From NCBI GenBank assembly GCA_022821085.1, contig JAJEEG010000006.1, positions 1,323,330-1,387,329 of the forward strand: DNA of 64,000 bases, in the 5' to 3' direction. The stretch is from Candidatus Latescibacterota bacterium. GTDB taxonomy: Bacteria > JAAXHH01. This document shows, piece by piece, positions 1 through 64,000 of the stretch. The notes under the pieces are model-generated. The model had not been told where the DNA came from. It made no database searches and saw nothing but the letters and a program-made list of their open reading frames with translations. Each line of letters starts with the position of its first letter. Position 1 is the stretch's first letter. A program made the translations under genes and the position numbers.

Positions 1-795
1 GACGTGCTGATGGCCCTGCCCGGACAGCAACTCACCGAAATCATGGTGGAAGATCCTGTGCGCGTCAACGTGCTTACGCCACTTGAGCAGATGCGCGACC
101 TCTTCGAGACCTACACCTACCTCGGGCTGCCGGTCACGAACGAAGAAGGCAGATTGGTCGGCGTGGTACGGGCCGCGGACGTGCAGGAAAAACTGACGGA
201 ACAGACCGAAAGCGAGTTCCTCAAGACAAGCGGCATCGTGGGCGGCGAGGAACTGCGCAGCATGCCCGTCCTGACGAGGTCCTCGCGACGGTTGTCCTGG
301 CTCAGCGTCAACGTCGTCCTGAACATCCTGGCCGCGAGCGTCATCGTCTTGTACCCGGACACCCTGGAAGCGGCGATCATCCTGGCGGTCTTTCTTCCCA
401 TTATATCGGACATGAGCGGGTGCTCGGGCAACCAGGCGGTCGCGGTGAGCATCAGGGAACTGGCCCTGGGGCTCGTACGGCCCGGGGAGATCCTGCGCGT
501 CCTCGCCAAGGAGGCCTCCGTCGGCCTCATGAACGGCGTGGTCCTCGGCGCGTTGCTCGCCGGCGCCTCCCTGTTGTGGCAGGGGAATCCCTACCTGGGC
601 CTCGTCGTCGGAACCGCCCTGGCGGCCAACACGCTGCTCGCGGCGTGCCTGGGAGGGTGCATTCCGCTGGCGCTTCGCGCGATGAAAGCCGATCCCGCGC
701 TGGCGTCCGGCCCCATGCTCACGACGGTAACGGACATGTGCGGCTTCTTTCTCCTATTGAGTCTCGCGCAGTTGGTGTTGCCGAAACTGGTCTGA
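1..795 (+). CDS. mgtE: MgtE-family magnesium transporter, C-terminal part
   Basis: This reading frame is open at the left edge, so the gene begins outside the window; 264 C-terminal residues are visible. About residues 10-70 form a CBS domain (LGLPVTNEEGRLVGVV), which in MgtE senses cytoplasmic Mg2+. From about residue 95 there are five hydrophobic helices, including the pore-region signature SDMSGCSGNQA, close to the GGNAGNQ motif of the family. It should be an inner-membrane divalent-cation channel. The stop is followed 15 bases later by the next gene, so the two may be cotranscribed. The family assignment is firm; which metal it carries cannot be read from this part. Confidence 0.88.
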   Translation, partial: DVLMALPGQQLTEIMVEDPVRVNVLTPLEQMRDLFETYTYLGLPVTNEEGRLVGVVRAADVQEKLTEQTESEFLKTSGIVGGEELRSMPVLTRSSRRLSWLSVNVVLNILAASVIVLYPDTLEAAIILAVFLPIISDMSGCSGNQAVAVSIRELALGLVRPGEILRVLAKEASVGLMNGVVLGALLAGASLLWQGNPYLGLVVGTALAANTLLAACLGGCIPLALRAMKADPALASGPMLTTVTDMCGFFLLLSLAQLVLPKLV

Positions 796-810
796 AAAAG
801 GAATTCAAAC

Positions 811-2241
811 GTGCATCCAGGTGTTACCCGCGTCATAGGCAGCCTGCGCAAGGCGGGCCAGTTCATCGGCAGCGAGATCTGGCACATCAACACCCGGGAG
901 CTGTCCAGGCTGCACGCGCTCCTCGTGCGCGCCGCCAAGACGATGATCTTTCTGTATCACCAGTTCTGGGAGGACCGCCTGTTGACCCGGGCCTCGGCGC
1001 TGACCTTCTCGAGCCTGCTGGCTCTTGTGCCGCTGCTCGCTATCGTCTTTACCCTGTACCAGAGCCTGGGACTCTACGTGGACTTCGAACCCACCCTGAG
1101 AGAGTGGTTGAGTCCACTGGGCTCCGACGGCGACATCGTCGCTACCCAGATCATGGATTTCCTCGCCAATGCCCAGACGGGAACCCTGGGATACATAGGA
1201 TTGGTGGTGCTCCTATTCGCGGTCCTGGGCATCCTGGCGAATATCGAGGAATCCTATAACGACATCTGGCACGTGCGGCGCATGCGAAGCTGGAGACAGC
1301 GCCTGGTGAGTTACCTGGCGCTGCTGCTCATCGGACCGCTGATCATTGTGGGCGTCGTGACTTTCATGGGCTCGTCTAACAGTATCGCCTTACTGGCCAA
1401 CTTCGAAAGGATCGCGGGCTTCTCGCCCCTGTCCGTCCTGCTGATCGGACTCTTCTTTTCCCTGATCATCTGGTCGGTACCCAATACCAGGGTTTCCATA
1501 CGGGCCGCCCTGGTCGGCGGTATGATTTCCGGTTGCGGCTGGATTCTGCTTAACCGGTTATTCGCCCAGTTGATTGCGGACACGACGCAGGCGGGGGCGC
1601 GGGAGATCCTGTTCGCCGGTTTCGCCGCCCTGCCGCTGTTTCTGATCTGGCTGTACCTGGGCTGGGTGATCCTGCTGCTCGGAGCGATCCTGGCCCATTC
1701 CATCCAGAACGTGGGTATTATGGAGTGGAGACAATCGGAACGGGTCCACGGGACGGCGCTGCGAGGCTACATCAACGTCCTCGCCTTCCTCTACATCATC
1801 CGTAATTTCGTGGAAGAATACAGGCCGACCAGGCTGGACCGGCTGTCCGGACAGACCGGGGCACCGGAGAACGTACTTGACGAGATGTTGTCGGCCTACG
1901 TTGACTCAGGACTGCTTTCGCGCAAATCGGGGTACCATATCACCTACACGCCGGCTACCTCGCCGGAGGACATACCCCTGCGTTCCCTCCTGAACGTACT
2001 GTATCATCCAGGACCGCTCCCCGACCGCTTCCAAAGCGTGGACCCGCTGAACGCACTGGCCCGGGACCTGCTGCAGTACTACAGGACGTCCTACCACTAT
2101 CCTCTCGACCAGTCCCTCACGGACACGGTGCTCTCCCTCACGCCGCCACGGAAGACATCCGGCGAAAACACCGAGGACGGGACCCAGGCATCCGGATCTC
2201 CCCAGGCATCCGGATCTCCCCAGGAAACCGGATCTCCTTAA
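811..2241 (+). CDS. YihY/BrkB-family integral membrane protein
   Basis: A 476-residue inner-membrane protein. The YihY/BrkB (formerly 'ribonuclease BN') domain spans about residues 45-300, with about six hydrophobic helices beginning at the typical ALTFSSLLALVPLLA. Residues 310-440 form a soluble C-terminal extension. The last 18 residues are a repeated Gly-Ser-Pro-Gln/Ala sequence encoded by a short tandem array that runs through the stop codon. GTG start with a purine-rich Shine-Dalgarno (AAAAAGGA) a few bases upstream. The molecular function of the family is not established; the tRNase activity once ascribed to it was an error. Probably cotranscribed with the Mg2+ transporter. Confidence 0.85.
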   Translation: MHPGVTRVIGSLRKAGQFIGSEIWHINTRELSRLHALLVRAAKTMIFLYHQFWEDRLLTRASALTFSSLLALVPLLAIVFTLYQSLGLYVDFEPTLREWLSPLGSDGDIVATQIMDFLANAQTGTLGYIGLVVLLFAVLGILANIEESYNDIWHVRRMRSWRQRLVSYLALLLIGPLIIVGVVTFMGSSNSIALLANFERIAGFSPLSVLLIGLFFSLIIWSVPNTRVSIRAALVGGMISGCGWILLNRLFAQLIADTTQAGAREILFAGFAALPLFLIWLYLGWVILLLGAILAHSIQNVGIMEWRQSERVHGTALRGYINVLAFLYIIRNFVEEYRPTRLDRLSGQTGAPENVLDEMLSAYVDSGLLSRKSGYHITYTPATSPEDIPLRSLLNVLYHPGPLPDRFQSVDPLNALARDLLQYYRTSYHYPLDQSLTDTVLSLTPPRKTSGENTEDGTQASGSPQASGSPQETGSP

Positions 2242-2294
2242 GGCAACCGGATCTCCCGAGGTATTCGGTTCTCCCCGGGTATCCGGTTCTTCAG
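2185..2294. repeat. 18-19 base tandem array, six units, across two stop codons
   Basis: Six degenerate head-to-tail units begin at 2185, 2203, 2221, 2239, 2258 and 2277; the first two are identical (core CATCCGGATCTCCC). The first three units code for the Ser-Pro-rich tail of the YihY protein, the fourth begins at its stop codon, and the last reaches the stop codon (2291-2293) of the convergent aminotransferase gene. Confidence 0.9.
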
Positions 2295-3466
2295 TATGAA
2301 ATCCCGGACCGGCGCAATCCTTCCAGGCTGCATCCCCGCGGCAGGTCGTGGCCCTTGACCGTGCGGAAGAAATCCTCCATCCCGAGCAGGAAGGGTTCAA
2401 TGTACGCCCGCGAGCCGGCTTTGCCCATGTGTCCCACGCGAAGCGAGTCCCGGGCGAATTCACCCATGGCCTGCGCCGCAAGGAAGCCGTGGTTGCGCAA
2501 CAGGTAGGTCCGCAGCTCCGCGGCTTCGGATACGTCCGGATGGACCCGGAAGGTGGTCACCGTATAGGACGCGTATTCGTCGGCCACGATGGGCGTGCAT
2601 CCTACCGCGCGCAGCCCCGCGCGAAGGACGGCCTGGGCCCAGGCATACCGCGCCCAGTGGCCTTCCAGGGTTTCCCGGTCCATGATGCGCTTCAGGCTCG
2701 CGTGCAGGGAGACAATCACGCTGCTCGACTGTGTCGTGGGATAGGGATGTTCGCCGGACGATTCAGACGCCCGTTTCCAGACGGCGAGGTCGTAGTACCA
2801 GCCCCGGTGGGCGCTGTCCTTGGCGCGTATGACATCCCAGGCCCGGTCGCTGACGGCCAGGATGCCCAGGCCCGGCGCAGTCTCCAGGGCCTTGTTGGAA
2901 GAGGTCACGGCCACGTCGATGCCCAGCTCGTCCACGGGGATGTCATAGCCGCCCAGGGCCGAAACGCCGTCCACGAAAAAGGGCAGGTCGAATTCGCGGG
3001 CGAGGCCGGCGTAGGCCTCCAGCGGGTTCCGCACGCCGGTTCCGGTGTCGTTTGCGACCACGACCAGTCCGGCGGCCCCGGGGTGCCGTTCGAGCGCGTC
3101 ACGCATTTTGGCTGGATCGCCCGGTTCGCCCCAGGGAGCGTCCACGGCGATGACCTCGCTTCGGAAGGCCTTCAGTATCTCGACGAGACGATTGGCGAAG
3201 GGACCGTTGGTTACCACCGCGACCTGTTCACCAGGCTGGAAGAGACTGCTGAGTCCGGCGTCGAGTGCGCCCGAACCGGGGGCCGTCATGATGATCACGT
3301 CGTTGCGGGTCTGGAAAATGGTCCGGAGCATCGATACCGTTTCTTCGTAGATGGGACCGAAGTCTTCACCGTAATGGGGCAACACCTGCTCGCTGAGCGC
3401 CTCCAGGGTTTCCTCCCAGATATCGATGGGTCCGGGCAGCAGCAATCTTGGACGGGTCATGGCCAT
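2291..3466 (-). CDS. Class V aminotransferase, alanine/serine-glyoxylate type
   Basis: A 391-residue PLP enzyme of fold type I resembling alanine-glyoxylate and serine-glyoxylate aminotransferases (PucG/AGXT group). The N-terminus RPRLLLPGPIDIWEETLEAL has the family 'PGP' opening. The substrate/PLP loop is TAPGSGALDAG, the cofactor Asp lies in FVDGVSALGGYD, and the Schiff-base lysine is in TSSNKALETAPG. The upstream aminotransferase gene ends at 3469. An ATG at 3466 follows 2 bases after that stop; a TTG at 3472 would give a TTGA overlap. Either start implies translational coupling. It probably moves an amino group between a small amino acid and glyoxylate or another oxo acid; the substrate is not determinable. 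Confidence 0.85.
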   Translation of the reverse strand: MAMTRPRLLLPGPIDIWEETLEALSEQVLPHYGEDFGPIYEETVSMLRTIFQTRNDVIIMTAPGSGALDAGLSSLFQPGEQVAVVTNGPFANRLVEILKAFRSEVIAVDAPWGEPGDPAKMRDALERHPGAAGLVVVANDTGTGVRNPLEAYAGLAREFDLPFFVDGVSALGGYDIPVDELGIDVAVTSSNKALETAPGLGILAVSDRAWDVIRAKDSAHRGWYYDLAVWKRASESSGEHPYPTTQSSSVIVSLHASLKRIMDRETLEGHWARYAWAQAVLRAGLRAVGCTPIVADEYASYTVTTFRVHPDVSEAAELRTYLLRNHGFLAAQAMGEFARDSLRVGHMGKAGSRAYIEPFLLGMEDFFRTVKGHDLPRGCSLEGLRRSGISY

Positions 3467-3468
3467 GC

Positions 3469-4680
3469 TCAATCCAGTTTCACGTCGGGATATTTCGCGA
3501 TGATTTCGTTGATCGCGGTGATGAACCGGTCAATGTCTTCGTAGGAATCATAGAAATGGGTGGACACCCTGAAGAACGACTGGCCATTCGCACCGATGGC
3601 GGTGACTTCGATCTTGTAGTCGCTCCAGAGATACTGGCATACCTTCGAAAGGTCGATGCCTTCGATCGAGAAACTGGAAATGAACCCGGACATGGATTCA
3701 TCCATTGGTATCGTGAGGCGGGCCCCCCGAATCCGCTCGACCGCCTGGGCCTTCAGATACCGCGCCAGCCCGAGGCAATAGGGCCGGATCCTGCTTTCCA
3801 AGCCGATTTCCTCCTGGTAGTCGATGGCGTCTCCCAGGCCGGCATGGTGGGTCAGGTCCCGGGTCCCGTTCACGTCGTAGCGGCTGGCCGAATCGGTTTC
3901 GCGCATGTTGTGGCCGATAATCACGGGACGGATCCGGTTCTGGTACTTTTCATCCATGTAAAGGAACCCCACGCCCTTCGGCGCCAGAAGCCACTTGTGG
4001 GAACTGCTGGCGTAGAAGTCGCAGCCGACTTCGGACAGGTCCAGGGGAACCATCCCCACGGCGTGGGCGCCGTCCACCATGGCCACGGCCCCGTGGGCGT
4101 GGGCCAGGCGGGTCAGTTCCGTGATGGGCGCGACCAGGCCGGTCGTGAAGTACACGTGGCTGAAGATCACAACACTGGTGTTCTCCGTGATGCCCCCCGC
4201 GTAGGCGTCCACGATGTCCTGTGGCGAGGACGGCGGAACGGGCAGCGAAATGTAGTTCAGGTTCAGACCGTCCCGCTCGGCCAGCCACGTCCACAGGGCC
4301 CGGACGGCGGGGTATTCCTGGTCGCTGAGCAGCACGTCGCTGCCCCGCTCCCAGATCAGGCCCTGGCCGGGTATGTTCATGCCCATCGTCGTGTTCAGCA
4401 CGAGGGCGATCCGGTCCGGGGTCGTCCCCACGAACCTGGCCAGCTTCTCCCTGGATGCCTCCACCAGGGGCCTGAGCAGGTCGCCGTGGCGACGGTGGAG
4501 CGGATCCGCCTCGAATTCGCGCATGAGGTCGATGATGCGTTCGATGACCGGCCTGGCGGAGGGACCAACCGTTCCGCCCTGCAGGTAGGTCACGTCGTCC
4601 ATCAGATAGAACTGTTTACGGATCTCCGACCAGTAGGCCGCTTCTTCGGCAGATATGGGATGCCTGGATGGGGTGGTCAT
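3469..4680 (-). CDS. Class V aminotransferase, isopenicillin-N-epimerase-like
   Basis: A 403-residue PLP enzyme of the cysteine desulfurase/isopenicillin N epimerase-like group. Visible elements are the cofactor Asp in VDGAHAVGMVPLD and the lysine in ASSSHKWLLAPKG. The N-terminal stretch TYLQGGTVGPS is the usual first strand. It starts at an ATG preceded by AAGGAA. It has no signal peptide, so it is cytoplasmic. A related protein with a Tat leader is encoded at 39583-40968, so the genome holds at least two copies of this family with different destinations. It heads a two-gene leftward unit with the glyoxylate-type aminotransferase. Its reaction (epimerisation, lyase or transamination) cannot be read from sequence. 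Confidence 0.82.
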   Translation of the reverse strand: MTTPSRHPISAEEAAYWSEIRKQFYLMDDVTYLQGGTVGPSARPVIERIIDLMREFEADPLHRRHGDLLRPLVEASREKLARFVGTTPDRIALVLNTTMGMNIPGQGLIWERGSDVLLSDQEYPAVRALWTWLAERDGLNLNYISLPVPPSSPQDIVDAYAGGITENTSVVIFSHVYFTTGLVAPITELTRLAHAHGAVAMVDGAHAVGMVPLDLSEVGCDFYASSSHKWLLAPKGVGFLYMDEKYQNRIRPVIIGHNMRETDSASRYDVNGTRDLTHHAGLGDAIDYQEEIGLESRIRPYCLGLARYLKAQAVERIRGARLTIPMDESMSGFISSFSIEGIDLSKVCQYLWSDYKIEVTAIGANGQSFFRVSTHFYDSYEDIDRFITAINEIIAKYPDVKLD

Positions 4681-4895
4681 GAGTAGTTCCTTTAAAATGG
4701 AAAACTGAAGGTGGAATTCGGTAGGAAACTACGCTTTACACCGACGATAGACAGAACCATCCTTGAACTTTTCCTAGGAGGTCTGCAGGTCCACCTCGGA
4801 CGTTATGCAGTACATATTTTGATACGAGCCTTCGCAACCAGTAGATCCATTCAAACTTACGGCAACTCGAGTAGACTCTCCTCCTAGGATCGGGG

Positions 4896-5933
4896 CTACC
4901 TTGCCAGCGCAGCGGTAAGTTTCGCCACGAAGCCGTCAACCTCCTCGATGCTGTGAAACAGACCTTCCAAGCCCTCTGCCGATTCCCGCTCCTCCTTAGA
5001 ACTGCCGCTCCAACCTCGAATGCCACTGTGTGCTGTGTTGTCAGGTAGCCAAGATCGCAGATCGCCCATCGGTACGTTCATGTACCGTTGAAATCGGGTT
5101 GCATGGGCGACGAATTGCACCCCTCCTTCATCGTCTCCGGGTACCGCGCTGACTAGCATCAAAGTCCGTACGCCGCCGTCATCCAGTCGCCGGACGTACG
5201 CCACAGTCTCCGAGTACCCCTGTGCGAAGAAAATGCCCCTGACACCTTCTCTCAACCGGCGGTATATCACTCCTATCCCGTTCTCGTCGGCTAAGTCTTG
5301 CAGACCGTTCACTGTTCGATACGTGGACCTAGCGGAAGTGCGCTGAGCCCTGGGTTGGACCGATTCTAGTTCGATCAGATACACCTGTGCCAAGAATTCC
5401 TTGCCACTTTCGTCCTCGAAGTGCTGCACCGTAGCCACATTGATTGGTACTTCCATCTCTGCTAGGTACCGAACGATCCTGTCGGTGCTCGCGTCCACGG
5501 ACTCGGCGACGATTACGGAGCGGTGGGTCTGATTGAGTTGTTCAGGAAGCTCGGACCCAAATCTGTCCTGGAAGGCTGTCTCCAGTGTACCAGCAATTCC
5601 TGGGTAGGCAGCTGCGATACAGGTTATCTCGTCGAATTGCAAGTTCTTGACCCACGACGAATACTCCAAAATCTGGGAGGTGACGTCCCGTGGAGTCTTA
5701 CCTCTCTTGAGTTCGACGACCACCAGAGAGCCTTCTCCGTCCATACACAGCAGGTCTATGGCACCACCAAAGTTCGTACGTACCTGCCGACCGATGACTA
5801 AGAGACTGGGGTCGAGCACCGATATGTCGTCGGCCAGCCAGTCCTCGATCCATTCTTCCAAGCTAGCGAACCTAGCTGGAATCTCCGAAAGCTTTCTGTT
5901 GGCAGTGATCTGCCATAGTCGCACCTGCTGCAA
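4896..5933 (-). CDS. NucS/DUF91-like PD-(D/E)XK nuclease-domain protein
   Basis: A 345-residue protein with an N-terminal nuclease-like domain (about residues 20-110). The motif is visible as D60 in GGAIDLLCMD, E74 and K76 in VVVELKRGKTP, and Q87 in TSQILEYSSWV, which is the NucS/DUF91 arrangement. Residues 170-345 are not recognised; they include a mixed region with YRRLREGVRGIFFAQ. Translation probably starts at TTG, since AGGAGG lies 5 bases before it. Base composition and codon use are more A/T-rich than in flanking genes, suggesting acquisition. It lies in the same orientation as, and downstream of, the ApeA-like gene, with 288 bases between. It is likely a defence nuclease; true NucS mismatch repair is less likely because the NucS N-terminal DNA-binding domain is missing. 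Confidence 0.7.
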   Translation of the reverse strand: MQQVRLWQITANRKLSEIPARFASLEEWIEDWLADDISVLDPSLLVIGRQVRTNFGGAIDLLCMDGEGSLVVVELKRGKTPRDVTSQILEYSSWVKNLQFDEITCIAAAYPGIAGTLETAFQDRFGSELPEQLNQTHRSVIVAESVDASTDRIVRYLAEMEVPINVATVQHFEDESGKEFLAQVYLIELESVQPRAQRTSARSTYRTVNGLQDLADENGIGVIYRRLREGVRGIFFAQGYSETVAYVRRLDDGGVRTLMLVSAVPGDDEGGVQFVAHATRFQRYMNVPMGDLRSWLPDNTAHSGIRGWSGSSKEERESAEGLEGLFHSIEEVDGFVAKLTAALAR

Positions 5934-6221
5934 TGCTCCTCCTCTAAATCTTTGGCACGATTCGATGGCGATACGAGTTTTGCATCGGGTAGTATGTGCA
6001 TCGACCTTTCAAAGCCTTTTGTCATGGATTCATGGAAAGTCCGTAAGCTACTACTGATCCTACCCGAATTGACGTGCCATATAAGTTGCGGTCACCAAAG
6101 GCTTGACTCACCTATAATAAAAAAACATCAGGCATAGTTATTAGTACAACCGCGTCAAGTGGTTCGGCGGGCGCAGATTGATCTAACACATTATGGTCTC
6201 ATGCCGCATTAGAATATCGTT

Positions 6222-7514
6222 CTAACTGTCACTCATCAGCATGATCTGGGAACACCCTTCGACATATTTGTTGATCTGGTTTTCGCCCAAGCCCACTTCT
6301 CTAAGTAGGAACGATGCCCCTGCTACGTAGATGACGTTGGCCATTATATGCATTTTGCGTCCGTCTGCCACCAAGGTACTATTCGGATCTATGTGACTTA
6401 ATTTCTGGTCTCTAATCTCTTTGACGTTGTTTGCCCACTCTTCAGGATTTCTCTTGATAACACTTTCAAACCTTGGAATGGCTTCCCTTGCGAACTTTGC
6501 CAGCTCGTTCGCCGTCATCTTTGCTCTCTTACGGCCCTTCTTTCTAGACAACAGGCCTTCAACGGCAGTATACATCCTGGAGAGTTTGTCCTCGATGTAT
6601 GCTTTCTCATTGTACCAGTACGAAGTCAGGTATACGACGGATTCACCATGTTTTTCTTTCACCTGAATCCACTGTGCTACTCCATCCATTCCTCCTATAT
6701 CCTCGAGGCATAAAGCCACAGATGAGTGACTGGTCTTTTTTTCAGTATCATGCCCCTTCATGGGTACGTACACTTTCGCAGGGTGCTGATTATCTTTTTC
6801 ATGGAAAACGCTAAAATCGCTAACCGTCGGCGTCTCGTTGCAGCAGATACTTAGAAGGTCCATGAAAGCTCCACGGACTGACAGAATACTCTCTAAAGTC
6901 ATCTTACAACCGTCGAGTCTTTCCAGTCTCAAGTAACAATGGTCCTCGATCTGGTAACTCGTAATTACTCCGTGACGTTGAAATGCCTCCTTTGGTCGGA
7001 AGACTACGTTGATTTTGACATCTTCCCCTCCGAAACTCACGGTGGTAGCTTCGTCTTCTCTGTACTCTATGGCGATTGTCCGTCGAATAGATCTGGCTTT
7101 GTTATCAGCCGGCTCCCACTTGACCAGATTGGGGTTTGCCCATTTAGACAACGTGGATATGTCAAGGAACGCTTGTTCGAAGGCTATCTCTTCTCCTTCC
7201 TCGAAACCCAGCCCTTTAACCACTTTATTCACAAGACAGGTCTGACGGGACCAGTCTGGCTCATCGATTCCCGAAATTCCCCAGTTGTTAGTATTAGTCG
7301 GGAAGCAGTCTATGAGGGTCACAAACTCTTGCCCAGACTTTATTCGTCCCACGATGGTGTGAACGCCCTCTCCTTCCGGATCTATCAACGAACCGAAAGT
7401 CTCCAATGTCCCCTTATTCAGTTCGTTGATGTATAGGGTTCCCCACAGTCTACTTCGCTCATTGTCCATTAGCCAGAATTGGCCATGCTCAGTGATGGGT
7501 TCGTTGGTTTCCAC
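6222..7514 (-). CDS. ApeA-like HEPN-domain protein, putative antiphage effector
   Basis: A 430-residue protein. Residues 1-200 have a beta-rich layout like the ApeA N-terminal domain: a short leader ending in GQFW, then GTLYINELNKGTLETFGSL, and then VTLIDCF. The C-terminus (about 300-430) is helical and ends in a HEPN-type region with the RNase motif R368-x5-H374 (EIRDQKLSHID). HEPN proteins with this layout cleave RNA; ApeA is known as a single-gene phage-defence protein. The start is GTG with GGAG 5 bases upstream. A good promoter lies at 7613-7641. The gene is A/T-rich next to its neighbours. The match rests on architecture and motif, not on an alignment. Another HEPN family is the main alternative. 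Confidence 0.68.
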   Translation of the reverse strand: METNEPITEHGQFWLMDNERSRLWGTLYINELNKGTLETFGSLIDPEGEGVHTIVGRIKSGQEFVTLIDCFPTNTNNWGISGIDEPDWSRQTCLVNKVVKGLGFEEGEEIAFEQAFLDISTLSKWANPNLVKWEPADNKARSIRRTIAIEYREDEATTVSFGGEDVKINVVFRPKEAFQRHGVITSYQIEDHCYLRLERLDGCKMTLESILSVRGAFMDLLSICCNETPTVSDFSVFHEKDNQHPAKVYVPMKGHDTEKKTSHSSVALCLEDIGGMDGVAQWIQVKEKHGESVVYLTSYWYNEKAYIEDKLSRMYTAVEGLLSRKKGRKRAKMTANELAKFAREAIPRFESVIKRNPEEWANNVKEIRDQKLSHIDPNSTLVADGRKMHIMANVIYVAGASFLLREVGLGENQINKYVEGCSQIMLMSDS

Positions 7515-7831
7515 GATGCTCCGTTAAAGACTAGGCAACTTCGGCGCCCTATTGCGGCAGACGAATCCTGTCTTTGATCTTCAGCGCCGGTATTTCTTCA
7601 AAGCGGTGGTCTATTCTAACCGGACGGTGTAAGGGTGTCAAGGCGTTCCAGCGGCTGTGCCGATCCACGGTTAGGGCTGGAAGGGGACCCCGCGTACAAG
7701 GCGTTAGGCGGTCCTTCCTAACCAGAAAACGCTTGTCAACCCACCTAGATAATCTAACTTGTCTGGGCCGGTATTCACACCGGGAAGGAACGGTCGACGC
7801 TTTCCTGATCAGTGAACACAAAGGAGAATGC
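7515..7831. other. Divergent intergenic region at the edge of the defence-like island
   Basis: These 317 bases lie between the leftward ApeA-like gene and the rightward aldolase gene. They hold the ApeA promoter (7613-7641), an imperfect inverted repeat at 7669-7723 (arms starting GGTTAGG and ending CCTAACC), a small perfect hairpin at 7768-7783 (CCGGT, six-base loop, ACCGG) and the aldolase Shine-Dalgarno AAGGAG at 7821. No credible gene was seen. Confidence 0.6.
7613..7641 (-). promoter_or_regulatory. Sigma-70-type promoter for the ApeA-like gene
   Basis: Read leftward, TTGACA (7641-7636) is followed after 17 bases by TAGAAT (7618-7613). That is a perfect -35 and a 5/6 -10. Transcription would start near 7606, about 90 bases before the GTG at 7514. 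Confidence 0.65.
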
Positions 7832-8593
7832 ATGCCGATGCGAGGAAACAGGGTGCTGGAAAAACTGCGGGCCGGCGAAGTCGCCCACGTGGTCGGCGGC
7901 CACAGCCATACGGCGAATTCCATCGATTTCATGGGGCAATTCGGTTTCGACGGCTACTGGATCGAGGGCGAGCACGGGGACATTACCTTCGACCGGATCG
8001 GCGACGTATCCCGCGCCTGCGACCTGTGGAACATGGCGTCGGTGATGCGGGTGCACGCCAACGAGACCGGGTTGATCGGCCGCACGCTCGACTGTGGCGT
8101 CAGCGGACTGGTCGTCCCCCACGTGAGCAGCGCCGAGGCGGCCAAGCGCGTGGTACGCGCCAGCCGGTTCGCACCGGCCGGCATGCGGGGCATGTACTTC
8201 AACCGCCGGGGTTACGGCACCGAGAACAGCGAATTCATCGCAAAGGTGAACGACGAGATCCTCGTCATCGTCCTCATCGAGGAAATCGAGGCCGTGGAGA
8301 ACCTGGACGAGATCCTCGCCGTGGACCACATCGACGTTTTCTTCGTCGCCCCGGGCGACCTGGCCCAGACCATGGGCTATCCCGGAGAGATGTACCGCCC
8401 GGAGGTGAAGAAGGTGGTATCCGATACCCTGGCGCGGATCGTCGCGTCCGGCCGGAACGCGGGGTCGCTTGTAGGAGACGAGACGTTCGAAGCACACGCA
8501 GAGATCGGCGTCCGGTTCTTCTTCACCGTGTTTGACCACTGGCTCCGGGCCGGCGCCAAAGCCTACTGGGACCGGGTCGCGGCGTTGAAGTAA
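7832..8593 (+). CDS. HpcH/HpaI family aldolase
   Basis: A 253-residue cytoplasmic aldolase of the HpcH/HpaI/citrate lyase beta superfamily, a TIM-barrel that makes or cleaves 4-hydroxy-2-oxo acids with a divalent metal. Recognisable parts are DGYWIEGEHGD, RTLDCGVSGLVVPHVSSAEAA (first half shown by RTLDCGVSGLVVPH), MRGMYFNRRGYG and VFFVAPGDLAQTMG. The reading frame is open far upstream, but AAGGAG at 7821-7826 fixes the start at ATG 7832, where homology also begins. It would release pyruvate or a similar oxo acid from a catabolic intermediate. No partner pathway gene is adjacent. Confidence 0.85.
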   Translation: MPMRGNRVLEKLRAGEVAHVVGGHSHTANSIDFMGQFGFDGYWIEGEHGDITFDRIGDVSRACDLWNMASVMRVHANETGLIGRTLDCGVSGLVVPHVSSAEAAKRVVRASRFAPAGMRGMYFNRRGYGTENSEFIAKVNDEILVIVLIEEIEAVENLDEILAVDHIDVFFVAPGDLAQTMGYPGEMYRPEVKKVVSDTLARIVASGRNAGSLVGDETFEAHAEIGVRFFFTVFDHWLRAGAKAYWDRVAALK

Positions 8594-8625
8594 CCGGCAT
8601 GGCGCGGGGAGCCGCTCGGCATCCG

Positions 8626-8700
8626 ACCTGCGGTCACACCACCTGCGGTCATCCGATCCGCGGTCACCCGACCTGCCGTCACCCTATTCGCGGTCAATCG
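8626..8700. repeat. 15-base tandem array, five units
   Basis: Five head-to-tail 15-base units begin at 8626, 8641, 8656, 8671 and 8686 (type ACCTGCGGTCATCCG; the core GCGGTCA is in four of five). The array fills the gap between the convergent aldolase and cyclodeaminase genes and its last unit contains the latter's stop codon. Confidence 0.9.
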
Positions 8701-9641
8701 ATGCGCTGTCCCACGCCATCGACTTTCGCCCGTTCATAGACGACCGCGGCCACGGCCACGTCCTCCACGGCCAGGCCCTGGGATTCGAAGAGCGTGATGT
8801 CGGCGGGCTCGATGCGACCGGGCACGTGGCCGGCGACCACGTCGGCCAGTTCGTGTACGCGGTCCCAGTGGAGGATCCCCTTCTCCACCGGTTCGAGCAG
8901 GTCTCCGCACTCGACTTTCGCCTGCTCCCTGGAATCGACGGCCACCACCCTGGCCCGCCTGACGGTCTCCGCGTCGATCTCGCTGCGAACGAGCGCGTTG
9001 GAGCCGGCGGCATTCACGTGGGCGCCGGGCGCCAGCCACGCGCCTTCCAGCACCGGCTTCGCCGAACTGGTGATCGTTATGACCACATCCGCTTCTTCCG
9101 CGCAGGCCCGGGCAGAATCGACCGGCTGTACCGGCACCCCGAGGGCTTCGCCCATCTCGCGGCAAAAGGCCTCCCTCCGTGACCGGTCCCGGCCGAAGGC
9201 CTTAACGGAAGTCACTTCGCGTACGCCGCATACCGCCGCGAGCTGGCTTCGGGCCTGCCATCCCGTACCGATGACCCCCACGCCGGACGCGTCTTCCCGG
9301 GCCATGTACTTCGTCGCCACGCCGCTCGCCGCGCCCGTTCGCATCTGCCCGAGGCGGTCGGCCTCGATCGCGGCCAGCGGTTCCCCCGTGTCCTCCCGGA
9401 AGAGCAGCACGACGAACTTCGCGCCGTGCCGCGTGGTCGTATAGGCCTTCAACCCGGTGAGATTCAGCGCCGGAATCCCACCGGACATGACGTGAAGCGT
9501 GTGGCCCGGCAGCCGGACCCTGGAACGGGGGATGTTCACCGCCTTCCCCGTGCCAAGCCCGCTGAAGGCCTGTTCGACCGCGCGCAGCGCGTCGTCCATG
9601 GATAGCAAGCGGCCAACCTGGTCTTCATTGATGAACAGCAT
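8694..9641 (-). CDS. Ornithine cyclodeaminase / mu-crystallin family protein
   Basis: A 315-residue NAD(P)-binding enzyme. Seen are the substrate-side segment GLKAYTTTRHGAKF, the Rossmann motif VGVIGTGWQARSQL, and VVITITSSAKPVLEG further on. The family includes ornithine cyclodeaminase, alanine dehydrogenase and ketimine reductase, so the substrate is open. The frame extends upstream, but ATG 9641 is preceded by GGAG and starts the homologous part (MLFINEDQVGRLLS). The upstream extension would translate the 28-base repeats. The promoter at 9757-9786 gives a leader of about 110 bases. Confidence 0.85.
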   Translation of the reverse strand: MLFINEDQVGRLLSMDDALRAVEQAFSGLGTGKAVNIPRSRVRLPGHTLHVMSGGIPALNLTGLKAYTTTRHGAKFVVLLFREDTGEPLAAIEADRLGQMRTGAASGVATKYMAREDASGVGVIGTGWQARSQLAAVCGVREVTSVKAFGRDRSRREAFCREMGEALGVPVQPVDSARACAEEADVVITITSSAKPVLEGAWLAPGAHVNAAGSNALVRSEIDAETVRRARVVAVDSREQAKVECGDLLEPVEKGILHWDRVHELADVVAGHVPGRIEPADITLFESQGLAVEDVAVAAVVYERAKVDGVGQRID

Positions 9642-9670
9642 GTCATGTACTCCATTCGGATGAGTGCGAG

Positions 9671-9754
9671 CCGGCGCCCGGAAACCGGGGCCTGATAGCC
9701 GACGCCCGGAAACCGGGGCCTGATAGCCGACGCCCGGACGCCGGCGACCAGACG
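9671..9754. repeat. 28-base tandem array in the cyclodeaminase leader
   Basis: Three units begin at 9671, 9699 and 9727. The first two differ at one base and the third diverges after GCCCGGA. The unit core is GCCCGGAAACCGGGGCC, itself partly palindromic, so the transcript could fold. It lies between the leftward promoter and ATG 9641. Confidence 0.88.
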
Positions 9755-9756
9755 CC

Positions 9757-9786
9757 ATGATATCCGGCACGTCGAGGCGGTGTCAA
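9757..9786 (-). promoter_or_regulatory. Sigma-70-type promoter for the cyclodeaminase gene
   Basis: Read leftward, TTGACA (9786-9781), 18 bases, then TATCAT (9762-9757), 5/6 to consensus. Back to back with the MFS promoter 40 bases away. Confidence 0.62.
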
Positions 9787-9826
9787 GACCATTGTCCTGC
9801 CCAGTCTCGACGGCCACCGCCCGACC

Positions 9827-9854
9827 TTGACAGTCACTGCGCGCATGGTATCTT
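9827..9854 (+). promoter_or_regulatory. Sigma-70-type promoter for the MFS gene
   Basis: TTGACA (9827-9832), 16 bases, TATCTT (9849-9854). The predicted start of transcription, near 9861, lies only a few bases before ATG 9865, so the message would be nearly leaderless. Confidence 0.55.
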
Positions 9855-9864
9855 CAGTTTCGAC

Positions 9865-11100
9865 ATGCCACTGACCCTTCAAGCCGTCCGAGACCGGTTC
9901 CCCGCCCTCCAATACCGCGACTTCCGGCTGCTGTGGTCCGGCCAGGTCGTATCGCTCACCGGATCCCGCATGCAGCAGACGGCCGTCCTGTGGCATATGT
10001 ATCTGTTGACCGAATCCGCGTATGCCCTTGGCGCGATGGCGGTTATAAGACTCATACCCATCGTGGTCCTGTCCCCGCTGGCCGGGGTCATCGCGGACAC
10101 TCACGACCGCCGGCGCGTACTGCTCATCGCCCAGTGCGGTCTCGCCCTGATCAGCACGGCGCTGGCATGGATTACGTGGTCGAAACAGGATTCCGCCACG
10201 GCACTCTACGTGATTACCGCCATCAGCGCGGGGATCGGTTGCTTCAGCAGTCCGGCCAAAAACGCGATGGTGCCCAACCTCGTGTCCCGGCGGCATCTCG
10301 CCAATGCCATGAGCATCAACATCACCGCGTCCCACGTGGCGTCGGTGACCGGACCGGGCGTGGCCGGACTGATCCTGGCCACGGGCTCCATCGCGACCGT
10401 CTACTGGATCAACACCGTCTCCTTTGCCTTCATGATCGTACCGATCCTGATGATGTGCACCGTCCACCGGAGCATCGGAGGCGTGACGCGGGTCAGCTTC
10501 GCCGCGGCCCTCGACGGTCTCCGGTTCATTAAGCGATCACCCATCATCCGTTCGGCCATGATCCTGGATTTCACCGCCACCTTCTTTGCTTCCGCCACCT
10601 CGCTGCTGCCCATCTTCGCCACGGAAGTGCTCGGCGTGGGAGAACGGGGTTACGGCCTGCTCTCGGCGGCGCCGGCGATCGGCGCCGTGCTGACCGGCGC
10701 GCTCATGTCCACCTTCCCCGTGATCTCCGGCCAGGGCCGGCTGCTTTTCAAGGCGGTGGGCTGCTATGCACTGGCCACCGTGGTCTTCGGCATATCATCC
10801 AGTTTCTGGCTCACCTTCGCGGCGCTGATGCTGACCGGCGCCTTCGACACGATAAGCATGGTGCTGCGCCATACCATCATGCAGCTTTCGACCCCGGACG
10901 AACTGCGCGGCCGCATGACCTCGGTAAACATGATGTTCGTCATGGGAGGACCCCGGCTCGGCGAGGCTGAAGCCGGACTGGTGGCGGGACTCGCCGGCGC
11001 GCCGTTCTCGGTCGTCACGGGCGGGATCGGCTGCCTTGCGGCCGTCGCCGTCATCGCCTGGCGGTCGCCCGCGCTGAGACGCTACGACGGCCAGCGTTAG
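9865..11100 (+). CDS. MFS transporter, EntS-like
   Basis: A 411-residue inner-membrane carrier with about 12 hydrophobic helices. The N-terminus ALQYRDFRLLWSGQVVSLTGS is the usual opening of the EntS/multidrug-type MFS_3 group (short form YRDFRLLWSGQ), and the loop 2-3 motif appears as GVIADTHDRRRVLL. These proteins usually export small molecules or siderophores with protons. ATG 9865 was chosen because homology begins there; upstream codons would cross the promoter. No SD is seen, in keeping with a near-leaderless transcript. Substrate unknown. Confidence 0.85.
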   Translation: MPLTLQAVRDRFPALQYRDFRLLWSGQVVSLTGSRMQQTAVLWHMYLLTESAYALGAMAVIRLIPIVVLSPLAGVIADTHDRRRVLLIAQCGLALISTALAWITWSKQDSATALYVITAISAGIGCFSSPAKNAMVPNLVSRRHLANAMSINITASHVASVTGPGVAGLILATGSIATVYWINTVSFAFMIVPILMMCTVHRSIGGVTRVSFAAALDGLRFIKRSPIIRSAMILDFTATFFASATSLLPIFATEVLGVGERGYGLLSAAPAIGAVLTGALMSTFPVISGQGRLLFKAVGCYALATVVFGISSSFWLTFAALMLTGAFDTISMVLRHTIMQLSTPDELRGRMTSVNMMFVMGGPRLGEAEAGLVAGLAGAPFSVVTGGIGCLAAVAVIAWRSPALRRYDGQR

Positions 11101-11122
11101 CCCGGAACCAGGAGGAGGTTTC

Positions 11123-11974
11123 ATGATCTACGATGTGCATTCTCATGCCTGGCGGTATCCCGATCACTTCAACGATACCTTCCGCGAACAGGCCATTCGC
11201 ATGCGGGGCTACGAACTGGACCTGACGCCGTCGTACGACGGCTATCTGTCCTCTGCCCGGAACGCCGGATCACCCGTGAAGACCGTGGTCTTTGGCGGAA
11301 AGGCGAAGCTGTCGGGGCTGTGGACGCCCGACCGCTACGTGGCGGAGTACTGCGCGGCCTACCCCGACCAGACGATTCCCTTCATGTCGCTGGACCCCAC
11401 CCAGGAAGGTTGGAGAGAGGAAATGATCGAAGGCCGGGAGCACCTGGGCATGCGGGGCATCAAGCTGCTGCCCATGTACGCCGGGTTCTATCCCCAGGCC
11501 CCCGAACTCGACGACCTGTGGCGCTACGCCGACCGGAACGGTCTACCCGTCCTGCTGCACACCGGTACCACGTTCGTGGACCAGGCGCCGCTGGACTGCA
11601 CCCTGCCCCGGCACCTTGACGCGGTCGCCATCCGGTTCCCCGGCTGCAGGATCATCATGGCCCACCTGGGCCATCCCTACGAAGGCGAAACCGTGGCGGT
11701 CATCCGCAAGCATCCCAACGTATACGCCGACATATCGGGGCTGCACTACCGGCCCTTCCAGCTCTATCACAGTCTCATGCTCGTCCAGGAATACGGGGTA
11801 TGGAACAAGCTCCTCTTCGGCACCGACTACCCGGTCACGACGGTAGACGACACGCTCCGCGACCTGCGCGGCCTGAACGCCATGCTCGAGGGCACGAATC
11901 TGCCCCGGCTTGACCAGGATGAGATGGAAGGGATGATACACCGGGACGCGGGGAAGATACTGGGGCTTGACTGA
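11123..11974 (+). CDS. Amidohydrolase family 2 (TIM-barrel metal hydrolase)
   Basis: A 283-residue enzyme of the amidohydrolase-2 group. Metal and active-site elements are HSHAW (residues 6-10), the HTGTTF strand near residue 147, IIMAHLGHPY near 178 and the LLFGTDYPV strand end near 233. The group includes decarboxylases and lactone hydrolases acting on aromatic or sugar acids. The start has GGAGGAGG just upstream. It follows the MFS gene by 22 bases, so the two may form a transport-and-hydrolysis pair. Its last base abuts the stop of the convergent gene. Confidence 0.83.
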   Translation: MIYDVHSHAWRYPDHFNDTFREQAIRMRGYELDLTPSYDGYLSSARNAGSPVKTVVFGGKAKLSGLWTPDRYVAEYCAAYPDQTIPFMSLDPTQEGWREEMIEGREHLGMRGIKLLPMYAGFYPQAPELDDLWRYADRNGLPVLLHTGTTFVDQAPLDCTLPRHLDAVAIRFPGCRIIMAHLGHPYEGETVAVIRKHPNVYADISGLHYRPFQLYHSLMLVQEYGVWNKLLFGTDYPVTTVDDTLRDLRGLNAMLEGTNLPRLDQDEMEGMIHRDAGKILGLD

Positions 11975-13744
11975 TCAGTCCTTGCCGGTCAACCACTGCC
12001 AGAACCGGAAGGGCTCCGGCTCGTTCTTCGTGGGGTCCTCGAAGACGTCCCGGGTGATGTAGAGATTGGTCTGCAGGTTGGACATGAGTTCGCCGCGCCA
12101 GGCCCGATAACCCCACCTGTTGGGTTCCAGGGATTCTCCCCGTACGAAGGGCTTCCACATCTGGTTGATCCGGATGTACCAGAGAAATATCCCACCGGCT
12201 TCGTCCACAAGAATACGCTCGGCGTCCCGGTACATGGCCATGCGCCTGCCAGGATCGCCTACCAGTTCGTTGGCCTGCCGCACGAGACGTTCGAAACGGT
12301 CGTTGTGCCAGGCGTGGCGTCCGTTGGAGAGCCAGATGGTCAGCAGGTTGCCCGCATCGATGAAGTCGTACTGGTAGGGCACCATGCCCAGTGTCAGCTC
12401 CCGGGCGCTCATGGCATCCAGGTAGACCTTGCGTTCCACGTTGCGGACGCCCACATCCAGCGCCAGGTGATGATTCAGCATGGCCTGGACCGCCTCCGCG
12501 GCCGTCCTTATGTTGGCGGCTTCTCCCCGCAACCATATGTTCACTTCCGGAAAACCGCGGCCTTCGGGGTAACCGGCTTCGGCGAGGTAGCGGCGGGCGA
12601 GATCGGGATCAAACTTCTGCAGCGGGGCCAGTTCCGCCGAGTTGGATCCGGGGAAGCCGGGCGGCAGCATGGAAGAAGCCGGTATGCCCACGTCCCGCAT
12701 GGCCGACTTGATGATGGCCTCGACATCGATGGCATGGGCGAAGGCCTTGCGTACACGGACATCGTCGAAGGGCGGGTTGTACGTGTCCAGCATCAGGTAG
12801 TACGTTGCGAAGTCCGTATAGGCGTTGAGTTGATCGCGCAGCATCGGATCCGCCTTGATCCGGTTGATCTCTGCCTGGTTGGTCAATGGGACGTAGTCTA
12901 CTTCGCCGGCTTCATAGGCGGAGAGAAACTGGGGCGGTACGGCGAGGTTGTATAACCTGGCCACGACCCGTTCCAGCATGGGCCTGGTGGGACCCCGGTA
13001 GTTCTCATTTATTCCGAGTACTATCCGGTCGCCCTTGATCCACTCGACCAGGCGGTAGGGTCCGCTGCCGAAATGGGTTTCGGGCCGTGTCGCCCACTCC
13101 GGACCGTACTTGTCGAAGAGATGAGTCGGCGATACCCAGCTCTTGGCGAGCAAAAGCGGAAGGTAGGGCGTGGGATGCTCCGTCGTGAACGCCACGGTGT
13201 GCTCGTCGAGAGCCTTGACGCCCAGGGAATCGAGCGGAAGGCGTCTGCCAACGACATCGGTCCAGTTCTTTATCGACCGGAAGTACCATTCGAAGTCGAA
13301 ACCCGTTTCGGGATTCGCCCAGCGGCGGAAGGTGGCCTCGTAGTCCCGTGCCGTCAGGGGATGGCCGTCGGCGAAGATCATCCCCTTGCGTATCTGATAG
13401 GTCCAGGTCAGCCCGTCGTCGGAAAGTTCCCATGCGGTGGCACCGGCCGGAAGCAGGTTGAAATTCCGGTCTACGCGGACGAGCGGTTCGGCCACAAGGC
13501 CTACTCCCCAGGCCTGCTTGTACGTGGAAGTACCCCGGTCCAGGTACCGGTTATCGGGAGAAAACTGGGTGAGAACCTGAAGATCCGGCGGCGCGGCGTC
13601 GGGAGGCAGTGTTACGCCGAATGAGTTGACATACTGTACAGTCCCACCGGGGTCCACCCCATCGTCATCCTGCAATGCGAGCACTGAAAAGCTCGACAGC
13701 GCGGCGGCCAGCCCAAGCAGGGACAGAACAGCCACCGGTCGCAT
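11975..13744 (-). CDS. ABC transporter substrate-binding protein, family 5 (peptide/oligopeptide type)
   Basis: A 589-residue extracytoplasmic solute-binding protein of the Opp/Dpp/Ni group. Residues 1-24 are a signal peptide (MRPVAVLSLLGLAAALSS...). The mature part has LVRVDRNFNLLPAGATAWEL, then TYQIRKGMIFADGHPLTA, then VRKAFAHAIDVEAI, all typical. A TTG at 13792 would extend it by 16 residues, but ATG 13744 has GGAGG at proper spacing and begins the signal peptide. No permease or ATPase genes are next to it, so it either uses distant partners or is an orphan receptor. The promoter is at 13845-13873. Confidence 0.87.
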   Translation of the reverse strand: MRPVAVLSLLGLAAALSSFSVLALQDDDGVDPGGTVQYVNSFGVTLPPDAAPPDLQVLTQFSPDNRYLDRGTSTYKQAWGVGLVAEPLVRVDRNFNLLPAGATAWELSDDGLTWTYQIRKGMIFADGHPLTARDYEATFRRWANPETGFDFEWYFRSIKNWTDVVGRRLPLDSLGVKALDEHTVAFTTEHPTPYLPLLLAKSWVSPTHLFDKYGPEWATRPETHFGSGPYRLVEWIKGDRIVLGINENYRGPTRPMLERVVARLYNLAVPPQFLSAYEAGEVDYVPLTNQAEINRIKADPMLRDQLNAYTDFATYYLMLDTYNPPFDDVRVRKAFAHAIDVEAIIKSAMRDVGIPASSMLPPGFPGSNSAELAPLQKFDPDLARRYLAEAGYPEGRGFPEVNIWLRGEAANIRTAAEAVQAMLNHHLALDVGVRNVERKVYLDAMSARELTLGMVPYQYDFIDAGNLLTIWLSNGRHAWHNDRFERLVRQANELVGDPGRRMAMYRDAERILVDEAGGIFLWYIRINQMWKPFVRGESLEPNRWGYRAWRGELMSNLQTNLYITRDVFEDPTKNEPEPFRFWQWLTGKD

Positions 13745-13844
13745 GCGCCCCGTCCTCCGCAGGATGGCCGCAATGTGAGCATATCGGAACAACGGCGGTG
13801 TCCCTTAGTCTACGGATTGGAAATTGAGAAGAAATCGCAGGTGA

Positions 13845-13873
13845 ATCTTACGGAAATATAGCGGGGCTGTCAA
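13845..13873 (-). promoter_or_regulatory. Sigma-70-type promoter for the solute-binding protein gene
   Basis: Read leftward, TTGACA (13873-13868), 17 bases, TAAGAT (13850-13845), 4/6 at -10. Transcription would start about 95 bases before ATG 13744. Confidence 0.5.
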
Positions 13874-14021
13874 CGGTTTCATCCCGGACCAGTCCCCTAT
13901 AAAACAGGTGACACGGGGCACCTGAGCGATTACTCTATACAGGATCCGAAAAGATGCAACCGCCTCCCGCTTCGTTGGTACCCGGAGCCTGCACGGCGGA
14001 ATCCACAGAAAGGAAAACAGC

Positions 14022-15041
14022 ATGCCGATCGCCACGAGACAACTGGGAACCACGGAAGCCCACGTGACCGAACTGGGTTTCGGCTCCGCGCCGCTGGGAG
14101 ACCTGTTCCAGCCCGTCACGGACGCGAAGTCGCGCGCCACGCTCCGTGCGGCCTGGAGGGCCGGTATCCGCTACTACGACACGTCGCCCTGGTACGGTTA
14201 CGGCAAGAGCGAATTGAGGCTGGGTGAGCTGCTGCGACAAAAAAGCCACGGATCCTACGTCGTGTCCACCAAGGTCGGCCGTGTTTTCAAGGCGACCCGT
14301 GACCTACAGCACTTCGATCAGGGTTTCTGGTGTGGCGGACTGCCCTTCGACCATATCTACGATTACAGCTACGACGGCATCATGCGGTCCTACGAAGACA
14401 GCCTGATCCGCTTCGGGGTGCACCGCATCGACCTGTTGCTGATCCACGACCTCGACCCCTTCTACCACAACGAGCCGCAGATCCAGGCCTACCTGCACCA
14501 GCTGTTCACCAGCGGCTGGCGTGCGCTGGCGGAACTCAAAGCCTCGGGCGACATCAAGGGCGTGGGCGCCGGCCTGAACAAGACCGGGATGATGCTGCGC
14601 TTCCTGGACCTGATGCCCCTGGATTTCTTCATCGTCGCCATGCCTTACACGCTCCTGGACCAGGACGCGCTGGACCTGGAACTGCCCCGGTGCGTGGAGG
14701 ACGGCATCGGCATCGTGATCGGCGCCGTCTTCGCCTCGGGCATCCTGGTCACGGGACCCACGGAGCATTCGACCTACGGATACTATCCCGCGACGCCCGA
14801 AATCATGGAAAAAACCCGTCGCATACAGGCCGTTTGCGAGCGCCACGGCGTGCCCCTGGCCGCGGCTGCCCTCCAATTCCCGCTGTTTCATTCCGCGGTC
14901 GCGTCCGTTATTCCCGGCGCAGTCAGGCCAGAGTACGTCGAATCGAACCTGGCCAACTACCAGCATCCCATTCCAGTGGACCTCTGGGCAGAGCTCAAAT
15001 CGGACGGGCTGATACGCGAAGAAGCTCCGGTTCCGGGTTAG
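14022..15041 (+). CDS. Aldo/keto reductase, D-threo-aldose 1-dehydrogenase-like
   Basis: A 339-residue NAD(P)H-dependent oxidoreductase with TIM-barrel fold. Catalytic Asp and Tyr are in YDTSPWYGYGKSE, the Lys in VVSTKVGR and the His region in LLLIHDLDPF. The long loop with FDYSYDGI-type sequence (IYDYSYDGIMRSYEDSL) and two-residue 'HDLD' are seen in the L-fucose/D-threo-aldose dehydrogenase group. The ATG at 14022 is preceded by AAAGGAAA. It is followed 6 bases later by a TSUP permease gene and then a sulfatase, which suggests handling of sulfated sugars. That pathway is inference. Confidence 0.85.
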   Translation: MPIATRQLGTTEAHVTELGFGSAPLGDLFQPVTDAKSRATLRAAWRAGIRYYDTSPWYGYGKSELRLGELLRQKSHGSYVVSTKVGRVFKATRDLQHFDQGFWCGGLPFDHIYDYSYDGIMRSYEDSLIRFGVHRIDLLLIHDLDPFYHNEPQIQAYLHQLFTSGWRALAELKASGDIKGVGAGLNKTGMMLRFLDLMPLDFFIVAMPYTLLDQDALDLELPRCVEDGIGIVIGAVFASGILVTGPTEHSTYGYYPATPEIMEKTRRIQAVCERHGVPLAAAALQFPLFHSAVASVIPGAVRPEYVESNLANYQHPIPVDLWAELKSDGLIREEAPVPG

Positions 15042-15047
15042 GCGCCC

Positions 15048-15788
15048 ATGGAATTCGAACTCTGGCAGCTGTTCCTGCTCGCCGGCGTGGGCGTCCTTTC
15101 GGGATTCCTGAACGTCGTGGCGGGCGGCGGCTCGCTGCTGGCTCTCCCCGTGCTCATCTTCCTGGGCCTGCCCGGAAACGTGGCCAACGGCACCAACCGC
15201 GTGGCCATCGTCGCCCAGAACGCATCGGCCGTCACCAGCTTCTTCAAGCAGGGGTATTCGGATCTACGCACCATGCTGACCCTCGCGCTGTGCGCCGTGC
15301 CGGGGGCGGCGTTGGGGGCGTACCTGGGGACCCAGGTCAGCGGCGAGCTGTTCAACCGGATCCTCGGCGGCCTGATGATCCTGCTGCTGATCCTGATGAG
15401 CAGGAAACCGCGTGACGCGGAGATCACCGAGCAGCCGAAGAGACTCTTCCTGGGGCATATCCTGATGGTCGCGGTGGGGTTCTACGGCGGGTTCATCCAG
15501 GCCGGGGTCGGGTTCTTTCTCATGGCGGTGCTCTACCGTGTCGTCGGCCTGGACCTCGTCCGCGTGAACGCCTTCAAAGTATTCATCGTAGGGATCTATA
15601 CCCTGGTTGCGCTGGCCATCTTCGCGGACAAGGGACAGGTGCTCTGGCTGCTCGGGGCCGCCCTGGCCGTGGGCACGACGGCCGGCGGCTGGATCGGAGC
15701 GCATTACACCGTCAAGCGGGGCGAGGGACTGATCCGCGTGGTACTGAACGTGGTACTGGTCGTCATGGCGGTCCGGCTCCTGCTCTGA
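15048..15788 (+). CDS. TSUP/TauE-SafE family permease
   Basis: A 246-residue membrane protein with about eight hydrophobic helices. It opens with the family signature GVLSGFLNVVAGGGSLLALP and NGTNRVAIVAQN, and repeats the motif in the second half (GFYGGFIQAGVGFFLM). The family moves sulfite, sulfoacetate or related organosulfur anions. It lies between an aldose dehydrogenase-like gene and a sulfatase gene in one rightward run, so export of the sulfate or sulfite released by the sulfatase is a reasonable guess. Confidence 0.85.
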   Translation: MEFELWQLFLLAGVGVLSGFLNVVAGGGSLLALPVLIFLGLPGNVANGTNRVAIVAQNASAVTSFFKQGYSDLRTMLTLALCAVPGAALGAYLGTQVSGELFNRILGGLMILLLILMSRKPRDAEITEQPKRLFLGHILMVAVGFYGGFIQAGVGFFLMAVLYRVVGLDLVRVNAFKVFIVGIYTLVALAIFADKGQVLWLLGAALAVGTTAGGWIGAHYTVKRGEGLIRVVLNVVLVVMAVRLLL

Positions 15789-15810
15789 CCCTATCGCAAC
15801 GGAGTTCATC

Positions 15811-17226
15811 GTGACCGGCTCCGCAAGCCCTTCCCGTCCGAACGTCATCCTCTGCATCTGCGACCAGCTTCGTGCATTCGAAGTGGGATGCTATGGAAAC
15901 GACGTCGTCCGGACGCCCCACCTGGACCGGCTCGCGGCGGAAGGCGTGCGATTCGAAACGGCGGTGAGCAACAACCCCGTCTGCATGCCCGCCAGGTCCT
16001 GTCTCCTGTCGGGCCAGTACAGCCGGACTTGCATGGGCGCGCAGGGTAATTTCGCGAAGCGGCGTGAAGATGGATCCACGACGATGCCCGAGTATCCGGC
16101 GGACGGCCGGCCCCACCTGCCCGCGCCGACGCTGCCCGAGATGTTCAAATCCCACGGATACGATACGGCGCTGATCGGGAAATGGCACATCCATTCCGCA
16201 CCTGGAACGCTGGGGTTCGACTACAGCCTGTACCCGCGGGTCCACCACCGGCACAGCGGCCAGTCCTTCGTGGAGAACGACGGTGAAGAGTTCCAGGTAG
16301 ACGGGTTCAGCGTCCGCTTCGAATCGGACCAGGTCGGGGGCTACCTGAGAGACCGCGAGAGCCAGGAGAATCCCTTTTTTCTCTACTACAGCATTTCTCC
16401 GCCTCACATGCCCCTCATGGACGCGCCCGAAACATACCTGAATATGTACGACCCCGCCGATATACCCCTGCGGCCCAACGTCTATCGGGACGGCCGGTTG
16501 CCACACGACGAACACTGGTTCAAGGTCTACCTGTGGGACTTTCTCTTCTACGAAAAAGAACTGCCGTTCACGCGCAAACTGCCCCACGGATTCGATCTGC
16601 GGCGCCTGATCGCCCTTTATTACGGCATGACGACCTGGGTGGACGACATGGTCGGACGCCTCATGCACTTTCTCAAGGCATACCACCTCGCGGAAAACAC
16701 CATCGTCGTTTTTCTCTCCGATCACGGCGACAACCTCGGCAGCCACCACCTGTTCAACAAGGGCCGCCTGATCGAAGAGTCCATCCGCATCCCGCTGGTC
16801 TTTCACGCGCCAGGCTGCCTGGAACCGAGGGTCGATACCACCACGACAGCCCAGCTTATCGACATTATGCCCACCCTGCTTTCCCTCTGCGGCGGTTCCG
16901 TTCCGGCCCACGTGCAGGGGCGCGACCTCGCGTCGGCGATTTCCGATGGGACTGGATCAGTGGGAGACGAGGGCGTTTTCGTGGAAACTTCCGGGGGACA
17001 GGTCGGACTGCGCACGCCGGACCACACGTACGGGATTCGCGTCGATCCGAAAAACGGCAATGTCCTGGATGACCGGGAATGCTTCTTCGATCTGCGGTCC
17101 GACCCCTACCAGATGTCCAACCTGAGGGACGCCCGTCGCGACACGGAGCTGGCGGCCGGTCTCCGGGACCGGGTACTCGACTGGCACAACGCGACGCCGT
17201 GGATGCACGGCGGCGCATGCCGATGA
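15811..17226 (+). CDS. Sulfatase family hydrolase (type I, formylglycine)
   Basis: A 471-residue arylsulfatase-superfamily enzyme. The formylglycine motif is C58-M-P-A-R in NNPVCMPARSCLLSGQYS, so a maturase elsewhere is expected. Metal-binding residues are in ILCICDQLR and FLSDHGDNLGSHH, and the GKWHIH segment is also present. No signal peptide is evident, so it is probably cytoplasmic and acts on imported sulfated sugars or phosphonates. GTG start at 15811 is followed from the TSUP gene by 22 bases. A second sulfatase of a different subfamily is at 59635-61047. Confidence 0.88.
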   Translation: MTGSASPSRPNVILCICDQLRAFEVGCYGNDVVRTPHLDRLAAEGVRFETAVSNNPVCMPARSCLLSGQYSRTCMGAQGNFAKRREDGSTTMPEYPADGRPHLPAPTLPEMFKSHGYDTALIGKWHIHSAPGTLGFDYSLYPRVHHRHSGQSFVENDGEEFQVDGFSVRFESDQVGGYLRDRESQENPFFLYYSISPPHMPLMDAPETYLNMYDPADIPLRPNVYRDGRLPHDEHWFKVYLWDFLFYEKELPFTRKLPHGFDLRRLIALYYGMTTWVDDMVGRLMHFLKAYHLAENTIVVFLSDHGDNLGSHHLFNKGRLIEESIRIPLVFHAPGCLEPRVDTTTTAQLIDIMPTLLSLCGGSVPAHVQGRDLASAISDGTGSVGDEGVFVETSGGQVGLRTPDHTYGIRVDPKNGNVLDDRECFFDLRSDPYQMSNLRDARRDTELAAGLRDRVLDWHNATPWMHGGACR

Positions 17227-17248
17227 TGCATCTCTGCGGGAACCTCTT

Positions 17249-18634
17249 ATGACCGAAGCGAGCCGGGAAGGAAACAACCGTCTGATCGGGGTGCTGTTCG
17301 GCCTCATGTTCGTGGCCGTCGCCGACAACCAGATGATCTCCCCGCTCCTGCCCGACCTGATGGCCGCCTTCGGCATGGGCGCGGGCCGGGCCGGCTTGCT
17401 GGTCTCGGTCTACGCCATCGCCGCGGCCGTGGTCTCCTTCGCGATCGGGCCGCTGTCGGACCGGACCGGACGCAGGAAAATGCTCATCGCCGCGCTGATC
17501 GTGTTCACCGCGGCGACCCTGCTGTGCGGCCTGGCGTGGGACTATGCTTCGCTGGTGGCCTTCCGGGCCGTCACCGGCGCGGCCGCGGGGGCCCTGTCCC
17601 TCAATATCACCGCCTGCATCGGGGACCACTTTCCCTACGGGCGGCGGGGCACCGCCATGGGACTGGTCATGTCCGGTTATTTCGCGGCCATGATCCTCGG
17701 CGTGCCGGCCGGGGCCTTTGTCGCGGAGGCCTGGTCCTGGCGGTGGGCCTTCGGCGCTTTTGCCGGGGCCGGGTTGCTGCTGTGGGCACCGGCGCTGGTC
17801 GTCCTGCCCCATCGCGTTCCGGCGGCCGGCAGGGCCAGCACAGGCGACGCAGCCGGCGCGGCAGGCACGGCCGGTACGGTCGGCACGGACCATGCAGTCA
17901 ATGCGACCCACCCGGCCGGCACGGCCCAAACGGTCCACGCGGTCCACGCGGTCTCCGTCACCAGCCTGGCGAGAAGTTACGGCCGATTCCTCACGCGCAC
18001 CGGCCCCCTGGCGGTGATCGCCGCGTCGTTTCTCGTATCGGCTTCCACGGTCGGTTTCATCACCTACGTGGGGACGTGGCTGCGGGACGCTTACGGACTC
18101 TCAACCGACTGGATCGGCATGGTATTCCTCTTCAGCGGACTGGGCGCGCTGCTGGGCAGCCCACTGGCCGGATACCTCTCGGACCGTGTAGGGAAAAGGG
18201 GCGTCGTGGTGGTGAGCGGGCTGGCGATGGCCGGCCTGCTGGCAACCATACCCTGGATCACCGGCCTGCTGCCGGTGGTCTTCGCCGGATTCATCCTCAC
18301 CGGCATCGCCGGGGCCTTTCGCCACGCGCCGCTTCAGGCGCTCGTCACGGCCATGGCATCCGACGAGGAACGCGGCACCCTCATCGCACTCAAGAACACC
18401 CTGGCGGAATTCGGCATCGCCGGGGGCACGGCGCTTTGCGGCGTGCTCTACGTGGCGTTCGGATATCCTATCGTCGGAGCGGCCTGCGGCGTCATGGCCG
18501 CGGCCGCATCCTTCGTCATCCTGGTCTGGGTACGCGAACCGGGCGGACCGGGGGGACCGGGCGGACCGGACGGACCGGACGTAAATGCCGCGCCCGGCGG
18601 TCCGGCCAATCCGGCCGAATCCGGGCAGATCTGA
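17249..18634 (+). CDS. MFS transporter with low-complexity central loop
   Basis: A 461-residue carrier with 12 predicted helices. Motif A is GPLSDRTGRRKMLI in the first half and AGYLSDRVGKRGVVV in the second. The cytoplasmic loop between helices 6 and 7 (about residues 195-240) is an Ala/Gly/Thr/His-rich insert from degenerate GC-rich repeats, and the C-terminus is a run of Gly-Gly-Pro units. Both segments look like slippage products in unconstrained parts. It follows the sulfatase by 22 bases and may import its substrate. The exact substrate is unknown. Confidence 0.85.
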   Translation: MTEASREGNNRLIGVLFGLMFVAVADNQMISPLLPDLMAAFGMGAGRAGLLVSVYAIAAAVVSFAIGPLSDRTGRRKMLIAALIVFTAATLLCGLAWDYASLVAFRAVTGAAAGALSLNITACIGDHFPYGRRGTAMGLVMSGYFAAMILGVPAGAFVAEAWSWRWAFGAFAGAGLLLWAPALVVLPHRVPAAGRASTGDAAGAAGTAGTVGTDHAVNATHPAGTAQTVHAVHAVSVTSLARSYGRFLTRTGPLAVIAASFLVSASTVGFITYVGTWLRDAYGLSTDWIGMVFLFSGLGALLGSPLAGYLSDRVGKRGVVVVSGLAMAGLLATIPWITGLLPVVFAGFILTGIAGAFRHAPLQALVTAMASDEERGTLIALKNTLAEFGIAGGTALCGVLYVAFGYPIVGAACGVMAAAASFVILVWVREPGGPGGPGGPDGPDVNAAPGGPANPAESGQI

Positions 18635-18638
18635 CGGA

Positions 18639-19370
18639 TCAGGATTCGTCGTAGCCGGTAAGGCGTCTCATCCAGATGTTGCGGAACCGGACCGGATTGC
18701 CGTGATCCTGCAGTTGCAGGGGGCCGGTGACGGCGTGGGGCGTGTCGTAGTTCGCCAGGTCCCTGTGTCCGGTGGGACCGACGGCCCGTTGTCGGTGGTG
18801 CACCACGATCCCGTTGTGGATGACCGTGAGGTACGCGCCCTTGACCAGCCTGTCGCCGTCCCAGGCAGGCGCTTCGAAGACGATATCATAGCTCTGCCAT
18901 TCGCCCGGTCCCCTGCTGGCATTGACCAGGGGAGGGTACTGGCCGTAAATGGACGAGGCGGAACCGTCGGCATAGGTCCGGTTGTCGAAGCTGTCCAGCA
19001 CCTGGATTTCATAGAGCCCCAGCAGGAAAACGCCGCTATTGCCCCGGCCCTGGCTGTCTCCGACCACCTCTTCGGGCGTGGCCCACTCGAGATGGAGCTG
19101 GCAGTCGCCGAAGTGCGCGCGGGTCGAGATGTCTCCCGTGCCGTTGACCTCCATGTAACCGCTTTCCACCTTCCAGGCGGCGTCGCTTCCATCCCGTCCG
19201 ATCCACTGGGTGAGGTCCGATCCGTCGAAAAGCACGACCGCGTCTGATGGAGGGCTCCCGCTGGCGCCGCCCGGCGTGACTGAACGGGGCTGGGGCCGGT
19301 CGCCGTCGTGGACGCGCCATTTGCTGCCGGGTATTACGGAGGTATCGCTGTATCCTATGGAATCCGCCAT
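18639..19370 (-). CDS. DUF1080 (3-keto-disaccharide hydrolase-like) protein
   Basis: A 243-residue beta-sandwich protein of the DUF1080 family, concanavalin-like fold. Typical segments are VVLFDGSDLTQWIG, WKVESGYMEVNGTGD, LHLEWATPEE, GRGNSGVFLLGLYEIQVLDS and GPLQLQDHGNPVRFRNIW. Members include 3-keto-glycoside hydrolases. Unlike most, this one has no signal peptide and appears cytoplasmic. It is convergent with the MFS gene (4 bases apart) and is followed upstream by a peptidase gene 10 bases away. Confidence 0.87.
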   Translation of the reverse strand: MADSIGYSDTSVIPGSKWRVHDGDRPQPRSVTPGGASGSPPSDAVVLFDGSDLTQWIGRDGSDAAWKVESGYMEVNGTGDISTRAHFGDCQLHLEWATPEEVVGDSQGRGNSGVFLLGLYEIQVLDSFDNRTYADGSASSIYGQYPPLVNASRGPGEWQSYDIVFEAPAWDGDRLVKGAYLTVIHNGIVVHHRQRAVGPTGHRDLANYDTPHAVTGPLQLQDHGNPVRFRNIWMRRLTGYDES

Positions 19371-19380
19371 GGATCGACTC

Positions 19381-20496
19381 CTATGAGCAAACTTCGTGAA
19401 TCATGCGTGCGTAGATGTCCACCGCTTCGTAAAGCTGCGGTATTTCCACGTATTCGCCTACCGTGTGGGCCTGTTCGATACTGCCCGGACCCAGGACCAC
19501 CATCTCCAGCTGCTCCCTGAAATGGGGGGCGTCGGTCCCGTAGGGCACGGTCTCCGGCCGCTTGCCGCCGGTAACGTCGGAGGCCAGTTGCACGATGGGG
19601 TTCGAAGGATCGGCGTAGAAGGGACGGGATATGCTGCTCGTAACCTCGAAGCCGTAGCTTTCGGCCCGCGAAACCAGTTCGGCCACCAGTTCGTCGCTGT
19701 GATCGTCCGGCATCGTGCGGAAGCAGATGTGACAGGTCGACCGTGCCGCGGAAACGTTCTGCTTCGTGTCGTAGTCGGTGATCACCATGTTGAACCCGTT
19801 GGAGGGCGGATTGAACTCGGTGTTCAGGAACCGTTCGTCCGCATTGATCCGTTCCGCCATTTCGGCCATTTCGGCCAGGAACGGGGCGATCTTGAAATTG
19901 GCGGATTCCCCCAGGCCCGTGCTGGTGTGCGCCGCCCGGCCGTGGGCCGTCACCACGACGTGGGCCGCGCCCTTGTGGGCGTACACCGGCGTCAGGCTGG
20001 TCGGCTCGGCCACCACGCCGTAGGTGGGGCGAACGGCGCCTATGATGCGGGATTCCGTGGCGACCTGGTGCGCACCGCCACCGCCCACTTCCTCATCGGC
20101 CGTGGCCACCACGACCAGCGGCTTCTTCAGGCGGTCCGCGTCCACCCCCGCGGCGGCGATCATGGTGCATGCCAGCGGCCCCTTCATGTCGCAGCTGCCC
20201 CGGCCCAGCAACCGGTCGCCTTCGACCACGCCGTGATAGGCGTCCCAGTCCTGTTCCTGCCCCGGCACCGTATCCGTGTGGGACAGGAAGGCGAGGCCGC
20301 CTTCTCCTTCGCCCTTGCGTCCGACGAGGCTGACCTTCAGTTCGCCGTTTTCATCCTCGTAGGACAGCCGCTCCACTTCGAGTCCGCATGCCTCCATCCG
20401 CTCTTCGACCAAATCGGATATGGCGGCGTTGCTCCACCGGCTAACGGACTTCACATCCACGAATTCCTTCGTCATTTCAACAGGATCCAACCCCAC
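19381..20496 (-). CDS. M20 family metallopeptidase (ArgE/DapE/CPG2-like)
   Basis: A 371-residue zinc-dependent deacylase or dipeptidase. Zinc and catalytic motifs are FLSHTDTVPG, GRGSCDMKGPLA and TADEEVGGGGA, with the dimerisation domain in the middle and CHICFRTMPDD typical of ArgE-like members. It would hydrolyse an N-acyl amino acid or small peptide in the cytoplasm. GTG start at 20496 with AGGGGG upstream; ATG at 20475 is possible. It is in line with the DUF1080 gene and the AKR gene. Confidence 0.85.
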   Translation of the reverse strand: MGLDPVEMTKEFVDVKSVSRWSNAAISDLVEERMEACGLEVERLSYEDENGELKVSLVGRKGEGEGGLAFLSHTDTVPGQEQDWDAYHGVVEGDRLLGRGSCDMKGPLACTMIAAAGVDADRLKKPLVVVATADEEVGGGGAHQVATESRIIGAVRPTYGVVAEPTSLTPVYAHKGAAHVVVTAHGRAAHTSTGLGESANFKIAPFLAEMAEMAERINADERFLNTEFNPPSNGFNMVITDYDTKQNVSAARSTCHICFRTMPDDHSDELVAELVSRAESYGFEVTSSISRPFYADPSNPIVQLASDVTGGKRPETVPYGTDAPHFREQLEMVVLGPGSIEQAHTVGEYVEIPQLYEAVDIYARMIHEVCS

Positions 20497-20545
20497 GGAA
20501 TCCCCCTCTCGAGATCGTCGTTATCGCATCGCTTGCGCGTGTGGC

Positions 20546-21535
20546 TCAGTCCGTCAGCCAACGCGACAATTCATCACGCAGTTCCGTGTCCGCCGTCAGG
20601 GCGAGGGCGTCGAAGGCGTTGTCCAGGTGGCCGGTATGGCGGGCGCCGACGAGGACCGACGTGATATCGGGATGCCCCATGGCCCAGGCCATGGCAACGC
20701 GCACCATGGGAAGTCCCCTGGTATCCGCCAGGGCCCGCAGCCGCTCCACGTTGCGGAAGTTCCGGTCGTTGAAGTAGATGTCCGCGTGTCCGGGAATCAC
20801 GTCGAAACGCGAACCTTTCGGGAAGGCGTTACGGTCCGGCGTGTATTTCCCCGCCAGGAAACCCGCGGCGAGCGGACTGTAGGACGTGATGGCCACTTCC
20901 TCCCGCCGGCACAGGGGAAACAATTCGTCCTGCGCGCCGGGATCCGCCAGGTTGTAGGGCGGCTGGACCACCTCGAACCGGGCGTAGCCATGCCGTGCGC
21001 TGGCATCCAGGGCCTCCTGGAGTTGCGCGGCGTTGAAGTTGCTGCAGCCGACGGTCCTGACTCGCCCCGCCGATACCTCCTCGTCCAGCGCGGCCAGGCT
21101 TTCGGCAATGGGAACGGTTTCGTCCGGTGAGTGCAGCTCGTAGATGTCCACGCAGTCCACCTGCAGGCGCTCGAGACTGACCCGGAGCGCCCTGGCGATA
21201 TTCTCCGGCCGGTTGCCGCTGCTCACCTTGGAGCAGATCACCACGTCGTCCCTGCAGCCTCGCGATTTCATCCACTTTCCGATGATGATCTCGGAAGAAC
21301 CCATGATATCCGAGGTCTCGCGCACGTCATCGACTTTCAACACGTCCCGCCGGTAGGTCCGGGCATTGCCGCCTCCGTACGCCTCCGCCGTATCGAGCCA
21401 GTTTATCCCTCTTTCGACCGCATCATCCAGTATGGCTGCAGAAGCGTCCTCGTCGATCTCACGGCCGAACGTTACGCAGCCCAGGCCAATGAAGCTGAGC
21501 GACGTATCGGTGCGGCCGAGTTTTCGGTGTTCCAT
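20546..21535 (-). CDS. Aldo/keto reductase (AKR11/YajO-like)
   Basis: A 329-residue oxidoreductase. Catalytic residues are seen in WLDTAEAYGGGN (Asp, Tyr), VVICSKVSSGN (Lys) and DIYELHSPD (His); the C-terminal cofactor segment is ITSVLVGARHTGHLDNAF. ATG 21535 has GGGGAG upstream and the protein begins MEHRKLGRTD, the family opening. An upstream-extended frame would translate a 20-base repeat array and is rejected. Substrate unknown. Confidence 0.87.
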   Translation of the reverse strand: MEHRKLGRTDTSLSFIGLGCVTFGREIDEDASAAILDDAVERGINWLDTAEAYGGGNARTYRRDVLKVDDVRETSDIMGSSEIIIGKWMKSRGCRDDVVICSKVSSGNRPENIARALRVSLERLQVDCVDIYELHSPDETVPIAESLAALDEEVSAGRVRTVGCSNFNAAQLQEALDASARHGYARFEVVQPPYNLADPGAQDELFPLCRREEVAITSYSPLAAGFLAGKYTPDRNAFPKGSRFDVIPGHADIYFNDRNFRNVERLRALADTRGLPMVRVAMAWAMGHPDITSVLVGARHTGHLDNAFDALALTADTELRDELSRWLTD

Positions 21536-21567
21536 GCACACTCCCCTGGTGGTTTCCTGTGGATGCC

Positions 21568-21647
21568 TCGGACGTCTGACGCATGCCGCGGATGTCTGAC
21601 GCATACAGCGGATATCTGACACATACCGCGGATGTCTGACGCATATC
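21568..21647. repeat. 20-base tandem array, four units
   Basis: Units start at 21568, 21588, 21608 and 21628 (type GCGGATGTCTGACGCATACA). The second and fourth differ at two bases. The array is just upstream of the aldo/keto reductase start and could lie in its promoter or leader. There are no spacers, so it is not a CRISPR. Confidence 0.9.
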
Positions 21648-21751
21648 GTATGCGCGGGTGGAAAAGATGTGGTGTGAATGTATACCGGGGTGGATCGGGC
21701 AGGCAAGGGATGTTTGAGGGGAGAACGTGGCGGCCCCGGCAAATCGATCGC

Positions 21752-23065
21752 TCAGAATCCGTCGTCTCCGGTCCGGACCGGGGAACGCTGACCGATCAGT
21801 CGCATGCGTTCATCCAGCAGCCGCTTGAGTTGGTTCAGCTTGATCCGGTGGGCCGCGAGCTCCCTTTCGTGTTCCAGGATCATCTGCTCTATGAGACGGG
21901 GATCTTCACCCAACCGGGGATCGTCCGGACCCTCTTCGGTGAGCAAGGAAGAAGCGGGAGCGGGAGCGGCTAGCGGTTTCGGTTGAGACGCGAGCACCGT
22001 GTGCGCGGTATGTTCCACATCCCCCCTGAGGTACTTGATTTCGATCCGGGTGCCCACGGGAAGCGTGGTCACGAATTCGGCGAGGACGATGGGATGGCTC
22101 ATGGAGACGCCGTTCACGGCCTGAAGCACGTCGCCCTTGCGCAGACCGATCCGCATGGCGGGACTGTCGGGATATACATCCGAAACGACCATGCCTTCCA
22201 CGGCGCCCAGCATGATATTGCGGTCGCCGCCGATGGTGACGCTTTCCCAGATCTTCTCCACGTGAACGCCCAGCCAGCTCCGGCGGATCTCGCCGAATTC
22301 GATGAGCTGCCGGGCAAAGGTCTTCACGCGGTTGATGGGTATAACCGCTATCAGGCCCCTGTCTTCACCGGATCCGGAATTGACCGAGCCGGGCGCCAGG
22401 GCCTGATGGGGATCGGCCACGAGACCGAGCAGGCGGCCGTTCGTGGAGAACACCGCCCCGCCCGAGTAGGCGGAACCGACCACGGCGCTGACCTGGATCA
22501 TGACGTCCTCTTCCCGCAGCCCGTTCACGATGCCCGTCGTCATCGAGGACGGAAAGCCGTGGGCGTTGTTCAGTACCAACGCCCAGGACCCCGGACGGAC
22601 GTCATCGGAATTGCCCAGGCGCGCTGTATGGGTCTCCAAACTGTCGACGCGGATCACGGCGATATCGGAGAGCCGGTCCACCCCGACGAGATGGCCGCGG
22701 CGATACTGGCCGTTCCGAAAGTTCACCAGGATGTCGTGGGCATGGTCCACGACGCCGGCTGTCGTAATGATGAATCCGTCCCGGTGAAGGACCACGCCGG
22801 TCCCGATGGAGCGTTCCCAGTCCGTGAAAGTCTGCCCGTTCACCGTATTGATGAACTTGCGCTGTACGATCACGCTGGCGACCGTCGGCTCCACGCGTTC
22901 GACGAGACTGACGATTTCCCGCTCGAGGCTATGAAGGTACGAGGTGGTCTGCGCATGGGCCCGGCGATCGTCGTCCGGGTGCACGAGACAGGCCAGTAGC
23001 GCGGCCCAAATCAGGGGCCGGAGGCGGCCGGTCCGGGGAAGGAGGTTGGAATGGGAACCTTGCAT
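21752..23065 (-). CDS. HtrA/DegP-like PDZ protein lacking the catalytic histidine
   Basis: A 437-residue exported protein. A signal-type hydrophobic segment lies at residues 17-28. The trypsin-like domain covers about 50-215, one PDZ domain about 265-355, and a helical, probably coiled-coil tail 390-430. Aligned by eye to DegP, GFIITTAGVVDHAHD places G104 where the catalytic His (TNNHVV) belongs. Asp134 (LSDIAVIRV) and Ser201 (SAYSGGAVF) are kept, but the oxyanion loop GNSGG has become AYSGG. It is thus probably an inactive sensor or scaffold, or uses a nearby His (H108, H110). It starts 6 bases after the anti-sigma gene, as third gene of a stress-response operon. Confidence 0.85.
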   Translation of the reverse strand: MQGSHSNLLPRTGRLRPLIWAALLACLVHPDDDRRAHAQTTSYLHSLEREIVSLVERVEPTVASVIVQRKFINTVNGQTFTDWERSIGTGVVLHRDGFIITTAGVVDHAHDILVNFRNGQYRRGHLVGVDRLSDIAVIRVDSLETHTARLGNSDDVRPGSWALVLNNAHGFPSSMTTGIVNGLREEDVMIQVSAVVGSAYSGGAVFSTNGRLLGLVADPHQALAPGSVNSGSGEDRGLIAVIPINRVKTFARQLIEFGEIRRSWLGVHVEKIWESVTIGGDRNIMLGAVEGMVVSDVYPDSPAMRIGLRKGDVLQAVNGVSMSHPIVLAEFVTTLPVGTRIEIKYLRGDVEHTAHTVLASQPKPLAAPAPASSLLTEEGPDDPRLGEDPRLIEQMILEHERELAAHRIKLNQLKRLLDERMRLIGQRSPVRTGDDGF

Positions 23066-23071
23066 GGTCGA

Positions 23072-23968
23072 TCAGAACGATATACGGACGCGCTTCAGGG
23101 GAGCGGTCGGACCCGACGCCGCCGGTGTGTCGGTCGCGCCAGGCACGCCGATTGCATTCCGCGTATCGCGAAGTTCAGCGGTGCCGACGGTTTGCAGCAG
23201 GTCTTCCGGCGCCGGTTGATCCGGATCGCCGCCAGCCACCAGGTCCCGGCCGAAGGCCTCGTCGAACAGAGATGGATCGAGGCGCATGCCCGTACCCGCC
23301 GAAACGAACCGGATCCCGTGGATCATCGGCTCCATGGTCCTGACGGTGAGGATACCCGGTCTGTCGCCGGTAATGCGGTTTGGGGTATATGGGAGACTGG
23401 TTGCAGCGGGTGGGGGGGGATTTGTTGCCTGTTCCGTGTTCATCGGTGGATTGACTGCCATGTGCGGCGCAAGTTCCCGTTCCAGGGGAAAGGGCGAAAC
23501 AGGATCGGGCGGCGCGAGTTCGGGTTCGATGGGTGTCGGAAGGGAAAAGGCCATCGAAGGACCCGCAGACGAATCGGAGCTTTCCGTCGGGCCGGCCACG
23601 AAGGAGAAACCACCAATCACGGTTATGGTCAGGATCAGGCTGGTCGCGAATACCAGTTGAACGGGTCGCTGCCGGCTGAGTTCGCCCAGTTCGGAAAAGG
23701 CTGCCGAAACGCGTTTCAACCAGGAGGAAGCGTACAGCTCGCGGGCAACTTCCCGGTTCAGCAGGTTGCCGAGCTGTTGTTCGAACATCGGCCGGGGGGA
23801 CACGGCGGGAAGACTCTTCACGGCCCGCACGGCGCTTTCCATGTCCTTTATCCTGAGCCGGCACCGGGGACATCCGTTCAGGTGAAATCGAAGCTCGTCT
23901 TCAGTGGCCTTCGACAACTGGCCGTCCAGGTAGTCCGACATCTGCCGCTCGTATCCACTGCAATCCAA
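23072..23968 (-). CDS. Zinc-finger anti-sigma factor, membrane-anchored
   Basis: A 298-residue single-pass membrane protein. The N-terminal zf-HC2/ZAS domain starts MDCSGYERQMSDYLDG and has the zinc motif H29-x3-C33-x2-C36 (HLNGCPRC) with C3. A transmembrane helix is at about 103-125 (VFATSLILTITVIGG), followed by a Pro-rich periplasmic part of 170 residues. AGGAGG at 23978-23983 touches the ATG at 23977, too close to work, so TTG 23968, 9 bases on, is preferred; it gives the standard Met-x-Cys opening. It should hold the adjacent ECF sigma factor inactive. Confidence 0.85.
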   Translation of the reverse strand: MDCSGYERQMSDYLDGQLSKATEDELRFHLNGCPRCRLRIKDMESAVRAVKSLPAVSPRPMFEQQLGNLLNREVARELYASSWLKRVSAAFSELGELSRQRPVQLVFATSLILTITVIGGFSFVAGPTESSDSSAGPSMAFSLPTPIEPELAPPDPVSPFPLERELAPHMAVNPPMNTEQATNPPPPAATSLPYTPNRITGDRPGILTVRTMEPMIHGIRFVSAGTGMRLDPSLFDEAFGRDLVAGGDPDQPAPEDLLQTVGTAELRDTRNAIGVPGATDTPAASGPTAPLKRVRISF

Positions 23969-23977
23969 AACGTACAT

Positions 23978-23983
23978 CCTCCT
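23978..23983 (-). promoter_or_regulatory. Shine-Dalgarno deciding the anti-sigma start
   Basis: AGGAGG directly follows the sigma-factor stop (TGA 23985-23983, sharing its last base). Spacing is 0 to ATG 23977 and 9 to TTG 23968, which supports the TTG. Confidence 0.55.
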
Positions 23984-24630
23984 CAAAGTATCTCTACCTG
24001 CCACTGTCTCAACATTTCCTGCAGTCTCAGCCGTCCCCGGTTGACCCGCGACTTGACGGTTCCCGTCGGACAGCGGAGGATCTCGCCGATCTGCTCGTAT
24101 GAAAGCTCCTCGATGTCACGCAGCACGATAACGGACCTGTACTTGTCCGGCAGCTGATCGATCGCGTGCTGTATCGCCCGGCCCAGTTCGTTCTGCTCCA
24201 GGTGATCGCCGGGGCCCGCGCTCGTATCCGGCAGATCGATGCCTTCCCGCGTGCTGTTCTCGTGAGGCGAAGCGTTCAGGGAGAAGAACTGGCGGCGTTT
24301 CCGCTTGCGCAACTCGCTCCGGGCGAGATTGAGCGCAATGGTATAGATCCAGGTGGAGAGATTGGAGATCGCCTTGTAGTTGTGGCGGTTCCGGTAGACC
24401 CGCAGGAACGTCTCCTGCACCAGGTCTTCCGCGCATTCCATATTGTGGACCATGCGGTAGATGCAGTTGTACAGCCTGGTACGGTATCTCCCGACGATGA
24501 CCTCGAATGCCCGTATATCATCCCGCTGGACACGGACGAACAGCACTTCGTCCGACAGGGTCAGTTCGTCCAGCACACCGGACTCGATATCGGTGACCTG
24601 CACCGCGTTTGTGGAGGTATTTTCGGCCAT
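23983..24630 (-). CDS. ECF sigma factor (RpoE-like)
   Basis: A 215-residue RNA polymerase sigma factor of the extracytoplasmic-function group. Region 2 is seen as AFEVIVGRYRTRLYNCIYRM then CAEDLVQETFLRVYRN and LSTWIYTIALNLAR; region 4 has LPDKYRSVIVLRDIEELSY then EQIGEILRCPTGTVKSRVNR. The linker between them is long. ATG 24630 has GGTGG upstream; ATG 24645 is also possible. It is transcribed from the strong promoter at 24790-24818 with its anti-sigma factor and an HtrA-like protein, an arrangement like rpoE-rseA-degP. Likely role: envelope-stress response. Confidence 0.92.
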   Translation of the reverse strand: MAENTSTNAVQVTDIESGVLDELTLSDEVLFVRVQRDDIRAFEVIVGRYRTRLYNCIYRMVHNMECAEDLVQETFLRVYRNRHNYKAISNLSTWIYTIALNLARSELRKRKRRQFFSLNASPHENSTREGIDLPDTSAGPGDHLEQNELGRAIQHAIDQLPDKYRSVIVLRDIEELSYEQIGEILRCPTGTVKSRVNRGRLRLQEMLRQWQVEIL

Positions 24631-24789
24631 TTTTTGTCCACCCATACCGCGTTATACGCCGCGTGGCGGATTCGGTTTCAAAAAACACGCCTCAACGTCC
24701 GGCTTCCAGCCCGGTCGGGCCGCACCGACCGTCCAAACCGGCCGATTCGACTCAAATTCGACTGAACGCCATAACGCTATAATGTTTTG

Positions 24790-24818
24790 AATATAGAAAT
24801 TCGGCGCGTCCGTGTCAA
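24790..24818 (-). promoter_or_regulatory. Sigma-70-type promoter of the sigma/anti-sigma/HtrA operon
   Basis: Read leftward, TTGACA (24818-24813), exactly 17 bases, TATATT (24795-24790), 5/6. It sits in A/T-rich DNA just after the XPB stop codon and gives a leader of about 150 bases before the sigma gene. Confidence 0.75.
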
Positions 24819-24826
24819 CCGGGCCG

Positions 24827-26533
24827 TCATGCCCGCACTTCGCTCACGTCGTGGATGGTATACTGGTAGCCCTGCTCCGTCAGAAAAAGCTGACGGTTCA
24901 CGGCATAGTCCTGGTCCAGGGTGTTCCGCGTGATGAGCGAATAGAAAATGGCGGCGGAACCGTCCGCCTTGGGACGGAGAATCCGGCCGAGCCGCTGGGC
25001 TTCCTCCTGGCGGGACCCGAAGGTGCCCGATATCTGTATCGCCACGTTGGCGTCCGGCAGGTCGATAGCGAAATTCGCGACCTTGGAAACCACGAGGCGC
25101 TTGAGTTCGCCGTTTCTGAACCGGGTATACAGATCGAGGCGGGCCTGAAGCGGTGTGCTTCCGGTGATCAGGGGAAAATCGAACAACGCGGCGATCTGCT
25201 TGAGCTGTCTCACGTAAAGTCCGATGATCAGGACCTGGTCCGAGGGATGTTGTTCCAGCAAGGCGCGGATGATCTCGGTCTTGCGGCTGTTCTCCGATGC
25301 GATCCTGAACTTGTCGCGGCGATTGGCCACGGCGTAGGACATGCGCCGCGCTTCGGGCAGATCGATCCGGATTTCACGGCAGTACGCCTCCGCGATCCAG
25401 CCCTGCCGCTCTAGCAGCTTCCAGGGCATGTCGTACCTTCGGGGGCCGATCAGGCTGAATACATCGTCCTCCCGGCCGTCTTCACGAACCAGCGTCGCGG
25501 TAAGCCCGAGGCGCCGCCGGGCCTGGATCTCGGCTGTATACCGGAAAACAGGAGCGGGGAGTAGATGGACCTCGTCATAGATGATGAGACCCCACCCTTT
25601 CTGGTCGAAGAGGCCGAAATGCTCGAATTCGTCCCCTTTGCTCTTCCTGTAGGTCAGAATCTGGTAGGTGGCCAGGGTCACGGGCCGGATCTGTTTCGTT
25701 TCACCCGAATATTCGCCGATATGCTCTTCCGACAGCGAGGTCTTCTCGATCAACTCCTCCCGCCACTGGCGCAGGGCCACCGTGTTGGCCGTAAGCACGA
25801 GGGTGTGGCACTTCAGTACGGCCATCGCACCGAGGGCCACTATGGTCTTGCCAGCGCCGCAAGGAAGCACGACGACCCCGTTGCCTCCCTGGGGCTCGCC
25901 GTTCATGTGAAACGCGCCGACCGCGTCCTGCTGGTAGTCCCGCATGGTGAAGGACTTCCGGTCTCCGGCAGCGGTGCGCAGGTTGATTTCCAGCGGGGCG
26001 CCTTCGACGTATCCCGCCAGGTCTTCAACGGGAAATCCGACCTTGATCAGCGCCTGCTTGATGTGGCCCCGGAACCGGTCTCCCACCTGCACCCTTCGCT
26101 CGTCCAGGGGCTCCGCGAGGAACTGCTTGACCGAGGGCAGTCCGGAGACCTCCGCGATCAGGGCGGGGTCGTCCGACTCGAGGATCAGCCTGCCGTCTTC
26201 CTTGAGCAGCCGGAGCTGACCGTACCGGTCGATGAAATCGTATATCTCGCGGCGGATGTTCTGAGGGATCTCGTACTTGCTCAGGCTTTCGAGCGATTCG
26301 AGCACGCCGTCGGCGTTCATGCCGGCCGAGGCGGCGTTCCACAGGGACAGCGGGCTCAGCCGGTATACGTGGATATGCTCCGGGGATTTTTCCAGTTCCG
26401 CGAACCGGGCCAGCGCGTCCCGGGCATCCTCGTAACGCGGATGGTCGACTTCGACGAGGATGGTGCGGTCGCTCTGTACGATCAGTGGATTCTTCAGGTC
26501 AGGCAAGGATATCCCCCGGGTTCCATCCTGCAC
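24827..26533 (-). CDS. XPB/ERCC3-like DNA repair helicase
   Basis: A 568-residue superfamily 2 helicase of the bacterial XPB type. Residues 1-180 are the XPB N-terminal domain. The Walker A motif is LPCGAGKTIVALG, the DEAH-box variant is IIYDEVHLLPAP, motif III follows as LGLTATLVREDGR, and the C-terminal RecA lobe carries QRLGRILRPK (motif VI). It unwinds DNA with 3'-5' polarity; in bacteria the role is thought to be in DNA repair. GTG start at 26533, 15 bases after the threonylcarbamoyl-AMP synthase stop, so it is the third gene of the purD unit. Confidence 0.9.
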   Translation of the reverse strand: MQDGTRGISLPDLKNPLIVQSDRTILVEVDHPRYEDARDALARFAELEKSPEHIHVYRLSPLSLWNAASAGMNADGVLESLESLSKYEIPQNIRREIYDFIDRYGQLRLLKEDGRLILESDDPALIAEVSGLPSVKQFLAEPLDERRVQVGDRFRGHIKQALIKVGFPVEDLAGYVEGAPLEINLRTAAGDRKSFTMRDYQQDAVGAFHMNGEPQGGNGVVVLPCGAGKTIVALGAMAVLKCHTLVLTANTVALRQWREELIEKTSLSEEHIGEYSGETKQIRPVTLATYQILTYRKSKGDEFEHFGLFDQKGWGLIIYDEVHLLPAPVFRYTAEIQARRRLGLTATLVREDGREDDVFSLIGPRRYDMPWKLLERQGWIAEAYCREIRIDLPEARRMSYAVANRRDKFRIASENSRKTEIIRALLEQHPSDQVLIIGLYVRQLKQIAALFDFPLITGSTPLQARLDLYTRFRNGELKRLVVSKVANFAIDLPDANVAIQISGTFGSRQEEAQRLGRILRPKADGSAAIFYSLITRNTLDQDYAVNRQLFLTEQGYQYTIHDVSEVRA

Positions 26534-26548
26534 TGCGTCCGTCGCCGC

Positions 26549-27181
26549 TCAGTGGCGCCAGGCGTCCTCGACACGGTCAAAGGGGGTACACCCCGCACGG
26601 ATCAGGCGCGGCGTGCCCGTGGATACGTCAACCACCGTCGAAGGCTGGTCCGAAGGCGATCGTCCGCCATCGAGAATCAGGTCGACCCGGTCGCAAAGCT
26701 GGTCGGCCACGTCCTCCGCCGTAAGGGGTTCCGGCTCACCGGAACGATTGGCGCTAGGCGCGGTCACAGGTCCGCCCACCGCACGGCACAGGGCCCCTGC
26801 GATTGCCGCGCCGCTGTGCCGGACCCCGATCGTGGCGCCCCCGCCCAGCAGTTCCCGCGGCACGCTGTCCAGCGCGGGAAAGACCAGCGTCAGCGGTCCG
26901 GGCCAGCAGGCGTCCATCACCGCATGGACACCTGCGGGGATGCACCGGACCAGGCGGGCCAGGTCCTTCCTGTGGGATACGAGTACCAGGATCGGCTTCG
27001 ATTCCTCCCGGCCCTTGGCTTCATAAACCCGCCGGATCGCGGCGGGATTGGTTCCGTCCGCGCCCAATCCGTAAACCGTTTCGGTCGGAAAAGCCACCAG
27101 GCCCCCGGCGCGGATTATGCCCGCGGCCTCCCGCAGTACGGAGGGGGCCGGCCGCTCCGGATCGACACTCAATACCCTCAT
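26549..27181 (-). CDS. tsaC: Threonylcarbamoyl-AMP synthase (Sua5/YrdC/TsaC)
   Basis: A 210-residue enzyme that makes threonylcarbamoyl-AMP from Thr, bicarbonate and ATP for the t6A37 modification of ANN-decoding tRNAs. Family motifs are GGLVAFPTETVYGLGAD, KGREESKPILVLV, CWPGPLTLVF, and TAPSANRSGEPEP. It is the short YrdC form without the Sua5 C-terminal domain. Its ATG at 27181 overlaps the purD stop as ATGA, indicating translational coupling. An upstream in-frame extension overlapping purD is discounted. Confidence 0.93.
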   Translation of the reverse strand: MRVLSVDPERPAPSVLREAAGIIRAGGLVAFPTETVYGLGADGTNPAAIRRVYEAKGREESKPILVLVSHRKDLARLVRCIPAGVHAVMDACWPGPLTLVFPALDSVPRELLGGGATIGVRHSGAAIAGALCRAVGGPVTAPSANRSGEPEPLTAEDVADQLCDRVDLILDGGRSPSDQPSTVVDVSTGTPRLIRAGCTPFDRVEDAWRH

Positions 27182-28473
27182 GGATTCGAATCCGATCGAT
27201 CGACCCTGCGCAGGCCCTTTTGGCCGATGTCCCTGCGGAAATACCGGTTTTCGAACCGAATCCGGTCCACCGCCTCGTAGGCCAGGTCGATGGAGCCTCC
27301 GAGGTCGTCGGCCAGGGCCGTCACGCCCAGGATCCTGCCGCCGTTGGTCACCAGTTTTCCGTCCCGGCGGGCCGTATCGGCATGAAAAGCAAAAACACCG
27401 TCCATTTCGTCCAACCGATCCAGCCCGCTGATTTCCTTCCCTTTCTCGTATTCGCCGGGATATCCACCGGAAGCCACCACCACGCAAGTCGCGGCTTGCT
27501 GCTTCCAGGTTAGAGATTTGGAAGGCATCCTGCCCTCGCTGATCCCGGCCGCCAGTTCCGCGAAGTCGTCTTCAAGCAGCGGCAGGATGACCTGTGCCTC
27601 GGGATCGCCGAATCGACTGTTGAATTCCACGACCATCGGGCCCTGGCCGGTCATCATGATGCCGCAGTACAACACCCCCCGGAAAGGCCGTCCGCGTTTC
27701 CTCATGCCGAGGACCGCGGGTTCGATGATCCGATCCAGGATGTCCCTCATCGCATCTTCATCAATGACCGGCGCCGGGGCGTAAGCACCCATGCCCCCGG
27801 TGTTGGGTCCGGTATCGCCGTCGTGGATGGGCTTGTGGTCCTGCGACGGGACCAGCGGCAGGATCCGTTCACCATCGGTCATCGCGAATACGGACGCCTC
27901 CTCGCCGTCCATGAAGGCCTCCACGACCACGTTCCGGCCCGCATCGCCGAACATCCTGTCGGTCATCACGACGTCAAGGGCCTTCATGGCTTCCTCGACG
28001 GTCCGGCACACCAGCGCGCCCTTGCCCGCGGCCAGGCCGTCGGCTTTGATCACGATCGGCGCACCCTGTTGGTGCACGTACGCCCGTGCCGCGCCCACGT
28101 CCGAGAATACCGCGAACGCGGCCGTGGGAATGCCCTCCTCCCGCATCATCTGCTTGGAGAACACCTTGCTCCATTCGATTTCGGCGGCCGCCCGTGTCGG
28201 ACCGAAGGCCCGTATGCCCAGGCTCTCCACCGCGTCGACCACGCCGGCTTCCAGTGCGCCGTCGGGTCCGACCACCACGAGGTCCACCCCGTTTTCGCGG
28301 GCGAAACCGGCGATCCCGCGCGCATCTTCCGGTGCGATGTCGACGCATTTCCCAAGCACGGCGATACCCGGATTGCCCGGAGCGGCGTACAGGTTTTCCA
28401 CGAGGGCCGACTTGCGCAGCGCCCAGGCCAGCGTGTGCTCTCTTCCTCCCTTGCCGACGACAAGTACGTTCAT
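27178..28473 (-). CDS. purD: Phosphoribosylamine-glycine ligase
   Basis: A 431-residue ATP-grasp enzyme of purine synthesis, joining 5-phosphoribosylamine and glycine to GAR. It opens MNVLVVGKGGREHTLAWAL, the PurD signature, with PLVPSQDHKPIHDGDTGPNT (shortened: SQDHKPIHDGDTGPNTGG) and the ATP-grasp metal residues in VEFNSRFGDPEAQ. Length matches the family. It is the first gene of a purD-tsaC-XPB run; no other purine genes are nearby. Confidence 0.96.
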   Translation of the reverse strand: MNVLVVGKGGREHTLAWALRKSALVENLYAAPGNPGIAVLGKCVDIAPEDARGIAGFARENGVDLVVVGPDGALEAGVVDAVESLGIRAFGPTRAAAEIEWSKVFSKQMMREEGIPTAAFAVFSDVGAARAYVHQQGAPIVIKADGLAAGKGALVCRTVEEAMKALDVVMTDRMFGDAGRNVVVEAFMDGEEASVFAMTDGERILPLVPSQDHKPIHDGDTGPNTGGMGAYAPAPVIDEDAMRDILDRIIEPAVLGMRKRGRPFRGVLYCGIMMTGQGPMVVEFNSRFGDPEAQVILPLLEDDFAELAAGISEGRMPSKSLTWKQQAATCVVVASGGYPGEYEKGKEISGLDRLDEMDGVFAFHADTARRDGKLVTNGGRILGVTALADDLGGSIDLAYEAVDRIRFENRYFRRDIGQKGLRRVDRSDSNP

Positions 28474-28967
28474 GGTTTCTCCGGTTTACGGGGCGGCGGG
28501 CCCGTGAACTTCAATCCCATACCACTCGTCAAGCGCGTTTGAATATGATTCGGACGCGATTGGGCGAAATCAGCTTGCGTCCATCGGCGTGCCGAAGGGG
28601 TGGCCGGTGAAACCATTGGAATGGCGTGGGCGTTCATATTGTATAATGAATACGCTGTGCCTGTTTCGTCGCAATCGGGGATGGCCACGGGACTGCATGG
28701 AATCCACCCGGACCCTCGACAAGATGATGATGATCAGCGAGATCGAAAAAGTTAAAGAAACACATGGGGAATGTCAAGGCATGACCGCGAAAAACACCAT
28801 CGCCGCACGCCCCGAAAACCATTGACAGGGTACATCCCTGCCTTAGTATTACTTAGTTACTTCAATATCAACGCTTGCGACCTCGCTTGCATGCACCCTG
28901 AAGGTCGTTTCCGGCGCGAACCTGGTCGAATCCCGGGCGGAAGACCGGGACGAAGGAGTCTGGCCAT
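28474..28967. other. 494-base divergent intergenic region
   Basis: Between leftward purD and rightward ctpA. It holds the likely ctpA promoter (28822-28849) and a lone TATAAT at 28642 without a good -35. A 78-codon frame at 28589-28825 has no recognisable feature and is not called. Several A-rich stretches suggest a regulatory region; no RNA gene was recognised. Confidence 0.5.
28822..28849 (+). promoter_or_regulatory. Sigma-70-type promoter, probably for ctpA
   Basis: TTGACA (28822-28827), 16 bases, TAGTAT (28844-28849), 4/6. It would give a leader of about 110 bases. Confidence 0.5.
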
Positions 28968-30698
28968 ATGTCGATCCTGAAGAAACCCAAATACGCCATC
29001 CTGCTGGTCTTTGTCGCGACCGGGTCGTTCCTGCTCGGCAGCGCGGCCGACAGGACGATCCATGCGGCGGACAACATCTTCTCGAGCACCAGGCTGCTGA
29101 TGGGCGTGCTCAACCTGGTCAACGACAACTACGTGGAGGAGGTACAGCCCGGTGAGTTGATCTACGCCGCGATCGACGGCATGCTCGAGGTGCTCGATCC
29201 CCATTCCAGCTTCCTGAGCAAGGAAAGCTTCGCCGAAATGGGCGAGCGCTTCAGCGGGAAGTTCTACGGAATCGGGATCGAGTTCGACGTACTGGATGGA
29301 TTCCTATACGTGATTTCCGTGATCGATGAATCGCCGTCGGAAGCGGTAGGACTGCAGTCCGGGGATCGTATCATCAGGATCGACGGTGAATCGGCGATCG
29401 GGATCAAGCACGACGAGGTGAGGCAGAAGCTGCGCGGGGAGAAGGGGACCAGGGTAGACGTAACCATCGAACGGCCCGGCGTCGAAGATCGGTTCGAAGT
29501 GACGATTACCCGGGACAGCATACCCATTCGCAGCGTCAGGACGTCCTTCATGCTGGAAGACCAGACGGGATATATCCAGTTGATCCGGTTCGCCAAGACC
29601 ACTTCGCGGGAACTGGAGACTGCCCTGGACAAGCTTCAGCAGGAAGGCATGGAGCGGCTGATACTCGATCTGAGAGGCAATTCGGGGGGATACCTGGACC
29701 AGGCGGTCGAAGTGTCCAGCAAGTTCATTCCCGAAGGCCGCGTAATCGTCAAGACCATGGGAAGGAACCGGGGTTCCAATCAGACGTTCAAATCGATAAG
29801 CGGCGTAAACCACCGCGAAATGCCCCTGGTGATCCTGCTGGACCACCGTTCCGCCTCCGCTTCCGAGATCGTGGCGGGCGCCGTCCAGGACTGGGACCGG
29901 GGCGTAATCGCCGGAACCCGCAGCTTCGGCAAGGGCCTCGTTCAGACCCTCTTCGCGGAGCCTCATCTGACGGACGGTTCCGCGCTCAAGCTGACGACGG
30001 CCAGGTACTACACCCCGAGCGGACGGATGATCCAGCGAGACTATAAGAACAAGTCCTTCCAGGAATACGTCGAAGGCTCGTTCAGCGAAGCTGGCGAGGC
30101 CGGGCAGGAAGCGGGGCCCGATAAGGAAGAGGATCTCGAGGATCTCGAGGACCCGGCGGACCGCACGGACCGGACTGACCACGCGTACGAGTCGGACCGC
30201 ACGGACCCGGAATACGGCGCGGACCCGGCGGACCGTACGGAATTCACCACCGCCGCCGGGCGTACGGTTTATGGAGATGGCGGCATTTCTCCCGACGTCG
30301 TGATCCCGGCCCCGAAACGCACATACCCCTTCGTAATCGGCAAGTACAGGGGATGGGTGCCTTTCGACCGGGCCTGTTTCGAATTCGCCAACGCCTACAG
30401 CGTTTCCCAGGCGGACCGGCAGGAACTCAGGGATGATTTCGACGTCTTCCTGCGGGATTTCCAGGTAGACGAAGCGATGCTGGAAGCGTTCAAGGTCCAG
30501 GTCCGGGACTCGGGGATATCTTTCGCCGACGAGGAGTTCAACCACGACCGGGACGTCATCGAACTCCAGCTGAAGCGTTCGCTCGCACGGAATCTCTGGG
30601 GTGACGAGGAAGCCAGCCGCGTAGCCGCGGCCGGTGACGAGCAACTCCAGCAGGCCCGTCAGTTGTTTTACTCTCACGAAATGCTGGTACAGCAGTAG
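28968..30698 (+). CDS. ctpA: S41 family C-terminal processing protease (CtpA)
   Basis: A 576-residue periplasmic protease. Residues 8-22 are a signal/anchor helix. A PDZ domain lies at about 95-180 and the S41 domain at 190-360, with the catalytic dyad Ser297 (SASASEIVAGAV) and Lys322 (SFGKGLVQT). Residues 370-425 are an unusual Asp/Glu/Arg/Thr-rich repetitive segment, after which a C-terminal domain of about 150 residues continues. It is about 150 residues longer than typical CtpA, as in the FCB-group forms. It should trim or degrade envelope proteins. GAAGGAG precedes ATG 28968. A DUF4175 gene follows after 86 bases. Confidence 0.92.
   Translation: MSILKKPKYAILLVFVATGSFLLGSAADRTIHAADNIFSSTRLLMGVLNLVNDNYVEEVQPGELIYAAIDGMLEVLDPHSSFLSKESFAEMGERFSGKFYGIGIEFDVLDGFLYVISVIDESPSEAVGLQSGDRIIRIDGESAIGIKHDEVRQKLRGEKGTRVDVTIERPGVEDRFEVTITRDSIPIRSVRTSFMLEDQTGYIQLIRFAKTTSRELETALDKLQQEGMERLILDLRGNSGGYLDQAVEVSSKFIPEGRVIVKTMGRNRGSNQTFKSISGVNHREMPLVILLDHRSASASEIVAGAVQDWDRGVIAGTRSFGKGLVQTLFAEPHLTDGSALKLTTARYYTPSGRMIQRDYKNKSFQEYVEGSFSEAGEAGQEAGPDKEEDLEDLEDPADRTDRTDHAYESDRTDPEYGADPADRTEFTTAAGRTVYGDGGISPDVVIPAPKRTYPFVIGKYRGWVPFDRACFEFANAYSVSQADRQELRDDFDVFLRDFQVDEAMLEAFKVQVRDSGISFADEEFNHDRDVIELQLKRSLARNLWGDEEASRVAAAGDEQLQQARQLFYSHEMLVQQ
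30118..30240 (+). repeat. Acidic low-complexity repeats inside ctpA
   Basis: Degenerate in-frame repeats: GAGGATCTC occurs twice in a row near 30130, then several copies of a 12-15 base type containing GCGGACCGCACGGACC. They code for Asp-Arg-Thr-rich sequence between the protease domain and the C-terminal domain. Confidence 0.7.
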
Positions 30699-30784
30699 CG
30701 TAAGTCGACGGAAGCTTCCGGGCCGTCTGGTCCGCACGGACCGCGCGGCTCACGGGCGATACCGGAGCACGCCAAGGACCGACC

Positions 30785-33700
30785 GTGCCGAGTAAAACCA
30801 CCCCTTCCACCTGGCACGCGCTGCGAAACCGGCTACACGCGCTACGCAGCCGAAGCCGGTGGATCGTCCTCGTCGAAGGGCTGTTCACCGCCGGCGCGCT
30901 GATCTGCATCCTCGCGGTTCTCCTTGCCGCGCTCGAATCCTACCTGTATCTCGACCGGGCGATTCGCCTGGGCCTGATCGCGGCGGGGATCCTCCTCCTC
31001 GCGGCCTGGCCGGTCCGGCGCTGTGTGGACCGCCTGCGTAACGGCCTGTCCGACGAGGACCTCGCGCGGCGGGTCGATCGCCAGTACCCTGACCTGAACG
31101 ACCGGGTCACCGTGGCCTTGCAACTCGCCGAACAGAGGCAGGCGGGTTCCAGTGCCTACAGGTCCTCCCCCGCACTGCTGGACGCGGCGGTGTCGGATAC
31201 CGCGCGGCACACCGAATCGGTCGATTTCAACGAAGCGGATCAGCGGCACCGCATCGCCCGGTCCGCCAGGGGATTCGGCATTGCCGCGCTGCTGGCACTG
31301 ATCGCGATGGCCGCCTATGGCACGCCGCTTTCGGGCGCGCTAAGCCGCCTGGCAAGTCCCCTGACCCAATTCCAGCCTCCGCAACGCACGTTTCTGAGCG
31401 TTGCGCCGGGCGACGTGGAAGTAACTTCGGGCGGACAGGTCACGATCATGGCCGAAGCTTCCGGGGAGCGGCCCGACCGGGCCCTTCTGCAACTCGTCTC
31501 CGACGACGGATTGCGGAATACCGTGGAGATGAAGGTCACGGCGCCCGCAACCTACGCCCATACCGTGCGTGAGATTCGGGAAAGCCTGACCTATGTCGTC
31601 GAAGCCGGCGACGCCGTCACCCCTCCCTTCCGCATCAACGCCATAGATCGCCCGTTTCTTGGCGCGCTGCACCTGACCTATCGCTATCCGGCCTATACCG
31701 GGCTGGCGCCCAGGACCACCACGGAAGGCGGAGACATCGTCGCGCTGAGGGGCACGAGGGTGGAACTGGCCGCCGTGAACGCGGGCCGGGATCTGTCGGA
31801 AGCGGCGCTTCACCTCGAGCATGCGGACAGGCCGGTAACCATGGAGGTGGTGAACGATACGGCCTCGGCGCCGCTGACCGTGCGGACCGACGGGCGGTAC
31901 CGCATCTCGCTGCGCAACGCGGAAGGCCACGAAAACGTGAATCCCGCCTGGTACCGTATCATCGCCTTGCCGGACCGCATGCCGTCCCTGCGGATCCTGT
32001 CTCCGGGGCGGGACACCGACCTCACGGAGAACATGGTCGTTCCGTTCCTGGTATCGGCCACGGACGACTTCGGTTTCTCCGCCATGAACCTGGTTCATCG
32101 CAAGGAACCCGAAGGCGAAGAGCGGGTCAAGCCCATCCCCGTGGACACGGAGTCCACGATGATGACGCAGCCCTTCGTTTGGAACCTTTCCAATGAAAAC
32201 CTGTTTCCCGGGGACGTGGTCTCCTACCGGATCGAACTTTATGACAACGACACGGTATCGGGTCCCAAACGGGCGGTAAGCCGAACCTACACGGTCCGGT
32301 TTCCATCGATAGAAGAGATCTACGAACAGATCGACCAATCGCAGGAGCAGCAGGTCACCGACATGGAAGACCTGCTGCAGGAGCAGGAGGAATCGAAGAA
32401 GAAGATTGAAGCGCTGAACCGGACGCTCGAACAGAAGGCGCGGCAGGAGGCCGAAGGGGTCCAGACGCAGGATTTGTCCTGGGAGCAGAAGAAGGAAATC
32501 GAATCCGTCCTGGCCGGCCAGGAACAGGCGACGGACGAACTCCTCAAGGCGGCCGAAGCGGTGAAGGCGGCCATGGAAACCCTGGAAGACCACGATTCGA
32601 TGAGCCAGGAACTCATCGACAAGATGGACCAGTTGAGAAAGCTGTTTCAGGAGATCGCCACGCCCGAACTGCTGGAGGCCATGCGGGACCTGAAACAAGC
32701 CCTTCAGTCCATCGACGACGAGCAGCTGAAAGCGTCCATGGAAGCGTTCGAATTCGAGCAGGAGGAGTTCCTGAAACGCCTGGAACGCAGTCTCTCCATT
32801 CTGAAGCGTATCCGGACGGAGCAGCAGTTGATGGCCGCCGTACGTCAGGCACAGGACCTCGCCGCCCGGCAGGACGAACTGCGCTACGCCACGGAGAATA
32901 CTTCGGACGGCAGGGAAGGGATGGAACTGGCGGAGAAGCAGGAGCAGTTGGGCGAGGATACGGGTTCTCTGCAAAGCGGCCTTGAAAATCTGGCCAGTGA
33001 GATGGAAGCGTTCCGGGACATGCCCACTGAAAGCGTTCGGGACGCGTCCAGAGAGATGGAACGCCAGGAAATGACCGGTACCATGGAACAGATCGCTTCG
33101 CAGCTCAGACTGGGCAGGATGCAGCAGGCGATGGAAGGCCAGGCTGAAATGTCCCGGGCGCTTACCGGCCTGGGCCAGCAACTGCAGGAGATCCAGGACC
33201 AGCTCCAGGAAGACCGGATGCAGGAAATCGCCGAGGGCATGCGGCGCGCGATGCACCAACTGGTCGATCTCTCCGTCGGCCAGGAGGACCTCAACGAACG
33301 CACGCGTCAGCCGGGCGGGTCCGTCACCCGGATCGATATTCTTTCAGAGGACCAGCAGGGGCTATCGGACGGCGCATCGCTCGTAACCAATGACCTCGTG
33401 TCCATCGCCCGGAAGACGATGTTCATCTCGCCGGCCATCGGACGGGCGCTGGGAGAAACACTGAACAGCATGGATCGCGCGGAGGGCCACCTGGCCGAAC
33501 AGGAACGCGATTCCGCCTCCGAGGAGCAACTGGCCGCCATGGAGGCGCTGAACGAAACCGTACTCGCCCTGCAGCGGGCCATGCGCAACATGGCGAATTC
33601 AGGTTCGTCCTCCGGCATGATGGATCTCATCGAACGGCTGCAGGGCATGGCGAGGCAACAGACCGGGATCAACGATCAGATGAACCAGATGATGGACGAG

Positions 33701-34177
33701 TCGGAAGGACAGATGGATCTGCAGACCCAGGCGCAGGTTTCCAGGCTGGCGGCCAGGCAGGATGCGTTGCGAAAAAGTCTCGAACAACTGCGGCGGGAAC
33801 AGCAAGTCAACCAGGGCCAGGTCCTCGGACGGCTGCAGGAAATCGAAAAGGAAATGGAAGACACGGTACGGGAATTGCAACAGTACCAGATCGACCCCGC
33901 CCTGGTGGAGCGCCAGCAGCGGATCCTGTCCAGGCTGTTGGACGCTTCGAGGTCCATACGCGGCCAGCGGCGCGAGGAAAGGCGGCGGGCCGCTCCGGGC
34001 GAGGACCTTGCGACCCGTCCTTCACCCGGCGATTTGTCCGACGACCTGATCCGGTTCGAACGTACCTTGCGTGACGATGTCCTCGGCCGAATCGACGAAG
34101 GCGCTTATCCACAGGAATACGAAGCGCTCATTCGTGCCTATTTCCGTGCGCTTTCCCATGTTCCGGTCGTGAACTAG
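30785..34177 (+). CDS. DUF4175 family giant membrane protein
   Basis: An 1130-residue protein. Three hydrophobic helices lie near the N-terminus (about residues 28-52, 58-77 and 155-175), then a beta-rich periplasmic part to about 500, then a very long Gln/Glu-rich coiled coil (510-1080, with QEQQVTDMEDLLQEQEE-type heptads). Length and order fit DUF4175, found in Bacteroidetes and relatives. The function is unknown; it often travels with aerotolerance (Bat) genes. GTG start. It is followed 3 bases later by a TPR protein gene, so they likely act together at the envelope. Confidence 0.85.
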   Translation: MPSKTTPSTWHALRNRLHALRSRSRWIVLVEGLFTAGALICILAVLLAALESYLYLDRAIRLGLIAAGILLLAAWPVRRCVDRLRNGLSDEDLARRVDRQYPDLNDRVTVALQLAEQRQAGSSAYRSSPALLDAAVSDTARHTESVDFNEADQRHRIARSARGFGIAALLALIAMAAYGTPLSGALSRLASPLTQFQPPQRTFLSVAPGDVEVTSGGQVTIMAEASGERPDRALLQLVSDDGLRNTVEMKVTAPATYAHTVREIRESLTYVVEAGDAVTPPFRINAIDRPFLGALHLTYRYPAYTGLAPRTTTEGGDIVALRGTRVELAAVNAGRDLSEAALHLEHADRPVTMEVVNDTASAPLTVRTDGRYRISLRNAEGHENVNPAWYRIIALPDRMPSLRILSPGRDTDLTENMVVPFLVSATDDFGFSAMNLVHRKEPEGEERVKPIPVDTESTMMTQPFVWNLSNENLFPGDVVSYRIELYDNDTVSGPKRAVSRTYTVRFPSIEEIYEQIDQSQEQQVTDMEDLLQEQEESKKKIEALNRTLEQKARQEAEGVQTQDLSWEQKKEIESVLAGQEQATDELLKAAEAVKAAMETLEDHDSMSQELIDKMDQLRKLFQEIATPELLEAMRDLKQALQSIDDEQLKASMEAFEFEQEEFLKRLERSLSILKRIRTEQQLMAAVRQAQDLAARQDELRYATENTSDGREGMELAEKQEQLGEDTGSLQSGLENLASEMEAFRDMPTESVRDASREMERQEMTGTMEQIASQLRLGRMQQAMEGQAEMSRALTGLGQQLQEIQDQLQEDRMQEIAEGMRRAMHQLVDLSVGQEDLNERTRQPGGSVTRIDILSEDQQGLSDGASLVTNDLVSIARKTMFISPAIGRALGETLNSMDRAEGHLAEQERDSASEEQLAAMEALNETVLALQRAMRNMANSGSSSGMMDLIERLQGMARQQTGINDQMNQMMDESEGQMDLQTQAQVSRLAARQDALRKSLEQLRREQQVNQGQVLGRLQEIEKEMEDTVRELQQYQIDPALVERQQRILSRLLDASRSIRGQRREERRRAAPGEDLATRPSPGDLSDDLIRFERTLRDDVLGRIDEGAYPQEYEALIRAYFRALSHVPVVN

Positions 34178-34180
34178 GCG

Positions 34181-36058
34181 GTGATCGTGAATCGCAGCCC
34201 CAAAGCGCTTCGCGGCATGGCCATGCCGCGACGTGCACATCTCGCAAGCGGTCTGTTCGCCGTACTGCTGGCGGCTCAGTTTTCCCTGCCATCAAGCGTC
34301 GAGGGACAACTCAGCCGGTCCGCCGACCTGAACCGGCGGATCGAGCAGGCCCGGAGCCTTGAACGCCTCCGGCAGTATGACCGGGCCGCCGTCCTGTTCG
34401 AACGGGTGCTGCAGGATGATCCGGATAACCGTTCCGCACTGAACGGCGCCCTCAGGCTGTACTTCCGGCTGGAAGCCTTCGATAAACTGATCCCTCTGCT
34501 CGAAACGCACATCGCGAAGTCTCCCGACGATTCAAGATTGCGCGGCAGGCTTGCCGAAGCGCTATTCAGCGCTGGCCGGGACAGCGAGGCGGAGGAACAG
34601 ATCCGAAACATGCTGGAACGCTTTCCACAGAGCGAATCGGCCGTAAGTCAGATCGCGAATCTGCACCTTAGAAGAGAAGCGTACGACCGGGCCATTCAGA
34701 CATACCTCGACGGCCGCGAGCGGCTGGGCAAACCGGAGGCGTTCGCCCTGGCGCTCGCCAGTGTCTATACCAGTGCCTTCGAAGTGCCGGGCGCCGTCCG
34801 GGAATACACGCGCTGGTTGACGCAGCAACCTGCCCAGTGGCGCATCGTCAACGACCGGATCGACCTGCTCGCGGCGATCGGAAGCCAGGAACTCGTGGAA
34901 GGGGCGCTGCGATCGGCGGTGGCTGAACACCGGGACAGCAAGGACGCCCAGGATCTGCTCGGCAGCTTCTATCTGAGGTCCGGCAAGACGGGGGAGGCCC
35001 TGGCGGCGTACCGGGAAGCGGACCGGCTGGACGGGGACAGCGGGGAATACCTGGTCCGATATGCTGATTGGGCGTTGCGGGAGGGTCATCACCAGGACGC
35101 CATCGATACGTACCGGGCGTTGATCGGGGCGAAAGGGTCGGAGGCCCTGCGCGCCGAATCGTATACCGGCCTTGCCCTGGCATACCGGAAGCACGGCGAC
35201 ATGGACGATGCCGCCGAGACCTACCGGCAGCTCATCGCGCAGTATCCGAATACCGGGTTCCGAGACGAGGCCATGTCCAACCTGGCGGATTTGTACCTGG
35301 TCCATTACCGGGACGTTCCGCAAGCGCTCGCCATGTACCGTACTTTGCTGGCCGACGCTTCCGCGCCGGAGTACCGGGAGAAAGCCCGGTTCGGTATCGC
35401 GGAGTGTTTCGTCGTCATGGGCAGCCTGGAGGACGCGCTTGTCCAGTACAACCACATCCTCGAGCCGGACAGTGGACCCGTCGACGCCGAGACCCGGGCA
35501 CGGACGCAATACCACCTGGGCGAACTGGCGCTGTTCCAGCACCGGCTGGACGATGCCCTGAGCCAATTCCAGGAGACGGCGGACCGCTTTACGGGCAGCC
35601 CCTATGCCAACGACGCGCTGGCGTGGACCATCCTGATTGCGGAAGGCCGCCAGGGCGGAGACGGCCCGCTTTCCGATTACATCCGGTCGGTGCTGCTGAG
35701 GCGCCAGTACCGTGACCGGGAGGCCCTGGAAGCCTGCAAGTCGTTTGCCTTAGAAAACGCGCAGAGCCCGATCGCCGACACTGTCATCCTGGACATCGGG
35801 ATGTTGCTCGAACGGATGGGAAAGCCGTTCCAGGCCGTCGCGGCCCTGCAGGACCTGATCGAACGGCACCCGGAGAGCCGTCGCGTTGCCGCCGCCCGCT
35901 GGCGGATCGCGGAGATCTACGAATCGAAGATCGGCGACATCCCGCGGGCACTCACCGAATACGAGACCCTGCTCCTCGCCCACCCCGGCCACTTCAGGAA
36001 CGACGCCGTCCGCCGCAAGATCCGGGAACTGACCGAAGAACATCCCCCCATGCCGTGA
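34181..36058 (+). CDS. Tetratricopeptide-repeat protein, exported
   Basis: A 625-residue protein with a signal peptide (about residues 13-42, LASGLFAVLLAAQF) and then TPR-type helical repeats to the end. Examples are RLRQYDRAAVLFERVLQDDP, ALAYRKHGDMDDAAETYRQL and LGELALFQHRLDDALSQFQE (each 20 or fewer shown). It is probably a periplasmic or outer-membrane scaffold for protein contacts. It is 3 bases downstream of the DUF4175 gene, and its stop overlaps the start of mpl. GTG start at 34181; ATG at 34217 would give a tidier signal peptide. Confidence 0.85.
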   Translation: MIVNRSPKALRGMAMPRRAHLASGLFAVLLAAQFSLPSSVEGQLSRSADLNRRIEQARSLERLRQYDRAAVLFERVLQDDPDNRSALNGALRLYFRLEAFDKLIPLLETHIAKSPDDSRLRGRLAEALFSAGRDSEAEEQIRNMLERFPQSESAVSQIANLHLRREAYDRAIQTYLDGRERLGKPEAFALALASVYTSAFEVPGAVREYTRWLTQQPAQWRIVNDRIDLLAAIGSQELVEGALRSAVAEHRDSKDAQDLLGSFYLRSGKTGEALAAYREADRLDGDSGEYLVRYADWALREGHHQDAIDTYRALIGAKGSEALRAESYTGLALAYRKHGDMDDAAETYRQLIAQYPNTGFRDEAMSNLADLYLVHYRDVPQALAMYRTLLADASAPEYREKARFGIAECFVVMGSLEDALVQYNHILEPDSGPVDAETRARTQYHLGELALFQHRLDDALSQFQETADRFTGSPYANDALAWTILIAEGRQGGDGPLSDYIRSVLLRRQYRDREALEACKSFALENAQSPIADTVILDIGMLLERMGKPFQAVAALQDLIERHPESRRVAAARWRIAEIYESKIGDIPRALTEYETLLLAHPGHFRNDAVRRKIRELTEEHPPMP

Positions 36059-37494
36059 CCATGTCCCGATCGCTTCACATTCACCTTGTGGCCATCTGCG
36101 GCACGGGCATGGGCGCACTCGCGGTGATGCTCAAGTCCCTGGGACACCGGGTCACCGGAAGCGACGAAAACGTATATCCCCCCATGAGCACGGTACTTTC
36201 GGAACAGCGGATACCCGTGGCCGAAGGTTTCTCAGCCGCCAACCTGGATCCACCGCCCGACCTCGTGGTCATCGGTAACGCCGTTTCACGGGGGAATCCC
36301 GAGGCCGAAGCCGTCCTGGACCGGAAGATCCGGTACGCTTCCATGCCGGAGACGCTCAAGTCCTTCTTCCTGTGGGATCGCAGACCGGTCGTGGTGGCAG
36401 GGACCCACGGCAAGACCACGACGACAGCGATGCTCGCCTGGGTGCTAACCGAGGCCGGCCTGGATCCCGGCTACATCGTCGGCGGCGTGCCTATCGGCTG
36501 GCAGACCGGCGCGCGACTGGGATCGGGCGACCTGTTCATCCTGGAAGGCGACGAATACGACAGCGCCTTCTTCGACAAGCGGGCGAAGTTCCTTCACTAC
36601 CTGCCCGATACGGTGATCATCAACAACGTCGAGTTCGATCACGCGGACATCTACGATTCGATCGACGAAATCGCGCTTTCCTTCAGGAGACTGGTCAACA
36701 TCATCCCCGAAAACGGGCTGTTGATCGGTCCGGAAGACGACGAGCGCGTCCAGGCGCTCGCTTCCCACGCGTACTGCGCCGTTCATACCATGGGCATGTC
36801 GCCCGGCGCACGGTGGTCTGCGCGGAACGTGTCCTTCGATCCCGGGGGCACGTCCTTTGACCTGTATGAATTAGACGAGCACCGCGCCCGGCTTTCGACG
36901 TGCCAGCTCGGCGACCACAATGTCAGAAACGCCCTGGCCGTGGTCGCCGCGGCACGACATTATGGCGTATCGTGGCCGGATTTGACCCGGGGTCTCGCAT
37001 CCTTCCCCGGCGTGCAACGACGTCTCGAGGTGCGCGGCGAAGTGCATGGCATTACGGTCTATGACGACTTCGCCCACCACCCCACGGCTGTCGAGGCCAC
37101 GCTGGACGCGCTCAGGAAGGCCGCGCCCGACCGGCGGACCTGGGCCGTGTTCGAACCCCGTTCGGCGACGACCATCCGGCGGAACTTCCAGGACGCCTAT
37201 GCCACCGCGTTCGACCAGGCGGACCACGTGCTGATCGCTCCCGTCTACCTGCCCGAGAAGGCGCCCCATGGAGACCGGTTTTCGGTGGAAGAACTTGTGG
37301 CGGAACTTCGTGAACGCGGCGTGGATGCCGAAGCCCCGGGCAGCGTGGAAAAGATCGTTACGCGACTGGCCGGACAGGCGGCTCCGGGCGACCGGATCGT
37401 GTTCATGAGCAACGGTGGATTCGGCGGTATCCACGAAAAGACACTGAAGAGGCTGAAGAGACTGGAGCGCGGGCGTGCGGCGAAGCCTGGCTAG
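36055..37494 (+). CDS. mpl: UDP-MurNAc:L-Ala-gamma-D-Glu-meso-DAP ligase
   Basis: A 479-residue Mur-ligase family enzyme that rejoins the recycled tripeptide to UDP-MurNAc, the murein-recycling step found in Gram-negatives. The N-terminus IHLVAICGTGMGALAVMLK and the early GSDENVYPPMS are diagnostic for Mpl rather than MurC. The ATP loop is GTHGKTTT (116-123), followed by EGDEYDSAFFDKRAKFLHY and the C-terminal DDFAHHPTAV. It begins at GTG 36055 overlapping the TPR stop (GTGA), or at ATG 36061. It implies a meso-DAP peptidoglycan. Confidence 0.93.
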   Translation: MTMSRSLHIHLVAICGTGMGALAVMLKSLGHRVTGSDENVYPPMSTVLSEQRIPVAEGFSAANLDPPPDLVVIGNAVSRGNPEAEAVLDRKIRYASMPETLKSFFLWDRRPVVVAGTHGKTTTTAMLAWVLTEAGLDPGYIVGGVPIGWQTGARLGSGDLFILEGDEYDSAFFDKRAKFLHYLPDTVIINNVEFDHADIYDSIDEIALSFRRLVNIIPENGLLIGPEDDERVQALASHAYCAVHTMGMSPGARWSARNVSFDPGGTSFDLYELDEHRARLSTCQLGDHNVRNALAVVAAARHYGVSWPDLTRGLASFPGVQRRLEVRGEVHGITVYDDFAHHPTAVEATLDALRKAAPDRRTWAVFEPRSATTIRRNFQDAYATAFDQADHVLIAPVYLPEKAPHGDRFSVEELVAELRERGVDAEAPGSVEKIVTRLAGQAAPGDRIVFMSNGGFGGIHEKTLKRLKRLERGRAAKPG

Positions 37495-37511
37495 TCAGGC
37501 GGCGGGCGGGA

Positions 37512-38531
37512 TCAGGCGTATCTCGCGTACACCTCGACGTCCAGCGCGTTGCCGGCGGCCTTGAACTGCTGCCGAAGCGTAGCCTCGCGGCTGAACCCCG
37601 CGCCTTCCAATGCGGCGGTCTTCGGGCCGTCGTCCGGTTCGACGTGGCAGAGCACCTTGCGTCCGGCCGGCAGGACAAACGACTCGAGCAATGGCTTCAG
37701 TTGTGCCTTGAATGCTGAATGAACGGTCAGGTCGAGGAGCAAGGTCTCGCCGCGCCACCGGTTGTCCGGCACCAGGGTCGCGTAACCCGCGACCGCGCCA
37801 CGCTCCGTGACCACCAGCCGGACTTGGACGTCTTCATCATCCCGCATTTGCTTCATCAATCCCAGGTAGGCCCCCTCGAACATGCGCGGCCCGATGTGTC
37901 CCAGCCCCGCGTTGCGCAGGTATGGCGGACCGGGCCGGGCGCAGAACACGTTCAGCGAAGGCCAGTGCATCCAATCCCCCGGAATCATCCGAACATTGCC
38001 GGTCCCGTCGTCTCGGAAATGCGCCGCCTCGAACGCGGCGTCATCCGTGTATTTCATGTGGCCCGATTCCGGCACGACGCTTCGGAACCCGAAGCCGTGG
38101 TAAAGCCAGTAGGGATGGGTGTCGTAGCCCGTGGACAGCGTGAGGTAGCGACCGCCCCGGGTCCGGAAATCCGCCATCTGTTCAGTCATGACGTGCCGGG
38201 CTATACCTTTGCGGCGGTGTTCCGGCCTGGTGTACACGTGGCTGACGATGCCGATCCCGTCCTGCTCGCTGACCATGATATTGCAGACCGGCCTGTCCTG
38301 CAGGCGGCCGAGGTAGAACCGGGTTTCAAGGGGCTTGACCCGTCCGGCGAAAACCTCGTCGAGATGCCACTGCTCGTTGCTCGACTTGTGTGCCAGGATC
38401 GGCCGGACGAGTGGCGCGTGGTCGTCCGGCGCGTGGTCGTCTAGGGCACGAACGTCGTCAGGCGCCAGCACGACGCCGATCTCGAGCGTCTCGCCCGTGC
38501 GGAGGGTCCTGTCGGCGATGGGTGTGTACAT
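37512..38531 (-). CDS. GNAT family N-acetyltransferase
   Basis: A 339-residue protein. The acetyl-CoA motif is in SHVYTRPEHRRKGIARHVM (R-R-x-G-x-A type), followed by LSTGYDTHPYWLYHGFGFR, the GNAT beta-5 region. A second, weaker GNAT-like half covers residues 190-335, so it may be a tandem GNAT. Near residues 30-42 the sequence DDHAPDDHAP comes from a direct 15-base duplication. The gene is convergent with mpl. The substrate is unknown. Confidence 0.8.
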   Translation of the reverse strand: MYTPIADRTLRTGETLEIGVVLAPDDVRALDDHAPDDHAPLVRPILAHKSSNEQWHLDEVFAGRVKPLETRFYLGRLQDRPVCNIMVSEQDGIGIVSHVYTRPEHRRKGIARHVMTEQMADFRTRGGRYLTLSTGYDTHPYWLYHGFGFRSVVPESGHMKYTDDAAFEAAHFRDDGTGNVRMIPGDWMHWPSLNVFCARPGPPYLRNAGLGHIGPRMFEGAYLGLMKQMRDDEDVQVRLVVTERGAVAGYATLVPDNRWRGETLLLDLTVHSAFKAQLKPLLESFVLPAGRKVLCHVEPDDGPKTAALEGAGFSREATLRQQFKAAGNALDVEVYARYA

Positions 38532-38603
38532 ATTACGAGAGAGGAACGTGCGGGACAGGGTGGGGCTTGAGGACCTGGGTGCGGGCTCGAGTACGGACCA
38601 GGA

Positions 38604-39029
38604 CTAGGCCTCGGTCTGCCCGGTGCGGCCCAGCACGTAGCCGACGGCCATTCCGGCCAATGCCACTTGAGCCGTATCGATGACGACCTTGACCAGGGTA
38701 CCGGTGAGGCTCAGCATCGTGGTCATGCCGAACAGGCTCAAACCGAGGAACAGGTGAAGAAGCAATCCGAAGACCGCACTGGTCCCGAGTGCCTTCACGG
38801 CACCCGTATGGCCCGTCCAACAACCGAGGAGGACGGTCAGCAGCGCCCCCATGGCCAGGGCGCCCAGCACGATCGTCCAAACGTTCGGGCTGGACTTCAT
38901 GACCAGATCGGGGGCCGACACCGCGAAACCTTCGAACAGGCCGCCGAACAAGGCCCCAGTGACCAGTCCAAGTAACAGGACCATAACGGCGCCTGATACG
39001 GTCGCAATAGCGAATCGTTGCGCGGACAT
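38604..39029 (-). CDS. Small four-helix membrane protein, paralog A
   Basis: A 141-residue integral membrane protein with four hydrophobic helices. The first is at 9-35 and the last ends in ALAGMAVGYVLGR. It resembles its neighbour at 39086-39532 in length, helix spacing and the shared pattern 'LLxxLLGCWxG...AVFGLLLxL...DxxxVAxAGxxxGxVL'. Such proteins are common in Bacteroidetes-type genomes without known function. The two genes are in line, 56 bases apart, and look like a tandem duplication. Confidence 0.72.
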   Translation of the reverse strand: MSAQRFAIATVSGAVMVLLLGLVTGALFGGLFEGFAVSAPDLVMKSSPNVWTIVLGALAMGALLTVLLGCWTGHTGAVKALGTSAVFGLLLHLFLGLSLFGMTTMLSLTGTLVKVVIDTAQVALAGMAVGYVLGRTGQTEA

Positions 39030-39085
39030 AGACTCCTCTTCCCGGGCAGGCTCGTTCGGACTTCAGACGCTTGCTTCAGCCCGAT

Positions 39086-39532
39086 TCAACCACTGACCGC
39101 GGCCGGGGATCCGGCGGGCCGCTTCCTGCGCAGCACCAATCCGATCACGGCGCCCGCCACGGCAACGCGCACCGTCGTCAGGACGACGTCGAACAACGTC
39201 GCCTGAAGATTCATGTAGTTCACCGTGCCATAGAACATCATGCTGATCGAGAGACTCAACAGGAAACCGAAAACCGCACCGGTCCTGAATCCCGCAACCA
39301 TGCCGGATACGCCCGCCCAGCAGCCGATTACGACACACAACAGGGCTGCCAGGATCAACTCGCTCAGGTAAATGAACAGCATATCGGGCGGGTCTTTGGC
39401 CACGGCACCCGCGCCCGGTTCGGCATTCGCCGCGAAGAATCCGGTGAAAACCATCGCGTAGAGGATAAATCCCAGTACGAGCAGGACCAAAGTGCCGACG
39501 ATCAAGGCCATCGCATAACGTACGATGCTCAT
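39086..39532 (-). CDS. Small four-helix membrane protein, paralog B
   Basis: A 148-residue membrane protein of the same family as the gene at 38604. Helices are at about 7-32 (VGTLVLLVLGFILYAMVF), 50-72, 82-108 and 118-140 (VAVAGAVIGLVLRRKR). A TGFF(A) segment after helix 1 and MMFYGTVNYMNLQA after helix 3 are usual in this group. A conserved Cys-Trp pair (GCWAG / GCWTG) is present in both copies. No function is assigned. Confidence 0.75.
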   Translation of the reverse strand: MSIVRYAMALIVGTLVLLVLGFILYAMVFTGFFAANAEPGAGAVAKDPPDMLFIYLSELILAALLCVVIGCWAGVSGMVAGFRTGAVFGFLLSLSISMMFYGTVNYMNLQATLFDVVLTTVRVAVAGAVIGLVLRRKRPAGSPAAVSG

Positions 39533-39582
39533 ATTGGCTCCGGGTATCCGAATGCTACACAGCCCTCAGTCTGCCTGGGAAC

Positions 39583-40968
39583 TTAACCCTCCGCAAGACC
39601 TGCGATCCGATCGATGAGCGTATCCACCTGGTCGGCCGTATCCATGACGTGCAGCGTCGCGCGTACTCCGCTGAAACCGCCGGCGGCGCCGACGGTACGG
39701 ATATAGATGTTCGGGCTGCGGTACCAGAGGCGCCCGACGATAAACGATGGGTCGAGGTCCTTGACGGAGAAGGATATGAGGGCGCAGGACATCCTGGGGT
39801 CGTCGGATGCGTACACGGTGACGCCGTCGATGGCCTTCAGGCCCTGGCTCAGGCGGCGGGACAGATATCGGAGCCGCGCTTCCGTGGCCTCGACGGTAAG
39901 CCTGTTGTGGAAATCGAGGGCCGCGCCGATCGAGACCCGGTCGGAATAGCTCGTGGAACCCCGCTGTTCCAGTTTTCTGGCCCCTGTGATTGCATACTCA
40001 GGATTCGAAGAACCGGTGTAGACCAGCGGATGCACTCTGTCCGCAATGTCGTTCCGTACGTAGAGAAACCCGGTATGCTGGGCCGCCAGCATGTACTTGT
40101 GGCCCGGCCCCGCGTACATGTCGCATCCGAGTTCGCTCATGTCCATCTTCATCATGCCCGGCGGCTGGGCGCCGTCGATCAGCGTGATGACGCCCCTGTC
40201 GCGGGCGATCTCACAGATCTCCCTGACCGGCATGACGAACCCGTCGGTGTAGTTGACGTGGCAGATGGTAAGGAACCTGGTCTTCGACGTGATGCCAGCC
40301 GTCACGGCGTCGATGACCTTCTGCGGACTGTCCGGCGTGCGGAAACCGGGATCCGAGATGTCCACCATCTTGAACTCCAGGCCGTCCCGCTTCGCACGGT
40401 AGGCCATCATGTTCTTCACCCAACCGTAGTCGTAATTCGTGGTCAGGATTTCATCCCCGCGGTTCAATTCGAGGCCCATGAATCCGAGGCCCATCCCGTC
40501 GGTGGTGCTGTTGGTAAAGGCGATTTCGTCGACCTCGGAACCTATGAACGCGGCCATCTTCTCGCGAATCTCGTCCATCCCCGCGAAGAAATAGGTCGAC
40601 CAGCACATGTTGGGGTCCGAATTGACGGCCTCCACGGCCTCGACCTGCGCCTTGTGCACGCTCAAGGGCGAAATGCCCCGTGTACCCGAATTCATGTAGA
40701 TGACATTGTTGCGCAGCAGAAACTGGTTCGCCACGCCTTCCCAGTATGCCTCGTCGTCCGGGGCCGCTCCGCCGGGCGGGATGTCGGCGATGTCGGGCAG
40801 CGGCTCCGCCTCGGCTTCAGTGACCGAGGACAGCAGGGTCGACGCACCGGCCACTCCGGCCGCGCCGGCCATCACGCTGCCCATGAATCCCCGGCGGGAC
40901 AGGTTCCGGATCTTCTCGGAATCCTGGATACGGGGATCGATCTTGATCGTGCCTTCGTTGTCAGACAT
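39583..40968 (-). CDS. Class V aminotransferase with Tat signal peptide
   Basis: A 461-residue PLP enzyme. Residues 25-53 form a twin-arginine leader, LSRRGFMGSVMAGAAGVAG, ending near Ala-Glu-Ala, so the folded holoenzyme should be exported. The aminotransferase part resembles the cytoplasmic protein at 3469-4680: VDGAHAVG there, IDGAQPPG here; SSSHKWLLAPKG there, GPGHKYMLAAQH here, which is the Schiff-base lysine. GGAGG lies before ATG 40968. An exported class V enzyme may act on periplasmic amino acids or sulfur compounds; the reaction cannot be read. Confidence 0.85.
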   Translation of the reverse strand: MSDNEGTIKIDPRIQDSEKIRNLSRRGFMGSVMAGAAGVAGASTLLSSVTEAEAEPLPDIADIPPGGAAPDDEAYWEGVANQFLLRNNVIYMNSGTRGISPLSVHKAQVEAVEAVNSDPNMCWSTYFFAGMDEIREKMAAFIGSEVDEIAFTNSTTDGMGLGFMGLELNRGDEILTTNYDYGWVKNMMAYRAKRDGLEFKMVDISDPGFRTPDSPQKVIDAVTAGITSKTRFLTICHVNYTDGFVMPVREICEIARDRGVITLIDGAQPPGMMKMDMSELGCDMYAGPGHKYMLAAQHTGFLYVRNDIADRVHPLVYTGSSNPEYAITGARKLEQRGSTSYSDRVSIGAALDFHNRLTVEATEARLRYLSRRLSQGLKAIDGVTVYASDDPRMSCALISFSVKDLDPSFIVGRLWYRSPNIYIRTVGAAGGFSGVRATLHVMDTADQVDTLIDRIAGLAEG

Positions 40969-41091
40969 GGAGAACCTCCGTCAGGGATCGAAAACAACTA
41001 ATTTTCAAAAGTCGGGGATTTGGAATAACAAATCTAACCGGGCTGAATTGCAGGTACAAGTTATAAATGATGACTGGTTTGTTCGTCGGAC

Positions 41092-42333
41092 CTACTGATT
41101 GTCCGCCAACATCATTTGAATCTTCGGATGCAGGTGACTTACAAGTCGATTTAACCGAGTCCGCATCCAAGTAACCGATTCAAGGTAGTCCTCACTGTCG
41201 CCATCTCCGGCAAGGAACGACAGATTACCTGCCTTTGTAAATCCTACTCTGGGTCGGTCCGACGGGTTATTCCAGTGTTCCAGGTCTTCTCCGATTTCAT
41301 CACGAAGTTCGTCGAATGTTGATAATATCGATTCGAAAATCCTCACCTCTCGAGCCTGACCTTTTCTGACAGTTAGATAGCAACCCATTAATTGCTGGCT
41401 ACGATTCAAAAACGCACCAAAGAACAATGCCCAACCATTGAATGATGAGTTACTTACCTGCACATATAGTGTTGCATCCGTAGCAGGATCTGGCCAGAAT
41501 GAAGACCTGGTTTCTATCGATGGATCCGAAAAGGCAATACCCTCTTTTACAGAGTTCCAGAACCGCTGGTTCTCAAGCTCATGTTCGGTAAGTTTCTTAG
41601 ATTCTTCATTAGGATCTGGAATTACAACATCTCCTTCCTGACCTTCGATTACAAATCGTTGGTGGATTTCGGTCCGCGCTAAAACGTGGGGATGTATGAT
41701 AAGTTTGTCGTCTGCATCTCTGTAAAGCGCCGCTTCGATCAAAGCCAGATTGAAGTGCAGCCCAGTGTGCCGCTGTACAAAACCGACGATGTTCTCGACT
41801 CCTTCCCGGATTCCGTCGCCGACGATCAGAAGCAGAAACTCCCCTCGCCTGAGGTTTCGCGACACGTTGTCAACGAATGCTTTCTCATTCAGCGCTGGAT
41901 TTGTCCTTTGAACCATCTTGAAAAGTACATTTCCGGTATTCCCGGTTTTCAATGAAACGATAGTCTGAAGATCCTCATAACTCCACGACGCCAGGTCCTT
42001 GGCATAATCGAGAATCTGTCCGATCACCTCCCGGCGTGCCTCCGGATTACGCCACAACTTGAACTCCACAAGTACGATACGTCCCTGAGGATTAACAAAC
42101 AACGCATCAATGTATCCGGACTGTGTTTTAACTTCCGTACAAATAGGGACGATTCCTTCGTATGTTGGATCTATCTCAGAAACAGGAAGCGACTTTGGAT
42201 GACTGAAAATGAGGTAATGAAGGGTTTCTTCACTTATACCGCCTGAGTGGACACCGGTTCCTAATGGAAGTCGTTTAAGGATCTCAGCCTTCGTTGTCCG
42301 ATCTTCATTCAACCGAATCAAGTATTCAGACAT
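41092..42333 (-). CDS. PD-(D/E)XK nuclease-like protein in A/T-richer DNA
   Basis: A 413-residue protein. The N-terminal domain (about 40-115) has the nuclease motif D76 (GYIDALFVN), E90 and K92 (IVLVEFKLWRN) and Q106 (IGQILDYA). The C-terminal half (about 250-413) is alpha/beta, beginning FWNSVKEGIAFSDP, and resembles DUF4268-like tails. Codon use is A/T-richer than in the neighbours. It stands alone between an aminotransferase and an SDR gene, with no methylase or helicase next to it. It could be a single-gene defence nuclease or a restriction-type orphan; activity is not demonstrated. Confidence 0.65.
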   Translation of the reverse strand: MSEYLIRLNEDRTTKAEILKRLPLGTGVHSGGISEETLHYLIFSHPKSLPVSEIDPTYEGIVPICTEVKTQSGYIDALFVNPQGRIVLVEFKLWRNPEARREVIGQILDYAKDLASWSYEDLQTIVSLKTGNTGNVLFKMVQRTNPALNEKAFVDNVSRNLRRGEFLLLIVGDGIREGVENIVGFVQRHTGLHFNLALIEAALYRDADDKLIIHPHVLARTEIHQRFVIEGQEGDVVIPDPNEESKKLTEHELENQRFWNSVKEGIAFSDPSIETRSSFWPDPATDATLYVQVSNSSFNGWALFFGAFLNRSQQLMGCYLTVRKGQAREVRIFESILSTFDELRDEIGEDLEHWNNPSDRPRVGFTKAGNLSFLAGDGDSEDYLESVTWMRTRLNRLVSHLHPKIQMMLADNQ

Positions 42334-42441
42334 TGCCTTTCTCCGTCATGACAAACTAGTCGTTGATTGGTCAGAGGTATTTGGATTCCATAAGATCACA
42401 GCTATCGAGCCGTTCAGGTCTTCTGTCAGCCTCAGCCCACA

Positions 42442-43449
42442 TCACGCATGCTTATCCAGATATGCGCGAAGTTTCCTGCATTCCTCTGCTGCCGCAGGAT
42501 CCAGTTCGATCTGGTTCATGCGGGCGCGGACATTGTACAGGTCCATCTCGTCCGGCGATTTCTGGTGATCCAGGATTTCCTGTATCCTGGCTGAGAAGTA
42601 GCTGCCCCAGTCCGGTTGGCGTCCGTCCAGGTCCGTAAAACCATATTCCTTCGCGAGCGTCCAGCTTCCGTACAGGCCGCCGTGTTTCGACGCGACGTCC
42701 GGATCGGCCGCGAGGGCCGCTACCCCCCTGCCCATGTAACACGGCGTTTCCGATTCCTCGAAAAACGAGTCGTGCTTGATCCCTTCCCGCCAGTTCTCTT
42801 CCGTGATCCCCATGCCGTCCAACATCGCTTCGGACCTTAGGAAGCCCGGCGTAACAGTCAGCGCGGTGATGTTATGCGCGTGAAGGTCGCGCGACATGGC
42901 GTAACCGAGCCGGATCGTGGCGTTTTTGGCGAAATCATAAAAGAGGTTGCCCCGGTAGCCCATCGTGTCGCCGTCTGTGACTTCCACGATCAGCCCGGCG
43001 TTCCGCTCGATCATCATGGGTACGCCGTACCGGCTGGTGATGATATGGGTGTGCACCGCCCCTTCGAGCATTTTCAAGCCCTTGGCCGTATCGAGTTCCC
43101 AGAAAGAGGAGCCCCACTGGATCATTTCATCGCCGCCCCAGATGTCGTTGACGAGGATGTCGAGCCGGCCCTGTTCGTCCCTGACGCGCGCGAATAACCG
43201 CTCCACGTCGGCCGCGATGGTGTGGTCGGTCCTTGCCGCAATGCCGCGACCGCCTTCGGCCGTGACCATTTCGGCGGTTTCTTCAATCGTCTCGGGACGG
43301 CCCGGCGTGGCGGGATGGCCTTTCACGCTTCGCCCGGAGCAGTAGACCGTGGCGCCCGCCGCACCGAGCATGCGGGCGATCCCCCGTCCGGTTCCGCGCG
43401 TCGCGCCCGCAACGACCGCTACGCGATCCTGTAGTGGTTTCCCTGTCAT
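42442..43449 (-). CDS. Short-chain dehydrogenase/reductase (DHRS1-like)
   Basis: A 335-residue Rossmann-fold oxidoreductase. The cofactor motif is VVAGATRGTGRGIARML, with SGRS at the beta-2 end suggesting NADP. The active-site pair is Tyr and Lys in LFYDFAKNATIRL, and NDIWGGDEM replaces the usual NNAG. This layout fits the DHRS1 type. ATG 43449 was chosen over an upstream extension because the protein begins MTGKPLQDRVAVVAG there. Substrate unknown. It is divergent from the dehydrogenase gene at 43674. Confidence 0.85.
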   Translation of the reverse strand: MTGKPLQDRVAVVAGATRGTGRGIARMLGAAGATVYCSGRSVKGHPATPGRPETIEETAEMVTAEGGRGIAARTDHTIAADVERLFARVRDEQGRLDILVNDIWGGDEMIQWGSSFWELDTAKGLKMLEGAVHTHIITSRYGVPMMIERNAGLIVEVTDGDTMGYRGNLFYDFAKNATIRLGYAMSRDLHAHNITALTVTPGFLRSEAMLDGMGITEENWREGIKHDSFFEESETPCYMGRGVAALAADPDVASKHGGLYGSWTLAKEYGFTDLDGRQPDWGSYFSARIQEILDHQKSPDEMDLYNVRARMNQIELDPAAAEECRKLRAYLDKHA

Positions 43450-43673
43450 TTCGTATCCCGGCAGTTGGTCTGGCCGTGTATCGGCGCAGGACGTAGAAAG
43501 CGGCGAGAGAAGGATGCGTTGAAGAAGATCAAAAGGTACATGCCGCAGCGACACATGTCAAAGTGATCGGCGGGGTGATCGGATAGCGGTTGTTTTGCCG
43601 TCCGGGTCCCATTATGGTAAAGGTTGGTTGAACAGTACGCCTTTCTCACCTGAAGTTGATCCCGGAGGCATGT

Positions 43674-44660
43674 ATGGCCATCATTCCCGTCGACTACTCC
43701 AATCCACGCTACGATGCGAAGGCCCTGCGCCGCTTTGCCGAAGAAGCGCTTCGCCGGGCGGGCCTGTCGGAAGCCCACGCGACGGAACTGGCCGATTACC
43801 TGACCGCGACGGACCTGCGCGGCGTCCTCAGCCACGGCACCCGCCAGCTTCCGGGCTACGTGAGGTCCTTCCAGTCAGCGAAATACAACCCGAAGCCGAA
43901 TATCAGGATCTATCGGGAAGCCGGCGCCGTGGTGCAGTGGGACGGTGATGGAGGCATCGGACACCTGGTGTCCGCCCGGGCGATTCGTTCGGCGGTGTCC
44001 AGGGCGCGCACGACCGGGATCAGCCTGGTCACGGCGACCCACTGCGGACACACGGGTTCGGTCGGCAACTGGACGCGCATTGCGACCGGGGCGGGCATGA
44101 TCTGCCTGTACTACAGCACGCCCATGAGTCGCCTTCCCTTCGACCGGCCGGAACCCGTCGTCCAAGCGTTGAACAACCCGCCCGTGAGCTTCGGATTCCC
44201 TTCGGCGGAGGGCGAGCCGCCCGTGCTGATCGACATGGGCGTGCACCTGGAGCTGCCTGACGTTCAGCGGGAGATCGCGGAGATCAGCGTGCTCCCCTTG
44301 ATCAAGGGGTTGGCCTACCAGGTTGTTTCCGTCATGATGACCTGGCCCGTAGACGCACAGTCTACCGTCGAGGTGCGCTTTCCGGGCGCCACCAGCAGCC
44401 TGACCGCCGTCGTCCTGGACCCGGCCTTTATCGGTGACCCGTCCGACTACAAGCGGACGGTCGCGGACCTGCGGCGAAAAGTACACGCCATGATACCCCT
44501 GCCGGGGCTTGATCGCGCACTTCTACCGGGGGAAATCGAAGCCGAACGGGAGGCCGATTTCGGGGTGCGCGGCATTCCCCTGGACGATGCCCATATCCAT
44601 TCGCTGCGGGAACTGGGCAAGGACCTTGAAGTGCCATGCTACTGGGAAACGGACGGATGA
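43674..44660 (+). CDS. Malate/L-lactate dehydrogenase-like oxidoreductase (Ldh_2)
   Basis: A 328-residue NAD(P)-dependent enzyme of the Ldh_2/DpkA/ComC family. The N-terminal half is recognisable (FAEEALRRAGLSEAHATELA, RGVLSHGTRQLPGYV), with the conserved SHG(x)R and the later HCGHTGSVGNWTR replacing the usual HxxH(G)xxG. The glycine-rich cofactor segment is less typical. ATG 43674 has GGAGG 5 bases upstream. Its stop overlaps the NUDIX start (ATGA). The substrate could be a 2-hydroxy acid, ureidoglycolate or delta-1-piperideine-2-carboxylate. Confidence 0.82.
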   Translation: MAIIPVDYSNPRYDAKALRRFAEEALRRAGLSEAHATELADYLTATDLRGVLSHGTRQLPGYVRSFQSAKYNPKPNIRIYREAGAVVQWDGDGGIGHLVSARAIRSAVSRARTTGISLVTATHCGHTGSVGNWTRIATGAGMICLYYSTPMSRLPFDRPEPVVQALNNPPVSFGFPSAEGEPPVLIDMGVHLELPDVQREIAEISVLPLIKGLAYQVVSVMMTWPVDAQSTVEVRFPGATSSLTAVVLDPAFIGDPSDYKRTVADLRRKVHAMIPLPGLDRALLPGEIEAEREADFGVRGIPLDDAHIHSLRELGKDLEVPCYWETDG

Positions 44661-45304
44661 GGCCACCGGAAATCAGACCCTTGAGCACACCTGGCAGTGA
44701 AGAGGACGGGCAACCGGACCGGGAAGCCCTTCTGTATGTGCTGGATCAATACCAGGCACGGTATCCCGAGGAAGGAGACACGCTCGCCCGGATTCGGGAA
44801 CTGCTCGCGGGTCGCTCGGACTGCTTTGAACGAACGTGCATGCCGGGCCACATCACCGGTTCGGCCTGGATCGTTTCGCCCGACCGTTCGAAATACCTGT
44901 TGACACGGCACCGGATCTTCGACCGCTGGCTGCAGCTGGGCGGCCACGCGGACGGCTGTCCCCGGCCCCATCTCGTCGCTCTCCGTGAAGCCGAAGAGGA
45001 ATCGGGGCTCGCGGGATTCGGACTGTTCCGGGACCCTGATGGCTACGTTCCCCTGGACGTGGACATTCACGACATCGCCGCCCGGTACGACATGCCTGCC
45101 CATGCGCACTACGACCTGCGTTACCTGCTGGCCGCCACAGCGGAGCAACCGCTCGAAATCAGCGACGAATCCCACGATCTCAGGTGGTTTGCACGGGAAG
45201 AACTGCTCGAGATCGTCCACGAAGAAAGCGTGCTTCGCATGCTCCGTAAAGGCGACGACGCCCTGAAGCGGGGCGGCGGGGATTTCGTTTACGGACTCTC
45301 CTGA
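44657..45304 (+). CDS. NUDIX hydrolase
   Basis: A 215-residue hydrolase of nucleoside-diphosphate-linked compounds. The NUDIX box is in GHADGCPRPHLVALREAEEE (then SGL): the REAxEExGL helix is intact, but the first Glu of the G-x5-E-x7-REUxEExGU pattern is Pro. The preceding SKYLLTRHRIFDRWLQLGG is typical. ATG 44657 overlaps the preceding stop, so translation is coupled. A 77-residue N-terminal region precedes the NUDIX fold. Substrate unknown. Confidence 0.86.
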   Translation: MRPPEIRPLSTPGSEEDGQPDREALLYVLDQYQARYPEEGDTLARIRELLAGRSDCFERTCMPGHITGSAWIVSPDRSKYLLTRHRIFDRWLQLGGHADGCPRPHLVALREAEEESGLAGFGLFRDPDGYVPLDVDIHDIAARYDMPAHAHYDLRYLLAATAEQPLEISDESHDLRWFAREELLEIVHEESVLRMLRKGDDALKRGGGDFVYGLS

Positions 45305-45431
45305 CGATTCGCTTGCACGCCTCATCCGGTGGGCGTATATTCTCCCCGCGTTCGCAAACGACCTTTCCCGGACATATCGCCACGTTCCGAGACGCTCGGG
45401 ACGGCGTCAGCATCGAAAGAGGTGCCGCACC

Positions 45432-46187
45432 ATGCCCCCACCCGTAGCCCTGCAGTTGTACACCCTCAGGACATTGGCCGACAAGAACTTCGAACACGTG
45501 GTGAACCTGACCGCGGAGATCGGGTACGCGGGCGTCGAACCCGCCGGGTTTCCCGGCACGACGCCGGAAGCGGCCGGCAAACTCTTCGAATCGTTGAATC
45601 TCGATGTTCCAAGCGCCCATCTTCCCCTGCCCGTGGGGGAAAACAGGTCCTACGTCGTCGAGACCGCAGACGCGATCGGGACGAAGCGCGTCGTGTCCGG
45701 ACTGGGACCCGACGACCATAGTACCGTGGACCGCATCAGGTGGTCGGCGGACCGCTTCAATGAGGCCGCGGAGGCCGTGGCGCCACACGGCATGACCTTC
45801 GGGATCCACAATCACTGGTGGGAATACCTGGAGGTGGAGGGACGGATCGCGACGGATATCCTGCTCGAGCATCTCGCGCCTGAGGTATTCTTCCAGGTGG
45901 ACGTGTACTGGGTGCAGGTAGCCGGTCCGGACCCCGCAGGCGTGCTCGAACGGCTCGGCGCCCGCGCGCCGCTGCTCCACCTCAAGGACGGGCCCTGCCT
46001 TCGAAATACGGACATGACCGCCCTGGGCGAAGGGAAAGTGGACCTCCCCGGCGTGATCGCGGCCGGAGGCGACCACACCGAGTGGCATATCGTCGAACTG
46101 GACAGTTGCGCGACGGACATGGTCGAAGCGGTAAAGAAGAGCTACCGATACCTGGTGGACAATGGCCTTTCCCGTGGCAACAGGTAG
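45432..46187 (+). CDS. Sugar phosphate isomerase/epimerase (AP-endonuclease-2 fold)
   Basis: A 251-residue TIM-barrel enzyme of the xylose isomerase-like family. Seen are LQLYTLRTLADKNFEHVVN, IGYAGVEPAGFPG, MTFGIHNHWWEYLEVEG with the metal ligands of the family, FFQVDVYWVQVAG and LLHLKDGPC, and a late Glu (HIVELDSC). These enzymes isomerise sugars or inositol derivatives with a divalent metal. GAGGTGCCGCACC precedes ATG 45432. It lies with other sugar-catabolism genes but no clear operon partner. Confidence 0.87.
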   Translation: MPPPVALQLYTLRTLADKNFEHVVNLTAEIGYAGVEPAGFPGTTPEAAGKLFESLNLDVPSAHLPLPVGENRSYVVETADAIGTKRVVSGLGPDDHSTVDRIRWSADRFNEAAEAVAPHGMTFGIHNHWWEYLEVEGRIATDILLEHLAPEVFFQVDVYWVQVAGPDPAGVLERLGARAPLLHLKDGPCLRNTDMTALGEGKVDLPGVIAAGGDHTEWHIVELDSCATDMVEAVKKSYRYLVDNGLSRGNR

Positions 46188-46288
46188 ATGAACCGTGCTG
46201 GCCGCGTGTCGAACCCAGTCACAAACGGACGAGGATGGAAACCGGGATATGACCAGGGAGCAGGGCGACTAAAAACGCAAGCAACTGA

Positions 46289-46423
46289 CCCGGGACGGGT
46301 ACGCACCCGAGGCGGATTCCCCCGCACGGACAGGTAGAAGTGCCGCACCAGCAAACGGCGTGGTTCGCGGATGAGCAAGATCCGCGCTTGTTCGGCGACT
46401 ACCTCGGCGCATACCTGGAGTAG
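46289..46423 (+). pseudogene. Possible gene-end remnant
   Basis: In one frame this stretch ends VPHQQTAWFADEQDPRLFG, then DYLGAYLE and a TAG just before the PhyH gene, which reads like the C-terminus of a real protein. There is no start and no upstream body, and an adjacent frame carries TRDGYAPEADSPAR, as if frame-shifted. It is probably a decayed fragment of a lost gene; the family was not recognised. Confidence 0.3.
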
Positions 46424-46426
46424 ACG

Positions 46427-47170
46427 ATGACCGAGTTCGAAAACGCCGTTTACGAGCTGGACGTGTACGGATTCACGGTGGTGGAAGGCGTCTTGTCCGC
46501 CGACCAGGTCGAATCGATGCGCCGGGTGCTGATACGTCTGGACGAAGAGGTCGGCGAGGAACGGGAAGGCGAAGGATCCTGCCGGCACGTGAGCAACCTG
46601 CCTACCCGGGACCCGATCTTCTTCCCGGTCATCGATCACCCCCGCATCCTGCCTATTCTCGAGCACTACCTCGAGCCGTCGCTGATCCTGGGAAGCCTGA
46701 ACAGCCGCATCGTGCGTCCGGGGGACGGCGACCAGGGCTTTCACAGCGACATCCCGGCCGAAATGCTCAACATGGCCTCTCCGGTCATGATGAACACCGT
46801 GTGGATGCTGGACGGCTTCTCGCCGAAAAACGGTGGGACCCGGGTCGTACCCGGCACCCACCGCAGCGGGCTTCCCCATCCGGCCAGCGATGCCGACGTG
46901 AAGTACTACGTGCAGCCTTCCGCTCCCGCGGGAAGCGTGCTGGTCTTCAACGGCCAGTGCTGGCATGCGGGCGGGGCCAACCGCGGCGACGCGAACCGGC
47001 ACGCCCTCTTCGCGCACTACCGGAAACGCATGCTCATGTTCCAGTACGATCCCCACGAAGGGTTTCCCGCTGGGTGGTACGGCCTGCTCTCGGACCGCCA
47101 GAAGGAAATCATGCGCATGAAGCACGGCGTGGACGCGCCGCGGGCGGCCGACGTCCAGGTCTTCAGGTAG
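46427..47170 (+). CDS. Phytanoyl-CoA dioxygenase family protein
   Basis: A 247-residue Fe(II)/2-oxoglutarate-dependent dioxygenase. Metal ligands are H106 and D108 (QGFHSDIPAEM) and H180 (FNGQCWHAGGAN), with the 2-oxoglutarate Arg likely R191 (GDANRHALF). The PhyH beta-barrel pattern GGTRVVPGTHRSG is clear. It would hydroxylate a small carboxylate or alkaloid-like substrate. Such genes are numerous in Latescibacterota and in sponge-associated bacteria. Convergent with the dehydrogenase gene 17 bases away. Confidence 0.9.
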   Translation: MTEFENAVYELDVYGFTVVEGVLSADQVESMRRVLIRLDEEVGEEREGEGSCRHVSNLPTRDPIFFPVIDHPRILPILEHYLEPSLILGSLNSRIVRPGDGDQGFHSDIPAEMLNMASPVMMNTVWMLDGFSPKNGGTRVVPGTHRSGLPHPASDADVKYYVQPSAPAGSVLVFNGQCWHAGGANRGDANRHALFAHYRKRMLMFQYDPHEGFPAGWYGLLSDRQKEIMRMKHGVDAPRAADVQVFR

Positions 47171-47187
47171 TCGGTATACGCCCCGTC

Positions 47188-48153
47188 TCAACCGGACAGG
47201 ACTTCCGGGTTGACGATGTGGTCCGGACGCTGGCCGTTCCAAACCTGGAGCGCCATGGTCAGCGCCATGCGCCACATGCGTTCCCGGCTCGCGACCGTTA
47301 CGCCGGCGATGTGCGGGGTGACGACGACGTCGACGCGGTGGAGCAGCGGGTTCACGGGGGACGGGGGTTCGGGATCGAAGACATCCAGGGCGGCCCCGGC
47401 GAGATGACCCCGGTCCAGTGCGGCGCAAAGGGCCTCTTCGTCCACCAGTCCACCCCGCGCAACGTTGATGAAGTAAGCGCCCGGCCTCATCTGCGCGAAA
47501 CGTTTTCCGTCCATCAGCCGGCGGGTTTCCTCCGTGAGCGGTGCATGCAGGGAGACGACGTCCGACCGGGCCAGCACGTCCTCGATCCGATCCGCCCGTT
47601 CGATGCCCATGGCCAACGCCCGTTCGGCCTCGATATAGGGATCGTAGGCTATCACCCGCATGCCCAGGGCGGCTGCCAGTTCCGCGACCCGGCCGCCGAT
47701 GCGCCCCAACCCGATCAGACCCAGCGTCCGACCGAAGACCTCCATGCCCTGGTAGCCCGACAGGTAGTCCTTCCCGGGGTTTTCCGCGAATTCGCCGGAA
47801 ACCTGCTTGATATGCTTGACCGCGGTCAGGATCAGGGCAATTGCCGTTTCCGCGGTGGATACGGTGGGGCCTTCCGGTGTATTGCAGACGGCGACGCCCC
47901 GTTCCGTGGCATCCTGAACGACGATGTTGTCGATACCGATACCCGTCCTGCAGATGACCTTCACATCCGGATACCGGTCCAGAAAGCCACCGTCGTAGTT
48001 CCGGCGGGCGCCGGCGACGATCGCGTGGGCGCCGGGCAGGTCCCGAAGCGGATCATCGGGCGACGCTTCCGCCGATCCGTTGACGTGCAGCCGCTGTTCG
48101 AACTCCGCACGAATCTCGGGAGGAACGGTCCGATCCGACCAGAGCCTCAACAT
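47188..48153 (-). CDS. D-isomer-specific 2-hydroxyacid dehydrogenase
   Basis: A 321-residue NAD-dependent dehydrogenase of the phosphoglycerate/CtBP type. The NAD motif is LGLIGLGRIGGRVAEL. Catalytic elements are CRTGIGIDNI (substrate loop), NVARGGLVDEEAL (Arg) and TPHIAGVTVAS (His). ATG 48153 with AGGAG upstream was preferred over a frame extension of 26 residues that lacks homology. It oxidises a D-2-hydroxy acid or reduces the oxo acid; the substrate is unknown. Confidence 0.9.
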   Translation of the reverse strand: MLRLWSDRTVPPEIRAEFEQRLHVNGSAEASPDDPLRDLPGAHAIVAGARRNYDGGFLDRYPDVKVICRTGIGIDNIVVQDATERGVAVCNTPEGPTVSTAETAIALILTAVKHIKQVSGEFAENPGKDYLSGYQGMEVFGRTLGLIGLGRIGGRVAELAAALGMRVIAYDPYIEAERALAMGIERADRIEDVLARSDVVSLHAPLTEETRRLMDGKRFAQMRPGAYFINVARGGLVDEEALCAALDRGHLAGAALDVFDPEPPSPVNPLLHRVDVVVTPHIAGVTVASRERMWRMALTMALQVWNGQRPDHIVNPEVLSG

Positions 48154-48400
48154 GGAACGCTCCTGCACAATACGGGCCGAGCGAACCCCGCTGTTGCGAC
48201 AAATGGGTTGCCCGGCATCAAAGAAATCCATACATTACGACTATCGTTCAGCACTCAGCCGCACATGGCCGTGGGATATCATAGAACGTTATTCCATGAT
48301 CCGCAAGTCAATCGATATCCTTAAATCGGCTTGAAACGCGTCGGCCGGGTTCCCGCGACGATCGGGAATCCGGAACGACACCGAACCGGAGAACCCCGAA

Positions 48401-49993
48401 GTGATTCGACACTACAGCCGTATAGCCTGTCTGATCTGCCTGCTCGTCGCCTGGACCGCTCACGCGCAGGAACAGGACCCCGCGGTGCCGGAGGCGGATC
48501 CTGACGCCGCGGCGGAAGCGGATTCCACCGACGCCGGTGGCGACCCCCTCCTGGTGCCGGCGAACAGCACCGGCGAAATCGACTTTTCCGTGGACGTGAG
48601 TGGCTTCAGGGGGCAGGAAGGACAGACCTACCTGGAATTCTATTTCCTGTGCCGTCCGAGCGGATTCACCCTGGAGGAAAGCGATGACGGGGTCTACGTA
48701 GCCACCTTTGAGATCGATCTGTCCATCATCGACGAGCAGGACAACGCCGTCTTCCAGTCGGTTCAGAAAAGGGAATACCAGACGGACCGGCCCGTCGTCA
48801 TCACCCGAAGGGGCGAGGAAAGAGTGGTACTGGAACAGATCGCCGCGAGCGTCGCCCCGGGCATGTACCGGGCGAAGGCCATCGTGACCGACCTCAATTC
48901 CAGGCGTTCCGGCGAAGCCGAGAAACCCTTTGTCGCCCAGCCTCTTGACGCACCTGGACTTTCTGTAAGCGACCTGCAGTTCTCCACGCTCATTCAGCAA
49001 GCGCAGGAGCAGAACCGGTTCACGAAGAACGGCCTGTTGGTGTTGCCCAATCCCTTGCGGATATTCGAAAAATGGATTGAAATGCCTGAAGACGGCAGCT
49101 ATAGGCCGCGAAATCTGTTCCTGTATTTCGAGATGTACAACCTGACCCCGGATTCGGCGACCGACGAGGCGACCTACGACATCTACCCGTCGGTAACCAG
49201 TCATGCCAACGAGATGACGTTTCCCCTGCCTCCCAGAAAGAACCGGAAGGTATCGGGATCCGACGGCCTGGACGTGATCGTCCTGGACTATATGACCTTC
49301 CCGGTAGGTATCTACACCCTGGAAATCAAGGTCAGTGACGCGCAGGCCGGGACGGAAGCGTCCAGTTCGTCCGTCTTCGAGATTGTCCAGCCGCCGCCAC
49401 CACCGCCGCCCGCCACGGTCCTCACCGAGGAACAGGCGAAACGGGGACGGAGACAGCTGGCCATCATCGCTTCCAAGCGGGAACGCGAACTCTACGACAA
49501 TCTCGACCTCGAAGGCAAGACCGAATTCCTGATCGCTTTCTGGCGCATGCGCGACCCGACGCCCGAGACCCCGGAGAACGAATCCATGATGGTGTTCAAC
49601 GAGCGGTTCTCCTATGCCGACTATCAACTGGGCGGGGCGGAAAGCGACCGCGGCTCGGTTTTCATCCGGTACGGACAGCCGGAGGAAATCGTGCGGCACG
49701 ACTCCGACAACATCATGAAATCCTACCAGGTCTGGTACTACACTGAAGGCGTCCAGGGCGATCCTTCACGGACCTCGGAAGGAGGACGTCATTTCTTTAT
49801 TTTCGGTGATCGCCGGAACATCGGCAGGTACGAACTGGTGCATTCCTCGGCGCGGGGAGAGTTATACAACCCGGGCTGGCGGCAGGACCTGCTACTGATT
49901 GACGAGAGCCAGCTTCTGGAACACAGCGGATTCGACGGACCGAACCTGCCCGTACCCTTGAGCGCTCCAGAGACCGACCCGGGCAAACCCTGA
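48401..49993 (+). CDS. GWxTD-domain protein, exported
   Basis: A 530-residue protein with a signal peptide (about 6-24, IACLICLLVAWTAHA) and an acidic Pro/Ala-rich start. A beta-rich middle follows, then a Pro-rich linker (residues 332-340), and a C-terminal GWxTD-type domain. That domain holds EFLIAFWRMRDPTPETPEN, FNERFSYADYQLGGAESDRG and VFIRYGQPEEIV, with YQVWYYTEG at the expected place. The domain is a hallmark of Bacteroidetes/Gemmatimonadetes/Latescibacterota; the function is unknown. GTG start. Its stop lies in a 16-base direct duplication (CCCGGGCAAACCC twice). Confidence 0.85.
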   Translation: MIRHYSRIACLICLLVAWTAHAQEQDPAVPEADPDAAAEADSTDAGGDPLLVPANSTGEIDFSVDVSGFRGQEGQTYLEFYFLCRPSGFTLEESDDGVYVATFEIDLSIIDEQDNAVFQSVQKREYQTDRPVVITRRGEERVVLEQIAASVAPGMYRAKAIVTDLNSRRSGEAEKPFVAQPLDAPGLSVSDLQFSTLIQQAQEQNRFTKNGLLVLPNPLRIFEKWIEMPEDGSYRPRNLFLYFEMYNLTPDSATDEATYDIYPSVTSHANEMTFPLPPRKNRKVSGSDGLDVIVLDYMTFPVGIYTLEIKVSDAQAGTEASSSSVFEIVQPPPPPPPATVLTEEQAKRGRRQLAIIASKRERELYDNLDLEGKTEFLIAFWRMRDPTPETPENESMMVFNERFSYADYQLGGAESDRGSVFIRYGQPEEIVRHDSDNIMKSYQVWYYTEGVQGDPSRTSEGGRHFFIFGDRRNIGRYELVHSSARGELYNPGWRQDLLLIDESQLLEHSGFDGPNLPVPLSAPETDPGKP

Positions 49994-50027
49994 GCCCGGG
50001 CAAACCCTTTTGCCACTCCTACCCCAC

Positions 50028-51335
50028 TTATCCGCAGACAAAAGCATCCAGCGTCTTGCCGAGACGACCAGCAACGGACGGCATCATGCGGACCGTGAGG
50101 CGGACGCCCTCCGGTTCGTCCTCCCGGTGCAGGACTTCACCAGACTCATAGACCATGGAAACGGCGTGTCCGTTCTCGTAGGGAATCAGCAGTTCCACAT
50201 CCACGCGATGGCGGTCGACCCTGATTGAAATCGCCTGACGCAGCCGCTCCACGTCATCGGTGTCCAGTGCGGACATCGTGATGGCGTCGGGATAGGAGAG
50301 CTTCAGGAATTCCAGGGCGTCCGGACTCTCCAGCCGGTCGGCCTTGTTGAAGACCAACTGCAGCGGGAGATCGGAAACCCCCAGTTCCGCCAGCACCTGG
50401 TTCACCGTCACGATATGTTCCGCGTGGTTGGGATGGCTGCCGTCTACCACGTGTACCAACAAGTCCGCATCGTAGACCTCGGTCAGCGTGCTTTTAAAGG
50501 ATGCGATCAGGTGGTGGGGCAGTTTACGAATGAAACCCACGGTATCCGAAAGCAAAACGGGTTGGCCCTGGGTCACGTTGACCACACGCGTGGTCGCGTC
50601 GAGGGTGGCGAACAGCCTGTCCTCGATCAGCGTGCCCGCCTGGGTGAATCCATTGAAAATCGTAGACTTGCCGGCATTGGTGTACCCGATCAGCGCGATA
50701 CAGAACATGGCGCTTCGGCGTTGTCGCTGCCGGTGATATGAAGCGGCCACCTGCTCGAGATTCCTGCGAAGGTGGGTAATGCGCCCGCGGATCAACCGCC
50801 GGTCGATCTCCAGCTGCGTCTCGCCAGGTCCCCGGACTCCTATGGCGCCGCCCGATCCGGCCGCCACGCCGCCTTCCTGCCGGGAAAGGTGGTCCCACTG
50901 CCTCGTCAGCCGCGGCATCATATACTGCAACTGGGCGAGTTCAACCTGCAGCTTGGCCTGCTTCGACTTCGCTCGAGAGGCAAATATATCGAGTATCAGT
51001 CCGCTGCGGTCCAGAATGCGCCGTTCGATCACGCGGTCCAGGTTCCTGACCTGCGCGGGGGTAAGGTCGTCGTCGAAAATCACGAGGTCGATTTCTTCCG
51101 CCTCGCACATCTCGGCGACCGAACGGGCCTTTCCCGTACCGATATAGTACGCCGGATGCATGGCGCTGCGGACCTGGATCATCCGATCGACGATCTCCGC
51201 GCCGGCGGTGTCGGCCAGCAGGGCGAGTTCGTCGAGCGACTCCTCCATCTCGCCGACCCGTTCTTTTGAAGGTACCATGCCGACCAACAAGGCGCGTTCA
51301 CGGTTGTTTCGGGGTATTTCGTGCATTTCACGCAT
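50028..51335 (-). CDS. hflX: GTPase HflX
   Basis: A 435-residue ribosome-associated GTPase that splits or rescues stalled ribosomes. The N-terminal HflX domain ends in the Gly-rich linker GSGGAIGVRGPGETQLEID (19 residues), the family hallmark. The G1 loop is ALIGYTNAGKSTIFNGF, G3 is SDTVGFIRKLPHHLI and G4 is FNKADRL. The gene begins 7 bases after the BatA-type gene, so the two are cotranscribed leftward. Length is standard. Confidence 0.95.
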   Translation of the reverse strand: MREMHEIPRNNRERALLVGMVPSKERVGEMEESLDELALLADTAGAEIVDRMIQVRSAMHPAYYIGTGKARSVAEMCEAEEIDLVIFDDDLTPAQVRNLDRVIERRILDRSGLILDIFASRAKSKQAKLQVELAQLQYMMPRLTRQWDHLSRQEGGVAAGSGGAIGVRGPGETQLEIDRRLIRGRITHLRRNLEQVAASYHRQRQRRSAMFCIALIGYTNAGKSTIFNGFTQAGTLIEDRLFATLDATTRVVNVTQGQPVLLSDTVGFIRKLPHHLIASFKSTLTEVYDADLLVHVVDGSHPNHAEHIVTVNQVLAELGVSDLPLQLVFNKADRLESPDALEFLKLSYPDAITMSALDTDDVERLRQAISIRVDRHRVDVELLIPYENGHAVSMVYESGEVLHREDEPEGVRLTVRMMPSVAGRLGKTLDAFVCG

Positions 51336-51342
51336 AAGGTGG

Positions 51343-53655
51343 CTAAGCTTTTCTCCGATCCATGATTCTGCTGGTCCAACTGGTCCGTCCGGTCCGTCCG
51401 GTTCGCCCGGTCCGTCCGGATCGCCCGGATCGCCCGGATCGCGATCCCGACAGCCAGTATTCTGCCAATATGAGCGCCATCGCGAAGACGATCAAAGACT
51501 TCCAGATCTCATACCCGCCCGCGGCGCCGAAAGTCCCGCCGCGGGGGACGTCCGGTGCGTCCGCCGGGTCCATGAGCACGACATCCGCCCCGGTACCAAA
51601 CATCGCGGCCGCCTCTGCCGGCGTAAACCGGGCCAGGTCCGATTCCCGCGTATCCGGGTTTACCGCGAAGGCCTGCACGACGGCGTCACCGTCCCATAAA
51701 GCATATACGCCGGGCTGTTTCGTGTCCGGAACTTCCACCGTAATCCCGTGGCGTCCGGTCCGGGCATTGACCGTCTCGGTATGTCCCGAGGGGTACTCGA
51801 TGTAGAGACCGGCGTCTGCCCGTAAATCGGTCATGGGCCTTACGACGGGTTTTCCCGCCAGGTGGCCTCCTTCGGCAACCGTCACCGACGGATGCAGGTA
51901 CCGTACGCTTCGATGCATGAACGGTACGAACGCGCTGCGCAACGCCAGGTCGCTCCAGCCGGTGTTCAGGTCGGAAGCGACCAGCAGCGCGCGGCCGCTG
52001 CCGGACCGTCCTTCGACGACCGCCGGCGTTCCGTCCATGAACCGCGCGATGACCCGTGCGCCGAGGCCCGCGTCAATAGCGTAGGACGCGTAGAACCTGG
52101 CCTCGCCGGTGGACAGGGATTCGGCGTATCGGCCGTCGAACCGAAACACGGGATGCTCGAAGTCGACCTGGTCCATCCGGTGAAAGGAGGTCTTGCTGCC
52201 GGGCGTTCCCCTTCGTTCCTTGATCGAGCAGCCGAAGACGTTGGTGAAGAAACCGTTCCCGTAAACGGCCGGATCCAGTCCTTCGCCGAGAAAGGCCAGC
52301 ACGCCGCCCCCGGAGGAAACGTAACGCTCCAGGCTGGATAGCCGCGCCGCCGTCAATTCCACGCCGCCGTCCACGATCAGCACGCCCGAATCGTACAGAT
52401 CGCTGTTCAACACGTCGGCGGATGCAGTCTGCACGTCCACGGGCGTGACCAAACCGCCCGAAGGCTTCAATACCTGTTCGATGAAGTATGTGGATTCGCT
52501 CTGTCCGACGGCGGTAACCCCGAAAGCCTCCGGAACCTCAAGGATGAAATACCGCCGGTTGTCAGCCGTGACATCATCCTCGTCCAGTTCCACGTAACCG
52601 GAATACCTGCCCGGCGTGTCGATGACGACATTGAACTGCACGGAACCGGCTGCGCCCGCTTCGGCCGTCACCTGGCGGCTGTCCCGATCCAGGCCGTTTA
52701 TGACGAGCCGGACTTCCCTGGTCCGCCTGGTCCGCCTGGTTGGTGCGGCCTGCGCGGCCTGCGCGGCCTGCGCGGTCTGCCCGGCCTGCGCGGTCTGCTC
52801 AGTCGGCCCAGCTTGCACGGTCCGGCTTAAGCCCGCCGCAACGCCGTTCCGGTAGGTGAAGGTCGCGACAAACCGCTCCGGTTGATTGCGGATCAACAGA
52901 CCCTCGCTGACGGAGACCTCGTCGATGCTGGCGTTGTCCACGCTCCCCGCCTCGAAGGGATAGAGGTAGATCGGCACACGCGATTCCGAAGAGGTCTCCG
53001 ATTCGGATATGGTAACCATTTCGGCCAGGTTTTCCCAGTCGCTTCGCTGTAGATCCGACAGCAGATAGATGCTCTTGTGCGCCGATACGATGCCGGACAG
53101 TTTCCGGCGCGCGAGACGGAGGGCGCCGGCGATGTCCCCCGAACTTTCGGAAACTTCCGCTTCCGCCAGGCGCGCCGAGAGCGCTGCGGTCCGGTCCGTG
53201 GGTACGGGCGGGACGGCCTCGGGTGGCGCGGCCGTCAGAACGATCAGTCCTTCGTCGCCCTGCTGCATCGCATCCACGATCCGTTCGGCCTCGGTCCGGG
53301 CGGCATTGAACGGTGTGTCCCCGTAGCGTCCGGCGCCCATGCTGTATGAATTGTCCAGTACGATGGCGAAGACCGACCGCTGTTCGACGCTGCTGCCCAG
53401 CAAGGCGCCCGCCAGGCCTTCGATAACCGGCCGGGCGAAAGCCAGCACCAGGAGCAGGATGATGAGCACCCGCAGCAGAAGCAACAGGAGTTCCCGGAGC
53501 CTCAGGGCCCGGGACCGTTGCATATGGTGATCCCTGATGAAAATGACGGAGCTGAAATCGACGGTGGAGACTCGCTGGCGGTGAAACAGGTGTATGATGA
53601 TCGGTACGGCGACCGCAACGAGCCCAACCAGCATCAACACGTTCAGAAAGGTCAT
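51343..53655 (-). CDS. BatA-type membrane protein with vWA domain
   Basis: A 770-residue membrane protein. It opens with the BatA/aerotolerance N-terminal domain (FLNVLMLVGLVAVAVPIIIH, then a second helix LLLLLLRVLIILLLVLAFARP). A von Willebrand A domain follows with the MIDAS motif DNSYSMG. The middle has beta-rich modules and a glutamine-amidotransferase-like region. The C-terminus has a transmembrane helix and a repeated Ser-Gly-Arg/Thr-Gly-Arg tail. About residue 290 there is a Gln-Thr-Ala-rich insert. Both low-complexity segments come from short tandem DNA repeats. The role of Bat proteins is unclear; envelope integrity or metal-dependent binding is likely. Confidence 0.82.
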   Translation of the reverse strand: MTFLNVLMLVGLVAVAVPIIIHLFHRQRVSTVDFSSVIFIRDHHMQRSRALRLRELLLLLLRVLIILLLVLAFARPVIEGLAGALLGSSVEQRSVFAIVLDNSYSMGAGRYGDTPFNAARTEAERIVDAMQQGDEGLIVLTAAPPEAVPPVPTDRTAALSARLAEAEVSESSGDIAGALRLARRKLSGIVSAHKSIYLLSDLQRSDWENLAEMVTISESETSSESRVPIYLYPFEAGSVDNASIDEVSVSEGLLIRNQPERFVATFTYRNGVAAGLSRTVQAGPTEQTAQAGQTAQAAQAAQAAPTRRTRRTREVRLVINGLDRDSRQVTAEAGAAGSVQFNVVIDTPGRYSGYVELDEDDVTADNRRYFILEVPEAFGVTAVGQSESTYFIEQVLKPSGGLVTPVDVQTASADVLNSDLYDSGVLIVDGGVELTAARLSSLERYVSSGGGVLAFLGEGLDPAVYGNGFFTNVFGCSIKERRGTPGSKTSFHRMDQVDFEHPVFRFDGRYAESLSTGEARFYASYAIDAGLGARVIARFMDGTPAVVEGRSGSGRALLVASDLNTGWSDLALRSAFVPFMHRSVRYLHPSVTVAEGGHLAGKPVVRPMTDLRADAGLYIEYPSGHTETVNARTGRHGITVEVPDTKQPGVYALWDGDAVVQAFAVNPDTRESDLARFTPAEAAAMFGTGADVVLMDPADAPDVPRGGTFGAAGGYEIWKSLIVFAMALILAEYWLSGSRSGRSGRSGRTGRTGRTGRTSWTSRIMDRRKA
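51371..51442 (-). repeat. 9-base tandem array at the end of the BatA-type gene
   Basis: About eight in-frame 9-base units of the types GTCCGTCCG, TTCGCCCGG and ATCGCCCGG (plus strand). They code for the C-terminal Ser/Thr-Gly-Arg repeats. Confidence 0.8.
52727..52805 (-). repeat. 9-base tandem array inside the BatA-type gene
   Basis: In-frame units of the types GTCCGCCTG and GCCTGCGCG / GTCTGCCCG (plus strand). They code for an Ala-Gln/Thr-Arg-rich loop between two beta modules. Confidence 0.78.
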
Positions 53656-53869
53656 TCTGCTTCCTCCACGGCGGTCCGTTAATATACCTTTGGCGCCGGC
53701 GCCCGTAAAGCGATATCAGTGGGCGATCGGCGTTCTCCAAACGGGGAAACGCCGGCGCCGTATGGAGGGTGCCGAAGGTCGAATCGCCCTGGCGTTGCGG
53801 CCCCTTGTGCGGGCACGCGTACCGGTCTGTCGGGGGCCGATATGGCGGAGTGCCGAGGGCCGATTTTCC

Positions 53870-53898
53870 TTGACATGGCGGTCGGTTACGGGTATCGT
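53870..53898 (+). promoter_or_regulatory. Sigma-70-type promoter for carA
   Basis: TTGACA (53870-53875), 17 bases, TATCGT (53893-53898), 4/6 at -10. It gives a short leader of about 42 bases before ATG 53948. Confidence 0.58.
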
Positions 53899-53947
53899 TA
53901 TCCCAATATCCGGTCTAACCCGCTGGTAACCCCCTTAAGGAGCGTTT

Positions 53948-55084
53948 ATGGAGGCATGGCTGGCCCTGGAAGACGGCACAGTCTATGAAGGCGAATCCTT
54001 TGGCGCTACCGGGAAAAAGGTGGGAGAAGTCGTTTTCAACACCAGCATGATCGGATACCAGGAGGTATTGACCGACCCATCGTATAAAGGTCAGATCGTC
54101 ACCATGACCTACCCGTTGATCGGGAATTACGGCGTGAATCCCGGCGACCTGGAATCGCTCCACCCCCATGTGGAAGGATTCGTGGTCCGGGAGTACCAGC
54201 GGAATCCGAGCAATTGGCGCTCGACCGGCAGTCTGGACCGCTTCCTGGACGACCATGGTGTCGTAGGCATTTCCGGAATCGATACCCGGGCACTTACCCG
54301 CAGGCTGCGCGTCGACGGGGTCATGCGCGGCGTGATAAGTTCCGGCGCGGCGGACCCTGACACACTCGTAGAACAGGCCAGGGCCGTGCCCAGAATGTTG
54401 GGCCAGGACCTGGTCCGCGAAGTGACCACGGACCGGCCGTACCGGTGGGAGGGAGAACGCCGTATCTACGTGGATCCTCCCGACGACGATCCGGAAGGGA
54501 TCTGGGACGGTTTCGACGAACCCGGTACTTATCGGGTCGTCGTCATGGATTACGGCGTAAAGCACAATATCCTGAGGAACCTGGCGCGCCGGGGCTGCCA
54601 GGTACTCGTCCTGCCGGCGGACTACACGGCCGAGCAGGTGCTGAGGCTGAACCCCGACGGCATCATGTTGTCCAACGGGCCCGGCGATCCGGGCGCCGTG
54701 CAATACGCCATTGAAGAGTTGAAAGTCCTGATCGAGCGGAAGCCCATATTCGGCATCTGCATCGGTCACCAGTTACTGGGCATGGCGCTGGGCGGAGAAC
54801 GGTTCAAACTCAAGTTCGGCCACCGGGGCGCCAATCAGCCCGTGCGGCAGAACGAATCGGGCCGGGTGGAAATCACCGCCCAGAACCACGGCTTCGCCAT
54901 CGACGCCGACACCCTCGACGAGTCCGAGGTGGAATTGACCCATATCAACCTGAATGACCGGACGCTGGAAGGACTCAGGCACCGGCGGTATCCGGTTTTC
55001 TCGGTACAGTATCACCCCGAAGCGTCACCGGGACCGCACGACGCCGATTACCTGTTCGACCGATTCATCGCATCCATGCAGTAG
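53948..55084 (+). CDS. carA: Carbamoyl-phosphate synthase small subunit
   Basis: A 378-residue glutaminase subunit that supplies ammonia to CarB for carbamoyl phosphate, used in arginine and pyrimidine synthesis. The N-terminus LALEDGTVYEGESFGATG and GEVVFNTSMIGYQEVLTDPS are diagnostic. The class I amidotransferase triad is Cys271 (FGICIGHQLLG) with His and Glu in VQYHPEASPGP. AAGGAG precedes the ATG. carB is not adjacent; a radical SAM gene follows 45 bases later. Confidence 0.96.
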   Translation: MEAWLALEDGTVYEGESFGATGKKVGEVVFNTSMIGYQEVLTDPSYKGQIVTMTYPLIGNYGVNPGDLESLHPHVEGFVVREYQRNPSNWRSTGSLDRFLDDHGVVGISGIDTRALTRRLRVDGVMRGVISSGAADPDTLVEQARAVPRMLGQDLVREVTTDRPYRWEGERRIYVDPPDDDPEGIWDGFDEPGTYRVVVMDYGVKHNILRNLARRGCQVLVLPADYTAEQVLRLNPDGIMLSNGPGDPGAVQYAIEELKVLIERKPIFGICIGHQLLGMALGGERFKLKFGHRGANQPVRQNESGRVEITAQNHGFAIDADTLDESEVELTHINLNDRTLEGLRHRRYPVFSVQYHPEASPGPHDADYLFDRFIASMQ

Positions 55085-55129
55085 ACCCGCCGACGGTGCT
55101 GTTCCGGACGGTTTCTACAGGAGCAAGCA

Positions 55130-56917
55130 ATGCGTAAAAGTATCAAGCACATCCTCTTTCTCGAACCGAAATCCTCCCACCTCCACGTGTATTCGGACGC
55201 GTACATCCCGCGCATCGGCTGTCTCGTGCTCGCGACGATCATGCGGGACCTGGGTTACGGCGTCAGAGTGATGCTGGAAGAGGTGGAGGACATCAATACC
55301 AACGAGTTCGGGGAAGCCGACCTGATCTGCATCTCCTCCCTGACGTCCACGGCGCCCGGGTCGTACCAGTACGCCGATTTCATCCGGAACGTCTATCCCG
55401 AGAAGACGATCGTGATGGGCGGGACGCATCCGACCTTCGTGCCCGACGAGGCTCTTCAGCACTGCGACTTCGTCGTGCGCGGCGAGGGGGAGGAAGCCCT
55501 GGTCGAACTGGTCCGGTGCCTGGAGTCCGGCGCCGACTACCGCGGCATCGCCAACCTGTCCTGGATAGAGGAAGGTCGGCCGGTCCACAACCCGGAGCGG
55601 CCCAAGGCGGAAGATCTCGACGTGCTGCCCATACCGGACTTCAGCCTGGTGCCATCCGGCAGGCTGGACATCATGTCGATACAGACGCAGCGGGGCTGTC
55701 CATGGGACTGCAGTTTCTGCACGGTGACCAAGTTGAACGGGCATAAGCTGCGCGGCCATTCCGTCGAGCGCGTGCTCGATATGCTGGAAGCCTATACGAA
55801 GATGCCCAATTTCAGCTATCTCTTCTTCGCCGACGACATCTTCAACGTGCCGGTGGACCGCACCATGGCCATTATGCAGGGGATGATCGACCGGAAGCTG
55901 ATCATCCCGTGGGCGGCGCAGATGCGCCACGAGATCTCGAAGCAGCCGGAGCTGATGAAGAAAATGCGCGAGGCGGGATGCGACCGCGTGATGGTCGGTT
56001 TCGAGTCCATCGACGAGACCGCCCTTGAGCTGTATGGCAAGAAAGAGACCGCTCACGACGTGGAAGTCGCGATAGACGCGATCCACGGTCACGGCATCGA
56101 TCTCCACGCAATGTTCATCGCCGGCGCCGATTCGGATCATCCGGAGACCATCAAGACCCAGTTCGAGTTCGCCAAGAAGAAGGACCTGGCGACTTCGCAG
56201 TGCATGATCCTGACCTACCTGCCCGGTTCCGAAGACACCATCCGCTACGATCTGCAGGGCGGGGAGTACCTGAGCCACGACTGGAGCCATTACGACGGCC
56301 ACCACGCCAACCATCCCGTACCGAACATGACCCGTTACGAACTGGTCAACACGGTGATGGAAGGCATGAAGGGCATGTACGCGCCGCACCGTATCGCGTA
56401 CAAGCTCGCCAGCGCCGCGTTCAACGCACTCCGGTTCAACAAGCGGGAAGCCACGCGGCAACTGCGCAACGGCCTGCTGCGCCTGAACGGCTACTCCATC
56501 CTCCAGCGGTGGTTCAAGGAGCACAAGGAGTACCTGTCCGATCTGCGCGCCGAGAACGTGTCCCTGTCGCCGGACCGCTACAAGCGCGTGCTGCTGGCCG
56601 TCTCCAACGTGGACGTAAGCCGGGTGCTCCGCAAGTTCCTGGACGAGATGAATATCCGCGTGGAAGAGTTCAGCGAGGAGAAGATCTCCGCGCTCAAGGA
56701 CTCCGACCTGGTCGTCATGGCCGGCGAGATGGTGGACGACGTGAGAGCCCGGGTCCAGAACCTGCACATCTTCCCCGTGCACGACAAGAACACGCGGATG
56801 GACCGTACCCTGACCCAACTCGGCATTCTCTTCACCGAGAACGTGGACAAGGTGCGCGAGGCCATCGCCGCGGTGCACTTCCAGCCCGCGGAGGGGAAGG
56901 CGGCGACGGCAGGTTAA
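55130..56917 (+). CDS. B12-binding-domain radical SAM enzyme
   Basis: A 595-residue protein. Residues 1-150 are a B12-binding-like domain (LVLATIMRDLGYGV, MGGTHPTFVPDEAL). The radical SAM cluster Cys190, Cys194 and Cys197 is in RGCPWDCSFCTV, followed by FFADDIFNV and a typical SAM barrel to about 370. Residues 370-590 are a C-terminal extension with ARAENVSLSPD-type helices of unknown role. It opens SIKHILFLEPKSSHLHVYSD. Such proteins do methylations or C-C bond rearrangements on lipids and natural products. AGGAG precedes the ATG. The target is unknown. Confidence 0.9.
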   Translation: MRKSIKHILFLEPKSSHLHVYSDAYIPRIGCLVLATIMRDLGYGVRVMLEEVEDINTNEFGEADLICISSLTSTAPGSYQYADFIRNVYPEKTIVMGGTHPTFVPDEALQHCDFVVRGEGEEALVELVRCLESGADYRGIANLSWIEEGRPVHNPERPKAEDLDVLPIPDFSLVPSGRLDIMSIQTQRGCPWDCSFCTVTKLNGHKLRGHSVERVLDMLEAYTKMPNFSYLFFADDIFNVPVDRTMAIMQGMIDRKLIIPWAAQMRHEISKQPELMKKMREAGCDRVMVGFESIDETALELYGKKETAHDVEVAIDAIHGHGIDLHAMFIAGADSDHPETIKTQFEFAKKKDLATSQCMILTYLPGSEDTIRYDLQGGEYLSHDWSHYDGHHANHPVPNMTRYELVNTVMEGMKGMYAPHRIAYKLASAAFNALRFNKREATRQLRNGLLRLNGYSILQRWFKEHKEYLSDLRAENVSLSPDRYKRVLLAVSNVDVSRVLRKFLDEMNIRVEEFSEEKISALKDSDLVVMAGEMVDDVRARVQNLHIFPVHDKNTRMDRTLTQLGILFTENVDKVREAIAAVHFQPAEGKAATAG

Positions 56918-56924
56918 AGGGTCG

Positions 56925-56960
56925 AGCAGGATAGAGGGACAGGGCAGGATAGAGGGACAG
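56925..56960. repeat. 18-base duplication after the radical SAM gene
   Basis: Two almost identical 18-base units (56925 and 56943; core GCAGGATAGAGGGACAG) just after the stop codon. Confidence 0.85.
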
Positions 56961-57060
56961 GGCGGACCGAACGGGGTCGTTCCGGTCTCGGCCGTCTCGC
57001 GGGTCTCCAAGTCTCGACAATCGCGTTGCAGAAATCGTTTTCGAGTCTAGTCGCATGGGT

Positions 57061-57100
57061 GAACCGGGCAGTTGGTCTCAGCTGCCCGGTTCGTTTTTTT
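57061..57100 (+). terminator. Rho-independent terminator
   Basis: A perfect 11-base stem (GAACCGGGCAG at 57061-57071 with CTGCCCGGTTC at 57082-57092), a 10-base loop, then seven T from 57094. It ends the carA/radical SAM transcript. Confidence 0.9.
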
Positions 57101-57150
57101 CAGGGTAAACCCAGGATGCCGAATCCAAGGATACGGAGGACAGACCCGCA

Positions 57151-57435
57151 ATGGCTGCGTACATCACCGTGGAATACGTCGTAACGGACTACACAGCCTT
57201 CTCTGAGTTCAGCACACGGACCACGGCGGCCGTGGAGGCGCATGGGGGCAGGTATCTCGTGGACTGCGAAGTGGAAGTGCTGGATGGAGACTGGTCGTCG
57301 GAACGAATGGTCATCGTGGAATTCGAGGACGGCGACGCGGCGAGGGCCTGGTTGGATTCTCCGGCGTACCGCGAACTGAGGGTGCTTCGTCAGAAGGCAG
57401 CTAAGGCCAGCGTGGTCTTTGCTGAAGGAGTTTGA
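57151..57435 (+). CDS. DUF1330 family protein
   Basis: A 94-residue ferredoxin-like alpha/beta barrel protein of the DUF1330 family. It opens AAYITVEYVVTDYTAFSEF, has the HGGRYLVD strand and the motif VIVEFEDGDAARAWLDSPAY, all usual. Function unknown; it may be a small-molecule-binding dimer. GGAGG lies about 10 bases before ATG. It lies just after the terminator, so it has its own, unidentified promoter. Confidence 0.88.
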   Translation: MAAYITVEYVVTDYTAFSEFSTRTTAAVEAHGGRYLVDCEVEVLDGDWSSERMVIVEFEDGDAARAWLDSPAYRELRVLRQKAAKASVVFAEGV

Positions 57436-57591
57436 GCGGGGGGTGGGAGTCCATGCCGAAGAGTTCGTCACGATATGGCCTTCCTGGCATTGTAGTAGGA
57501 ATACCCCGTTAATACGTACCTCCGTACATATCCAGGCTACGTAAATAGGAAAACTGTACCCGGTGGGGTGCAATGCGCCAACGCGGTTTGG

Positions 57592-59091
57592 TTATCTTAG
57601 CAGCATGAAAGTCGAAAGCGGCATTGTCACAATGCGCGGATCATCAACGGTCGCGGAATCATCTTGGGTGATTAACAAGCCAAAGGCTGCGTTGTTAACT
57701 GATTTCTCGAGGAACGAACGGATTCCCAGCGTATCTCCCAGCGCGTCTATCCGACGCTGATACTTGATTTCCACTGGAATGCGCTGGGTGCCGACCGTCA
57801 GAACAAAATCCACTTCACGGTCTGTACCCCGTTCTGGAAAGTGGGCAATATCAAGGCCATGAATGGTCGAGGCAACTGCACCGAAGACGCTCTCTGCAAG
57901 ATGGCCTGCTAGTGTGGTAAGTTCGGGAGATTCCGCCAGAGCGTCGGGTGTAAGGGGGATCTGTTCCTGGAGCCAACTGGCACGCAAACCGTGGTCGACA
58001 AGACAGAGCTTAGGGCTCCCTCGCTTCCTTTTAAGCCGTATCTCAAGGGGTCGAATCAGTCGTACGAGAAGCGTGTCATCAAGGAACTTCAGGTATGCCA
58101 GTACTCGCTGGATTCCGATGTTTGCGCTTAGTGATTGCCGAACTTCATCGGCAAGTGTCGATATCGTGGGCGTTTGCCCTGCATATCTGCAGACAAGGCG
58201 GAACAGTTCCTCCAGCAATAACGGATCCCTCCGTCTTCCACGGGAGCCTATCCGAAGATCGTGTTGTATAACCCGTTTGATGACCGTTTCATTTAGCTGA
58301 TCTGCAAGCAAAGCCCATTCCGCCTTTTCTTCCTTGTGAACCAGTGGATAGCCCCCACGCTCTGAGAAGTGACAAAAGGCTTGATCCCTGAAGTGCTCAT
58401 GTGTCTTGCCGTGGACACGGAGTTCTTGCCAGAATTCCTTGTCAATCAGGACTTGAAGGCCGTTGTCGCCAAAAAACGGATCCTGTGTGTCCAATCCGCG
58501 CAGTGCGCCGATCTCGGTCAGTGAAAGTACCCCCGCTTCAATCGTACTAATCCGTCCCGCCAGACTATCTCTGCCCATTTCGATCCGCAAGGCAGAACTG
58601 CCTGTGACTACGACTTTGACCGAGGCGTTGTCCACAAGAGACTTGAGCTGGGCGTGCCAGTTGTCGACGTTTTGAACCTCGTCAAAGAAGAGGTATGCCT
58701 TCTGGCTGTCTCGTGCCAAGTCGTTAAATCGATCCGGCGCGATTTCTCGTTCAAACCAATTCGTGATAGAGAGAATCGGGTCGGTTATTTTTTTCAACGA
58801 GGCTAGTTCATCGAATTGGACCCGGAGAATACTCTTGGCGGGCACTCCTTCTTTCAGTAAATCTTCGATGAACTGAAACTGCGCAGTCGTCTTTCCGACC
58901 TGCCGAGGACCGCGGACCACGACAATGGGAGCGATTTCCGCTTCCAAACGACGGCACATCTGCCCGACCAGCTGACGTCGCGTCTTCGGTTGGACGGGCA
59001 CTGAGCCACCTTCCCACCAAGGGTTCAGGCGACGCAGATCGGCCGTCAACTGCGGGGGAAGCCCAAAATCGACAAACAGAGGTTTCTGCAC
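57592..59091 (-). CDS. P-loop ATPase with C-terminal PD-(D/E)XK-like domain (DUF4143 type)
   Basis: A 499-residue AAA-like ATPase. Walker A is GPRQVGKTT (61-69), Walker B LFFDEVQNV (134-142), and the sensor region VVTGSSA (161-167). The C-terminus, about residues 425-480, has the DUF4143/DUF234 nuclease-like motif with REVDFVLTVG and VEIKYQRR (Asp...Glu-x-Lys). GTG start. The gene follows a HigA-like antitoxin gene after 15 bases, and is A/T-richer than the surroundings. This type of ATPase is of unknown function and is often mobile; a defence or toxin-regulation role is possible. Confidence 0.82.
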   Translation of the reverse strand: MQKPLFVDFGLPPQLTADLRRLNPWWEGGSVPVQPKTRRQLVGQMCRRLEAEIAPIVVVRGPRQVGKTTAQFQFIEDLLKEGVPAKSILRVQFDELASLKKITDPILSITNWFEREIAPDRFNDLARDSQKAYLFFDEVQNVDNWHAQLKSLVDNASVKVVVTGSSALRIEMGRDSLAGRISTIEAGVLSLTEIGALRGLDTQDPFFGDNGLQVLIDKEFWQELRVHGKTHEHFRDQAFCHFSERGGYPLVHKEEKAEWALLADQLNETVIKRVIQHDLRIGSRGRRRDPLLLEELFRLVCRYAGQTPTISTLADEVRQSLSANIGIQRVLAYLKFLDDTLLVRLIRPLEIRLKRKRGSPKLCLVDHGLRASWLQEQIPLTPDALAESPELTTLAGHLAESVFGAVASTIHGLDIAHFPERGTDREVDFVLTVGTQRIPVEIKYQRRIDALGDTLGIRSFLEKSVNNAAFGLLITQDDSATVDDPRIVTMPLSTFMLLR

Positions 59092-59106
59092 GTTCGTGAG
59101 ATCCTT

Positions 59107-59406
59107 CTATTCCTTCTTATCCAAAATGGCAGCGGGTTGTATCCCGTCTATCAAACGAAGTCTATCCTTGGCGAGCTTTCTGAAGTCGCAATCCACCTGG
59201 ACGCCTTGCCAGAACTGGTCAGACTGATTAAAGAAGGCGCCAAAGCGAATCGACATGGATGGCGTAATAGACCGACAGCCAAGGACAATCTCGTTAATTG
59301 CTCGTGGCGCAATCCCGATCGCACGCGCCATGGCGATCTGCGAAATGCCCATCGGCTTGAGGTACTCCTCAAGTAGGATCTCACCTGGGGTAATGGGAGC
59401 GTACAT
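59107..59406 (-). CDS. HigA-type XRE antitoxin
   Basis: A 99-residue DNA-binding protein. It opens [18 protein letters not shown], the HigA signature, and the helix-turn-helix is at about residues 18-45 ([20 protein letters not shown]). The C-terminal part ([19 protein letters not shown]) is the family dimer region. HigA usually neutralises an upstream HigB RNase; here the gene upstream (59416-59607) does not look like HigB, and the ATPase gene lies downstream. It may therefore be a solitary regulator of this cassette. Confidence 0.88.
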
Positions 59407-59415
59407 GGCTGTATC

Positions 59416-59607
59416 CTAGGTAGTTTCTGCAAGAAGTCTCTCGTTCACGAACCTCAATTGCATGGTTTCGAGATACCGTCGGATGGTTCTCGAGAAAACC
59501 GTCCAGCCGATCCCAGCTTCCAGGTATTCGATAAGGATGTGTGCCGTCTCACGAGTATTGGAAATCACCAGTGTCGTCCCTAGCACGTTCGTATTGTAAT
59601 CTACCAA
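59416..59607 (-). CDS. Small unrecognised ORF upstream of the HigA-like gene
   Basis: 63 codons, ending 9 bases before the HigA-like start. The protein has a hydrophobic-polar pattern (VLGTTLVISNTRETAHILIE) and ends in MQLRFVNERLLAETT. It has none of HigB's landmarks, such as an NQWRI-type strand. It occupies the toxin position by gene order. It may be a degraded toxin, a new small partner, or noncoding. Confidence that it is a gene is low. Confidence 0.4.
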   Translation of the reverse strand: MVDYNTNVLGTTLVISNTRETAHILIEYLEAGIGWTVFSRTIRRYLETMQLRFVNERLLAETT

Positions 59608-59634
59608 CCTTATCCTGCATCGACAAATCCTCTT

Positions 59635-61047
59635 TTATGGTTCAGTTTTACCGCGATACGCCTCATCCCCCACCTTCTCCTGCAACCGCTTCAGTTCCGC
59701 CTTCAACGCCAAGACCACGTCCGCGTAATCGGGATCCGCATATACGCTGTTCAGCTCGCAGGGGTCCTTCTCCAGGTCGAAGAGTTCCCACTCCGGCTGC
59801 ATGTTCGGTCCGACCGCACCTTCCTGGCCGAGCGGGTCGCCGTAATAGTAGATCAGCTTGTACCGCAGGGTCCGGACGCCATAGTGGGCGCAGACGTTGT
59901 GGTGGGCGCCGTGCATCCAGTACCGGTAGTACATGGAGGTCTGCCAGTCGGCCGGGGTCTCGCCACCCAGCAGGGACCGGAACGAACGGCCCTGGAATGA
60001 CGGCGGCACGTCCACGCCCGCGCAGTCCAGGAAGGTGGCCGGGAAGTCGACGTTCAGGATCATGTCGCCGTTCACGGTACCCGGCGCCACTTCCCTCGGG
60101 TAACGGATCAGGAAGGGCATGCGCAGGGACTCTTCGTACATGAAGCGCTTGTCGTACCACCCGTGATCGCCAAGGAAGAACCCCTGGTCGGACGTGTAGA
60201 CCACGATCGTATCCTCTGAGATGCCTTCCTCATCGATGTAGTCCAGCAACCGGCCCACGTTGTCATCGATCGAGGCGATGCACCGCAGGTAGTCCTTGAT
60301 GTACCGCTGGTACTTCCAGCTCTTCTCCTCGGCCGGCGTCAGGCCTTGCGGCACGGGCACCTTCAGGTCCTCGGCGTTGAGATCGCGCTCGACCCGCATC
60401 CGTGCGGCCGCGGCGGCCTGGGCGCGGTTCGAATAGTCGTCGTTGAAGGTCTCCGGCTCCGGGATATCTTCGTCTTCGTACATGTCGGCGTGCTTGTCGT
60501 CGGGCTCCCAGGACCGGTGCGGCGCCTTGTGATGCACCATGAGGCAGAACGGTCGGTTCCGGTCGCGGCCTTTGAGCCAGTCCAGGGAATAGTCCGTGAT
60601 GAGATCGGTGACGTACCCGTCTCGCGTCGTCCGCTCTCCCATCCTGATCATCTCGGGATCGTGGTACAGGCCCTGGCCGGGCAGCACGTCCCAGAAGTCG
60701 AAACCCGTGGGATCATGGATGCCGCCGTGGCCGAGATGCCACTTGCCTACCACCGCCGTCTGGTACCCATGTTCCTGCAGTACCTTGGGGTAGTTCAACA
60801 GCCGGCCGTCCAGGTGGGTGGACAGGGTGGTGACGCCATTTACGTGGTTGTACGTGCCCGTCAGGATGGCCGCCCGGCTGGGCGTGCAGATGGAATTCGT
60901 ACAAAAGCAGTTGTCGAACCGCATGCCTCCAGATGCGATGCGGTCGATGTGGGGCGTCTGGTTAATCCGGCTGCCATAGGCGCCGATGGCGTGGGCCGCG
61001 TGATCGTCGGACATGATGAACAGGATGTTCGGACGTGATGGGGACAT
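59635..61047 (-). CDS. Sulfatase family hydrolase (type I, formylglycine)
   Basis: A 470-residue sulfatase. The formylglycine motif is C54-T-P-S-R58 (NSICTPSRAAILTG). Metal ligands are in ILFIMSDDHAAHAIG and YTSDQGFFLGDHGW, and GKWHLGHGG is the usual middle motif. There is no signal peptide, so it is likely cytoplasmic or uses another route. It belongs to the choline-sulfatase/N-sulfoglucosamine-like group, unlike the sulfatase at 15811. It desulfates a sugar or aromatic sulfate. It is followed on the other side by a threonine dehydratase-like gene 57 bases upstream. Confidence 0.9.
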   Translation of the reverse strand: MSPSRPNILFIMSDDHAAHAIGAYGSRINQTPHIDRIASGGMRFDNCFCTNSICTPSRAAILTGTYNHVNGVTTLSTHLDGRLLNYPKVLQEHGYQTAVVGKWHLGHGGIHDPTGFDFWDVLPGQGLYHDPEMIRMGERTTRDGYVTDLITDYSLDWLKGRDRNRPFCLMVHHKAPHRSWEPDDKHADMYEDEDIPEPETFNDDYSNRAQAAAAARMRVERDLNAEDLKVPVPQGLTPAEEKSWKYQRYIKDYLRCIASIDDNVGRLLDYIDEEGISEDTIVVYTSDQGFFLGDHGWYDKRFMYEESLRMPFLIRYPREVAPGTVNGDMILNVDFPATFLDCAGVDVPPSFQGRSFRSLLGGETPADWQTSMYYRYWMHGAHHNVCAHYGVRTLRYKLIYYYGDPLGQEGAVGPNMQPEWELFDLEKDPCELNSVYADPDYADVVLALKAELKRLQEKVGDEAYRGKTEP

Positions 61048-61104
61048 GGTACCTTTCCGATTATTGAGAGTTTGTCATGAGAACCGGTGCGTATTTGATT
61101 GAAT

Positions 61105-62064
61105 TCAACCGGCCAGCACGGCCGAGAGCGTCGACGCGGCGATGTTCGCGCCGCAGATGACGATGGCCACGGTACGTCCCTGGAACTCGTCTTTTTGTTT
61201 CAACAGGGCGGCCACGGCGACTCCGGCGGCGCCCTCGACGATCTTGTGATGTACTTCGACCATGAACCGGATGGCCTCGCCGATTTCCTCCTCCGAGACC
61301 AGGATGTAATCGTCGACCAGGTCGCGGCAGACCGGGAAGGTGATCGATCCTGGTTCGATGTCGCCCGCCGAACCGTCGGACAGCGTTTCACCGTGCTCGG
61401 TGCTGACGATGCGTCCGGCGCGAACGCAGTGATACATGGCCGCCGACTGTTCGGGCTGGCAGCCGATGATCCGCGTATCTGGGCTATGCGACTTCAGATA
61501 TACGGCGATCCCGCCGATCAGCCCGCCACCTCCGACGGTAACGAACACATCGTCGATGGAGGTCATCTGGCGCGACAATTCGATGCCGATGGTGCCCTGG
61601 CCGCCGATGATCTGCGGATCGTTGTAGGGCGAAATCCATATCCTGCCCAGGGCGGCGGCCCGCTGCTTGGCATGCAACTCCGTTTCCAGCGGGTTGCCGT
61701 CGTGAAAGACCAGGTCCACGGGATACTGCTTAATCGCTTCTATCTTGGAAGGATCGACGCCTGTGGGCAGGTAGATGGTCCCCGGACAGCCGGCGATCAT
61801 GCAGGCCCGGGCGACGCCCTGCGCATGATTGCCCGTCGAGGACGTCACCACGCCCCGGGACAATTCTTCTCCGGTCAGCGACAGCACCTTGTTCATGGCC
61901 CCGCGCGCCTTGAAGGAATTGGTGTGCTGCTCGCTTTCCATTTTCAGATAGACATTCGCCCCGGTTTTGGCCGATAGCGGCATGGAGTGGATCAGGGGTG
62001 TTTGCAGGACATGGGACCTGATGCGTTCTTCTGCGCTAAGTATTTCGGGGAGTAAGGGATGCAT
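61105..62064 (-). CDS. Threonine/serine dehydratase-like PLP enzyme
   Basis: A 319-residue fold-type II PLP enzyme. The Schiff-base Lys52 is in TNSFKARGAMNK, the SSTGNHAQG loop at 75-83 binds the substrate carboxylate, and the phosphate-binding loop is TVGGGGLIGG. Length fits catabolic threonine dehydratase or serine racemase without the regulatory ACT domain. It would turn Thr or Ser into 2-oxobutyrate or pyruvate and ammonia. The neighbouring D-threonine aldolase-like gene is divergent, hinting at hydroxy-amino-acid catabolism in this part. Confidence 0.88.
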   Translation of the reverse strand: MHPLLPEILSAEERIRSHVLQTPLIHSMPLSAKTGANVYLKMESEQHTNSFKARGAMNKVLSLTGEELSRGVVTSSTGNHAQGVARACMIAGCPGTIYLPTGVDPSKIEAIKQYPVDLVFHDGNPLETELHAKQRAAALGRIWISPYNDPQIIGGQGTIGIELSRQMTSIDDVFVTVGGGGLIGGIAVYLKSHSPDTRIIGCQPEQSAAMYHCVRAGRIVSTEHGETLSDGSAGDIEPGSITFPVCRDLVDDYILVSEEEIGEAIRFMVEVHHKIVEGAAGVAVAALLKQKDEFQGRTVAIVICGANIAASTLSAVLAG

Positions 62065-62085
62065 GGATGGAAGGCTGCCGGTTCA

Positions 62086-62454
62086 TCAACCCGACTGCGC
62101 GACTTCGACCTCGATGTGGCGGATCAGTCCTTCCTCCGTGAAGGTGATCGTTTCGAGTCCCCGGCGCGCCACGGGCTGCCCCGTTTCGGCATTGGTGGCC
62201 CGCATGGCGAATTCGAACGAGGCCGTGTCGTCGGACTCCGCCCGATAGGCGCCGACCGTCCAGTGCACGTCGGGGAAGGAGTTAAAGAAGCCGGTCATCA
62301 TGTCCCTGATCTGGTCCAGGCCCTCGAACAGGCCGAACTGCGACGACCGGTAGGTGGCTTCGGGATCGAACATGGGAAACACTTCGTCCAGCACGTGACG
62401 ATTCGATCGCTCGACATACAGTCTTGCCAGGTCCGCCGCTTCTCGTCGATCCAT
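62086..62454 (-). CDS. SnoaL-like / NTF2-fold protein
   Basis: A 122-residue NTF2-superfamily protein, a cone-shaped fold used by polyketide cyclases, ketosteroid isomerases and many unknowns. Typical parts are LARLYVERSNRHVLDEVFPM, a FEGLDQIRDMMTGFFNSFPD helix and the strand FEFAMRATNAETG. ATG 62454 has GGAG upstream, and homology starts there. The frame could run 52 codons farther, but that part is not protein-like. It lies 21 bases from the dehydratase stop in the same direction. Function unknown. Confidence 0.78.
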   Translation of the reverse strand: MDRREAADLARLYVERSNRHVLDEVFPMFDPEATYRSSQFGLFEGLDQIRDMMTGFFNSFPDVHWTVGAYRAESDDTASFEFAMRATNAETGQPVARRGLETITFTEEGLIRHIEVEVAQSG

Positions 62455-62666
62455 GCCATGCGCTCCGTGGCGATGCATAAACTGTCCACCGGTGGCTGCA
62501 CGGAAAATGTGCCGTTCGCTTATATGCCGTGTCAAGTTGGAAAACCGCACGAAATGCGGCCGGCGAGGATGGCCTTGGAGGATGGCCGTAAAGCATGGCC
62601 GGGCAGACACGCGCCGCGGGGTTGACGCGCTGCGTATAATCTAGGAACATCACCAGGGAGCCGACC

Positions 62667-63803
62667 ATGAACACAGACAACATGCTCAACGAGGTGGAAA
62701 CACCGGCCGTATTACTCGATGAGACCAAAATGATGGGCAATCTGCGCGCCATGCAGGACCTGGCGGACCGGCACGGCGTCGCGTTGCGTCCCCACATCAA
62801 GACCCACAAATCCCTGGAGATCGGCCGGAGGCAGATGGGCCTGGGTGCGCCGGGTGTTACCGTGGCCACGGTGGACGAGGCGCAGGTCTTCATCGAGGGT
62901 GGGTTCGAGTCCATCACCGTCGCCCGGCCAGTGATATCGCCGCCGAAGTGGGACCGGCTGCTGTCCGCCGCAAAGGCTCAAGGTACCGACGTGCGCGTGG
63001 TGACCGACTCGGAGGAAGGCATCCGGGCGGCGGGCGAGCGGGCGGCGGCACATGGGCAGACCGTTGGACTGTTTCTTAAAATCGATGTGGGACTGCACCG
63101 GTGCGGCCTGCTGCCGGAGGACCCGCGCATCGGGAAACTGGCCGGGATGATCCACGATCATGCCCACCTGACATTCCGGGGCATCCTGTCCCACGCCGGT
63201 CACGCATACGGTTCGAAATCCAGGGCAGAGGCCGCCGGGGTCGCGGAAGCGGAGCGGCGCACCATGGTCGCCGTACGCGACGCCTTGCAGTCGGACGGCC
63301 TTCCGGTCCCGGAGGTCTCCGTGGGCGCCACGCCGGCCGTCCTCGCCGCGGAGCGGTTCGACGGTATTACGGAAATCAGGCCCGGGAACTACGTTTTTCT
63401 TGACCTGCTCCCGGTTCGCGTGGGCGTCGCAAGGCTTTCCGATGTCGCCCTGACCGTGCTGGCCACGGTGATCAGCAGGAACGATCGCTACTTCGTGACG
63501 GACGCCGGGTCGAAGACACTGACTTCGGATACGGGCGTCCACGGCATGACGGGCAACCAGGGTTTCGGCCTGGCCTACCCGGCATCGGGTTTCCAGCAGC
63601 CCGATGGCGAAATGATCGTGGATAAAGTCTCGGAAGAGCACGGTATGGTAGCCCGCAACGGGCTCGATCTGGCCATCGGGTCGAAGATCCGCGTGGTGCC
63701 GGTACACAGTTGTCCCGTGGCGAACCTGGCCCGGTCGTATGTCGTCCTGACCCCGGACGGACCCGAGACCTGGCCGGTGGATGCGGCGGGCGGATCAAGG
63801 TAG
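62667..63803 (+). CDS. D-threonine aldolase / D-serine dehydratase-like PLP enzyme
   Basis: A 378-residue enzyme of the alanine racemase N-terminal fold type III. The PLP lysine is K45 in RPHIKTHKS. The C-terminal metal-binding motif is HSCPVANL, usual for D-threonine aldolase and D-serine dehydratase (DSD1). It would cleave a D-3-hydroxy amino acid such as D-threonine to glycine and aldehyde, or deaminate D-serine. AGGGAG precedes the ATG. It points to D-amino-acid catabolism. Confidence 0.88.
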   Translation: MNTDNMLNEVETPAVLLDETKMMGNLRAMQDLADRHGVALRPHIKTHKSLEIGRRQMGLGAPGVTVATVDEAQVFIEGGFESITVARPVISPPKWDRLLSAAKAQGTDVRVVTDSEEGIRAAGERAAAHGQTVGLFLKIDVGLHRCGLLPEDPRIGKLAGMIHDHAHLTFRGILSHAGHAYGSKSRAEAAGVAEAERRTMVAVRDALQSDGLPVPEVSVGATPAVLAAERFDGITEIRPGNYVFLDLLPVRVGVARLSDVALTVLATVISRNDRYFVTDAGSKTLTSDTGVHGMTGNQGFGLAYPASGFQQPDGEMIVDKVSEEHGMVARNGLDLAIGSKIRVVPVHSCPVANLARSYVVLTPDGPETWPVDAAGGSR

Positions 63804-63842
63804 CAAACGACGCACATCGTCTTTATTGGACCGTGGCGACAG

Positions 63843-63925
63843 ACGGCCGCGGAGGCGCGTCGGCCTACCGCAGAAGTCCACCAGACGGCCGCGGAGGCGC
63901 TTCAGGCGGCCGCGGAGGCGCTTCA
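63843..63925. repeat. 21-base tandem repeat at the right edge
   Basis: Two complete 21-base units (63884 and 63905; core CGGCCGCGGAGGCGCTTCA) and a separate, partial copy at 63843-63858. It lies after the D-threonine aldolase-like gene. No gene is called in 63804-64000. Confidence 0.8.
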
Positions 63926-64000
63926 GTCGCCGGTCTCCACCATCAGGCTTCATCTCGGCCAGGAACCGGGAAGGATGCTTCCGCTGCGTCGTGATGCACA

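Follow-up and report, generated by a model that had tools for sequence, protein, structure and literature searches.

The window analysed here, the whole 64,000-nucleotide stretch of DNA, carries a three-gene operon on its minus strand, on which all features of the operon described below also lie. The first gene (23983..24645) encodes an ECF sigma factor of 220 aa with the Pfam domains Sigma70_r2 and Sigma70_r4_2 and 90-97% identity within the genus. It is followed by the gene for a membrane anti-sigma factor (23072..23977), 301 aa long when read from the ATG at 23977, which comes after the sigma stop codon, and then by the gene for an HtrA-like protein of 437 aa (21752..23065), with only 5-6 nt between genes. 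The assignment of the anti-sigma factor rests on a Pfam zf-HC2 match and on ortholog alignment. Its zinc-finger domain (23861..23962) has the form H32-x3-C36-x2-C39, and C6, H32, C36 and C39 are invariant in 14 orthologs. With a sigma factor composed of Sigma70 regions 2 and 4 only and an adjacent anti-sigma factor bearing an Hx3Cx2C zinc domain, the first two genes meet the definition of an ECF sigma/zinc-finger anti-sigma pair. The first-pass annotation had proposed a sigma, zinc-finger anti-sigma and HtrA-PDZ operon at this place, and open reading frames and Pfam bear this out. An XPB-type helicase gene lies upstream and an aldo-keto reductase gene downstream, and this five-gene order is also present across the genus. 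The named relatives are metagenome-assembled genomes labelled Gemmatimonadetes, Latescibacterota or Zixiibacteriota, that is, members of an uncultured lineage.

The same annotation had ascribed the operon to one strong promoter, a claim that holds only in part. A sigma70-like sequence, TTGACA-N17-TATATT, can indeed be read upstream of the operon (24790..24818) and is kept in most congeners, being mutated in L034 and L042. There is, however, a second, proximal promoter of ECF type, GAAACC-N15-CGTATAA (24652..24679), which is separated by 6 nt from the start codon of the sigma gene, a near-leaderless arrangement, and which is better conserved than the distal one. It is kept across the genus, with the version GGAACC-N15-CGTGTAA in L044, and the pattern GAAACC-N15/16-CGTATAA occurs upstream of the sigma operon in 11/11 congeneric genomes. 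Because an ECF-type promoter stands conserved directly before the sigma gene, autoregulation suggests itself as a possibility, although one inferred from sequence alone. Searches of the genomes with the ECF promoter pattern returned mostly the operon itself, plus no more than three other sites per genome, which may be chance or coding matches.

The third gene product is an HtrA by fold. Pfam, AlphaFold2 (AF2) and Foldseek agree on a trypsin-like domain (Trypsin_2) followed by one PDZ domain, as expected of the S1C (Do) family. The PDZ domain (21998..22270; Pfam PDZ_2/PDZ_6) retains an intact carboxylate-binding loop, WLGV (264-267), and is followed in the AF2 secondary structure by a long C-terminal helix (residues 389-426; 21788..21901). 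The N-terminus resembles a cleavable signal peptide ending AHA-Q, as judged by inspection of the sequence and not by a predictor. An AF2 model built on 47 diverse sequences shows the HtrA fold (pLDDT 82.7, pTM 0.74), while 14 close orthologs alone gave a poor model (pLDDT 49). Foldseek matches to this protein were DegP, DegQ, AlgW and DegS, among them structures of DegS with YRF/YQF peptides, at E-values down to 4e-27. The fold of RseB is not indicated, as Pfam detects only Trypsin_2 and PDZ.

The catalytic site tells a different story. When aligned to 18 ordinary HtrAs, all of which have His, Asp and Ser in the triad columns, the protein of the window places Gly104 (codon 22754..22756), Asp134 (22664..22666) and Ser201 (22463..22465) in these columns, and its oxyanion motif reads A199-Y200-S201-G202-G203. 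The first-pass annotation was therefore right in its residue numbering, in Gly for His with Asp134 and Ser201 kept, and in an AYSGG loop. In the AF2 model, G104 sits on a helical turn (103-106). The protein thus fails the His-Asp-Ser test of the HtrA/DegP/DegS proteases at the His column, and it falls below all curated NCBIfam HtrA cut-offs (179.5 against 416 for degP_htrA_DO, 111.7 against 423 for DegS and 116 against 756 for DegQ). It belongs to HtrA by fold, lies outside the HtrA proteases by the triad test, and is assigned to a variant of the envelope stress module of the sigma-E type. That it is catalytically dead is all but certain, though inferred from sequence alone.

A referee might ask whether the loss is peculiar to one gene copy. 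The sample of the window's phylum is small, comprising 16 genomes from five genera of one order, 14 of them with a match. Within it, the catalytic His is absent in 13/13 readable orthologs, being replaced by Gly or, in the other family, by Ser. The Asp position is changed in five orthologs (Asn in three congeners, Ser in two more distant ones), and the Ser position is Thr in four (L008, L012, L013 and L014). The annotation had named, as a result that would refute it, orthologs with a normal His and only this protein altered; this is excluded, since all readable same-operon orthologs share the loss. The orthologs are full length and without internal stops, and dN/dS against the protein of the window is 0.12-0.23 for the mature protein and 0.09-0.35 with the protease and PDZ domains taken separately. 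A pseudogene or sequencing error, which had been considered as an explanation, is ruled out by these full-length frames and low dN/dS values. The pseudo-HtrA is a maintained protein whose active site drifts freely.

Nor is the loss confined to this phylum. Loci were collected from genomes at about one per family domain-wide, plus a deep sample of one other phylum, and the sampling was anchored on the sigma factor and thus blind to both the HtrA and the anti-sigma tail. At about 30 domain-wide loci and 37 loci in the second phylum, the anti-sigma gene is followed immediately by an HtrA-like gene. At least three phyla are involved, because only the loci of G209 and G340 among the domain-wide set belong to the second phylum. 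Sixty-seven operon-linked HtrAs could be aligned, 62 from other phyla and five from that of the window; this count excludes two very diverged members (L183 and L186) and some incomplete sequences, whose columns are unalignable. The catalytic His occurs in 0/67 of these proteins, compared with 18/18 ordinary HtrAs, and its column holds S (40 proteins), then G, D, T, R or further residues. Of the 67 proteins, 16% retain the Asp and 60% the Ser, with T, A, G, V, C and M as substitutes at the Ser position, and G202 is invariant. The PDZ residues G266, P302, A303, G307 and D312 are kept in 99-100%. A dead HtrA beside a sigma/anti-sigma pair is therefore common to several phyla and is not the oddity of one protein. 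In a tree built without the triad columns, one branch splits the 18 active HtrAs from 34 operon-linked ones (SH-aLRT 95, by a quick method and with long branches present), which is compatible with, and no more than hints at, a single old loss of HtrA activity.

These comparisons also bear on whether the protein might still cleave, either through another base (H108 or H110) or by a Ser-only mechanism. In favour of such residual activity, the protein of the window and 60% of homologs retain Ser201, and none lacks G202. Against it, H108 and H110 are offset from the His column by four and six residues on its C-terminal side, and they are poorly kept within the family, where HAH becomes HAY, QAD or GAN. 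No alternative His is conserved either: between positions 100 and 107 none occurs in operon-linked homologs apart from one stray (L176, VVH). In addition, the residues at the Asp and Ser positions differ freely from one family member to the next, and the oxyanion motif here is AYSGG. We consider an active protease very unlikely. H108/H110, which the first-pass annotation had asked to see placed, are thus excluded as the catalytic His, on the basis of alignment and conservation and not of distance to Ser201. Its further suggestion, that a dead HtrA occupies the place of DegS or DegP and perhaps binds peptides, is supported by the comparative evidence (0/67 His, PDZ signature kept), whereas a sensor role and its direction remain inference.

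If the protein binds a peptide, the likely partner is one that the annotation did not foresee, namely the C-terminus of the anti-sigma factor itself, a conserved aromatic ligand of PDZ type. The anti-sigma factor consists of a cytoplasmic zinc-finger domain, one TM helix, a proline-rich periplasmic linker of about 170 residues and a conserved tail, RVRISF (23075..23092), which is the most conserved 6-mer of the periplasmic part and resembles a PDZ ligand. R296, R298 and F301 are invariant over the order, though the rest of the periplasmic part has diverged. The codons of the tail vary synonymously (CGC/CGT/CGA, ATA/ATT/ATC, TCG/TCT), which shows that selection acts on the peptide. The idea that the htrA ribosome-binding site accounts for the conservation was considered and rejected, given these synonymous changes and the absence of an overlapping Shine-Dalgarno sequence. 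Elsewhere the tail takes forms such as ITF, ISF and VSY.

The tail also co-occurs with the pseudo-HtrA gene. Domain-wide, the last residue of the anti-sigma factor is F, Y or W at 28/30 loci with an adjacent HtrA and at 1/30 without (Fisher p = 1.1e-13), and the association persists when loci are collapsed by taxonomic family (21/23 versus 1/24, p = 4e-10). In the second phylum, 36/37 HtrA-bearing loci have an aromatic-ended anti-sigma factor. Other proteins of the same loci served as controls: the sigma factor ends in an aromatic residue in 1/30 and 0/37 cases, and the HtrA in 1/29 and 0/35 (domain-wide and second phylum, respectively). Exceptions are few. L118 (TVTFSP) and L177 (STAGGL) have an HtrA and a non-aromatic anti-sigma end, L168 has the tail TSY and no HtrA within 4 kb, and at L231, in the second phylum, the HtrA is truncated and a proper anti-sigma tail is missing. 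A referee may object that the loci share ancestry. HtrA presence switches about seven times along the sigma tree, and with only two independent pairs on supported branches a test of correlated evolution is underpowered.

We regard binding of the anti-sigma tail by the pseudo-HtrA PDZ domain as likely, an inference from sequence without binding data. The peptide GPTAPLKRVRISF is a candidate ligand of this PDZ domain (residues about 258-360), for which there are likewise no binding data. An alternative is that the tail mimics an outer-membrane-protein (OMP) beta-signal read by BAM or by another PDZ protease (RseP, an S41 tail-specific protease or a DegS-like protein), the pseudo-HtrA being merely a co-regulated periplasmic chaperone. 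For instance, the alternating hydrophobic pattern of KRVRISF resembles the OMP C-termini of the same genome, the linker of about 170 residues is maybe long enough to reach far, and an S41 protease with a PDZ domain is encoded only 4 kb from the operon (28968-30698). The aromatic tail, however, tracks the adjacent HtrA-like gene, even though most of these genomes can be expected to encode BAM, RseP and S41 proteases, and we hold this alternative to be unlikely.

Further components that would fit a sigma-E type pathway are encoded in the same genome. L032, a DegS-like paralog, combines a TM anchor at the N-terminus with an intact H-D-S triad and one PDZ domain; L031 is a DegP with two PDZ domains, and L066, the best M50 match in the genome, is a protease of RseP type. 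The PDZ domains of DegS and AlgW bind YQF/WVF C-termini (PMC8545111). Here the C-termini are QMF, QAF and ADF for the Omp85-type OMPs and VRF, YTF and RHF for several of the TonB receptors, whereas the other TonB receptors end differently.

The system resembles RpoE-RseA-RseB-DegS-RseP of E. coli and AlgU-MucA-MucB-AlgW of Pseudomonas in combining an ECF sigma factor with an anti-sigma factor that crosses the membrane once and an HtrA-type protein bearing a PDZ domain; the genome also encodes an RseP homolog. Unlike DegS and AlgW, the operon HtrA is catalytically dead and, judging by its N-terminal sequence alone, is predicted to be secreted and not membrane-anchored. Moreover, its likely PDZ-type ligand sits on the anti-sigma factor itself, whereas the PDZ domains of DegS and AlgW recognise the YxF/WVF ends of OMPs or MucE, and not the termini of RseA or MucA (models in PMC8545111, PMC10202637). 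The Mycobacterium sigE-rseA-htrA operon has the same order of ECF sigma factor, zinc-finger anti-sigma factor and HtrA, but its HtrA counts as an intact serine protease; to the NCBIfam model of the mycobacterial HtrA the protein of the window is a weak match, at 69 bits where the cut-off is 800. A repurposed HtrA-family trypsin fold that has lost catalysis is not unprecedented, as MamO of magnetotactic bacteria is another (PMC4794232). MamO differs in that it binds metal, has a transporter domain, acts in magnetosomes and has no link to a sigma/anti-sigma pair, and the window protein scores 18.6 against the NCBIfam MamO cut-off of 800.

We propose that the pseudo-HtrA has been kept for peptide binding and acts as a shield. 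Its PDZ domain would grip the anti-sigma C-terminus, -RVRISF-COOH, which resembles the C-terminus of an outer membrane protein, and a complex would thereby form on the periplasmic side of the anti-sigma factor. When unfolded OMPs pile up, their C-terminal Phe peptides would compete for the PDZ domain and the complex would open; the uncapped anti-sigma factor may then be cut by a separate site-1 protease, for which L032 is a candidate, and subsequently by RseP (L066), freeing the sigma factor. RseB is known to shield RseA in E. coli (PMC10202637), and in this model the pseudo-HtrA would merge that task with the reading of OMP peptides by the DegS PDZ domain, without cutting. What the data establish is that the triad is lost family-wide, that the protein is under purifying selection and its PDZ domain intact, that a conserved PDZ-ligand-like tail co-occurs with the pseudo-HtrA gene, that the operon has a promoter suggestive of autoregulation, and that the genome encodes DegS-like and RseP homologs. 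Binding, OMP competition and the direction of the shield are inferred, and we favour the model as a whole by only a modest margin. Besides the exceptional loci listed above, it counts against the model that the tail carries Ile/Val at -2, where DegS/AlgW peptides carry aromatics or other residues, and that other PDZ proteins (the DegS-like L032, RseP or the S41 protease) may read the tail instead.

The main rival to the shield is a model of the opposite sign, in which the same PDZ-tail contact makes the dead HtrA an activating adaptor that, perhaps in a mixed trimer with an active DegS-like protease, presents the anti-sigma factor to be cleaved. By analogy, MamE-dependent cleavage requires the pseudoprotease MamO but not the active site of MamO itself (PMC4794232). 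The genome does encode a DegS-like paralog whose triad is intact, and the evidence on the tail and the PDZ domain suits the adaptor just as well as the shield. Co-transcription with the anti-sigma gene favours a brake slightly, yet no data here separate the sign of regulation, and the adaptor remains possible.

If the shield model is true, a large branch of the envelope stress paradigm splits binding and cutting between two proteins, while in the classical form the OMP peptide binds the PDZ domain and the same protein cuts RseA. A bolder reading, in which PDZ ligand exchange is a widespread means of sigma control, with anti-sigma tails mimicking OMP ends and a dead HtrA registering how these tails compete with genuine OMP ends, so that stress would be sensed without switching on any protease activity of the HtrA, could as easily prove wrong as right. 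Precedent exists for each half, and the combination of a dead HtrA with a ligand on the anti-sigma factor is apparently new: no account of HtrA pseudoproteases with anti-sigma factors was found in the open literature searched, although an earlier mention in subscription literature is not excluded. The data point to an HtrA pseudoprotease family of old origin that spans three or more phyla and is tied to a sigma/anti-sigma pair, to which a short peptide is likely to connect it. The automatic annotation of operon-linked pseudo-HtrAs as serine proteases needs correcting.

The ECF-type promoter pattern GAAACC-N15-CGTATAA is present upstream of the sigma/anti-sigma/HtrA-like operon in 11 of 11 congeneric genomes. 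In the window it occupies positions 24652-24679 on the minus strand, and because only 6 nt separate this ECF-type motif from the sigma ATG, a near-leaderless, autoregulated sigma transcript is suggested. Downstream of the HtrA-like gene, a short tandem array (21569-21645; 3.8 copies of the 20-bp unit CGGATGTCTGACGCATACCG) lies between that gene and an aldo-keto reductase gene.

About 4 kb from the operon, the plus strand encodes an S41 tail-specific-type protease with a PDZ domain (28968-30698). Such proteases act on substrates with nonpolar C-termini, and it is possible that this enzyme also sees the PDZ-ligand-like aromatic tail of the anti-sigma factor.

Among comparison loci in other genomes, the L123 anti-sigma factor has lost the Hx3Cx2C zinc motif and retains an aromatic tail (STSIQF), its gene still adjoining that of the pseudo-HtrA, the HtrA-fold protein without the catalytic His. 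At L168, a sigma/anti-sigma pair carries an aromatic anti-sigma tail (TSY) with no HtrA nearby; the partner may have been lost recently, or may be encoded elsewhere. The HtrA-like proteins of L183 and L186 are short and very diverged, with barely recognisable active-site regions, and the anti-sigma factors encoded beside them end in LISF.
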